Positions 1-43,930 of a stretch of 43,930 nt of DNA are shown in pieces. Below the pieces are notes generated by a model. The model was given only the letters and a program-made list of their open reading frames with translations. It made no database searches and was not told the DNA's origin. The DNA is taken from assembly GCA_025057015.1 (NCBI GenBank), contig JANWYG010000015.1, positions 1 through 43,930 on the forward strand. Direction: 5' to 3'. Position numbers and translations under genes: made by a program. Source of the stretch: Blastocatellia bacterium. GTDB taxonomy: Bacteria > Acidobacteriota > Blastocatellia > Chloracidobacteriales > JADJPF01. The stretch's first letter is position 1. Every line of letters starts with the position of its first letter.

Positions 1-1563
1 CCAATTACTTAGGACTGCTAAGTATTTCTGTGGACATGCGGTTAGTAGTACCGAGCGACCGGCTGCAGGTGTACGTGATGGATGCTGTTCGAAATTTTCA
101 TTTTTCTCATTTAGTGTAATGTAGTTCAGATAGCGGTAGTCGGAGTGGGGGTAAGGCGGGGCTAGGACACCGCCAGCTGCCGTTGGCTACCCCGGGGTCG
201 TTTTCAAAAATCCGATTGACGGACGGAAAGCGGGGCGGGTGCAGCAGTGGACCGCGTTGCCGCTGCACCGACCAAGGTATCGCTGCGGCCTGGCCGAGAC
301 CGGAGTAGAGGAAGGGTAGGCGGTGGTACTGGTGAGGCTGGGCCGCAGCATGACCGGATCTAGGGCCCGTTCAGGGTTTTTGCACACATATTGCAGACAC
401 GTATTCGCACACTTAACTGCTTATGGGATATGACCTTACCTCATGATAGGGATTTTTGCAGACATGCAGACGCATTGAGCAGTTTGGCGGCCGGTAAAAG
501 CGTGGTGGAAGTTGGAGCGGTGGGTCTGGTTGCGGTTGAAGTGACCGGTTCGACAGATACTCGGTCTAGGTACGCTTCTCGCCGGCATCGCGGCCCCTAG
601 TATGCACGATTACTATCACCACTGTGATAAAACCAAGGATTTTCCTCAACTGCGTCGAGCATTTCGTCGAGGCAGTCCCAATATACTTAACTTGCTATTT
701 GAATCAGGCTTACGGTCAAAAAAGATTTTTTGTCGAATTGGTCTCGAACACGTAAGTCCTAGCAAGTGGAAGATTCAGTCATAAAAGACTGGTTTCGTTG
801 AGAGGCAAACAATCTGGGTGCAGTAGACTGGTTTTGGCCGGCGGAATGCTTGGCAGGCAACAATTTCTTCGTTGCTTACCCACTATTTCCAAGTCAAATG
901 GTGTTGGATCAAACCGAAGGAGCAAGATAGTGTGACCAGCGCTATCCTCTGCATCGGTTCAACCAGTTGAAGCCAGCGTGTTGGTGTGGAGGTCCCCGGT
1001 CCACCAGGTCATTGCTGCCCCTATGGTAGCAACTTGTTCCCCTTTGCGACGGTTCTTTGAAGTGAGGGTACAGTGTACCATCGCTGGCCTTAATGGCAGA
1101 CTAAGCTTGTGCATCTACGGCGAGTCCTGCGGTGGTTATCGTCCCTCCTCGGGTGAGTGTCAACACAAGAGATTGAGGGGGCTAGGGAATGCCCACTCCA
1201 ATTGAGTGGATTTGGATTAGCAGTAAAAGTGATAAAAGAGAGATGGAGGCCGGTAGTTCTTGGGTGACATTAGCCCCCCATTGACGGACAAGTCTAGATA
1301 TGTCGAATGATGCAGAAAAAGACAGCATGCAAAAACCTGGATCAACCAACTCTTCGCATCCACGCACTTGAAGGTCTGCAGCGCTAGATTTGGTGGATAG
1401 AACAGAGGGAGCGATGCTTTGCGGTCACGCCGTGTGAGGAATAATAATTCCCGAGATGAGGTGGGCCACAGCTCCCAGCTTACACCGTCTAGCCAGCCCT
1501 GTAATGATGGATGGAGCAATGACGTTGACAATATCAGCGATCAACACACCTCGGTCAGAGGCT
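1..1563. other. Gene-poor region, no supported gene
   Basis: I see no reading frame here with recognisable motifs, a convincing ribosome binding site or neighbour-like codon use. The open frames are all short (about 60 to 105 codons), overlap on opposite strands and look like chance. A 6-bp hairpin with arms CCACTC and GAGTGG sits at 1193-1209 without a T tract. The stretch borders the decaying restriction island and may be decayed accessory DNA, but no original gene can be named. Confidence 0.6.
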
Positions 1564-1872
1564 TTATGTTTTTTCCAGGTAAGCTTTGAGCAGTAATTTG
1601 AATAACTTACCGTGATTGGGCACTTTGAGGTGCAGCAACTCGTGCACAATCACCTCGCGGCGAAAATCTGCCGACTGACGCAGTAACTCCGCGTTGAATG
1701 TCAGACGTCCTTTAGTCGAACAACTTGCCCATTTACGCTTCATAGGACGCACGTGAATTTGTTTGGGCTCTACACCGAGGCGTTGCCCCCAAGCATGGAC
1801 CTCAGCCTTGAAAACCGCCACCGGCACCGACTCTTCCAATGGCGGTAGCAAAGTAGGTGTTTCTTTTCTCAT
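1564..1872 (-). CDS. YgjP-like (DUF45) zinc metallopeptidase-domain protein
   Basis: This 102-residue protein belongs to the YgjP/DUF45 metallopeptidase family. The zinc site is visible as HELLH followed by VPNHG: two histidines in HExxH plus a third downstream His. Upstream is the family-typical stretch KRKWASCSTKGRLTFNAELL. The protein is short for the family (stand-alone members are often 160 to 230 residues) but the whole C-terminal catalytic core is present. Its start codon overlaps the hsdR stop by 4 nt, so it is the last gene of the restriction-modification operon. DUF45 genes are commonly found next to type I hsdR, but their role there is not established. The family call is secure and the function is unknown. 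Confidence 0.85.
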   Translation of the reverse strand: MRKETPTLLPPLEESVPVAVFKAEVHAWGQRLGVEPKQIHVRPMKRKWASCSTKGRLTFNAELLRQSADFRREVIVHELLHLKVPNHGKLFKLLLKAYLEKT

Positions 1873-4831
1873 GGACGATACCTCCGCAGCATGCTGATGA
1901 TCTGATCCACAAGCACTGGCACGTTCTGCACACCCGCCGTTCCCAACTGCTCATAAAGCGCCCGCCGCACCTTGCGCTCCTGCGCCTCATGGGTGCGCCA
2001 GTGCGGGTTGTTCTTTAGCGTCATTTCCATCGCTTTGGCAATACAGTGGCTATCCTCCTCACCCACGTTTGCCTGCTGGAGCAACCAACCCACCGTAAAG
2101 GCTTCCATCGAAATGCCGCTCTCTGCCTGCTGTTGCTGGGCCTGGTTGATCTGATGAATGAGCGCCTCCAACTGCTGCAACGCCTCCTGGGTGCAGATTT
2201 GCCGCTGCTTGAAGGCCTCTGCTATCTGCTCGGCCCGTTCTCCAATGGAGATCAAATAAGGGGCACGTTCGGCATCTTGCTCCACCTTTTTAGCGATGCT
2301 TTTGATCAGGTTGAAGATCGTGACTGTTTCCGGCTGGTTGCGCTGGGCAATCTGCTCCAGTGTCTGCGGTGTGATCTCGTACACCGCGACGGATTCACGA
2401 ATCGCTCCGCCCTGGGTATGCTGCTGCACCAATGCAGCGGTCTTGCGGGCTAGGTCACGGTTGAGGGGCGCCCCAACGTCAAAGGCGTTGCGCAGCAGTG
2501 CGTACAGGTCTGCCAGCCGCTGGTAGTCGTCCATACACTCGCGCAGAAACGGGTCCGGCGAGAGGATTTCATACAGGTCTTCCAATTCCCTGAAGAATTG
2601 ATAGAACTCCTGCCGCTTCTTTTCATCGATGAACGCCTGCAAAGCAGCGTCGGCGGCTTTGTCTGCGGGTTTGCCAGCCAACAGGGGAAGATACACGGTG
2701 CGCCCGCGCTTCATTTGCTCGGCGAATCGCATCTTGAGCACGTCCACCCTTTCGATGACGCCTAAAACATCCTGAGAGTCAAACGCCAGCGCCTTTTCAA
2801 GCTTCTCAAAGATACCCACAAAATCCAGCACGAATCCGCCGGGCTTGTGCTTGCCGTTTTCATCTTCATAGGGCCGGTTGACGCGAGCGATCGCCTGCAA
2901 CAGCACATGGTCGCGCATCGGCTTATCCAGATACATGCAGTAGAGCACCGGCGCGTCGTAGCCGGTCAGCAGTTTCTCCGTCACAATCAGGATCTTGGGC
3001 AACTCCTGCGGCTTGAGGAATGCCTTGCGAAGGCGTTTCTCTTCCTCTTCGGCAAGACGGTAGCGGGCGATTTCCGGCGGGTCGTTGTGCGCCGGGCTGA
3101 TGACCACCTGTGAGTATTCGGGTGGCAAGTATTGATCTAACACCTCTTCGAGCTGGCAGCACGCCTCGCGGTCTACGCCCACGAGGAACGCCTGAGCAGA
3201 GATCGATCTCCTTTGCGGGTTCGACATCGCGGTCTACGCCCACGAGGAACGCCTTGTAACCTTGGGTTCCACCGTCTCGGTAAAATGGTGCGCCACGTAT
3301 TGGGCGACCCGTCGCACCTGCTCTCGATTCTTGAGCATGTTCTTGAGCGTGACCGCCTCCAGCACGCGGTCCAAGTCCTCGATGTCGCTCACGCCCTCGG
3401 CTTCCACCAGGTCCAGAAACTCCCGCTCCAGCGTGGCGCGGTCCACCCGCAGTTCGTTGGGAGCGAGGCCGTAATACAGAGGCACGGTCGTGCCGTCCTC
3501 GATGGACTCGGTGATGGAGTATTTGTCTAGATAGTCCTGTGGATCGTCAGTGCCGAAGACTTTGAAGGTGCCCTTGCCGTAAGCTGTTCTGTCAATGGGC
3601 GTGCCGGTAAAGCCCAGATAGGTGGCGTGGGGCAGGACACCCATGAGGTAGTTGCCCAAATCGCCGCCCGTGGTGCGGTGTGCTTCGTCCACCAGCACAA
3701 AGATGTTGCGGCGTGTGTTGATGTTCGCCGGGATATCATCGAACTTGTGGATCATCGTGACGATTAGCCCGCGCGTGCCCTGTGCCAGCAACTGCCGTAA
3801 ATGCAGTTTGCTTTGCGCCACCGTCACCTGCCCGATGCCCAACGTTGCCGCCAGATTGCCAAAGAGTTGCGTTTCCAGTTCGTTGCGGTCCACCAGCATC
3901 AGCACGGTTGGGTTTTGGAAAATCGGCTCTTCGATGAGGCGCTTGGCAATGCTGATCATGGTGTAGGTTTTGCAAGAGCCTTGCGTGCGCCAGACGAGTC
4001 CGCGCTGCCTGTGCGGGTCGGCGCAACGGACGAGTGCCCGCTCGACCGCGCGCATCTGATGCGGACGCAGAATCACCCTTCGCAGGTCCTCGTTCTTGCG
4101 CGTAAAAAGGATGAAATCGCGCAGCACGCGCAGCGCTCGCTCCCTCGCCACAAACGTTTTGACCAGCGTCTCAAAGTCTTTGCCCGCGCTCTCCTCCTTC
4201 CAGTTGAAAAGGTTCTTGGCGGAGAGGTTCCAGGTTGCGCCATAGTAATACTGCACGAGGTGCGTCAGCCCGAACACCTGGAGGATAGCCAGCAGTTCCG
4301 GCGTTTCGCGATGGTAGCGGCGCACCTGATCCAACCCTTCGGCGATGCCCTCCAGCTTGGTGGCGGCTTTGGTCTCCAATATGATGATCGGGATGCCGTT
4401 GACGAGGAAGACCACATCGGCGCGAATGGTGTGCACGCCGTTGGTGAAGGTGAATTCATCGGTGACGTGGAAGGTGTTGCGATGAACGTCGGCATAGTCC
4501 ACCAGGCGCAGGTTGCGCTCGCGACGCTCGGCTTCCACGAACACGGTCTCCAAGCCTCGCAGATACTCCCACGCTTGCAAATTTCCCTCGATGGTGGACG
4601 GCACGCGCAGGAGTTGCTTGGCTACTTGCTCTGCCTTGAGGTGATCCACCGTGCCGGGGTTGCGGGGTTGAGCGCCTGCACCTGCCGGATGAACTCCTCC
4701 CACAAAATGGGGTTGGTCTCACCACGGCGCAGGCGCAGGGCTTCTTCTGGAGGTAGATAGGTCCAGCCGACCTCCTGGGCGTAGTGCATAAGGGGGATCT
4801 GAACAGTACGGCGTTCGGAGGAGAGGGTCAT
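1869..4831 (-). pseudogene. hsdR: Type I restriction enzyme R subunit (HsdR), disrupted
   Basis: The intact protein would be the roughly 985-residue DNA translocase/nuclease of a type I restriction system. Visible parts in order are the N-terminal stretch HYAQEVGWTYLPPEEALRLR, the PD-(D/E)XK nuclease core (ADVVFLVNG then ETKA), a helicase Walker A region (TQGSCKT), DEAH, GFTGTPI, and the second RecA domain (VTEKLLTGYDAP, QAIARVNRPYE). Four lesions are seen. A 1-nt loss in a C run near 4664-4667 shifts the frame between ALNP and NPGTVDHLK. A 1-nt loss near 3260 shifts it again. A 61-bp tandem duplication at 3166-3254 follows, and a TAG at 3234-3236 ends the frame. Finally, the invariant Walker A glycine before lysine is cysteine. 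The start at 4831 overlaps the upstream transposase stop. Restriction activity is very probably lost. Confidence 0.92.
3166..3254. repeat. 28-bp direct repeat marking a 61-bp tandem duplication in hsdR
   Basis: Identical 28-bp copies occupy 3166-3193 and 3227-3254, a repeat period of 61 bp. On the coding strand each copy carries the HsdR segment AFLVGVDRE. The 33 bp between the copies contain the 12-bp palindrome GAGATCGATCTC at 3199-3210. Because 61 is not a multiple of three, the duplication shifts frame. Together with a nearby 1-nt loss it returns to frame but leaves a TAG. Deletion by slippage alone would not restore the gene, because the 1-nt loss remains. Confidence 0.9.
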
Positions 4832-5473
4832 GGCATATCACCCGAATTTGCTGGGGTTTGGCAGATCATGGTCCAGATTTCCCGCGCCAGCGGGTCGTCG
4901 CCGGTACGGTTGGAATTGTAGCGGTCTAGCTGCCAGCGCAGCGGATTTTCGGCAATGTAGCGGCGGATGAGGTGCAAGGCGCGTTCGTCGCGGATGATGT
5001 GTTCGTAATAATTCCGCTGCCAGACAGGGCCGTCAGGGGCGTTGGGCGGGGCGTGGATGCGTTTAGTGACGGCGGATTTGAATGATCGAACAATTGTGGG
5101 AATGGAACCGGCAACGGGCATACCAAATCGTTCCACACGGTCGGCATTGGCGGTGGTGGTCGTAGGGGCACAGCGCCGCTGTGCCCCTACGACGTCATTG
5201 TCCACAATCCAAATGATCCCATGCACGTGATTGGGCATGACAATGAATTCGTCGGGATGCAACACCACATTAGGCCGAATTTGCGCAGTTTTGAACCATT
5301 CGTCACACACAATTTCCCCCTACGGATTCAACAACCATTTCCCTATTCACCACGCCGAAGAGGTGCGCCCGCTCATAGGTGCAAATGGTAATAAAATACG
5401 CGCCGCACTGGGTATAATCATACCTCTTGAGACGAATAGAGCAGCGATGACGACGGTCGGGATTATACCGCAT
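4828..5473 (-). pseudogene. REP-associated tyrosine transposase (RAYT, IS200-like Y1), frameshifted
   Basis: This is a Y1 HUH-type single-strand transposase relative of the RAYT family. The N-terminal part starts with ATG at 5473 (MRYNPDRRHRCSIRLKRYDY, then GAYFITICTY). The C-terminal part contains PNHVHGI, whose HVH is the HUH metal site, and WQRNYYEHIIR, which holds the likely catalytic tyrosine. The two parts lie in different frames: a shift occurs near 5315-5333, and a TAG at 5320-5322 lies in the downstream frame where a tyrosine codon is expected. Downstream of the lesion the frame runs open to 4828. A REP-like palindrome (5159-5193) is read in frame inside the gene. It sits between hsdS and hsdR. 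Family call is confident; full-length activity is unlikely. Confidence 0.88.
5159..5193. repeat. Perfect REP-like palindrome
   Basis: Arms of 16 bp (GTCGTAGGGGCACAGC and its exact reverse complement) flank a 3-nt centre GCC. This resembles the short GC-rich palindromes mobilised by RAYT proteins. It lies within the RAYT reading frame and encodes VVGAQRRCAPT between the HUH region and the rest of the enzyme. No other perfect copy is visible in this window; the stretch CGCCCCTATGATGACG near 5594-5609 is a possible degenerate half. Confidence 0.85.
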
Positions 5474-5588
5474 CAGGGGGTCTGCTCGGATGTTGATATG
5501 TCCATCGTCGGGACAAACTACTGGGTCGCCCTTACATTACATTGTGGGGTTGCCCTACCCGTTGCCGAGTCACCCCTTCTGCGCCCTG

Positions 5589-6896
5589 TTAGGTCGCCCC
5601 TATGATGACGTTTGCTACCCTTCTGCGTCCAGTCATCAGTTCGCCCAGCAGCGTTTTGAACAGTGCCTCCAGCGCCGCCTTGCGCCGTTCCTCCGCAGCA
5701 ATCTTTTTATCCACCGCCTGCAAGATGCGCGCAATCTCGCGCTGCTCGGAGAGAGGAGGGAGGGGAATGGGAACATGCTCAAAATTTGTTTTATGAAGTA
5801 TTGGAACCGTCGTCATCCTTGCGCGACTCTTCAGCAGCTCTACCTCTTGCATAATAGCGTAAACCAAAAACCAATTCTCACATTTCAAAGGTAGAATTGC
5901 ATTGATCTGCTGATTTGTGGCAGCCACATCACGTTCCAATATGCCAACTTTGCCAATGTAACCGATACAGCTTACAAGGACTGCTCCTCTGGGTATAGGC
6001 TTGGCGTGCTTAAGCCCTTTCTCTGTTATCGACCTAGCAGCGTACCAAATTGAGCCACCCTTCAAGTCAACTGGCGTGACAAATGGAATTGAACCATTCC
6101 AATACTCTTTGTGCTTAGTTGACGGAGTGCGACCGGTTATCACCCTACCCACTTCCCCTAGCCGTACTACCTGCCAATGCGCAGGTATTGTACCGATTTC
6201 GGTTTCCTTGAGCTGGACGCGGTCGGCAGCGTCGAGTGGCACAGGACCGTAGGTGAAAAGATGCTGCATCAGGCTTTTCTTCAGTTCGCGCGCCGCGGCG
6301 ATGACCCGCTCCGTCGCTTCTTTCGCCCGCTGCAGCGTGCGCAGCACGTGCGCAATGGCGCGCTGCTCAGGGAGAGGGGGGAGAGGGATAGGATGACCTC
6401 GTAGTTGCTGCACTTGGAGGTTATATTTGCCATCCGCGGCCCGCTTCGAGAATAGATGAAAAGGAACCCATTGACTAGGCAAAAGACACAAAAGGAAGGC
6501 TTGAGACGACTCTCGACCTTTAGCTCTTGCTCTAACTGTGAAGGATGCAAAAGTTACCGAAAGCGAACCCAAGTCCGTAATCAGGCCTGTTCGCCCTATG
6601 TTACGAACGCTCCCGCTAGATCCGACCAGCAGAATGTCGCCTTCCCGCAAAAGCTTGTCTTGATGGATAGCTTTGGAAATTCGCACTCTTGGCGAGATAG
6701 TGATTTTACCGTTGCTAGCTATATCAGGAATGCTTACGACTATGATTCCCGATTGACTTTCATCACCTTTGGACCAAGAGACGCCCCTATCAAAAGAAGC
6801 AACCTCCCCCAACCGCACTACCTGCCACTCTCCAGGCAGAAGTCCTAGTTCAGTCATCTTATAGCCCTCGGGCAAAGTAATAGCATCACCGCTCAT
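5589..6896 (-). CDS. hsdS: Type I restriction-modification specificity subunit (HsdS)
   Basis: The 435-residue DNA-recognition subunit has the usual two-halved plan. Target-recognition domain 1 starts near GEWQVVRLGEVASF and domain 2 near HWQVVRLGEVGRVITGRTPS. Each is followed by a conserved helical spacer beginning PLPPLPEQRAIA or PLPPLSEQREIA. I chose ATG 6896 because GGAGGAGA lies just upstream; an upstream in-frame extension to 7001 covers the hepT remnant and does not look like HsdS. The frame is uninterrupted, unlike hsdR. With HsdM it could still form a sequence-specific methyltransferase. The start overlaps the last codons of the hepT remnant, suggesting former translational coupling. 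Confidence 0.93.
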   Translation of the reverse strand: MSGDAITLPEGYKMTELGLLPGEWQVVRLGEVASFDRGVSWSKGDESQSGIIVVSIPDIASNGKITISPRVRISKAIHQDKLLREGDILLVGSSGSVRNIGRTGLITDLGSLSVTFASFTVRARAKGRESSQAFLLCLLPSQWVPFHLFSKRAADGKYNLQVQQLRGHPIPLPPLPEQRAIAHVLRTLQRAKEATERVIAAARELKKSLMQHLFTYGPVPLDAADRVQLKETEIGTIPAHWQVVRLGEVGRVITGRTPSTKHKEYWNGSIPFVTPVDLKGGSIWYAARSITEKGLKHAKPIPRGAVLVSCIGYIGKVGILERDVAATNQQINAILPLKCENWFLVYAIMQEVELLKSRARMTTVPILHKTNFEHVPIPLPPLSEQREIARILQAVDKKIAAEERRKAALEALFKTLLGELMTGRRRVANVIIGAT

Positions 6897-7226
6897 TGCT
6901 GATCTCCTCCAGAAGACGCGCAATCTGCTAGCGCAACAGCGGCAGCTCTTGTGTTGCCGTAACCCACACGATGCACCAGTCCACAGCAAAATATCCGTCA
7001 CGGCAATATTGCGAAGGGCGACGATATCTAGCCACGGAATATCGGGACGCTGGTCGGTGAATACATTGGGCAGACGCGCAGCAGCTTCGCCGATGACGAT
7101 CAGTTTCTACAGCACGGCACTTTGTCGCAGCTCGTTGCGTAAAGGCGGCTTCATCCACACCGTGCAGGAAGCGGACGATGGAATCGGCTGCCCCATATCG
7201 CTGAGATAGGGACGCTCAGGACGCAT
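6886..7226 (-). pseudogene. hepT: HepT-like HEPN toxin (DUF86), degraded
   Basis: Joining three frames rebuilds a HepT-family RNase toxin of about 113 residues, the normal length. Segments seen in order are MRPERPYLSDM, ADSIVRFLHGVDEAAF, NELRQSAVL, KLIVIGEAAARLPNVF, PDIPWLDIVALRNIAV, GYFAVDWCIVW and QIARLLEEISNER. Lesions are frameshifts near 7191, 7134-7141 and 6998, and TAG codons at 7108-7110 and 6928-6930. The 6998 lesion falls exactly in the HEPN RX4HXY motif; restoring one C would give RNIAVHGY. The ATG at 7226 overlaps the end of mntA, as in intact MntA/HepT pairs. The toxin is dead. Confidence 0.85.
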
Positions 7227-7515
7227 AAACGACCTGTTCTTCTCTCAGCACCGTTTCACGAATCAGGGACTTGAGGCCGTTTCGCAGCACCAAACCCACT
7301 TTCCGACCGAAAAGGGTAGACAGTTCGCGCGCGATTCGAGCAAGCATCAGAAAGCCAACCGCTGCGTCCAGCTCAAACTCCACCAGCCCATCCACATCGC
7401 TGGTGGGGCTGAAATTCTTGCGCAGGACGGAACCAAACAGGGACAATCGCCTCACCCGATAGCGGCGACAGAACTCCTTCATTACCTCTTCCGGCAAAGA
7501 AACAGCAAAGTTCAT
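7216..7515 (-). CDS. mntA: MntA-like minimal nucleotidyltransferase (HepT antitoxin family), probably inactive
   Basis: This 99-residue minimal nucleotidyltransferase belongs to the family that neutralises HepT by modifying it. The signature GSVLRKNFSPTSDVDGLVEF shows GS and the first two catalytic aspartates (DVD). The third acidic residue, expected in the KVDL context near the C terminus, is Gly here (RKVGLVLRNGLK), so catalysis is doubtful. I prefer ATG 7515, which has GGAGG 7 nt upstream, over the GTG at 7533 that overlaps the hsdM stop. It lies between hsdM and the dead hepT gene, a toxin-antitoxin pair embedded in the restriction operon. Confidence 0.85.
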   Translation of the reverse strand: MNFAVSLPEEVMKEFCRRYRVRRLSLFGSVLRKNFSPTSDVDGLVEFELDAAVGFLMLARIARELSTLFGRKVGLVLRNGLKSLIRETVLREEQVVYAS

Positions 7516-7529
7516 ACGATTTCCTCCAA

Positions 7530-9071
7530 TCACCTGAGTCCAAGCTGAAGGAACACCTCCCGCAGTTCCCGGTCCGCCTCCGCGCGCTCCTCCTCTGCCT
7601 CGCGCAAAAGCACCATCGCCTCTTCCAACAGCAACACTTCTTCCTTGTTGTTCAGGGCGGCATAGCGGCTGGGCGAGAGGTTGTAGTCGTTGCGGGCGGC
7701 TTCCTCGTTTGTGATTATTTTGCTGACCAGCGGCAGATCTTCGTTTGCGCCCACTTCCCGCCAGTTCAAGTAAACATCCGCAATCGTGGCGATGTGATCC
7801 TCGGTCAAATAGTTCTTGGGTCGTCCCTTGGCAAAGGCTTGCGAGGCGTTGATGAGCAAAACCTCGCCCTTGCGCGACTTGGCTTTGTTGAGCACGAGGA
7901 TGATGCCGGGCGCAGTGGTGTTGTAAAAGAGATTCTCCGGCAGGAGAACGACCGCCTCTACCAGGTCGCGCTCCACGAACGCCTTGCGGATGTTGCGCTC
8001 GCGGTTACTGCCCTGATTGCCGCTGCCGCGGCTCACTGCGCCCGTATCCAGCACCACCGCCATCTTGCCACCATCGGTCAGCGAAACGAACATGTGCTGA
8101 ATCCAGCCCCAGTCGGCGCTGGAAGAAGGCGGAATCCCAAAGCCAAATCGCCCGTAGGTGTCCTGCTCGTAAGTCGTCAGCGGAAACGTCTGATTCCACA
8201 TCGGATTGGCCGTAACCTTATGGAAGCGGCGGAAGCTCCCGTCCGAGTGCAAAAACGCCGGGCGCAGCATCGTGTCGCCCAGAGCGATCTCGGCTTCCAT
8301 ATCATGGATGAAGGCGTTCATGCGCGCTATGGCAAACGTTGCAGGGTTAATCTCCTGCCCAAAAAAGTGCAGGGGGTCAATGTGGGGCGGGATCACTAGG
8401 CGGGTGCCGTTGTCGTGAATCGTCTCTCCATACCTGTCTTTGAACCGCAAGAACGTCTTGATGAGCAATCCACCCGAACCGCAGGCAGGGTCGTAAATCT
8501 CCTCACCGGGCTGCGGGTCAAGAATATGGGCCATCAGAATGGCAACCTCGCGCGGGGTGTAGAATTCGCCCGCGCTCTGCCCCTGCCCTTCGGCGAACTT
8601 GCGAAGCAGATACTCGTAGGCGCGCCCCAAGATGTCCGGCTCAACGTCGTGCAAGCCCAGGCGATGCTTCGAGAGCTCTTCGAACAGCAACCTCAATTTC
8701 TCATCGGCGAGAATCCGCTGCCCCGCAGCAGTGGCGTTGAAATCCACGGTGTCAATGACACCATGAAGTCTGGGGTTATGTCGTGCCACCGCCCGCACGG
8801 CGTCGGTCAGCGCCTCGCCTAGGTTAGTCGTCCGGCGAGCGAGATGCTCCCAGCGCGCTTCTTTAGGGATGTAAAACCGCACAAGTTGGTGGTCCTCATC
8901 TACATACTTCGCACTCTCACCCAGTTCCGTCAGCTCATCCTCGAACACATCAGACAGCCGCTTGAGAAAAACAAGCGGCAGGATATAGTCCTTGAATTTA
9001 GGCGCATCCACAGGGCCGCGGATGGCACAGGCAGCATTCCAGAGCCAAGTTTCCAAAGTTTGAATATCCAT
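7530..9071 (-). CDS. hsdM: Type I restriction-modification DNA methyltransferase (HsdM)
   Basis: The 513-residue N6-adenine methyltransferase subunit begins with the HsdM N-terminal helical domain (MDIQTLETWLWNAACAIRG). It continues with the SAM-binding motif I (DPACGSGGLL) and catalytic motif IV as NPMWNQ, a variant of NPPF/Y seen in this HsdM branch. The C-terminal helical tail is acidic. I chose ATG 9071 because family similarity starts there; the frame extends upstream to 9152 without recognisable sequence. It is the first gene of the island operon. None of its first 14 Ile codons is ATA, in contrast to the flanking genome. The frame is intact, so orphan methylation with HsdS is plausible. 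Confidence 0.94.
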   Translation of the reverse strand: MDIQTLETWLWNAACAIRGPVDAPKFKDYILPLVFLKRLSDVFEDELTELGESAKYVDEDHQLVRFYIPKEARWEHLARRTTNLGEALTDAVRAVARHNPRLHGVIDTVDFNATAAGQRILADEKLRLLFEELSKHRLGLHDVEPDILGRAYEYLLRKFAEGQGQSAGEFYTPREVAILMAHILDPQPGEEIYDPACGSGGLLIKTFLRFKDRYGETIHDNGTRLVIPPHIDPLHFFGQEINPATFAIARMNAFIHDMEAEIALGDTMLRPAFLHSDGSFRRFHKVTANPMWNQTFPLTTYEQDTYGRFGFGIPPSSSADWGWIQHMFVSLTDGGKMAVVLDTGAVSRGSGNQGSNRERNIRKAFVERDLVEAVVLLPENLFYNTTAPGIILVLNKAKSRKGEVLLINASQAFAKGRPKNYLTEDHIATIADVYLNWREVGANEDLPLVSKIITNEEAARNDYNLSPSRYAALNNKEEVLLLEEAMVLLREAEEERAEADRELREVFLQLGLR

Positions 9072-10205
9072 AAGACGGTACGCTTTTATTATCAACCTTA
9101 CTCGGAAGGGCTTGTAAGTCAGAAACATAACGGATTTCATAACGCGGGTCAATCTAGATAATCTACATCTTGCTCGTGCCTCCTTCGCCCAACAGCAAAT
9201 TCAGCACGAGCAGTTGCTAGGACCAGACGATTAGCCAAGCCAACCTCGTGTTTGTAGAACTCGATCGCTGGTCAGCAGGTAGTAGTAAGGGTGTTTCCCC
9301 GAAGAGATTAGGCTGCAGTACAGCTGAAGGCGGCGGACGACATTGAGAATCGAGCGCATGGAGACGCGCTCATGGATGTGAAGCGAGACCACGCCTACCT
9401 CGAAGCTCGTATGTTCAGCTCTACTTGGCGAGACAAAGCGCAGTCTAGGTGCGGTCGTAGGCATAGCCGCGCGTCTGACGTTTGGTTGCCTCGTAAGTAG
9501 ACGCCAAGACCAACCGGCGGATTATTCTCGCGTTGCACTTGGCCGTGACGGAAGACCTTTATCTCTTCTTGGTTGGTGATATGCTTCTTTGGGTTCATAC
9601 CCTTTCCCGTCAAACTCTCTCCCGTAATCCCTGGTTTTAAATGCGCCTAACGCTTTAGTTGAGAAACAGTGGTGCCCTTTGCTGTTACTCTCGAACAAAC
9701 AGTCTTCTCTCCCAGAACCCATCTTGAAACTTCACTCAGTAAGGCAAGTCAACTTCCACAAACCTTTGCAACTCTGCAGCAACTAGTCTCTACCTTTTCA
9801 TTGAGGATTACGCCCGACAGGCAAGATTCTATGCAAAAAGGTGTAAAACCAAAATTTTTATCTGTTTCAGCAAAAATTGACTCTTCGCTGTCCCACAAGT
9901 TGGGCAGATGTCGACACTCTCCTAGCACAGCCCGTAAATAGGCAAACGATCACGGCATAGAAGAACTAGGTCTTCTCGAGAAACGAGATGGTTGACGTTC
10001 GTTGACAATGGTAAGGCTGTCCAGATCTTGCTTCCTGAGAGTGTTTACGAAACCGCTCTGACTGCGTACCGACTAGCTCAAGTATCCAGCTCAACAGTAC
10101 TTACCGTCTCCATGCGCACAGATTCCTTAAACAGTGGCCCGTTAAGTATCTGTCCTTGATTCAGCTTTCTCGTTCCTCGGGAATTCAACCTCCGGCTCGG
10201 TAGGC
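9072..10205. other. Long intergenic region without a supported gene
   Basis: No frame over this stretch shows recognisable motifs. A 9-bp inverted repeat (TGCTCGTGC at 9171-9179, its complement at 9204-9212, 24-nt loop) lies upstream of hsdM. On the minus strand a short frame reading GLANRLVLATARAEFAVGRR ends close to hsdM and looks protein-like, but it is interrupted upstream, so a decayed gene is possible. This segment separates the foreign island from the host-like selD operon. Confidence 0.5.
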
Positions 10206-10613
10206 TTAGCGCAGTATGGTGCTTACTGTGCGGTTAGTGGCGTTAAGGGTAGCCCTCGCTGCGGCATCAGCTTCAGAATCGGTAACTTGGCAAGCACCCA
10301 GCAGCTCTATCGCCTCCCCTACGGGATGTACAAAATAGTCGGTCTTGAGCAGCACTACTACAAAGGGTTTGCCCTCCCTTAGCTCTTTTACCGTTACTTC
10401 GCTTATGTCAAAATTCACCGGCTTAGTGATAGCTTGCGATATAGCATCCAGCGTGGCGCTCACTGCAGCTTCTAGGGCTTGTCGCTTGTGACGAAAGGCG
10501 ACACCTTCGTAGCTTTTGGCTGCCGGGCCTTGTAGCAGCACCCGTGCTTGTACGTTGTCTTCTTCGACGTCAGAAAGAGAAACCTTTTTCAACTTCAGCC
10601 TATATCTTGCCAT
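10206..10613 (-). CDS. Small conserved-looking protein downstream of selD, function unknown
   Basis: The 135-residue product has no signal peptide or membrane segment. Its pattern (hydrophobic strands, a helix around HKRQALEAAVSATLDAISQA, strand KPFVVVLL, then a C-terminal AAARATLNATNR helix) suggests a compact alpha/beta domain. It resembles small regulatory domains seen beside other enzymes, but I cannot name the family. Its ATG lies inside selD and overlaps that gene by 14 nt in another frame, so the two are probably translationally coupled. Position suggests a role linked to SelD or to the sensor kinase; that is inference only. Confidence 0.75.
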   Translation of the reverse strand: MARYRLKLKKVSLSDVEEDNVQARVLLQGPAAKSYEGVAFRHKRQALEAAVSATLDAISQAITKPVNFDISEVTVKELREGKPFVVVLLKTDYFVHPVGEAIELLGACQVTDSEADAAARATLNATNRTVSTILR

Positions 10614-11643
10614 ACTCCACCTTGAGCAGTTTATCTTCTAGAGGCAGTACTTCTCCACATTCTGTAGCTTCCACACCAGCAGTGTGAAGCTCTGTCAAGA
10701 ACTTCTCCAGCTTATCTTTAGCCAGACTCACAAGCATTCCGCCTGAGGTCTGCGGGTCGAGCATAAGAGAACGCGTAAGTACATCAACTTTAGCTGCAAA
10801 CTCGACTGCGTCGCCTAGATACTCGCTATTAGTGCGGTCAGCCTTAGTCTTTATACCATCGGCCAGCAGTTCGAACACTTGTGGCAGCGCTAGCAATTTT
10901 TCAGAGTATATCTTGAGCGTAACCTTGCTTGCTTTGGCCATCTGAAAAGCGTGTCCTAGCAGCCCAAAGCCGGTTATATCTGTTGCTGCATTGACTTGAA
11001 GCTGTTGCATTATTTTAGCTACTGCCTTGTTTGGCTGTAGCATAGAAGCCGTAGCTGCTTCTATGGCTTCTTGGGAAGCCTTTTTACGTTTCAGAGCGCT
11101 GCTTATTATACCCGTACCGAGGCGCTTTGTAAGCACCAGAGCGTCGCCTACTTTTGCTCCTGCATTAGTGATTACTTTTTTGGGATGCACTATGCCTGTT
11201 ACAGCATAACCGAATTTTAGCTGCTCATCCTCGACAGTATGTCCGCCGAGTAAAGCAACTCCGTGTTCAGCAAGTATTTGAGCGCCACCTCGCAGGATTT
11301 CTGTACACAGTTCCGCTCCGACAGTCTTTATCGGAAAGGCCGCTATTGACAGTGCAGTAATCGGTTCAGCACCCATAGCCCAGACATCGCTCAACGAGTT
11401 TACTGCAGCTATCTTGCCGAAGAGGTAAGGATCGTCGACCACTGGCGTGAAAAAGTCTACGGTCTGTACTAAGGCAACTTCAGAGCTAAGCTCATAGACG
11501 CCAGCATCATCTGAAGTTGAAGGGCCGACGATGACTCGCTTATCGTTGGTCTTAGGAAGCTGGCTCAGTACCTGAGCCAAGTCGCTTGGAGCGAGCTTTG
11601 AAGCTCAACCTCCACAAGCGACCATCTCGGTCAATCTAATCAT
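10600..11643 (-). CDS. selD: Selenide, water dikinase, itself a selenoprotein (in-frame UGA)
   Basis: SelD makes selenophosphate from selenide and ATP, the selenium donor for selenocysteine and selenouridine. A conventional reading frame begins only after a TGA, at about 11580, and would lose the active site. Reading upstream through TGA at 11605-11607 gives MIRLTEMVACGGUASKLAPS, the standard SelD N terminus with Sec in the catalytic Cys/Sec position and the essential Lys two residues after it. The full product is 347 residues, normal for SelD. Other motifs are TSDDAGVY and GGHTVEDEQLKFGYAV. ATG 11643 overlaps the stop of the sensor kinase gene (ATGA). A SECIS-like hairpin lies just downstream of the UGA. 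The organism must therefore decode UGA as Sec; selA, selB and selC are not in this window. Confidence 0.95.
11562..11578 (-). promoter_or_regulatory. Bacterial SECIS-like hairpin in selD
   Basis: On the coding strand GGCTCAG, loop GTA, CTGAGCC forms a perfect 7-bp stem. The apical loop starts 34 nt after the UGA and its first base is G, matching the known spacing (about 16-37 nt) and loop preference of bacterial SECIS elements read by SelB. A shorter self-complementary segment, GAGCTTCAAAGCTC, overlaps the UGA itself and could form an alternative fold. Confidence 0.75.
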
Positions 11644-14600
11644 GCCATCTCCTCAACCTTTGCTAATTCTTCGCCTTCTTTGTTTAGGTTTGGACCTGCT
11701 ATCGGTAGGCAAACGATAAAAGTAGAGCCTTTACCTTTTTGCGATTGCACTTTTATCTTGCCTTCATGGGCATCGACATAACCTTTAGCAATAGCTAAAC
11801 CTAAACCGCTACCTTTAGTTCCAAACTCATATTCTCCCGAGCGATGGTGCATGGGATCGGAATCTGTGTAGAACTTATCGAAAATCCTCTCTATATCCCT
11901 TGGATCTACGCCTATGCCAGTATCTTCAACGTGGACGTAGATGTTATCTGCAAGGCGCGTAGCATGCAGGCGTATAGTTCCGCCATCCGGAGTAAATTTT
12001 ATCGCATTTTGTATCAGGTTATGGAAGACGAGCTGCAGTTTTTCTTGGTCTGCACGGATTTTGGGCAATTCTGAAGGTATATCCATCAACACGCTGAGCT
12101 TGCGCCTCCTTATATGCTCTTCTACTTGTTCTATGATGCTTGGAAGCAGCTGTTTTAGGTCTACTTGGCTGAGGTGCATTGTGTAGCGCTTTCCTTCTAT
12201 CTTTACTACCTCGAGGATGTTATTGAAAGCGTGTATCAACCGTTCGACGGTACGACTGCAAGCTTGTACGGACTTTGTCTGAGGAGTCGATAATTTGCCA
12301 AGGCAGCCATCAAGTAGCAGTTCCAGATGTCCTTTGAGCACGGTAAGCGGTGTACGCATTTCATGAGAAGTAACTATCATAAAGTTCGTCTTCATCTGGT
12401 TAAGCTCTTGTAGTGTTTTGCTTACCTGCTGCTCACGTTCATAGAGTCTTTGCAACTCTTTAAGAGACTCTTCCAGCATAAGACGCTTTTCTTCCAAAGC
12501 ACCATACAGCTCGGCATTTTCTATCGCTACAGCAGCCTGATGGGTAAGTGATTCCAGCAACCTGGCATCAGCTTCTGTAAAATGTGCAGCTGCAGATCTA
12601 CTGCGGATATCCAGGACACCCACTACTTGTCCTCTGCGGTTGATGATCGGAACTTCGATCATTCCCTTAACATCGTACTTTTCTACAAGGTCGGGGCGAA
12701 ACAGCCCAGGTATTTCCCTAGGATTATTGACTATTATAGTTCTAGCTTCCGCCGCTGCTCTACCGGCTATCCCCTGTCCAAACTCAAAGACAAATCTAGT
12801 CTTCTCCCAAGCTTTACCGTCCCAGGTCTGCTCAAAAACCACTTGTCCATCCTTAACAAGTCCCACTCCACCAGGTATACCTTGAACAAGTTCTGCAGCT
12901 TCTTCCGTAATTTTATGCAACGTGGTGCTAAGGTCGAGCTGCGCGTTGATTACACGGATACTATCAAGCATGCGCCGCAGCAGAGCTAGTCGTTGCTGAT
13001 GCCGCCTTGTAAGTATCCTAACTCTCCATCTAAAGACCAGATAGGCAAGCAAGACAACGCTTAGCACAGCAAGCAGCCTAAACCAAGCTGTTTGCCAAAA
13101 AGGAGCTGCTATGTGTACCAATATCGCCTGTGGTTCGCTCCACAAACCATCTGCAGAGGTCGACTTGACTAAGAATCTGTAATTACCTGCTGGCAGATTA
13201 GTAAATCGAGCGAAGCGTTCCTTGACAACAGGCGACCAGCGTTCATCAAAACCTTCGAGCATGTAACTATAGCTCACGGCATTTTCGTCTATGAACGAAA
13301 GGCCGACAAACTCGAACGTAATGTGGTTTTTATCGTAATCGAGCGATATCTTTGGCGAAACATCGACATATGCACCCTTCACCTGTACACCAGTCACAAC
13401 CGTACGCGGCGGTTTAGGTGTAGTTGTCAAGGCTTTACCGAGGTAACATACAGCTCCTTCAGTAGTAGCAAACCACATCCTGCCTTTGCTATCGCAAAGC
13501 GACACTCCAGTAACTATATCATTACCTATCATTCCCTCGCGGACGGTATAATTCTTGAATTGCTTGCCATCAAAACTTATCAACCCCTTCGCTGTGCCTA
13601 TCCATAGTAGATCACCTTGGCCGGTTATGACGTTTATATACCGGTCTACCATTCCGTCTTTAGTGTCATAGCAACGAACCACTTTTGAACCATCGAAGGT
13701 ACAAATTCCCACGTGAGTACCAACCCAGTACTGACCCTGCTGATCCTCATAAAACGCAAGGACATGTTTATTGGGAATATCCGTAAAGGAGATGAATCTA
13801 TCACCTTGTAGTAACGCCAGTCCCTGTTCCGTACAAACCCATAGTCTTTTTTTGCGGTCAATAGCGAATGTATTTATCTGTTGTGATGGTAGGCCATCTT
13901 CGACAGTGTATAGTCTAAAGGTCTTACCATCATACTTAACTATGCCGGCAGCAGAAGAAGTCTGAGACCCAAGCCAAATGTTGCCTTGCGAGTCTTCTAT
14001 AATAGAGGACACCATACCTTTGAGGCCAAATTGCTCGACCGTAAAGTGGGTAAAAGAGCGTCCATCATAAACCGTAACGCCTTTCATACCACCTGCCCAG
14101 AGGCGCTGCTTACTATCTCTATACAGGAACCAGATAGTATCTTCGAGCAGGCCGTCAGTAGAAGTAATTCTCTTGATTTTGCCGTTAGGCATTATAGCTG
14201 ATAGTCCGTTAGTTATAGATGACAGCCATATAGTCCCGTCGCTTGTTTCTACTATACCCGTGACTACGCCAGGAGCTATCCCTGCTTCAGCATTGTAATT
14301 TGCAAAGCGTTCACCGGCAAACTTAAATGCTCCTGTCCAGCGTGTACCAAACCAGAAATTTCCCTCGTAGTCTTTGAGTATGGCTGTTATAAAGTTGTCA
14401 GGAGTGCCATTCTTCCTGTTAAAGATGACTACTTGTCCATCCTTTTCTAGTCGACATACTCCTCCACCATACGTCCCGAACCAGACGCGATCATGTCCAT
14501 CAATTTCTACAGTACTTATAGCTTCAGTAGGCAGCCCCTCCTGCAGCCCATAACGGCGAAACTGCCCTTCTTCTTTCATCTGAAAAAGCCCTTTACCAGT

Positions 14601-15269
14601 AGCTATCCAGAGAGAGCCGAAACGATCTTCGGCTAAATAAAAAACGGCTTCCTCAAGGCCATGTTCTTTTCCGTAGCGCATAAACTTATGCCCATCGTAG
14701 TAGACTAGTCCACCGCCCCTTAGTCCCATCCATATGCGCCCATCGCTTGCCTCAATAATCGACCAAACAGGCGCTTTTGGTATAGCGCTTTCGGCAGAAT
14801 AGGAAATAAACCTATTGGTCTTTTCGTCGAACCTTGCCAGTCCTTCTCTTGTCCCGAGCCAGATAGTTCCTCTTCTGTCGCGCAAGCCCGAACGGATCTC
14901 GTTACTTGGCAGCCCATCAGCCGTCGTATAGTTTTTAATCTGCTTTCCATCGTAGTAGCTTGCTGCTCCCCTGGTCAGTATCCAATAATTACCGTGCCTA
15001 TCTTCAACTACCCCACGAACACTACCATCCAACATTCCATCTTCTGTATTCAAGATCTCGTAGTTTTGCCCATCATAGCGCGCTGCCCCAGCATCGGTGC
15101 AGAACCATATGTATCCCTTGCTGTCCTGATAGATATAGTAAACGCCGTTATTAGGCAGACCTGTGTTTGCTGTATAGCTCTTGAAACGATAGACCTGTGC
15201 CGAAGCTGGCACTACAGCTATCAACAACATCCACAGAAGCAGTATTATTTTGAAGTTTCCTGAATACAT
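11640..15269 (-). CDS. Two-component regulator propeller-type sensor histidine kinase
   Basis: The 1209-residue product is a membrane sensor kinase. It has a signal peptide (core IILLLWMLLIAVVPASAQ), a periplasmic double beta-propeller of many Reg_prop repeats (residues about 20-640, for example GYIWFCTDAGAARYDG), a Y_Y_Y domain (about 640-735), one transmembrane helix near 750 (FRLLAVLSVVLLAYLVFRW) and a cytoplasmic GAF domain (about 800-945). The HisKA H-box SHEMRTPLTVLKG and a HATPase_c domain with DTGIGVDP and GSGLGLAIAKG follow. Unlike many propeller hybrids it has no receiver or DNA-binding domain, so a separate response regulator is needed; none is in the window. I chose ATG 15269 over the GTG at 15302. 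It overlaps selD by 4 nt and is divergent from the nrf operon. Confidence 0.93.
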   Translation of the reverse strand: MYSGNFKIILLLWMLLIAVVPASAQVYRFKSYTANTGLPNNGVYYIYQDSKGYIWFCTDAGAARYDGQNYEILNTEDGMLDGSVRGVVEDRHGNYWILTRGAASYYDGKQIKNYTTADGLPSNEIRSGLRDRRGTIWLGTREGLARFDEKTNRFISYSAESAIPKAPVWSIIEASDGRIWMGLRGGGLVYYDGHKFMRYGKEHGLEEAVFYLAEDRFGSLWIATGKGLFQMKEEGQFRRYGLQEGLPTEAISTVEIDGHDRVWFGTYGGGVCRLEKDGQVVIFNRKNGTPDNFITAILKDYEGNFWFGTRWTGAFKFAGERFANYNAEAGIAPGVVTGIVETSDGTIWLSSITNGLSAIMPNGKIKRITSTDGLLEDTIWFLYRDSKQRLWAGGMKGVTVYDGRSFTHFTVEQFGLKGMVSSIIEDSQGNIWLGSQTSSAAGIVKYDGKTFRLYTVEDGLPSQQINTFAIDRKKRLWVCTEQGLALLQGDRFISFTDIPNKHVLAFYEDQQGQYWVGTHVGICTFDGSKVVRCYDTKDGMVDRYINVITGQGDLLWIGTAKGLISFDGKQFKNYTVREGMIGNDIVTGVSLCDSKGRMWFATTEGAVCYLGKALTTTPKPPRTVVTGVQVKGAYVDVSPKISLDYDKNHITFEFVGLSFIDENAVSYSYMLEGFDERWSPVVKERFARFTNLPAGNYRFLVKSTSADGLWSEPQAILVHIAAPFWQTAWFRLLAVLSVVLLAYLVFRWRVRILTRRHQQRLALLRRMLDSIRVINAQLDLSTTLHKITEEAAELVQGIPGGVGLVKDGQVVFEQTWDGKAWEKTRFVFEFGQGIAGRAAAEARTIIVNNPREIPGLFRPDLVEKYDVKGMIEVPIINRRGQVVGVLDIRSRSAAAHFTEADARLLESLTHQAAVAIENAELYGALEEKRLMLEESLKELQRLYEREQQVSKTLQELNQMKTNFMIVTSHEMRTPLTVLKGHLELLLDGCLGKLSTPQTKSVQACSRTVERLIHAFNNILEVVKIEGKRYTMHLSQVDLKQLLPSIIEQVEEHIRRRKLSVLMDIPSELPKIRADQEKLQLVFHNLIQNAIKFTPDGGTIRLHATRLADNIYVHVEDTGIGVDPRDIERIFDKFYTDSDPMHHRSGEYEFGTKGSGLGLAIAKGYVDAHEGKIKVQSQKGKGSTFIVCLPIAGPNLNKEGEELAKVEEMA

Positions 15270-15493
15270 TTCAGAGTAAGGTTTTAGGATGACACAAGGC
15301 ACGTCGAAAGTCTATGGAAAATATTTGTTAAGTAGGCCTAAATCTACAACTTGCCTAAGCTGAAACCTTTACTGAGAATAAGATACTACCTGAGGCACAA
15401 AAATTGCTTTCTCAAATTACCAGCAAGTTCTGTATGCATAAATTCCACAGAACGCTCGGTCTCAACTAACGATTTATTAGCGGAGATGGCTTT

Positions 15494-16801
15494 ATGCGAT
15501 ACTTTATTTTACTTCTTTTGCTGTTTGCTTGTCCATCTTATGGTCAGCAAAAAGATGCAGACCTCTCGATAGCAAGCGAGATAAATAAGCACTTACCTGA
15601 ATGGATCAGAGTAGGAGGAGAGTACAGGTTTCGTGCTGAAGGTTTTAGCGGTATACGTGGTAAAGAAGGTGCAAACGACCTGTATTATCTTTCGCGAGTT
15701 CGTCTTGACTTGACCTTAAAGCTCAGTAAGCGATGGAAGATATTCCTGCAGGGTCAAGATGCGCATGTCTTCGGTTTTGTCGGTCGTCCTATACCGCTCA
15801 TACATCAAGACGCTATGGACTTACGCCAGGCCTACATTGAATGGCGACAGAAAGACAAAGGCGGGTTCACATTCAAACTTGGCCGACAAGAACTTAACTA
15901 CGGTGATCAACGCCTCCTAGGCAGCCTGAACTGGACAAACACAGCGCGCAGTTTCGACGCCGTCAAAATGGCTTACAGTAACGACAAAGTAGCCGTGGAT
16001 TTATTCGCAGCATCGGTAGTAAAAATCCAGGATTCGGTCTTTGACAAACATGGCGACGGAAACAACCTGTATGGAGCATATGTACAGCTACCAAAGACCG
16101 TAAAGAGCGCTACTTGGAACAACTATTTTTTCTACAAAACCGAACGGCCTATGGTCAGAAGCGAAGATGGACGTCTGGGCACCACTAGTCTTTACACCGT
16201 AGGGACAAATCTAGTGGGGAAATTTTCTCCTAGGATTGGCTACGAGATCGATCTGATGCTACAGCGCGGCTCGTTTTCTAATGACTCCATACGTGCCTAT
16301 GCCATACACACGAAGCTGTACCGTGAGCTTTCCAGCAAAGAAACCGTACCGACAGTATTCGTAGAATACAACGTAGCTTCAGGCGATGAGCGTCCCGGAG
16401 ATGGCATAAGAGGCACTTTTGATCAGCTCTTTCCCACAGGCCACGTCAGATATGGATTGATGGACCAGGTGGGACTAAAAAACATGCATAACGTATGGCT
16501 GGGCACGGTATGGAAGCCACATAAAAAGCTCAAGCTACAGTTCGATTACCACTCACTATGGTTATATAGCCGTCGTGATGGTCTCTACAATGCTGGAGGT
16601 GCACTTGTAGCACGTATACCCGATGGATCTGCACCTCGACACATAGCCCACGAGGTAGACCTACGTGTGACATACGATTTCAACAAGTACATCCAGCTCG
16701 AGGGTGGTTACGGACATTGGATTCCAGGCGGTTTCTGGAAGAAAGCTACTCCTGGCTCTTCTCAATCCTTCGGCTATACGATGCTCACTTATAAGTTCTG
16801 A
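15494..16801 (+). CDS. Outer-membrane beta-barrel of the alginate-export (AlgE-like) family
   Basis: The 435-residue protein has a short signal peptide (MRYFILLLLLFACPSYG) and then a strand-rich sequence typical of 18-stranded alginate_exp porins: a start with RVGGEYRFRAEGF, the middle segment KLGRQELNYGDQRLLG, a late segment KLKLQFDYHSLW and a C-terminal aromatic residue (TMLTYKF). GGAG lies 8 nt before the ATG. It is followed after 13 bp by nrfH, so it is the first gene of a nitrite-reductase operon. Alginate export is unlikely to be its role here; passage of nitrite or another anion, or of a small organic substrate, is a reasonable inference. Confidence 0.85.
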   Translation: MRYFILLLLLFACPSYGQQKDADLSIASEINKHLPEWIRVGGEYRFRAEGFSGIRGKEGANDLYYLSRVRLDLTLKLSKRWKIFLQGQDAHVFGFVGRPIPLIHQDAMDLRQAYIEWRQKDKGGFTFKLGRQELNYGDQRLLGSLNWTNTARSFDAVKMAYSNDKVAVDLFAASVVKIQDSVFDKHGDGNNLYGAYVQLPKTVKSATWNNYFFYKTERPMVRSEDGRLGTTSLYTVGTNLVGKFSPRIGYEIDLMLQRGSFSNDSIRAYAIHTKLYRELSSKETVPTVFVEYNVASGDERPGDGIRGTFDQLFPTGHVRYGLMDQVGLKNMHNVWLGTVWKPHKKLKLQFDYHSLWLYSRRDGLYNAGGALVARIPDGSAPRHIAHEVDLRVTYDFNKYIQLEGGYGHWIPGGFWKKATPGSSQSFGYTMLTYKF

Positions 16802-16814
16802 GAGGGTGTAGCCT

Positions 16815-17282
16815 ATGACAGCAAGGCTTACCGGCAATCTAAAGGGAATGTTGTTAGGAACAGGATTAGGCTTGGTCATTGGCATAGGAGGTTTCACCTT
16901 TGTCTATGCTCGAGGAGCTTCATATTTGGTAAACGATCCGAATGCATGTGCAAATTGTCACATAATGACCGAGCAATTTGACGGCTGGACTAAGTCCAGC
17001 CACCGCCAGGCAGCCACCTGTAATGACTGTCACACACCTGAAGGAGCTTTTGCGAAATATTTCAACAAGGCTTCCAACGGCTTTTGGCATTCCTATGCCT
17101 TCACTACTGGTAGATTCAACTACCCCATAAGGATCAAACCACACAACTACCAGATTACAGAAGATGCCTGTCGAAGGTGTCATCAGGAACTTACTGCCAC
17201 TATAGAGGCTGTTCATAGGCCTATTTCTGAAGGTGGCATGAGTTGCATCAAGTGTCACCGCAACGCCGGACATATGCACTGA
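16815..17282 (+). CDS. nrfH: Tetraheme quinol dehydrogenase NrfH
   Basis: NrfH is the membrane-anchored cytochrome c that passes electrons from menaquinol to NrfA. The 155-residue protein has one N-terminal membrane anchor (residues about 11-31, GMLLGTGLGLVIGIGGFTFV) and four CXXCH heme sites: CANCH (45-49), CNDCH (69-73), CRRCH (119-123) and CIKCH (144-148). A methionine follows the first site (CANCHIM), as in NrfH, where it is the axial ligand. It starts 13 bp after the barrel gene and ends 12 bp before nrfA. Length and heme pattern match NrfH rather than the larger NapC. Confidence 0.95.
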   Translation: MTARLTGNLKGMLLGTGLGLVIGIGGFTFVYARGASYLVNDPNACANCHIMTEQFDGWTKSSHRQAATCNDCHTPEGAFAKYFNKASNGFWHSYAFTTGRFNYPIRIKPHNYQITEDACRRCHQELTATIEAVHRPISEGGMSCIKCHRNAGHMH

Positions 17283-17294
17283 GGAGAGAAGAGT

Positions 17295-18686
17295 ATGCAG
17301 AAGCAGATTTTTTCACCTGTAGTGATAAGCGCCCTGATAACGGCAGCTATTACAGTAGCCATCACTGCCTTACTGGTAAACATAATGGAACGCAAGCAGG
17401 AGGCAAAAAATCCTTTCTATAAAGTTGTAGAACTGACTGAAGAGACCGAAGATCCAGCTATTTGGGGCAAGAACTTTCCTCAGCATTTTGATGATTACAA
17501 AAGGACAGTTGACCAAGTACGCACGCGCTATGGAGGTAGCGAAGCCATTCCTCGCACTCCCACGCAATCTGATCCGCGGTCGGTAGTTTCACAGTCTAGG
17601 CTCGAAGAAGATCCACGCTTGAAAGCTATGTGGGCAGGATATGCTTTTGCAAGAGACTTCCGTGAAGATCGCGGGCACGCCTATATGTTGGAAGATCAAA
17701 CTTACACTGAGCGGCAGCTAGCGATAAAGCAGCCCGGGACTTGTATGCATTGCCACTCTTCGGTTTACGTTCCATATAGAAAGTTAGGAAACGGTGACCT
17801 GATAGCAGGATTCGAGAAGATGAATCAGATGCCTTATCCAGAGGCACGCAAGCTAGTTACGCATCCTGTCACGTGTATAGACTGCCATGATCCAGCAAAT
17901 ATGCAACTACGTATAACTCGCCCGGGCTTTATCGAAGGCATCCGAGCGCTGAAAGCTGCCGAAGGGATACAAAACTACGATGTGAACAAGATGGCGACAC
18001 GACAAGAGATGCGCTCTTTTGTCTGCGGTCAATGCCACGTGGAGTACTACTTTAAAGGACAGGAAAAACGCCTTGTCTATCCTTGGGCTAAGGGAATCAA
18101 GGTAGAGAACATAATCGATTACTATCAAGAAGTAGGACACAAGGATTGGGTACACGCCAAGACTGGTGCTCCGGTGCTTAAGGCCCAACATCCAGAATTC
18201 GAGCTGTGGGCTCAAGGCATACACGCTCGCTCAGGTGTCTCTTGCGCAGACTGCCATATGCCCTATAAGCGCGTCGGAGCTATGAAGATAAGCGATCATC
18301 ATGTGCGTAGCCCGCTGCTCAACATCAACAATGCCTGCCAGACTTGTCACAAGTGGTCAGAGCAGGAACTGAAAGAACGCGTAGAGTCGATTCAAGATCG
18401 CACGTATAAGATGCGAAACTTAGCTATGGATGCTCTGATGGAGCTTATAGCAGACATCGAAGCGGCCAAAAATGCCGGTAAATCAGATACAGAACTCGCC
18501 GTCTGCCACGAATATCAGCGCAAGGCGCAGTTTTATCTCGATTTTGTAGAAGCCGAAAACTCCATGGGCTTTCACGCACCTGCAGAAGCAGTCAGGATTC
18601 TTGGTGAATCGATCAATTTTTCGCGTAAAGGGCAGCTTGCGCTACGTGACGGCAAGTCCACTGCTGCTGAGCAGACTACTAAGTAG
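17295..18686 (+). CDS. nrfA: Pentaheme ammonia-forming nitrite reductase NrfA (CXXCH type)
   Basis: NrfA reduces nitrite to ammonium in the periplasm. The 463-residue protein has a single N-terminal hydrophobic segment (residues about 9-30) acting as anchor or signal, and five heme sites: CMHCH (150-154), CIDCH (194-198), CGQCH (244-248, followed by VEYYFKG), CADCH (317-321, followed by MP) and CQTCH (348-352). The conserved HPEFELW..GIH around residues 299-310 supplies catalytic and ligand histidines. The first site, which binds the catalytic heme, is CXXCH instead of the classical CXXCK, so the dedicated NrfEFG lyase is not required; none is present. GAGGAGAG precedes the ATG. Confidence 0.95.
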   Translation: MQKQIFSPVVISALITAAITVAITALLVNIMERKQEAKNPFYKVVELTEETEDPAIWGKNFPQHFDDYKRTVDQVRTRYGGSEAIPRTPTQSDPRSVVSQSRLEEDPRLKAMWAGYAFARDFREDRGHAYMLEDQTYTERQLAIKQPGTCMHCHSSVYVPYRKLGNGDLIAGFEKMNQMPYPEARKLVTHPVTCIDCHDPANMQLRITRPGFIEGIRALKAAEGIQNYDVNKMATRQEMRSFVCGQCHVEYYFKGQEKRLVYPWAKGIKVENIIDYYQEVGHKDWVHAKTGAPVLKAQHPEFELWAQGIHARSGVSCADCHMPYKRVGAMKISDHHVRSPLLNINNACQTCHKWSEQELKERVESIQDRTYKMRNLAMDALMELIADIEAAKNAGKSDTELAVCHEYQRKAQFYLDFVEAENSMGFHAPAEAVRILGESINFSRKGQLALRDGKSTAAEQTTK

Positions 18687-18715
18687 TAGCCAAGCCGACC
18701 TGATGGCAGCCGAGT

Positions 18716-19786
18716 TTATTCACCGAAGAACCTACGGAAGTATTGCTGTTGGGTCATCACGTCGAAGGCAAATCTGAACGGCTCGCTAGTTTCTGCAAGG
18801 AGCTGCCCGCGCAGGTGAGCGTCAACTACCTGTGCACCTGCATGGAAAGCTGCCAGAGCTAGTCGCAGGTTTCCTTTGTAGCGTGTCTTATAGTCCCTAA
18901 GTAACGACGCGGCGTAGTCGATACTGCTTACAGGATCTAGTCCATAGTTGTGTGCCTTTAGCCACTCGGCATGAAGGGCAAACTCGAATTGGAATAGACC
19001 GTAGCGCGTACCTTGTTGAACATTTCTACCGCCGCTCTCTCGCCAGATTATCGCTGCAAGTAGAGACGCTTCTACACCATATTTTTCTGCAGCCTGCTGC
19101 AAGGCCTCCGCCCATTCATCAAACGGAGGTGGCAACATAGGGCGATTTCGCTTTTCTTTCCTGCTCTCATCGCCACTTTCCATCTCTTGCTGCTGTACGG
19201 CTTGTTGCAAGCCAAATCCAGGCAGGGCTTCCATCATCTGCAATTTAGCTTTCGAGATGGTGTCTAGGGCGTAATCATAGTTGCTACGTTCATCACTACG
19301 TTTCATCTCTCGGCGAGTGTCAATGTTCTCTGTACTGCCACGACGCGTTTCTTCCTGCTGAACTTTCTTGTCATCAGCTCGATCAATATCAAGACCAGGT
19401 TTGATTTCGGAAGCAGTATCAAACTTAGGTACGAGCAATTGCTGACCTGGCACGAGCGGCAGTTTGACCATCTGAGGATTAGCACGTAGCAGCTCGATCT
19501 CAGCAATCCCAAACTTATTTGCTATCGATCCGATGCTATCGCCAAACTGCGCCACATAAGGTAGAAAACCGACAAGGCCTGTGCCGACCGGGATTTTTAG
19601 TTCCTGTCCGGGCCGCACTTCGCTTGTTATAGCCAGCTCCGGGTTTGCTGTAAGCAGTTCGCCTACTGAGATTGCAAACACTTCGGCAATAGAAGCAAGC
19701 GTATCACCCACTTGCACAGTATAAAGCGGATTAGCCGTTTGTTCCGAACTAACTGTCTGAATTACCTGCGGTATGTGTATTTCCAT
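18716..19786 (-). CDS. Two LysM domains plus SLT-type lytic transglycosylase domain
   Basis: The 356-residue protein carries two peptidoglycan-binding LysM domains (about residues 22-66, YTVQVGDTLASIAEVF, and 77-120, YVAQFGDSIGSIANKF). A charged low-complexity linker (about 125-215) follows, then a C-terminal lysozyme-like transglycosylase domain with catalytic Glu250 in IIWRESGG, the following RYGLFQFE and the late LALAAFHAGAQVV. It probably cleaves or remodels the cell wall. No signal peptide is visible, which is odd for a cell-wall enzyme; secretion may be non-classical. It lies 3 bp downstream of the amidotransferase-like gene, probably in one transcript, and is convergent with nrfA. Confidence 0.88.
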   Translation of the reverse strand: MEIHIPQVIQTVSSEQTANPLYTVQVGDTLASIAEVFAISVGELLTANPELAITSEVRPGQELKIPVGTGLVGFLPYVAQFGDSIGSIANKFGIAEIELLRANPQMVKLPLVPGQQLLVPKFDTASEIKPGLDIDRADDKKVQQEETRRGSTENIDTRREMKRSDERSNYDYALDTISKAKLQMMEALPGFGLQQAVQQQEMESGDESRKEKRNRPMLPPPFDEWAEALQQAAEKYGVEASLLAAIIWRESGGRNVQQGTRYGLFQFEFALHAEWLKAHNYGLDPVSSIDYAASLLRDYKTRYKGNLRLALAAFHAGAQVVDAHLRGQLLAETSEPFRFAFDVMTQQQYFRRFFGE

Positions 19787-19789
19787 AAT

Positions 19790-20512
19790 CTATCTTCCAG
19801 CTGCTTGGGCTACAAAATGTTTGAATATTGCTTGAGAAAACTGATCTTTTTCCCAACCTAACTCTGGATGCCACTGCACACCGAGGATAAACTGTTCAGT
19901 TTTACTAACTACAGCTTCTATCAATCCGTCGACAGTTTCAGCTACTGGCTCTAGATCCTTACCCAGTTCATCTATGCCCTGGTGATGATGACTATTTACT
20001 CGCACCGAGGTAGCTCCGGCCAGAATGGGCAGCAGCGTACCACGAAGTTTGATGGTATGCGATGGCCGCTCTTCTTGACCTAACTGTTTATGCTGTATAG
20101 CAGATTCTACTTGTGACTCTATATCTTGAAACAGAGTTCCACCCTTGTACACATTTAGTATTTGCAAGCCGTAACATATAGCCAGCACTGGCAGTCTTCG
20201 CTTCTCGCAGGCTTGCAGCAGCAGGATATCCGTTTCGTCGCGCTCATAAACGACAGGTCCCAACTTCGTATGTGCTGCTTGTTCATACCTAATAGGATCG
20301 ACATCGCTGTTACTGCCCGGAAGCAGCACACCATCTAACCTACTGACTACTGATTCTACATAGTCTGCATCGGGTATTAGGGCAAGATGCACGGGCAGTC
20401 CTCCAGCGTGATATATGGCTTCAGAATAGTATCTTCGCAAATAAAATGTATCTTCCTTATAATCTAAGCGCATCGAGATACCTACGAGCGGTTTGTTGAG
20501 TTGAGAAGGCAT
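19790..20512 (-). CDS. Class I glutamine amidotransferase-like hydrolase (peptidase C26, PuuD-like)
   Basis: The 240-residue protein belongs to the gamma-glutamyl-gamma-aminobutyrate hydrolase family. Its nucleophile is the Cys in LAICYGLQILNV, and the His-Glu part of the triad is in GVQWHPELGW. The conserved LPGSNSDVDP region marks substrate binding. In PuuD the nucleophile motif is usually CRG; here it is CYG, so the substrate may differ. The family hydrolyses gamma-glutamyl amides in the cytoplasm. Being next to a peptidoglycan-cleaving enzyme, it may act on a gamma-glutamyl wall fragment, but that is inference. Confidence 0.88.
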   Translation of the reverse strand: MPSQLNKPLVGISMRLDYKEDTFYLRRYYSEAIYHAGGLPVHLALIPDADYVESVVSRLDGVLLPGSNSDVDPIRYEQAAHTKLGPVVYERDETDILLLQACEKRRLPVLAICYGLQILNVYKGGTLFQDIESQVESAIQHKQLGQEERPSHTIKLRGTLLPILAGATSVRVNSHHHQGIDELGKDLEPVAETVDGLIEAVVSKTEQFILGVQWHPELGWEKDQFSQAIFKHFVAQAAGR

Positions 20513-20551
20513 GCGATTTCATCCTAAACCCGAATCTTATAAGCGTAAGTG

Positions 20552-20557
20552 TATAAT
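20552..20557 (+). promoter_or_regulatory. Probable -10 element of the RNA methyltransferase gene
   Basis: A perfect TATAAT lies 33 bp before ATG 20590. No good -35 hexamer is seen at the usual spacing. Its position implies a transcript starting near 20563, which argues against using the upstream TTG at 20566 as start codon. Confidence 0.45.
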
Positions 20558-20589
20558 TTTCAGTTTTGTATAGTCAAAAGGTGATTGCT

Positions 20590-21396
20590 ATGATAGTAGA
20601 CACCGTCACGAGCAAACATAATCCTCTCATCAAGCGTTTCAGGGAGGCTCGACAAGGCCGTAACTCACATCTACTCTTCATCGAAGGCATAAGACTTGTA
20701 GAAGAAGCCATAGCCTCACATCTGCACTTCGAGTTAGTGGCTTTTAGCGACAGACTGCGAACAACTGAGAGAGGTCGAGCGCTACAAACGAGCTTAGACA
20801 AGATCAACTGCCGAGGGGCTCATGTTTCAGAATCGATAATGCAAAGCATCTCTGACGTAGAGTCACCGCAAGGCATAGCAGCAATAGTACGTTTACCTTA
20901 TGCATCACTAGAAAGCTTGAGACTAAGCTGTTCTCCGTTGCTTGTAATAGCGCACAAACTACGTGATCCGGGCAATATAGGCACTTTAGTAAGATCGAGC
21001 GAGGCAGCCGGTGTAGAAGCCTTGATCACTACGCCGCAGACCGTAGATCCATTCAATCTCAAAGCTCTCAGAGCAGCTATGGGAGCAGCTTTTCGGCTTC
21101 CTATAGTCCTCAACTCTAGACCTAAAACCTTAGCGCAGTTTCTCGACGAACGTGGTATAAGCGTCGTTGCTGCCGATCCAAAAGCTGTTAAAAAGTACTA
21201 CGACTATGATTGGACTCGACCAGTAGCAATTCTTCTTGGCCAAGAAGCTGATGGGCTCGACAAGGAGGCTGCGATATTAACGAACACAACTGTTTCAATC
21301 CCTATGAAACCTGGCGTGGATTCGCTCAATGTCGCTACGGCAGGAGCCGTGCTGTTGTTTGAAGCTGCGCGGCAAAGGGCCGAAAAAGCAACTTGA
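20590..21396 (+). CDS. SpoU/TrmH-family RNA 2'-O-methyltransferase
   Basis: This 268-residue SPOUT-fold enzyme would transfer methyl from SAM to a ribose 2'-OH of rRNA or tRNA. It has an N-terminal substrate-binding domain (SKHNPLIKRFREA, then LLFIEGIRLVEEA). The three SpoU motifs are DPGNIGTLVRSSEAAG, AILLGQEADGLD and IPMKPGVDSLNVATAGAVLL. ATG 20590 has AAAGGTGA upstream and is preferred over TTG 20566. It is followed directly by the initiator tRNA gene. The particular RNA target (for example a 23S rRNA ribose, as in RlmB/TsnR relatives) cannot be told from sequence. Confidence 0.9.
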   Translation: MIVDTVTSKHNPLIKRFREARQGRNSHLLFIEGIRLVEEAIASHLHFELVAFSDRLRTTERGRALQTSLDKINCRGAHVSESIMQSISDVESPQGIAAIVRLPYASLESLRLSCSPLLVIAHKLRDPGNIGTLVRSSEAAGVEALITTPQTVDPFNLKALRAAMGAAFRLPIVLNSRPKTLAQFLDERGISVVAADPKAVKKYYDYDWTRPVAILLGQEADGLDKEAAILTNTTVSIPMKPGVDSLNVATAGAVLLFEAARQRAEKAT

Positions 21397-21436
21397 CTGT
21401 GACTCTAACTAATAATATCATTCTCGCCTAATCTGA

Positions 21437-21510
<74 letters not shown>

Positions 21511-21558
21511 TCAGCGATTAGCAACCTGTAGTCAACCTTACAAGAATTATTTCTTCGA

Positions 21559-22419
21559 TCAAGCAATTAAGTCGCTTAAGCTATAAGCTATAGCATCGGT
21601 CATGCGGACGACTTGCACCATCTCAGCAACGTCGTGAACCCGAACTATGTGAGCACCATGCAAAATAGCAGCAGTCACCGTTGCCGCTGTTCCTAAAAGG
21701 CGCTCTGACTCGCTTCTACCAAGCACTCTTCCTATAAACGACTTCCGAGATGTACCTATCAGTATCGGCAAGTCAAGTTGCTTGAGCATCGACAGTCTTC
21801 TCAGAATTTCAAGGTTATCTTCGACAGTTTTTCCAAAGCCGATACCAGGATCAACGCAGATGTGTTCACGTCCGAGCCCAGCCTGTAGGGCTTTATTTAC
21901 GGCCTGAGTCAGACCGTCAATTACTTCACGCCAAATATTGCTACTTGGCGGCAAGTTCTGCATCACTTGTGGCCTACCCCGTGTGTGCATCAGACAGACG
22001 CCGGATTGCTTCATCGCTACAACTTTGCGCATTTCGGGATCGAACTCCATAGCACTAACGTCATTGATTATCTCTGCACCAGCATCTAAGGCTGCTTGTG
22101 CCACTGTAGCCTTAGTAGTATCGACAGAAATAGGTATAGAAAGCCTATTTACCACGGCTTCTATAACCGGCAGTACCCGAGCTAGCTCTTCTTCAACAGT
22201 CACGGGCTCGGCCCCTGGGCGGGTCGATTCTCCGCCTATGTCTAGTATATCAGCGCCCTCGTCCTCGATTTGCAGAGCCCTATCTACTGCACGCTGAAAG
22301 CTGAAGTAGAGTCCACCATCGGAAAACGAATCAGGAGTGACATTTAGTACTCCCATGACTAGGGTTCTTCGACCAAGTTGTAAGATTCGGCTACGCGTCT
22401 TCCAAAGATAAGCAGTCAT
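21559..22419 (-). CDS. folP: Dihydropteroate synthase
   Basis: FolP condenses 4-aminobenzoate with hydroxymethyl-dihydropterin pyrophosphate in folate synthesis. The 286-residue TIM barrel shows the signature MGVLNVTPDSFSDGG, the second signature DILDIGGESTRPGA, then ISVDTTKA, INDVSAMEFD and the late GTSRKSFIGRVLG. It overlaps the acyltransferase gene upstream by 4 nt and is the last gene of a six-gene run. The length is normal and no key motif is missing. Confidence 0.95.
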   Translation of the reverse strand: MTAYLWKTRSRILQLGRRTLVMGVLNVTPDSFSDGGLYFSFQRAVDRALQIEDEGADILDIGGESTRPGAEPVTVEEELARVLPVIEAVVNRLSIPISVDTTKATVAQAALDAGAEIINDVSAMEFDPEMRKVVAMKQSGVCLMHTRGRPQVMQNLPPSSNIWREVIDGLTQAVNKALQAGLGREHICVDPGIGFGKTVEDNLEILRRLSMLKQLDLPILIGTSRKSFIGRVLGRSESERLLGTAATVTAAILHGAHIVRVHDVAEMVQVVRMTDAIAYSLSDLIA

Positions 22420-23687
22420 ATCTGTCTACCATCATGCGCAGTAAATTTTACCAGTTTCATGTACGCTACTATGATCGGACACAACAGCACATACGGCAGC
22501 AGTTGTTCTGGCCTAGTTGGTAGGAACGCTACGACACCAGTGACGTAACTACATACGACGATCAATTGACTATACCAATGCAAGTGCTGGTGGTAGACCG
22601 CATAACAGGCTGTGTAGAGTGGCAGTGCAACGTGCAGTCCATAAGCGAAAGGGTACCAAAGTTGCAGCACAAAGTTGAGATAAAATGCCAAGGTAAGCCC
22701 CCGCAGATAGCGTTGCGTGTCATAGTAGCTTGTCCAGTAGTAAGGGAGCATTAGAGCAGACATAACTGCAAGCAGCGAGAAATGCTCTGCCTGAGGCATC
22801 TCTACGCCGTAGGCAAGTATATCCGTCCAAGCTACCATCAAGATAGGCGCGCTCAAGTCGCGCAACACTTTACTGATGCGACCTTGCGGCAACAAGTGTA
22901 TGTCTGCTAGCAAGTAAAGGTAGTAAGCTGTAGCGGGCAGCATCAACCAAAGCTTTGGTACTTTAGAAAAGAGCATTATCAGCAAAGCTCCAAGTGGCAC
23001 TATTTCAAAGATCCGCAAGTGCCAAGCCGGCTGGGCAAAGAGCTTATCTCGTCGCTCGTGAGCCTTCAGTCCAGGTATTAGCTGCCTGTTTACTACTTCT
23101 CGCCAGCGTTCCATGAGTTCTCTGTGAAAGTCCGGATCGTTTCTTCGGTTCTGCCACTCCTGACCAGGTTGAATTGGTTGCCAGAACCTAACCATAATCT
23201 TGCGGGGTAACGGCAATAGCCTGTGTACCGGCCAAGCCTCATACGCTCCGGTAATCGTGATCGGCACTATGGGACAGTTATTAAATATTGCCAGTCGTGC
23301 TGCGCCACTTTTGAGCGATTCCATATAACCTTGCTGAGAGCGACCGGCTTCCGGAAAGACGCCCAAAAGATCGCCTTGTCTGAGTACTTGCATAGCTTGT
23401 TCGAAAGCGTTCGAGTCCTTGGAGTAGACGTTTACGGGTATCGCTCCGAAAAGACGCAAGAAGAAACCGAGAATAGGTATCTGAAAAAGCTTATCCCAAG
23501 CAAGAAATCTAATTGGCCTTTCAGAAACCACATAGATAAGCACGGGATCTAGGTAACTAGGATGATTTGCTGCTAGTACAGCTGGACCGGAAGACGGGAT
23601 GTTTTCTACGCCCAAATACTCTACGGTGAAAAACAGCCTAAAGAACATCAAGAACAGTATTTTGAGTATCTTGACCAGCCAATACAT
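22416..23687 (-). CDS. PlsC-type acyltransferase with polytopic C-terminal membrane domain
   Basis: The N-terminal half (residues about 15-200) is a 1-acylglycerol-3-phosphate acyltransferase domain. It has the catalytic NHPSYLD (NHX4D) and the later FPEAGRSQQG, where the usual FPEGTRS is altered. The C-terminal half (about 225-415) holds some six hydrophobic segments with no motif I recognise. The enzyme probably acylates lysophosphatidate or a related lipid in the inner membrane. The membrane tail is unusual for PlsC, which is typically about 240 residues against 423 here. It overlaps folP by 4 nt and lies 6 bp after moaD-moaE. Confidence 0.88.
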   Translation of the reverse strand: MYWLVKILKILFLMFFRLFFTVEYLGVENIPSSGPAVLAANHPSYLDPVLIYVVSERPIRFLAWDKLFQIPILGFFLRLFGAIPVNVYSKDSNAFEQAMQVLRQGDLLGVFPEAGRSQQGYMESLKSGAARLAIFNNCPIVPITITGAYEAWPVHRLLPLPRKIMVRFWQPIQPGQEWQNRRNDPDFHRELMERWREVVNRQLIPGLKAHERRDKLFAQPAWHLRIFEIVPLGALLIMLFSKVPKLWLMLPATAYYLYLLADIHLLPQGRISKVLRDLSAPILMVAWTDILAYGVEMPQAEHFSLLAVMSALMLPYYWTSYYDTQRYLRGLTLAFYLNFVLQLWYPFAYGLHVALPLYTACYAVYHQHLHWYSQLIVVCSYVTGVVAFLPTRPEQLLPYVLLCPIIVAYMKLVKFTAHDGRQI

Positions 23688-23693
23688 AACCTA

Positions 23694-24359
23694 CTACTGC
23701 AAGTGTGGGTCTACCCAGACGGCCCCGTCGCAGTAGTACTCGCGTTTCCATATAGGCACTATTTGCTTCAGCCGGTCAATCAGAAATCGACAGGCTTCAA
23801 AGGCTGGTGCTCGGTGTACGGAGGTAACTACTATTGCTACACTGGTCTGACCTATATCGACGCGGCCTAATCGATGGACAATCCCAACGGCATCTATCTG
23901 CCAGCGCTTACGTGCTTCATCGGCTATTTGCCGCATCACTTTTGGTGCCATAGCTTCATAAGCTTCATATTCCAGATAGAGCACCTGTTTGCCGCGATTA
24001 TGATTGCGCGTAACACCCTCAAAGGTAACTACTGCTCCATCAGTTGGTAGAAGCAACCGCTCGACTAAAAGCCGAGTATCTATAGCTTCACGAGTAAGCT
24101 CGTATATATCAGCACTACCTCCTGATACCGGCGGGAGCAAGGCTAAAGTATCACCTTCGGAAAGAACCTTCTCTGGGTTTGCGAAGGTTTCATTTACAGC
24201 AAAAAGCAGCTTGCCACGATATGGCAAAAGAGATGGATGTAACAGCAGTACTTGCTCAAACGCTGAGCTTACAGTGCAACCTTCAGGAAGCTCAAAGTGC
24301 AGCTGGTCCTTACCCACAAGCTCCTTACAGACACCAAACAGCAATACCTCTACCTTCAT
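23694..24359 (-). CDS. Fused molybdopterin synthase MoaD-MoaE
   Basis: Both subunits of molybdopterin synthase are joined in one 221-residue chain. Residues 1-81 are MoaD (ubiquitin fold, MKVEVLLFGVCKEL) ending in the usual Gly-Gly (LPPVSGG, Gly80-Gly81). From Ser82 the chain runs into MoaE, with GAVVTFEGVTRNHNRG, LEYEAYEAM, VHRLGRVDIGQ, SVHRAPAFEACR and PIWKREYY. MoaD must expose its C-terminal Gly-Gly to be thiocarboxylated, so cleavage after Gly81 is expected, as reported for the mycobacterial fusion MoaX. It overlaps the ugd stop by 4 nt. Confidence 0.93.
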   Translation of the reverse strand: MKVEVLLFGVCKELVGKDQLHFELPEGCTVSSAFEQVLLLHPSLLPYRGKLLFAVNETFANPEKVLSEGDTLALLPPVSGGSADIYELTREAIDTRLLVERLLLPTDGAVVTFEGVTRNHNRGKQVLYLEYEAYEAMAPKVMRQIADEARKRWQIDAVGIVHRLGRVDIGQTSVAIVVTSVHRAPAFEACRFLIDRLKQIVPIWKREYYCDGAVWVDPHLQ

Positions 24360-25651
24360 CGTCCCACGCCCACGTAAGCAAAACCCAGCCGTTTGAGATA
24401 GTCTGGCTCGTAGATATTACGCAAGTCAGCTATAGCCGGTCTCTGCATAAGCGATTTTATCTTTTCGAAGTCTAGCTTCCGATACTTGTTCCATTCCGTT
24501 AAAAAGACGAGCAGCTCCGTACCTTCGGCCGTCTCGTACTCATCTTTGCAGAAAGTAACATCGGTTAGCACTCTCGATGCCGGTTCTATAGCTGCTGGAT
24601 CAGTAGCCTTCACAATAGCTCCTAGTGCGACCAAACGAGAGACGATATAGATTGCCGGCGATTCCCGTATATCATCGGTGTTGGGTTTAAAAGCCAAACC
24701 AAGTACTCCTACCTTCTTGCCGTGCACTTCCCCATCAAGAATCGCTACTATCTTTTCTATCATCCGCTCCTGTTGCCTGGTATTTACCTCGATTACGGCA
24801 TTCACTATCTTCAAATCACATCCAAGCGTTCGGCCTAAATGATAGAGAGCACGTGTATCTTTGGGGAAACATGATCCACCATAGCCCGGCCCGGGATGCA
24901 GAAATTCCGGGCCTATTCTACGATCCAATCCCATGGCTCGAGCTACGTCGTAGACATCGCAGCCTAGGCGATCGCAGAGAATCGACATCTCGTTGATAAA
25001 AGATATCTTAGTAGCTAAAAAAGCATTAGAAGCATACTTGATAAGCTCAGCAGTCTCTACAGAAGTAATAACAAAAGGAATATCAATCAGATAAAGCGGA
25101 CTATATAGATCTTTGAGTATAGCAATAGCTTCAGGGTCTGAGCAGCCTATGACTATCCTATCGGGTCGCATGAAGTCCTCTATAGCAGCACCTTCACGTA
25201 AGAACTCTGGATTAGAAGCTACAGAAAAACGACACTTGGCATTCTCGCCGATTATTCGTCTGACCATAGCTCCAGTACCAGCAGGAACGGTACTTTTAGT
25301 AACTATGACTTTGTAGCCATTCAGATACTTACCTATCTGTTCAGCCACTTCTTCTACTTGGGACAAGTCAGCAGCGCCGTCCTCTGCCGAAGGCGTACCC
25401 ACTGCGATAAAAATGACGAGGGACTGTTCTACAGCCTCGCGTAAATTAGTAGTAAACTTCAGTCGACCTTCGCGTAACCCTTTACTAATAAGTGTTTCGA
25501 GTCCGGGTTCGTATATAGTAGGCCGTCCAGCTTGCAATGCAGCTATTTTTTGCTCGTCTTTATCCACGCAGGTAACACTTACGCCAAACTCAGCAAAACA
25601 CGCTCCTGTAACTAAGCCTACATACCCAGTTCCGACAATAGCAATGTGCAT
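24356..25651 (-). CDS. ugd: UDP-glucose 6-dehydrogenase
   Basis: This NAD-dependent enzyme oxidises UDP-glucose to UDP-glucuronate for surface polysaccharides. The 431-residue protein has an N-terminal Rossmann motif MHIAIVGTGYVGLVTGACFA, the conserved TKSTVPAGTG, the catalytic cysteine in GPGYGGSCFPKDTRAL and the C-terminal domain motif LGLAFKPNTDDIRESPA. ATG 25651 is preferred because GAGGAAGGAAC lies directly upstream; a GTG at 25675 is in frame but has no such site. It lies 26 bp after the second dehydrogenase. Confidence 0.93.
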   Translation of the reverse strand: MHIAIVGTGYVGLVTGACFAEFGVSVTCVDKDEQKIAALQAGRPTIYEPGLETLISKGLREGRLKFTTNLREAVEQSLVIFIAVGTPSAEDGAADLSQVEEVAEQIGKYLNGYKVIVTKSTVPAGTGAMVRRIIGENAKCRFSVASNPEFLREGAAIEDFMRPDRIVIGCSDPEAIAILKDLYSPLYLIDIPFVITSVETAELIKYASNAFLATKISFINEMSILCDRLGCDVYDVARAMGLDRRIGPEFLHPGPGYGGSCFPKDTRALYHLGRTLGCDLKIVNAVIEVNTRQQERMIEKIVAILDGEVHGKKVGVLGLAFKPNTDDIRESPAIYIVSRLVALGAIVKATDPAAIEPASRVLTDVTFCKDEYETAEGTELLVFLTEWNKYRKLDFEKIKSLMQRPAIADLRNIYEPDYLKRLGFAYVGVGR

Positions 25652-25677
25652 GTTCCTTCCTCTAAGATTCGACACCG

Positions 25678-27000
25678 TCAGAGTCGGATGATTTTCTTCT
25701 CGGCAGCCTTCACGTTGCGCGTGCAGTTACGAGTATCTATTACTAACGAGGCATTTTCCACAATGAAGTCATAATCGAAGCAGCTATGATCGGTAACTAT
25801 GACGACGGCATCGCTATATTTCAGAACAGTCTTATCTAAAGCGACATTTTCTATCTGAATACCAAGCTCTTCCTCGAGGACTCGCTTATCCACATAAGGA
25901 TCGCTGTAAGCAACTACGGCGCCTTTACTCTGTAGCTTTTTGATTATCGCAAGCGCGGGAGACTCGCGCACGTCGTCGATATCTCGCTTATACGCCACTC
26001 CTATTACAAGTATCTTCGAACCGTTTACAGGCTTTCGGTGAGCATTTAGCCCATCGTTGACTAAATCGACCACATAGTCAGGCATTCTAGAATTAATCTC
26101 GTCAGCAAGACCTATAAAGCGAGCCTCAAAGCCGTGCATTCTCCCTTTCCAAGAAAGGTACAGCGGATCTAGAGGGATACAGTGGCCACCTATCCCCGGC
26201 CCGGGATAAAACGGCATAAAGCCAAACGGCTTAGTAGCTGCGGCATCAACGACTTCCCAAACATCTATCCCAAGCGTATGGCATAAACAGGCTATCTCGT
26301 TCACTAAGCCTATGTTGACGCTTCTAAACGTGTTCTCAAGTAACTTCGCAGTCTCGGCTACCTTAGACGAAGAAACTTCATGAACCTGCTCTATGACCTG
26401 ACGGTAGGCTGTAGCGGCAACTTTAGTAGAAAGTGCCGACACCCCACCTACTACTTTCGGTATGTTACTTGTATGAAACTTGGTATTGCCGGGATCTACC
26501 CGCTCTGGAGAAAAAGCTAAGAAGAAGTCTTTGTCCAGTTTTAGACCCGTTTCCTCAAACAGCGGCAGCAGTACTTCATCAGTAGTTCCGGGGTAAGTAG
26601 TGCTTTCAAGCAAGATAAGTTGACCTGGATGCAGGTATCTTTTAACTGACTCAGCAGCAGCTAGAATATAGGATATATCAGGTTCTTTTGTTTTACTAAG
26701 CGGAGTAGGTACGCATATGATGGCTACATCAGCTTCGGCCAGGGACTCGTGGCGTAGCGTAGCCCGTAACTTATGCCCTTCCACTAGAATCTTAACGCGA
26801 TCGCTAGATACATCTTTTATGTAAGACCTACCGTCATTGACCGCATCCACCTTGGATTCATCTACATCCAGGCCTATAACGGCAAATCCAGCAGCAGCAA
26901 ATTCCACTGCCAGCGGCAATCCTACGTATCCTAAACCTATAACGACGACTAGGGCTTGCCTAGTCTCCAACTTGTTACATAGCAAATCAAGAGAAGACAT
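25678..27000 (-). CDS. UDP-N-acetyl-hexosamine 6-dehydrogenase (WbpA/TviB/WecC-like)
   Basis: The 440-residue enzyme is of the UDP-glucose/GDP-mannose dehydrogenase superfamily. The Rossmann motif is VVVIGLGYVGLPLAVEFA. The ESTTYPGTTDEV and FSPERVDPGN segments are typical of UDP-GlcNAc or UDP-ManNAc dehydrogenases rather than Ugd. The catalytic Cys is in PGPGIGGHCIPLDPLYL, and VAYKRDIDDVRESPA marks the C-terminal domain. It likely makes a UDP-N-acetylhexosaminuronate for O-antigen or capsule. The neighbouring ugd supplies a second uronic acid donor. It lies 10 bp after the NHL/IPT gene. Confidence 0.9.
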   Translation of the reverse strand: MSSLDLLCNKLETRQALVVVIGLGYVGLPLAVEFAAAGFAVIGLDVDESKVDAVNDGRSYIKDVSSDRVKILVEGHKLRATLRHESLAEADVAIICVPTPLSKTKEPDISYILAAAESVKRYLHPGQLILLESTTYPGTTDEVLLPLFEETGLKLDKDFFLAFSPERVDPGNTKFHTSNIPKVVGGVSALSTKVAATAYRQVIEQVHEVSSSKVAETAKLLENTFRSVNIGLVNEIACLCHTLGIDVWEVVDAAATKPFGFMPFYPGPGIGGHCIPLDPLYLSWKGRMHGFEARFIGLADEINSRMPDYVVDLVNDGLNAHRKPVNGSKILVIGVAYKRDIDDVRESPALAIIKKLQSKGAVVAYSDPYVDKRVLEEELGIQIENVALDKTVLKYSDAVVIVTDHSCFDYDFIVENASLVIDTRNCTRNVKAAEKKIIRL

Positions 27001-27010
27001 GCACCGCTCC

Positions 27011-29332
27011 TTACGGCAGGACTACTCTACGCAGACGATTATTGCCAGAATCTACTACAAGTATAGTTTTAGCATCGAGCATCATTAAGTATCTGGGGTC
27101 CTTGAACCTAGAAAGATTTCCTGGCTTGTCTACATACCCGCGCTTTCCGCCTGCTATGGTAGTAATAACTCCCTCAGGCGAAACTCGCCGAATACGGTCA
27201 CCATCAAAATCTATGAAATAGAGATTACCCTGTAAATCCAGCGTAGAAGCTATCGGATTACGAAGTATAGCAAAGAAGCGAGCACCATCAGCATAAGTCG
27301 GACTGCCCTGCTCGACTTGGTCAAGCGAGCGCGGTTGCAGCGATCGGCGCAACCCTACAAGAGTAGAAACTGACCCATTAGCAAGGTCTACCTTACGAAT
27401 AGCATTATTTGCAAAATCAGAGACATAAAGTATTCCATCCTTGAACAGGACATGGGTCGGTCTATTGAACTTGACACTGGGACTATCGCCATCAGCTAGG
27501 CCTGGAAAACCATTTCCAAACGCGGTAGACACATCTATGACTTCACCATCTGCACCGAAGGTTATTTTTCGAATAACATTATTGAACGAGTCAGCCACAA
27601 GCAGGTTACCTTCGCCATCAAGTGCTAGCCCGTAGGGTCCGCTAAACTGTGACAGCTGCGGGCCGTTGTTGATAAATCCTGCCAAACCTACCCGCTCCTT
27701 GTTGCCATTTTCATCCTTCACTATGCGGCTGCGCCCAGCTATAGTATCTACTACAGGCTGCCCTTTCACAAATCTTATTCTTCTGATTGCGTTATTACCG
27801 AAATCAGAGACATAAAGCGTACCCTTTGAATCAGCAACTATGCCTATCGGATTATTGAACCGAACAAAAAGCGTGTTCGGATTGTCCTTATCAACCTCTG
27901 CAGTATCTACAAACCCTGGTCGTCCTTTGGGATCTCCTATTACCGTCACTACTTCGCTGTTCGAAGGATTAAATCTACGTATGGCATGATTAGCCTGATC
28001 CACGATGTAGATAAAACCGTCAGGAGTCATAACAGCGTGGCTTGGGTTCGCAAACCACGCCTTATCACCTATTCCGTCGCGATAGCCGGGAATATCTCCT
28101 GCCACAGTAGTTGTAAGTGTTGGCGGTTCCACAATCAGATTAACCACCTCTGAGCTAGTATCTTTGGTTACAACCTGTATAGAAACCTGACCTGGAGACT
28201 CTACGAGTTTCTCCTTTATCCTTATTTTAAGCACCTCGCGTACAAGCTCGTTTACCTGCTCGTTTTCAGTCAAATTAGTAAATTCCACCTTCGAGCCGTT
28301 TACTAGCACCTGCTTAGTATTTTTAAAGTTATCGCCATTAATCAGCAAATCAAAACCATTGCTACCAGCGGGCACATGTGACGGGTTAATAGAATAAATG
28401 ACAGGAATTTCTTTTGCTGGTCTGACGTTTAGTATCAGCGTATCGCTATCACCGTACTCATTTACTAACTTTACGGGAAGTTGCCGAACTCGAGTAAAAA
28501 ACCCGGCAGCTATCTCAGCCTCTATGGTCTGTAAATCGTCGGGATTCTTCTTATCTTTCAGCCTCGAAGGCACTTCTATACCATCCACAAAAACCTTCGT
28601 CGACGGCGTAATATCCCGGCCTTGTAGCTTAAAAGTATCTGTAGGCGAGTTAACCTCGACGCTCGAAGGATTCACTGCTATCAAGTCAGGCGCTGGTGGA
28701 GTTACGAGCATTATAACCGTGTTAGATAGTTTTCCGCTGCCAGTTTCTACGAACACCGGGACAGGCGTAGCGAAAGCAAATTCTTTCTCCTTTACCGTTC
28801 CTAGTATAATAGAAAACTCTCCACGTCGGCGAACCTCGGAAACTGTTTTGAAACCACCCACACGTACTTTTGACTTGTTGTCAAAGTTACTGCCTTGCAA
28901 AAGTATTCCAAAATCGCCGACAACACCTTTCGCAAGAACCACCTCAGGCTGCATAGCAGTGATGGTAACTGATGGATCAGGCTCTACTACCTGCATAGTA
29001 AGGCTATTTGAAAGCTTGCCTTCAACCTTAACAGCAAAAGAGACCACACCGGGCGCAGCTATCAATGAAGCAGGAATGATTGCCAACAAGTCACCTTGTT
29101 GAAAAATGACTTTCTCGGCAGGCAGCGACTGGCCATTTACAAGCACTTCGCTACCCTGACGCTTGAAGTTTTTACCTTTTAAGCGAATACGCAGTTCATC
29201 ACCGCGATTAAGCACTGATGCTGCTAACTTCTTCGGCAACACCTGTTTCAGCTGAGGAGCATTGCTATCTTGCGCCTTAGCAGAAATAAAAAGAAGCAAT
29301 AATAGAAGAAATGCAATAATCTTACCGGTCAT
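27011..29332 (-). CDS. Secreted protein with IPT/TIG domains and an NHL-repeat propeller
   Basis: The 773-residue exported protein begins with a signal peptide (MTGKIIAFLLLLLLFISAKA). About four IPT/TIG immunoglobulin-like domains follow (residues about 25-405; recurring phrases such as LNRGDELRIRLKGKNFKR and GSNGFDLLINGDNFKN). The rest is an NHL beta-propeller (about 410-773; for example FIYIVDQANHAIRRFNPS, LYVSDFGNNAIRRI, NLLVADSFNNVIRKI). Such proteins usually act as extracellular or periplasmic binding scaffolds; the ligand is unknown. It heads the run that includes two UDP-sugar dehydrogenases, so a role near surface polysaccharide is conceivable. Confidence 0.9.
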   Translation of the reverse strand: MTGKIIAFLLLLLLFISAKAQDSNAPQLKQVLPKKLAASVLNRGDELRIRLKGKNFKRQGSEVLVNGQSLPAEKVIFQQGDLLAIIPASLIAAPGVVSFAVKVEGKLSNSLTMQVVEPDPSVTITAMQPEVVLAKGVVGDFGILLQGSNFDNKSKVRVGGFKTVSEVRRRGEFSIILGTVKEKEFAFATPVPVFVETGSGKLSNTVIMLVTPPAPDLIAVNPSSVEVNSPTDTFKLQGRDITPSTKVFVDGIEVPSRLKDKKNPDDLQTIEAEIAAGFFTRVRQLPVKLVNEYGDSDTLILNVRPAKEIPVIYSINPSHVPAGSNGFDLLINGDNFKNTKQVLVNGSKVEFTNLTENEQVNELVREVLKIRIKEKLVESPGQVSIQVVTKDTSSEVVNLIVEPPTLTTTVAGDIPGYRDGIGDKAWFANPSHAVMTPDGFIYIVDQANHAIRRFNPSNSEVVTVIGDPKGRPGFVDTAEVDKDNPNTLFVRFNNPIGIVADSKGTLYVSDFGNNAIRRIRFVKGQPVVDTIAGRSRIVKDENGNKERVGLAGFINNGPQLSQFSGPYGLALDGEGNLLVADSFNNVIRKITFGADGEVIDVSTAFGNGFPGLADGDSPSVKFNRPTHVLFKDGILYVSDFANNAIRKVDLANGSVSTLVGLRRSLQPRSLDQVEQGSPTYADGARFFAILRNPIASTLDLQGNLYFIDFDGDRIRRVSPEGVITTIAGGKRGYVDKPGNLSRFKDPRYLMMLDAKTILVVDSGNNRLRRVVLP

Positions 29333-29435
29333 AACCTTACTCTAAAACCCAGCGGTAGGCAGAAAAAGGTAACTAGCCAGTTTAGCAAAGCATTTGACAA
29401 CTATTCAATACTACCCTGCACAGCTCGTTCTGAAT

Positions 29436-30809
29436 CTACTTATCCCTGGGCAATTCCTCACCTAGGTCAGCCAGAACATATGCCATAACTGCCATAGCAG
29501 CCACATTAAAAGCAAGATCAGCTCTATCTATCTTATCAAACGTATCCGCTTCGGTATGATGAATGTCGAAGTAGTGTGTCGGATCTTGACGTAAGCTTAA
29601 TGCAGGCACACCTGTTCTGATTAGCGGAATCAGGTCAGCCCCAGCACTCGAAGACTTTATCACAGAGTCAGCATGTAGCGTCCGCAACAGGGAAGCTATT
29701 TCTCTGACTTTTTCGAGAGCTTTGTCATTACCCACGAAGGCAAAACCGAGAGGCCTAGCTGCACCACTATCACTTTCTATAGCTGCCACGTGACGTTCAC
29801 CTTTATGCCTTTCAGCATATTCAAACGCTCCTTTAAGACCATTCTCCTCGTTAGTAAACAGCACGACACGTATCGTACGACGCGGTCTTAATTTGAGCTT
29901 CACAAGCAACCTAGCAGCTTCCATAGCTATTACGCAACCAGCTCCATCGTCACTTGCACCAGTACCTACATCCCATGAATCGATGTGTCCACCGATGAGA
30001 ACAATCTCATCAGGCAGCTCGCGTCCGCGCAACTCACCTATGACGTTTGCTGATTTGGCATCAGGTAGTGTCTCAGCACTGAGTTTCAGCCGCACCACCA
30101 CTTTCTGTCCTCGCAAAAGCAATCTATGTATCAGATCCGCACTCTCTATGCTCAGCGCTGCTGCCGGTATCTTCTCAACTCCTTCTTCATATCTTAAATT
30201 TCCCGTATGCGGAGTATTGAGACTTCGAGTTGTCACCGAGCGAATAAAAACGGCACGTGCTCCCCACCGAGCCGCTTTTGACGCTCCATTTACGCGAAAA
30301 TCCACTGCTTCACCATAAGCCTGTCCCGGTGGTAAATCCGAACGCATAACGTTTCTGTAGAGCACTATCTTGCCTCTGACTGCCTCACCCAATTCATCTA
30401 GTTCTGCATAACTCGACACCTCGACTACTTCAGCAGTAATACCCTCAGGCGGTGTGCCTACAGAACTACCAAGCATTAGCAAATATAGCTTGTGACGTGC
30501 AGGCGAGATCATCTCAGCAAACTCTTCGCCTCGCACCCAATGCGGCACCATCACTTCCTCAGCACGGACGTTCTCTAGGCCGTCAGCTTTCATCTCATCT
30601 ACCGCCCACTCGATCGCTTTTTCAAGCTGAGGTGAACCAGAAAGTCGCGGCCCTATCTGATCACTCAAATATTCCAATCGCTCGTAAGCATTAGTATCTA
30701 CTAGAGAAAGACCTACAATCTGCGCTGCAGCCATTTCATACTGCTTGTACAATCCTTGTTGGGCCATAGCCAGAGAAGCTAAACAACACGTCACCAAAAC
30801 TCTATGCAA
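29436..30809 (-). CDS. Secreted M28-family zinc aminopeptidase
   Basis: The 457-residue peptidase has a signal peptide (MHRVLVTCCLASLAMA), a protease-associated insertion (about residues 120-240) and the M28 catalytic domain. Metal ligands and catalytic residues are visible in GGHIDSWDVGTGASDDGAG, NEENGLKGA, ESDSGA and FDIHHTEADT. I chose TTG 30809 because AAGGGGAG lies 6 nt upstream and a clean signal peptide starts there; a longer frame reaches 30893 but adds only polar sequence. It probably trims peptides in the periplasm or outside the cell. It lies downstream of the DUF4394 gene, separated by a hairpin. Confidence 0.9.
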   Translation of the reverse strand: MHRVLVTCCLASLAMAQQGLYKQYEMAAAQIVGLSLVDTNAYERLEYLSDQIGPRLSGSPQLEKAIEWAVDEMKADGLENVRAEEVMVPHWVRGEEFAEMISPARHKLYLLMLGSSVGTPPEGITAEVVEVSSYAELDELGEAVRGKIVLYRNVMRSDLPPGQAYGEAVDFRVNGASKAARWGARAVFIRSVTTRSLNTPHTGNLRYEEGVEKIPAAALSIESADLIHRLLLRGQKVVVRLKLSAETLPDAKSANVIGELRGRELPDEIVLIGGHIDSWDVGTGASDDGAGCVIAMEAARLLVKLKLRPRRTIRVVLFTNEENGLKGAFEYAERHKGERHVAAIESDSGAARPLGFAFVGNDKALEKVREIASLLRTLHADSVIKSSSAGADLIPLIRTGVPALSLRQDPTHYFDIHHTEADTFDKIDRADLAFNVAAMAVMAYVLADLGEELPRDK

Positions 30810-30881
30810 ACTAACACTCCCCTTCGAAGAAAAATGAAAACAGTTATAACTAAAACAAGGAAAATTTGCAAAGCGAGGCTG

Positions 30882-30908
30882 TGTCGAGGACAAGATATGC
30901 CCTCGACA
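30882..30908 (-). terminator. Possible terminator or processing hairpin after the DUF4394 gene
   Basis: An 8-bp perfect inverted repeat (TGTCGAGG with CCTCGACA, 11-nt loop) starts 6 nt after the DUF4394 stop codon. On the minus strand it is followed only by scattered T residues, so intrinsic termination is uncertain. An RNA-stability or attenuator role between the two genes is an alternative. Confidence 0.4.
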
Positions 30909-30913
30909 GAACG

Positions 30914-33900
30914 CTAGTTGCGCGTGACCTGCACGTTGGTAAAGCCACCGTTGCTATTGCGGAAAGTGACCGTTACTGCCCTACCCTTAGGAAAGGCTTC
31001 TTTAAAGCTCTTGCCGTTTATAAGGTCGCCCTTCTGGGTAAGTACCTTACCATCTGAAGAAATTGTTGCTGGCTTCTTAAACCCTACACCATCGACCAAC
31101 ACTGTAGTGCCAACAAAGCCAACGGCTGCTCCGGTTGGTAAAGTGGCCTTAAGGCGCTTGTTCGACACCTTAACATCGGCTGCGGTAATGCTCGGTCCGG
31201 GTGGCAAGTTGACGATCACACCAGCCGTAGCCGAGGAGTTATTGAAGCGCACAAACGAAATATCGTTACGCTCAGTCCTTACGTCCGCAGTTAGCGAAAC
31301 TGTAGTACCGCTTGCCGTGACTACTGGCACTACTACTATGCTTATAGTCACGCTAGAATTACCAGCCAACGACGACACATTACAGGTTATAGCTCCGGTA
31401 CCGCCTTGGACTGGAGCCGTACAAGTAACGCCTGATGGCGCTGAAATAGACTTAAAGGTGCTGCTTGCTGGTACTGCCGTTGACAGCGTAACGCTGGCTG
31501 CTTCGGTAAGCGGATTAGTAATAGTAACTCCGTAGGTTAGATCTGTACCTGAAGTCACCGGCGTAGCAGGTGCGGTAACTACAACGGCCAAAGCCACATT
31601 GTTTGCTACGGCGATATCGGTTACTGCCTGCGGCGTCGCTCCGCCTATGGACGTCGTACCTATTTGTACTGCCCTACCGTTCGACAGGTCGATTCTGTAA
31701 AGCTTAGAAGTCGTCTCGCCAGTTAGCTGCAGGGCCGCATAGGGAATCCCGTTCCTTTCTGAAACATCGAAGCCTGCCACAGTGCCTACATCAATACCAA
31801 GACCACCCACAGTGAAAAGCGTTCCTGCATTCGGACTTATCTGGCCATCTACTGAGCCCTGTGTAACCAACAAGTCCGCTGCCGAATCTATGTTATAAAG
31901 CACAGCAGCCGTAGATCCCGGAAAACTATTTGTGTAAGCCGAAGCTACTATCTTGGGAGTCTTGCCAGCATTTGGATCACCACTAGCAAATGCTAGAGGG
32001 CTGTCAACACCAGCAACTGCTCCGTTATTTGGATTTAGTCTCAGATTTTGACCAGTATCGCTCGTTAAACGTATCCGATCTGGCACCGGATTAAAGTCAA
32101 ATCCAAACTCAGTACCGTTTAGTGCAGGAGTAAACGCTGCAGAACCAACCTGCGTAGCAGCACCTGTAGCAGGATTTATCACATACAATCTGCTAGTGCT
32201 ACCAAGACCATAAAGTATGCCGGTAGCGGGTCTAAAGTCTATGCTCACGAGCCGCTCACCAGACTGCAAGCCACTTATACTGACAGATGAGTTGACTGAC
32301 GCAGGATTGCGAGGATTAAAGCTTATGAGTTTCCCTTCAGACGTTATTGCAAACGCAGTTTCTACATTGACGACAACAGTAAGTGCCGTGACTATTTCAC
32401 CTACGATATTGCCTATCAAACCTACATTTGTAGCCTGACCGGTAGCAAGATTGATCCTAAAGAGCGTACTAGCTCCCCCGCCAGCGGCAGGCACATTAAA
32501 TGCCGCATACGCTATACCACTTGAGTCAGAGATATCCATACTACCTTCGTCAGGTATATCTGTTCCAAGAGCACCAATAGTAAATAGCTGTCCGGTGTTC
32601 GGCGACACAGGATTACTGTTTATTGATCCTTGTGTAGCTAAGATATCTAGCCGAGAATCTACAACATAAAGCGTAGTAGCCGTGGCAGCTATACCTGCTA
32701 TGTTGTTACTGTAAGCACAAGCAACCACGTTAGGCTTCTTTCCTTGATTAGGATCGCCGGCAGCATAAGCTAGCTCAGTGTCCCTACCAGCAAGAGTACC
32801 GTCTATAGGATTAAGCCGCAAGTTTTCACCCGAGTCACTTACGACGCGAATACGGTCAGGAGCAGGATTAAAATCCATGCCAAACTGTCCACCAGTTAGA
32901 GGATTTGGTGTACCAACAGTAGTAGCCGTACCCGTTAGCGTACTAATCACATACATCTGGCCAGACTTACCGAGCGCGTAGAGCTGGCCTGTTGCTGGGC
33001 GATAATCGATACCTACTAGAGTGTCGCCCGAAGCAAGCCCCCTGATCGGCAGGCTACCAAGTATAGCTTCAGGTCTTACGGCATTAAAGCTCACCAGCCT
33101 GTTTGATCTGGTAGCGGCTATGAGTATCTCGCCCGTGACCGCAACAGCTATGTCGGTAACGGTTTCGCCGCCGAGCGCCGCACTACTGCCTATCTGTCCA
33201 ACAAGCGAAGCTGCTCCTGTAGTAAGGTCTATTCTGTAAAGCTTTGCCACCGATTCATTGCTGATCACAATTGAAGCATACGCAACGCCGGTTAAGTCTG
33301 AGATGTCAAGGCCTACATTATTGGTCACATCTATGCCTAGACGACCAATGGTAAACAGCTGCCCAGTGTTGGGAGAAACAGGTGTGCTGTTTACCGATCC
33401 TTGTGTAGCCAGCACGTCTAAACCAGAATCGATCACGTACAAGGTAGTAGCCGTAGCAGAGATACCAGCAAAGTTATTAGAGTAAGCAGCAGCAACTACA
33501 TTTGGACGCCGACCTGCATTAGCGTCACCTTGAGCATAAGCCAAAACTGCATCAGTACCAGAAAGGCTTCCGTCAACGGGATTGAGACGCAGGTTTTGCC
33601 CTGCGCTGCTAACTAAACGGATCCGATCTGGTGCAGGATTAAAATCTATGCCAAAACTTTCTCCTTCCAAAATAAACGACGGATTACCTACAGGCGTAGC
33701 TACACCCGTAGTTGTGTTTATCGTGTAAATCCTGTTAGTGCTGCCTATCGCATAAAGCTGTAAATTCGCAGGCCTAAAATCTATACCTAGTATAGTCTCG
33801 TTTGGTTGCAATCCAGTAATCCGCACTGGTGCAGATATGTTCGTTGGTGTACTACTTCTAAAACTCACTAGCCGATTGCCAGAAGTTACCGCAAAAATAA

Positions 33901-33976
33901 GCTCTCTGCCAGCAGTTTGGGCATATGAAATGACAAAGCTAACCAGCAACAACACACAGATAAAAAGTATCCGCAT
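30914..33976 (-). CDS. Secreted protein with three tandem DUF4394 domains
   Basis: The 1020-residue protein has a signal peptide (MRILFICVLLLVSFVISYAQ). Three tandem DUF4394 units of about 250 residues follow, each with the same order of landmarks: a LVSF or LISF start, GIDFRPA-like, FGIDFNPAPDRIRL-like, NLRLNP, Y.N..AG-like and NTGQLFTIG-like segments. A DUF11-like Ig domain follows (about 785-900, TPVTSGTDLTYGVTITNPL), then a C-terminal Ig-like domain (about 920-1020). DUF4394 is predicted to form propeller-like sheets; its function is unknown. ATG 33976 has GGAAAGGAG 6 nt upstream and is preferred over 33997. Confidence 0.9.
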   Translation of the reverse strand: MRILFICVLLLVSFVISYAQTAGRELIFAVTSGNRLVSFRSSTPTNISAPVRITGLQPNETILGIDFRPANLQLYAIGSTNRIYTINTTTGVATPVGNPSFILEGESFGIDFNPAPDRIRLVSSAGQNLRLNPVDGSLSGTDAVLAYAQGDANAGRRPNVVAAAYSNNFAGISATATTLYVIDSGLDVLATQGSVNSTPVSPNTGQLFTIGRLGIDVTNNVGLDISDLTGVAYASIVISNESVAKLYRIDLTTGAASLVGQIGSSAALGGETVTDIAVAVTGEILIAATRSNRLVSFNAVRPEAILGSLPIRGLASGDTLVGIDYRPATGQLYALGKSGQMYVISTLTGTATTVGTPNPLTGGQFGMDFNPAPDRIRVVSDSGENLRLNPIDGTLAGRDTELAYAAGDPNQGKKPNVVACAYSNNIAGIAATATTLYVVDSRLDILATQGSINSNPVSPNTGQLFTIGALGTDIPDEGSMDISDSSGIAYAAFNVPAAGGGASTLFRINLATGQATNVGLIGNIVGEIVTALTVVVNVETAFAITSEGKLISFNPRNPASVNSSVSISGLQSGERLVSIDFRPATGILYGLGSTSRLYVINPATGAATQVGSAAFTPALNGTEFGFDFNPVPDRIRLTSDTGQNLRLNPNNGAVAGVDSPLAFASGDPNAGKTPKIVASAYTNSFPGSTAAVLYNIDSAADLLVTQGSVDGQISPNAGTLFTVGGLGIDVGTVAGFDVSERNGIPYAALQLTGETTSKLYRIDLSNGRAVQIGTTSIGGATPQAVTDIAVANNVALAVVVTAPATPVTSGTDLTYGVTITNPLTEAASVTLSTAVPASSTFKSISAPSGVTCTAPVQGGTGAITCNVSSLAGNSSVTISIVVVPVVTASGTTVSLTADVRTERNDISFVRFNNSSATAGVIVNLPPGPSITAADVKVSNKRLKATLPTGAAVGFVGTTVLVDGVGFKKPATISSDGKVLTQKGDLINGKSFKEAFPKGRAVTVTFRNSNGGFTNVQVTRN

Positions 33977-34045
33977 ACACAACTCCTTTCCAGACACTCT
34001 TGGGGGCTAGATAAAAATACGCATATCACACAGGCCCTGGTTTTC

Positions 34046-34294
34046 CTATTTACAAAGAAGCTCCTCTAGAGCATCGTTTATATTTTCATACACCCTGCTA
34101 CGTTGCCTTATCCTGAGCTGATCCGAAGGAGTCAATACTTTTCGCAGCTGCGAACGCATTTCAAACGCCGCTTGCTGCCTCAATTGAAAAGCAGGTGTTT
34201 TGTATGTTGCATCGTTTTTTGCCGGCGGTATTCGCTCATAGCCGGCTACATATCCATCCGGAGTTTGTTCTAGCCATAACTCATAGATAGCCAT
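34046..34294 (-). CDS. Small acidic/basic hypothetical protein (82 aa)
   Basis: No family is recognised. The short protein (MAIYELWLEQTPDGYVAGYE, then a charged helix QLRQQAAFEMRSQLRKVL and an RVYENINDALEELL tail) looks soluble and cytoplasmic. ATG 34294 is chosen because GGAAGGGGG lies just upstream and a TATAAT element at 34331-34336 places the transcript start after the alternative ATG at 34342. It is transcribed away from the TPR gene and lies upstream of the DUF4394 gene on the same strand. Confidence 0.7.
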   Translation of the reverse strand: MAIYELWLEQTPDGYVAGYERIPPAKNDATYKTPAFQLRQQAAFEMRSQLRKVLTPSDQLRIRQRSRVYENINDALEELLCK

Positions 34295-34330
34295 ATTTCC
34301 CCCTTCCAACCAAACAAAATCGGTTAAACC

Positions 34331-34336
34331 ATTATA
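34331..34336 (-). promoter_or_regulatory. Probable -10 element of the 82-aa gene
   Basis: The minus strand reads TATAAT here, 36 bp before ATG 34294. The upstream -35 region is not close to TTGACA. It lies in the short divergent spacer shared with the TPR gene. Confidence 0.45.
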
Positions 34337-34428
34337 CGTCATACTGTTTTACAGAAGAGAAAAAACTGGCTATGAGGACTATCGGGAATGTAACTATCTT
34401 TGATAGAATTTGCGGATAAGGACTAGGA

Positions 34429-36177
34429 ATGGTAGAAGAAAAACTGTTCAAAGAAGGCAATGATGCTTTTTCTAGAGGGCAGTTCCGCAAAGCCGCCGAA
34501 GCCTACGAACAGGCACTTAGCAGTTGCCAAGACGAGCCTGCACTATGGTACAACTATGGCTGTGCTTTGATGGAGCTAGAACAATATGAAGAAGCTCTGG
34601 TAGCATTTAGACGGGCGTCAGAACTAAAACCCGAAATGCATATTGCCTGGTTCAACATGGGCAACATACTGACACATCTTGGCAGATACGATGAAGCAGT
34701 AGGAAGCTATGACAACGCTATAAAAGCCCGACCCGAGCACTATCCTTCGTGGAACAACCGAGGCTGCGCCTTAGCACGCGAAGGAGACTACCGTGAGGCG
34801 CTCGAAAGTTATAACCGTGCCCTAGAAATCAAGCCTGATTACCGTCCTGCTTACTATAACCGCGCTTACACGTATGCTAAACTAGGGCGACTTGAAGAAG
34901 CTTCTGAGATCTACGAATCGGTTCTACAACTGCGTGCCGAAGATGCTGCTATGTGGAACAACCGAGGCTACGTGTTGACGCGGGCTGAACGGTATGAAGA
35001 AGCTCTGCAGTGCTTCGAGCGTGCAATCAAGCTTAAACCTGACCATCACAAAGCATGGTATAACCGCGGCTATGTGATGACTGAGCTGAACCGGTACGAA
35101 GAAGCTCTTGAAAGCTACAAGAAAGCAGTTGAGATCCTCCCCGATTATGGTACTGCTATTTACAACAAAGGCTACGTACTGATAAAAATGGGAAGAATAC
35201 AAGAAGCTGCCGATGCCTTCTCAGAGTATGCTAATCTCTGTCCGGTCTCAGAATATACGGATCTGCTACGGCAGCTAGTAGCAAGACTTAGACAGCTAGT
35301 AGGTCAATCTATGAGAGTGATAGTAGCCTTATTCTTGTTACAGCTCAGCTCTATGGCGCAAGTACTACAGTCAGCCAAGCCAGAGGTTCAACCAGCAGCT
35401 GAAGTACTACTTTCTTTGGACAATGGCGTGGCAAGTGATTCCATAGGTGGTAACGGCCAGCCTGGCTTCGGATGGTTTAACCTCCTCAAACCTGACTCTT
35501 ATCCTGCAACGCTCAAAGAAGTACATGTAGCGTTCAACAGCGGTCAACAGGGAGTTCCTTCAGGCGCTCCTTTTCGCATCCTGATCTTTGTCGATCCCGA
35601 AGCCGATGGCCTGAATCCCCGCCAGCAGCCAGTACAGATATTGCAAGTGACCGCAAACCGACCTGGTAACTTCGAACGATACGAAGTTCCTAAGCCTGTA
35701 ACGATCGAATCCGGAGCATTTATCATAGGCCCACTAGACTCGATATTAGTAGCACGACTGCCAGCATTGATAAACATCCCTGGAACAGCAGTACCTGCTG
35801 GCTCGCGTTCATATTACACGCTAGATAACGGGCAGACTTTTCAAAACGTGGCGGCTACTTTTCCAGGTTTTGGTCTTAAACCCGGCAGTTGGCTCATACG
35901 AGCACTTGTCGAAATACCTACTCCTCAACCAATCATCACGCGCGCTTTCTATCGTAAGAACAAGCTGAGGATAATTGGCAAGCACTTTGGCCCAAACGTA
36001 GTAGTTCGTATCAACGGTGAGCGAGTGCGTAAGTCGATCAGCTTCGACCCTGCAGAAGGTAAATACACAATCAAAGGTACTCGTGAAGAACTCAATCTCA
36101 ATCCTTCTGGACAGTCAAACTCGCTCGTGGTAATCGTCGATGGTGTAGCTTCTGAAGTCTTCCAGTTTACTACCTGA
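34429..36177 (+). CDS. TPR protein fused to a membrane-anchored IPT-containing domain
   Basis: The 582-residue protein has eight tetratricopeptide repeats (residues about 4-275; recurring WNNRGCALAREGDYREALES-like units). A hydrophobic stretch (about 296-311, VIVALFLLQLSSMAQ) follows, then an exported beta-rich region with a C-terminal IPT-like domain (about 490-582, RAFYRKNKLRIIGKHFGPNV). The hydrophobic segment reads exactly like a signal peptide starting at Met295 (ATG 35311), so the gene looks like two genes joined in frame. As one chain it would place the TPRs in the cytoplasm and the rest in the periplasm. An internal start at 35311 (weak AGG upstream) could also make the secreted part alone. 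AAGGA precedes ATG 34429. Confidence 0.88.
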   Translation: MVEEKLFKEGNDAFSRGQFRKAAEAYEQALSSCQDEPALWYNYGCALMELEQYEEALVAFRRASELKPEMHIAWFNMGNILTHLGRYDEAVGSYDNAIKARPEHYPSWNNRGCALAREGDYREALESYNRALEIKPDYRPAYYNRAYTYAKLGRLEEASEIYESVLQLRAEDAAMWNNRGYVLTRAERYEEALQCFERAIKLKPDHHKAWYNRGYVMTELNRYEEALESYKKAVEILPDYGTAIYNKGYVLIKMGRIQEAADAFSEYANLCPVSEYTDLLRQLVARLRQLVGQSMRVIVALFLLQLSSMAQVLQSAKPEVQPAAEVLLSLDNGVASDSIGGNGQPGFGWFNLLKPDSYPATLKEVHVAFNSGQQGVPSGAPFRILIFVDPEADGLNPRQQPVQILQVTANRPGNFERYEVPKPVTIESGAFIIGPLDSILVARLPALINIPGTAVPAGSRSYYTLDNGQTFQNVAATFPGFGLKPGSWLIRALVEIPTPQPIITRAFYRKNKLRIIGKHFGPNVVVRINGERVRKSISFDPAEGKYTIKGTREELNLNPSGQSNSLVVIVDGVASEVFQFTT

Positions 36178-36178
36178 T

Positions 36179-36802
36179 ATGAAAAAGTGGCTCCTTGCAC
36201 CTCTGCTGTTTTTAGGCTGTAACTTAGAACATGCACCTGTAGAAATAACTCCACCAGCGGTAGAGGTTGCACCAACAAAGCCAGGAAGGCTAATCGACAT
36301 AGAAGCACTAAGAAGAGAAAAAGACAGAAGCTTTTTGCAAGACGAGGACTCACCGCTACCTGCTGAAGAGCGGCACAGCTTCAAAGGCTTAAAGTACTAC
36401 CCACTAGATACAGCATACACTGTAAAAGCCCGCCTCAACAAATATCCTTCACCTGAAACAGTCAAAATGCTTACCAGCACGGGCGAGCAACGAGAGTATT
36501 TGCGCTATGGGTACTTCGAGTTTGTCCTAAGCGGGACCGAATGCCGCCTCGACGTGTTTAAGCAACCCGGCAGCAACCTCTTGTTTATACCTTTCCGGGA
36601 TGTCACTTCCGGCAAAGAAACCTACGGCGCAGGTCGATATCTAGACTTACAAGAGTCTACAACAGACGATCTGTACATACTGGACTTCAACTTAGCCTAT
36701 AATCCCTACTGCGCATATAATTCTCGCTACAGTTGTCCCATTCCTCCGCCGCAGAACACGTTAAAAGTGGCCATCAGAGCCGGCGAGAAGAGCTATCACT
36801 GA
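36179..36802 (+). CDS. DUF1684 family lipoprotein
   Basis: The 207-residue protein has an N-terminal lipobox-like LLFLGC (Cys15), pointing to a lipid-anchored periplasmic protein. A proline-rich linker follows, then a DUF1684 domain with the family landmarks FIPFRDVTSGKETYGAGRY, LDFNLAYNPYCAYN and CPIPPPQNTLKVAIRAGEK. The molecular function of DUF1684 is unknown. The ATG follows the TPR gene stop after 1 nt, so the two are co-transcribed and probably translationally coupled. Confidence 0.9.
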   Translation: MKKWLLAPLLFLGCNLEHAPVEITPPAVEVAPTKPGRLIDIEALRREKDRSFLQDEDSPLPAEERHSFKGLKYYPLDTAYTVKARLNKYPSPETVKMLTSTGEQREYLRYGYFEFVLSGTECRLDVFKQPGSNLLFIPFRDVTSGKETYGAGRYLDLQESTTDDLYILDFNLAYNPYCAYNSRYSCPIPPPQNTLKVAIRAGEKSYH

Positions 36803-37041
36803 GCTTGAACGCTGGGTTCACCAAGGTCTATAAACACGTCTACTTGCTGACCAACGTAGACAGGAAAGCTGGGCAGAGTAATTACTTGTAGCATACGTAT
36901 ATCGACTCGTTCAGTGTCGTCTCTGGTCAAGTTCTTCTCTGATAAGATATAAGGATCAATTCTGACAAATTTAAGCGGGATAATTTTAGTATCAACTCGC
37001 CCTCGCTGGGATGCACAAACACTCAATTTGTCAAGCATCAC
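36796..37041 (-). pseudogene. C-terminal remnant of an HlyD-type membrane fusion protein
   Basis: The last 55 or so codons (KFVRIDPYILSEKNL, TERVDIRMLQVI, FPVYVGQQVDVFIDLGEP) match the end of HlyD/DevB-type periplasmic adaptors of ABC exporters. The rest of the adaptor (about 350 residues) is missing: upstream of 37041 all frames contain many stops. The remnant overlaps the end of the DUF1684 gene by 7 nt on the opposite strand. It is a decayed gene, not a functional small protein. Confidence 0.75.
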
Positions 37042-37726
37042 CTCTATTTCGTGTTAAAGACACTACACCGACTATTACGACAGAGCCGACTCGTCATATT
37101 TTGCTATCGCCAAGTTTTAACCTTCCAAGCATCTCTATTTCTACCCAATTAGTATGTATGGCAGAACCCTGGCAAAGCTTCAGCCTAGCTCTCAAGCATC
37201 TTTGCCGGCCTGCCCACAAAAGTTGCCCTGTCTAGCCTATAGCCTGACGGTCTGAAAACAGCCGTCCCTGAGCCTCACTTTTACAAGACGCAAAAAAGCG
37301 GTGCTGCCCACTTGACACCACTAGCGCTACTTACCCGCATAAATCAGTTTCAAGTAAAGGCTTAAAGTCATCTATCGACTACGAGATAGGATCAGTTACC
37401 CAGATAGGTGTTACAATAGCAACTATCAGCTTAGCAGTATGCATCATCAATCCACAGAAAACTGAGCCTTGCTGTACAAATAGCAGCATGACCAATGCCA
37501 GTCCACACTTACCAAGGAAGATACTTTGCTCGGTTGTCCATCAACATCTGAATAGCTAGGGCATTTATTCTGCCCAGGTAGAGAATTAGAATTTGATCTA
37601 CATCTCTGAACGTCTTCTTATTGAAAAGTTTTAGAGCTATGGGCTGCGTACATTTAACGAACACAAACATTCAACTTAAACGAATGTTACACATGTCACA
37701 ATAAGGCGACAGTAAGAAACTCGCAA
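37042..37726. other. Intergenic region, no supported gene
   Basis: All frames are short and interrupted. On the minus strand around 37400-37460 a membrane-like fragment (AKLIVAIVTPIWVTDPIS) precedes a stop and could be a scrap of a permease once paired with the adaptor remnant at 36796-37041, but this is weak. No RNA gene is recognised. Confidence 0.5.
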
Positions 37727-38320
37727 TCAGAGTTTTCGGCAGATGGCAAGGTTATTAAGGCCGAGTTGAAAGTAAGTATGTTTGACTTCATCAAAAGGAC
37801 CAGAGGGTTTGCCAAGTAGTTTGAGAAGCAACTTGCGATCAAAATACTGTTTATGGTCCTCTATCTCAGTACGACAGATAAGTCCCAGACGGAAAGCTAG
37901 CAATTCCAAAATAGGTTTGGCTGCAGGAGACGGCGCTGTAAGCAAAAAGTAGCCACCCGGCCTCAATATCGAGTGCACATATCGAACTACCGCCACCGGA
38001 TCATAGATATGCTCCAACACAGCATGTAAAGTAACCAGATTCGGACTAAACGGCAGCGTGCCTGGATTAGATAAGTCAAACCGAAACAGCTCTGGCCGAT
38101 CGTCTACTTCAAGGTCTCCCCCTCGAAAATTCACCCCTTCAAGAAGGTTTGCTTTTGCGACAAAATCACCCTTAAACCCACAACCTATGTCAAAACCCTC
38201 TACTTGCTCCCCGCTAGCAAGCATCTCTTTGATCAACCTGAAAGAGTGTCTATATCTCAAACTCGCAAGTAAAGGTTCAAGTAGAGCCAACTTCTGCTGA
38301 CCATGAGAAGTTCTGCGCAT
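37727..38320 (-). CDS. Class I SAM-dependent methyltransferase
   Basis: The 197-residue protein has a Rossmann SAM-binding site in VEGFDIGCGFKGDF, the following acidic stretch GGDLEVDD, the motif HAVLEHIYDPVAVV and LRPGGYFLLTAPSP. These place it in the Methyltransf_11/23 group that often modifies sugars, lipids or quinones. It overlaps the GT2 stop by 1 nt (TGATG) and is the last gene of the glycosylation cluster, so methylation of a lipid-linked sugar is a reasonable inference. No substrate motif is recognisable. Confidence 0.85.
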   Translation of the reverse strand: MRRTSHGQQKLALLEPLLASLRYRHSFRLIKEMLASGEQVEGFDIGCGFKGDFVAKANLLEGVNFRGGDLEVDDRPELFRFDLSNPGTLPFSPNLVTLHAVLEHIYDPVAVVRYVHSILRPGGYFLLTAPSPAAKPILELLAFRLGLICRTEIEDHKQYFDRKLLLKLLGKPSGPFDEVKHTYFQLGLNNLAICRKL

Positions 38321-39039
38321 CAGTCTACTAACCTATATTTAATCATGCACCATATAGCTCGCACACCATCTTTCCACCCAATCTTCTTACCCTCTTCATA
38401 AGTTCTGCCGTAGTAAGAAATTCCTACTTCATATATCCTAACTGCAGGCCTTATCTTTGCCACTTTCATAGTAAGTTCTGGTTCTACACCAAAACGTTTT
38501 TCACGTATCTTTATCTTCTTCAGCACCTCTGCACGAAAGACTTTGTAACAAGTTTCCATATCGCTCAGATTAAGATCGGTTAGCATATTAGACATAAGTG
38601 TAAGCAGCTTATTAAAGAAATAGTGCCAAAAATAGAGCACGCGGTGAGCTTTACCAGTAAGAAATCGCGATCCAAAGACCACATCAGCCTTACCAGACAA
38701 AATAGGTTCAAGTAAGATACCGTACTCGTTTGGATCGTACTCCAAGTCAGCATCCTGAATGATGATTATGTCACCTCTCGCTTCAGCGAATCCTCTAGCA
38801 AGTGCAGCACCCTTGCCTTGATTCTTTTGCTGATGAAAGACTCGAATACAGGGATCAGTCTTGGCAAGGCGATCTATTATCTCCGGGGTTCTGTCTTGTG
38901 AAGCGTCATTTACCACTATTAATTCCATCTGCAATGGAGATATATCGACCGCACGTACACGCCTTATAATCTCCTCCACGGTTGCCTCTTCGTTATATAC
39001 TGGCATTACTACAGACAACAATCCGTATTCCTCAGGCAT
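38320..39039 (-). CDS. GT2 glycosyltransferase, dolichyl-phosphate-mannose-synthase-like
   Basis: The 239-residue GT-A enzyme has [30 protein letters not shown], the [18 protein letters not shown] segment and the metal-binding DADLEYDP. This layout is that of polyprenyl-phosphate sugar synthases (DPM1-like), which transfer a sugar from a nucleotide donor to a polyprenyl phosphate on the cytoplasmic side. No C-terminal membrane helices are present. It probably supplies the polyprenyl-phosphate sugar used by the GT-C type membrane enzymes encoded just upstream. Confidence 0.9.
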
Positions 39040-39098
39040 ACCCAGTTCACCACTATATTAACCTTAGAAAGCTCGACCACAACTTAAAAAGCAAAATG

Positions 39099-41264
39099 CT
39101 ACCAAACGACAACCGTCTCTCCACTACGCACTTGGTCATCAGTAACAGTTACCATAGCAGTTGCGTTATTACTTCTCACTAAATATCTTCCGGCCTTGAC
39201 CTCAGAATACTTATGCTGTCCAGTAGCATAAGGGACGGTTACGACAAAGCGTCCTGAGGTATCTGCCTGCACAGAGTCTCTGTAGACAAATTTACGACGA
39301 GGGGTCTCTACTTCAACCGAGATACTGACCGTACTGCCCGCAGCAGCTAACCCTGTTAAAACGGCACCTTCGACATGCTCGAACAACATAGCAAAAGGTT
39401 TGTCCGTACCTGGATAAAACAAGCCCTCAGGACTCTCATGCACAAGCCGAAAGTGTCGCAAAGCGGCCTTATCCTCAGCGGTACCCGAAGGCAGTCCATC
39501 ATTAAACAGCGCCATAAACAGACTCTGATTTAGTAGCTGCTGCTCGTCGTATTTGCTCAGATCAACAAGGAACCTACCAGAAAAACAGTCCCAATATGCA
39601 AGCCTCAGTGTAGTTGTAAGCGGCTGCAAAGACACTAGGACATACCTTGCACGTCTGTGACGGATTAGCCGCTCAGCCTCGACAGGCGGTAGAAACAGCA
39701 TTTCCGAGCCCTTTCTTATAGACTCTCGCAAGTTCACCTCAGGCCCTCCAAGAGGAGACCCTATGACCGGCCGTTGCCCTATCGCCACCATCCAATGACC
39801 AATACCCCAGTGTGCAGCTATAGCATAATCAGTCGTGGCATCACCGTATCTAGAGGTTCTAGGCGTGTTGTTATTTATCCACCGTATAGTAGGATATAGT
39901 GCTTGAAATCTTCCATCAGGAACTACCACACTCGCTTTCACGGTGAGCTTTGATATCATCGGCCAAAACGCTATAGGCAAAGCCACTAGCAACGCTATTC
40001 TAAATAGCCTAAACCAAACGTTACCAAGTTCCGCCTTAGACCAAACAAGCGAAAAAAATTCCTTCATCACAACCGCCGTTACTAATACATACGGCACAGC
40101 TATAAAAAGCAAGAATTTCATCTGTAGAACTGCAGCTGGCGTGGCAAGCAATCCAAGTATCACACACGACAGCATACCTGCGTCAGACCTACGCCAAGCT
40201 ATCCAAAGTGCATAACCTACTAGGACTGGCCAGAACACCCAAAGCCAGGAATAGACTCTTACAACAAAGTCGAGCCCAACAAACAGCATAGACTGACTTT
40301 CTTGAATAGACGCTAGCCAAGGATCCACTCTGTTTACATGCAGTACACCATACACAGCAAAGCCTAAAACTTCCTTCCAATCTACTAACGGAAAAAAGAC
40401 TATAGCTATGATTAGCACTGTCACTTGCGCCAAGCTCGGCCTGTCTTTTAAAGCAACCCTAAATAGAACACAGGCCCCAGCTACTAGCCAAGTTACTAGC
40501 CAGCTTGTAGTTAACGCAGGATTAGGGCCATGCTTTTCGAAAAAGCGAGTCACTGCAAACAATAGCAACGTAACTACTATGCTTAAACTAAGAAGACTGT
40601 TTATCCTGATAATCTGTATTCGAGCTTCCTTTAGCAGAAAAGCCACCATCGCCGCCGAGATAAAGTGTAAGACCAGCATCAACGGCAACGTAGTAGTACA
40701 CAGCAGACCACAGGTAAAAGCCGCTCCAGCCAGCATCGACCACAAAACATAACGCTTATGAAATATCGCATTCAGATAGCACAATAGGTATGCTGCTGTC
40801 CACAAAGCTTCCATATAATGATGGTCAACGTAGCCAACACTATTATAGTCACAGGTAAAAAAAGCCAGTAGCAGTCCCACAGCATATCCTACAGGCCGTC
40901 CAGCCAGCCGCTCGCCACAGTAATATGCCAGACACGGCACAACTGCCCATAAGACTGAAGTAAGCAAAGAGCAGACTGCCCAAAGTGCCCATTCATCCTG
41001 GTTTCCTATCAACATTATCTTGGCCAACGTAGCGTAAATCAGGTCAAACCCGTACGGCCAGCGCACTATCCCACCTTCAGGAAAGTTAAGATACCTATCA
41101 TAATCTGGTACTACGGGAAAGTTTTCTAAAACGAACTTGATCCGCCACAGGTGATAGTACGAATCAGTGCCGCGTGGAAACACACCTGTATCTGTAAATA
41201 CGCTCGTCCAACTACGCAAACTCAGAACCAGGGATATAGGATACAGAAGTAGCCATGGCCTCAT
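39099..41264 (-). CDS. STT3/AglB-like oligosaccharyltransferase
   Basis: The 721-residue protein has about 12 membrane helices (residues about 1-460) and a soluble C-terminal part, the GT-C plan of oligosaccharyltransferases. STT3 hallmarks are the first-loop acidic motif GTDSYYHLW (Asp34), the second-loop motif VDHHYMEAL (Asp147, Glu152) and, after the last helix, AHWGIGHWMVAIGQRPVIG in the place of WWDYGYW. The tail (GSTVSISVEVETP then SGRFVVTVPYATG) resembles the peripheral beta domain of archaeal AglB. The central aspartate of WWDYG is not seen, so substrate choice or activity may differ. It overlaps the next gene upstream by 4 nt. Confidence 0.8.
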   Translation of the reverse strand: MRPWLLLYPISLVLSLRSWTSVFTDTGVFPRGTDSYYHLWRIKFVLENFPVVPDYDRYLNFPEGGIVRWPYGFDLIYATLAKIMLIGNQDEWALWAVCSLLTSVLWAVVPCLAYYCGERLAGRPVGYAVGLLLAFFTCDYNSVGYVDHHYMEALWTAAYLLCYLNAIFHKRYVLWSMLAGAAFTCGLLCTTTLPLMLVLHFISAAMVAFLLKEARIQIIRINSLLSLSIVVTLLLFAVTRFFEKHGPNPALTTSWLVTWLVAGACVLFRVALKDRPSLAQVTVLIIAIVFFPLVDWKEVLGFAVYGVLHVNRVDPWLASIQESQSMLFVGLDFVVRVYSWLWVFWPVLVGYALWIAWRRSDAGMLSCVILGLLATPAAVLQMKFLLFIAVPYVLVTAVVMKEFFSLVWSKAELGNVWFRLFRIALLVALPIAFWPMISKLTVKASVVVPDGRFQALYPTIRWINNNTPRTSRYGDATTDYAIAAHWGIGHWMVAIGQRPVIGSPLGGPEVNLRESIRKGSEMLFLPPVEAERLIRHRRARYVLVSLQPLTTTLRLAYWDCFSGRFLVDLSKYDEQQLLNQSLFMALFNDGLPSGTAEDKAALRHFRLVHESPEGLFYPGTDKPFAMLFEHVEGAVLTGLAAAGSTVSISVEVETPRRKFVYRDSVQADTSGRFVVTVPYATGQHKYSEVKAGRYLVRSNNATAMVTVTDDQVRSGETVVVW

Positions 41265-42817
41265 CTGCGCAGCCTCAACACGGTAGTACTGCCAAAGGCT
41301 GCCCTTTCCTGCATCCTTCCATCTAGCATCTTCTCTATTTTCTCAGTCGCAGCCGTTGGAATAACCAAATAGTCTATTCGATCTCTAGCAAGTACTTCAG
41401 CTAATTCGGTATTTTCGGCTGCCAAAAGCCGATAATAACTTTCATCTTTAGCCCTGTAGTCAGGGCTAAGAAACCAATGCCCAACAACCACTCTATGAGC
41501 AGTGTAGACAGGAACGAGCAAACCGAAACTACCTGAACAGAAAACATGCCCAGCAGGTTTTTGAGAAAGCCACTCCAACACTTGAAAAGTTTCCAAGGGT
41601 CTTGCATTTGCCCTGTACACAGCAAGCACAGATTGATATGTCGTAGCTATAGGTGAAAAGAAAAAGATCGCCAAGTAAGCTATCATCACTAAGCCCCTCA
41701 TAACTTTGACACGAGCTCTTATCCAATCCATCCAGCTTACAAAAGGTTCAGTAGCAACTAGGCAAACAGGAATATGTAGGTAGGGAACAAAATGATAGCC
41801 GTTAAATATAGGCGAAGTATGTAGCAAAATGACAACCAGTATCCACGCCCCTATCGGCAATGCCCAGGGATGGTTGCCCGTTATCCAATAACGCCACCCT
41901 CGCAGAGCGGCTATTCCTAAACCGCCCAGAGTCAACGGATAGAAAAACACTGATAAAGAACTGTTACCAAACACTCCACTGGCAGTAGCTTTATATACAG
42001 CGTCACGAGTCTGCCACAGAGATATACCTACACACACTGCTAATCCAAATATGACCGGTAGAGTCGTGATTAAATATCTCCTGTAGCAAAAATTTAGGTT
42101 TAATATCAATGCAAGGGTCGGAATCGCTGTCAAAATAGCTAACAACGCCATCGCTGTGTAAGGATGACTCAAGTGTAACAGTAAGTAGCTCAAAAAAACA
42201 GCAATCCCTTTTTTAAGCTCAAAGTGACTCTCTGGGTCTATGAGGAAACGCAAGCTAAAAAGCAACAAAGCAAATGCCCAGATCCAGAGAGGATTATGCA
42301 GTGATTGAAAAGTGTTTAGACCTAACACAGGAATATTTTCGTTCAGCGCAAACGCCACCGGCAGATAAGAAATTAAACCGAACAGATAATCCATCCCACC
42401 TGAAAATAACAACAACCACATGGCCCAAGTTCGTAGCCGCAAATCCTTATATACAGCACAAACAAATTGCCAAGCTGCCCATGTAAAGAAAAAAATCAAC
42501 GGAACACGAGATAGTTCTAGCAGCACAAAGCTATCTATGTTGGTAACTTCCTTGAATAGCCCTAAAAGCTGGTGAAAAAGCAATATGAATCGTCCGTCTT
42601 GAGGCATCACAGTATAAGGGTTTACTAAGGTTACACTGGCTCCCTGGTTGACAAACGCCAGATAGGCCGCAAAATCCATGGGATTATAACCTATAGGCAA
42701 GAACCTTAGTGTCTCATCCAACGGCTGGTCATAACGAGCTACCAAGTAAGGAATCGCCCTAAGCATGGCTATTAGAGCTGCAGCTATTAAAAATCGCAGC
42801 GGCACAGTAGGCATCAT
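41261..42817 (-). CDS. Polytopic membrane protein, probable GT-C glycosyltransferase
   Basis: The 518-residue protein has some 10 to 12 hydrophobic helices (for example KKGIAVFLSYLLLHLSHPYT and LPIGAWILVVILLHTSP) and a C-terminal soluble end (about 440-518). An acidic motif near the start (NPMDFAAYLAF) falls in the first periplasmic loop, as in GT-C enzymes that use polyprenyl-phosphate sugars. I cannot assign a family or substrate. It is the first gene of the glycosylation cluster and overlaps the STT3-like gene by 4 nt, which suggests they act on the same glycan. Confidence 0.75.
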   Translation of the reverse strand: MMPTVPLRFLIAAALIAMLRAIPYLVARYDQPLDETLRFLPIGYNPMDFAAYLAFVNQGASVTLVNPYTVMPQDGRFILLFHQLLGLFKEVTNIDSFVLLELSRVPLIFFFTWAAWQFVCAVYKDLRLRTWAMWLLLFSGGMDYLFGLISYLPVAFALNENIPVLGLNTFQSLHNPLWIWAFALLLFSLRFLIDPESHFELKKGIAVFLSYLLLHLSHPYTAMALLAILTAIPTLALILNLNFCYRRYLITTLPVIFGLAVCVGISLWQTRDAVYKATASGVFGNSSLSVFFYPLTLGGLGIAALRGWRYWITGNHPWALPIGAWILVVILLHTSPIFNGYHFVPYLHIPVCLVATEPFVSWMDWIRARVKVMRGLVMIAYLAIFFFSPIATTYQSVLAVYRANARPLETFQVLEWLSQKPAGHVFCSGSFGLLVPVYTAHRVVVGHWFLSPDYRAKDESYYRLLAAENTELAEVLARDRIDYLVIPTAATEKIEKMLDGRMQERAAFGSTTVLRLRR

Positions 42818-42979
42818 TATTACTCGCGAAGTTAATAAGAGTTAACTTTAACTTTATACCACAAAATTCCAGGCTAGTAAGTAAGCCTGCCTCTAAAAGC
42901 CAGACCCGGGTAAGTTGCACCTACAACAGCAGCAGTGTAAACTGCTTTTCTATAAAACCCAGAGCTCCGGGAGGACATA

Positions 42980-43930
42980 ATGGATCCAAAAACCGTGCTC
43001 CGCTTCGCCGTAGACCAACAAGTAAAGTTCCTGGACTTGCGCTTCACCGATCTAGTAGGCCAATGGCATCATATTACTTTTCCTATAGGACAGCTCACAG
43101 AAGACTCTTTCAACGAAGGCTTCGGTTTTGACGCGTCGAGCTTGCGCGGTTGGGCGGCAATAAGCGAATCCGATATGATTCTGCTGCCCGACTATCGTCG
43201 ATTTTGGATAGATCCCTTCTTCGAAGAACCAACGCTGTGCATGTTCGCAGATATACTTGACCCTATAACTAAAGAAAGCTACGTCTATGACCCACGCGCA
43301 GTAGCTAGACGTGCCGAAAACTATCTTCAATCAACCGCAATAGCAGACGTAGCTATGTTCGGACCAGAAGCAGAATTCTTCGTATTCGACAAAGTTCGAT
43401 ATCGCAACGATCCAAACTTTACTTTCTACGAGATAGACAGTAAAGAAGGCAGTTGGAACAGTAGCGGCGAAGACAATAACTATCGAGTCCGTACCAAAGA
43501 AGGGTATGTACCTGCCCCTCCGATAGATTCGCTACATGACCTGCGCTCAGAAATAGCCCTCAACCTAATGTCACTCGGCATAGAAGCCGAATGTCATCAC
43601 CATGAAGTTGCCTCCGGAGGACAATGCGAAATAGATTTTAGATTCTCCAGCCTGCTAAATACAGCCGACAACATAATGCTATTTAAGTACGTGGTTCGTA
43701 ACACGACGCATATCTATGGCAAGATAGCGACGTTTATGCCGAAACCAATCTATGGAGACAACGGAAGCGGTATGCACTGTCACCAGAGCCTGTGGAAAGG
43801 AGAAAAACCCCTGTTTGCAGGCGATGAATACGCAGGCCTCTCAAAGACAGCACTTTACTACATCGGCGGGTTGCTCAAACACGCACCAGCAATAGCAGCA
43901 TTCGCCGCACCTACGACAAATAGCTACAAA
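42980..43930 (+). CDS. glnA: Glutamine synthetase type I, 5' part (runs off the window)
   Basis: The first 317 codons are present and continue past the window end. The protein makes glutamine from glutamate, ammonium and ATP. Landmarks are FLDLRFTDLVGQWHHIT, the loop GFGFDASSLRGW, the metal-binding FGPEAEFFVF, the HHEVASGGQCEIDF stretch and MPKPIYGDNGSGMHCHQSLW. ATG 42980 has GGAGG 5 nt upstream. A 162-bp spacer separates it from the divergent glycosylation cluster; no sigma-54 promoter with correct spacing is seen there. Ile codons here are ATA in 14 of 19 cases. Confidence 0.97.
   Translation, partial: MDPKTVLRFAVDQQVKFLDLRFTDLVGQWHHITFPIGQLTEDSFNEGFGFDASSLRGWAAISESDMILLPDYRRFWIDPFFEEPTLCMFADILDPITKESYVYDPRAVARRAENYLQSTAIADVAMFGPEAEFFVFDKVRYRNDPNFTFYEIDSKEGSWNSSGEDNNYRVRTKEGYVPAPPIDSLHDLRSEIALNLMSLGIEAECHHHEVASGGQCEIDFRFSSLLNTADNIMLFKYVVRNTTHIYGKIATFMPKPIYGDNGSGMHCHQSLWKGEKPLFAGDEYAGLSKTALYYIGGLLKHAPAIAAFAAPTTNSYK

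Follow-up and report, generated by a model that had tools for sequence, protein, structure and literature searches.

The window analysed here, a stretch of 43,930 nucleotides from the genome of a Blastocatellia bacterium, contains what we read as a type I restriction-modification operon that has spread horizontally, carries a HEPN-MNT (HepT-MntA) cassette between hsdM and hsdS and is now decaying, a reading to which we assign a probability of about 0.85. The genes run on the minus strand in the order hsdM, mntA, hepT remnant, hsdS, a RAYT/Y1-like gene, hsdR and a short metallopeptidase-like gene. The DNA methyltransferase subunit gene hsdM (7530-9152) is open, with the ATG at 9071 as its likely start, and its product matches N6_Mtase (E 5.1e-90) and HsdM_N (E 4.8e-24). 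The specificity subunit gene hsdS (5589-6896) is likewise open and encodes 435 aa that match Methylase_S in two stretches (E 4.2e-45); it has its own GGAGGAG stretch within the tail of hepT. Both subunits thus retain the family domains of a type I system. Since hsdM runs to 7530 and hsdS begins at 6896, the minimal nucleotidyltransferase antitoxin gene mntA (7216-7515) and the remnant of the HEPN RNase toxin gene hepT (6886-7226) lie between them, as the sequence-only reading had proposed. The operon ends with an open gene at 1564-1872, which we take by eye to encode a YgjP-like metallopeptidase and which shares 63% identity over 100 aa with the gene in the same place in one related locus, L141.

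Intact relatives provide the reference for what has been lost. A scan of genome contigs with HsdM, from which the best 80 loci among the matches listed were kept, revealed an orthologous pair 3' of hsdM in an uncultured Chloroflexus MAG (L141), the Chloroflexi TumbabinsA95 MAG (L118) and the Nitrospirae J017 MAG (L117), and in all three both members of the pair are intact, with hepT as one continuous frame. L118 preserves the whole order hsdM-mntA-hepT-hsdS-RAYT-hsdR with every gene open, and its HsdM has the motifs DPACGSGG and NPMWNQ in common with that of the window. In L117 an additional ATPase-like ORF of 831 residues stands between hsdM and mntA. In L141 mntA and hepT are intact (8601-10333) and little is left of hsdS and hsdR; this Chloroflexus locus is the reverse state of the window and may be a chimeric assembly. 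More distant MNT or MNT-HEPN genes lie beside hsdM in L074, L087 (where the HEPN gene runs off the contig), L094 (where the pair follows hsdS) and L062 (where it precedes hsdM). At least 7 of the 80 best loci therefore carry MNT or MNT-HEPN genes by hsdM, including L141, L118 and L117, a lower bound because 20 of the 80 contigs end less than 1.2 kb from hsdM.

Alignment with the three intact loci shows how thoroughly hepT has been wrecked. Four base pairs are missing at 7194/7195, two at 7135/7136 and one at 6998/6999, and TAG codons stand in frame at 7107-7109 and 6928-6930. The three frameshifts and two amber codons first counted from the sequence are upheld by this alignment, as is the placing of one lesion in the active site, the single-base loss falling in the His codon of RX4HXY. 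What should be an intact adjacent HEPN gene (PF01934) with that motif is thus a gene in pieces, and one frame of the remnant still matches the HepT-like family (E 4.2e-7) with a TAG inside the match. The readable parts share 72-79% aa identity with the three orthologues over 106 codons, which together with the family matches of both genes (NTP_transf_2 at E 4.6e-11 for MntA) makes it clear that the identification of the pair is not due to chance. The same legibility is what would speak for continued production of HepT through programmed frameshifting and stop read-through, an explanation that we regard as very improbable, as the ribosome would have to change frame three times and pass two stops within about 115 codons, where all three orthologues use one continuous frame. 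Loss of the motif need not by itself disarm a HEPN toxin, since the excerpted account of a Legionella pneumophila protein states that an H103A variant still arrested growth (PMC11586414); this caveat is tempered here because the hepT frame itself is broken.

The antitoxin gene presents a different picture. From the ATG at 7515, which a GGAGG stretch immediately precedes, mntA stays open to 7216 and encodes 99 aa with 69%, 65% and 61% identity to the proteins of L141, L118 and L117. It lies directly upstream of the hepT remnant, which it overlaps (7216 against 7226), and the same overlap occurs in the three orthologous loci. The protein keeps GSX10DXD and qualifies as an MNT protein of PF01909, and its codon 74 (7294-7296) specifies Gly at the position that the third catalytic, metal-binding Asp occupies in the three orthologues, which agrees with what had been read from the letters. 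Among 62 distinct MNT domain sequences from the collected loci, both Asp residues of DXD are retained in every one; the third residue is acidic in 59 (Asp in 56, Glu in 3), and the remainder comprises one Ser, one gap and the single Gly of the window. In the complex from Shewanella oneidensis, as described in the extracts of PMC7641770, D39, D41 and D71 of MntA coordinate Mg2+, and changing DXD to EXE stops AMPylation and leaves HepT binding in place. Going by the order of the motifs, we read codon 74 as the probable counterpart of D71; the structure with which the family profile was aligned is PDB 1wot.

Decay is wider than first noted, as hsdR and the RAYT-like gene are also broken while hsdM and hsdS are open; the whole operon, and not the toxin alone, has been disarmed. 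The restriction subunit gene hsdR (1869-4831) has the HSDR_N, ResIII, SWI2_SNF2 and T1R_D3-like matches divided between two ORFs, and it contains an 8-bp tandem duplication (4670-4655), a loss of 1 bp near 3260 and a 61-bp insertion with a 28-bp direct repeat (3254-3227 and 3193-3166). A Gly of its Walker A motif has become Cys (3974-3972), giving GSCKT against GSGKT in L117 and L118, where hsdR is open; the window therefore lacks the open HsdR with intact motor motifs that a working type I system has. As an observation in its own right, the 61-bp insertion flanked by two copies of a 28-bp hsdR stretch (3166-3254) resembles one repeat-spacer-repeat unit. The RAYT/Y1-like transposase gene between hsdS and hsdR (4828-5473) matches Y1_Tnp at E 6e-4, below Pfam's cut-off, and aligns with the L118 gene at 61-63% identity in two frames, with one frameshift near 5320-5340 beside a run of five G.

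The lesions were called from one assembly, and it could be argued that they are errors of assembly or base calling in an operon that is intact in the cell, given that several add or remove no more than a few bases and that the RAYT-like lesion adjoins a homopolymer. We consider this unlikely: deletions of 4 and 2 bp, the 8-bp duplication, the 61-bp insertion, two stops and two active-site substitutions correspond to no single error type, the neighbouring hsdM and hsdS (about 2.8 kb) have no lesions, and the assembly is 97.25% complete and 0.16% contaminated in 23 contigs.

The RAYT-like genes of these operons contain a palindrome, GTAGGGGC...GCCCCTAC, at much the same point in the coding region. 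It is located at 5162-5190 in the window and at L118:13874-13902, L082:13236-13264, L106:13177-13205, L117:16849-16876, L091:11947-11974, L104:12647-12674, L130:11182-11210, L135:14522-14549, L088:11944-11971 and L109:14740-14768, the L109 copy being recognized by eye; L072 (a fragment), L108 and L115 have none. In 10 of 14 genes or fragments (L097 left out) it is longer than any palindrome in 20 shuffles of the gene. The inner arms vary and yet remain complementary, at 67 of 70 inner pairs over 10 distinct sequences, compared with a mean of 34.5 and a maximum of 57 when the arms were shuffled 2000 times. In the bacterium's own genome the window copy alone matches the pattern exactly. The element resembles a REP that has a GTAG head and lies within the transposase gene; in the RAYT genes described in the excerpts of PMC2817692 the REPs flank the gene.

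The distribution of lesions suggests an order of events. Five of the nine lesions in hepT, the RAYT-like gene and hsdR fall in hepT, which accounts for about 9% of the combined length of the three genes (binomial p 4.7e-4), and this excess for length indicates that hepT has probably been free of selection for longest. At the density of hepT, 4.3 lesions would be predicted in the 297 bp of mntA, where there are 0 (Poisson P 0.014); by length alone, the placement of five out of five in hepT and none in mntA has p 0.045, which rises to 0.083 if the first lesion is set aside. These counts offer weak evidence that mntA outlived hepT.

Substitution patterns say less. On the window branch the dN/dS ratio w is 0.109 for mntA against a background of 0.022, and 0.172 against 0.044 for the readable hepT codons, all with synonymous sites saturated. 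The corresponding 2dlnL values for mntA and hepT are 2.96 and 2.91 against one ratio and 1.83 and 1.08 against neutrality, with several branch lengths at the upper bound. The dN/dS check proposed for mntA consequently rejects neither one ratio nor neutrality, and with saturated synonymous sites the codon models show neither constraint nor its absence in this gene. For hsdM, compared with other reference genes than in the mntA and hepT tests, w is 0.078 and neutrality is rejected (12.23), as it is for the first part of hsdR (w 0.071; 11.54); the second part, of 89 codons only, gives w 0.119 without rejection (0.57). Because the first part of a broken hsdR still has low dN/dS, most substitutions must predate the decay, and it is the lesion counts that carry the order of gene deaths. 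Where all three orthologues share a residue, the window has a different one at 10 of 63 positions in mntA, 9 of 76 in readable hepT and 54 of 371 in hsdM, so that the idea of an mntA evolving faster than the rest of the operon was rejected.

The proposal that the toxin was lost while the antitoxin persists thus stands in its first half, hepT being dead, and in the open frame of mntA; retention of mntA is weakly supported, as its metal-binding Asp is gone, its conserved sites have changed about as much as those of hsdM and the placement of lesions reaches p 0.045 by length. It could be that MntA has been selected after toxin loss as an anti-addiction or binding-only antitoxin, a role that the absence of lesions in mntA would favour and for which the EXE mutant, in the extracts of PMC7641770, offers a precedent by binding HepT without modifying it. 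The lost Asp and a conservation no higher than that of hsdM argue against this, and a second genomic HepT to explain retention was sought and not found: at E 0.001 the bacterium's own genome has no other NTP_transf_2, HepT-like or PF05168 match, leaving MntA with no visible partner except the remnant. We judge such selection improbable, about as much so as sequencing error.

On the preferred reading, a horizontally spread operon in decay, the working form would have resembled L118. HsdMSR would restrict unmodified DNA, and the HepT RNase would be held inactive through AMPylation of its RX4HXY Tyr by MntA, a mechanism known for the family and predicted here. The pair probably served the operon as an addiction module or a fail-safe, by analogy with the PrrC that is encoded within an hsd operon. 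In the window both nucleases are gone, HepT by five lesions and HsdR by three plus the Walker A change, and the open HsdM and HsdS would leave at most an orphan methyltransferase. HepT was probably the first to die, its gene having a far higher density of lesions than hsdR, and since loss of the antitoxin before the toxin should be lethal, the toxin would have had to go first. MntA, now partnerless, has lost a metal-binding Asp and would be decaying more slowly or later.

Within the host phylum, 69 loci were searched with in-frame queries. Two longer lists of matches had contributed 29 and 30 loci, one of the 30 being the window's own. MNT and HEPN genes stand between hsdM and hsdS in two of these besides the window, L152 (G287) and L169 (G337), whose HsdM is only 32-33% identical to that of the window, and in L155 (G027) a pair follows a piece of hsdM. 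In wider stretches, L186 (G287) has hsdM-mnt-hep-hsdS plus an hsdR-like gene, L185 (G337) has these genes in the same arrangement with hsdM matched in two frames, and L187 (G027) has a partial hsdM and then the pair. In L184 (G007, from the same taxonomic order as the window's host) some 1.9 kb separate hsdM from the pair, and no more than a short piece of hsdS is present. These phylum pairs are unlike that of the window, with matches of 37-47% to the L118 proteins; the nested arrangement recurs with unlike pairs and unlike HsdM. Away from RM genes, an MNT-HEPN pair at L177:5902-6529 (G419) has a HEPN frame that stops at a TAG just past RX4HXY.

An HsdM tree of 80 rows (81 sequences minus one of 419 residues) places the window with L062 and L063 (99/97), apart from L141, L118 and L117, while L118 and L141 group with L072 (99/98) and L117 with L085 (99/93). 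Eight carriers need 8 changes, against a mean of 7.8 for shuffled labels, and well-supported branches force 6 changes among the carriers. The cassette has moved, or has repeatedly been lost, independently of hsdM, and the tree fits either.

The interval between hsdM and hsdS is itself variable. The in-frame HsdS profile matched in 50 of the 60 loci having at least 1.2 kb downstream of hsdM, with hsdS at most 600 bp from hsdM in 23 of these and further away in 27. Among 20 loci chosen for reading, some have extra ORFs in the gap or its neighbourhood and others have nothing there; by eye, we take these ORFs to be AlbA-like, an SMC-like ATPase, XRE plus PIN-like, Fic-like and RAYT-like. Related ORFs of about 1660 aa with similar N-termini also lie 3' of hsdM in two different operons (L064:11619-16607 and L173:6103-11079). 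Tentatively, the gap may act as a cargo port through which small effector modules, toxin-antitoxin pairs among them, are swapped independently of the methylase, tying a second defence to the RM complex, and the host of the window may have shed HsdR and HepT and kept a harmless HsdMS and MntA; we would not rank this above a possibility.

The locus is a decayed example of kinds already known, a real decay in a recurrent slot, and its value is comparative. It illustrates clearly how an operon can lose both of its nuclease genes and have its methylase genes still open; the sister operons with an intact pair are a place to test coupling between type VII toxin-antitoxin systems and type I restriction, and the recurrent hsdM-hsdS cargo slot is a practical hunting ground for new defence genes. 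No title or abstract in the open literature searched had hsdM-mntA-hepT-hsdS as its subject; the extracts of PMC3710099 already report HEPN genes in the vicinity of RM operons as well as a PrrC encoded within an hsd operon, and those of PMC7641770 the HepT-MntA mechanism.

Set beside known systems, the operon resembles a type I hsdMSR operon in having hsdM, hsdS and hsdR in order on one strand, and differs in its broken hsdR and in the accessory genes that occupy the hsdM-hsdS and hsdS-hsdR gaps. It resembles HepT/MntA (HEPN-MNT, type VII; SO_3166/SO_3165 of Shewanella oneidensis) in placing the MNT gene first with an overlapping HEPN gene, in the GSX10DXD of MntA and, in the intact orthologues, in a PF01934 protein with RX4HXY; here hepT is a pseudogene, Gly replaces the third metal-binding Asp and the pair sits inside a type I RM operon. 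A further parallel is PrrC, the HEPN anticodon nuclease of a type Ic hsd operon, which in the extracts of PMC3710099 is likewise a HEPN RNase among hsd genes, and by analogy only, a PrrC-like release of the HEPN nuclease when restriction is blocked would give the intact pair a fail-safe role. PrrC differs in having an ABC ATPase domain and in being silenced by the RM complex, a task that for HepT falls to its own MNT partner.
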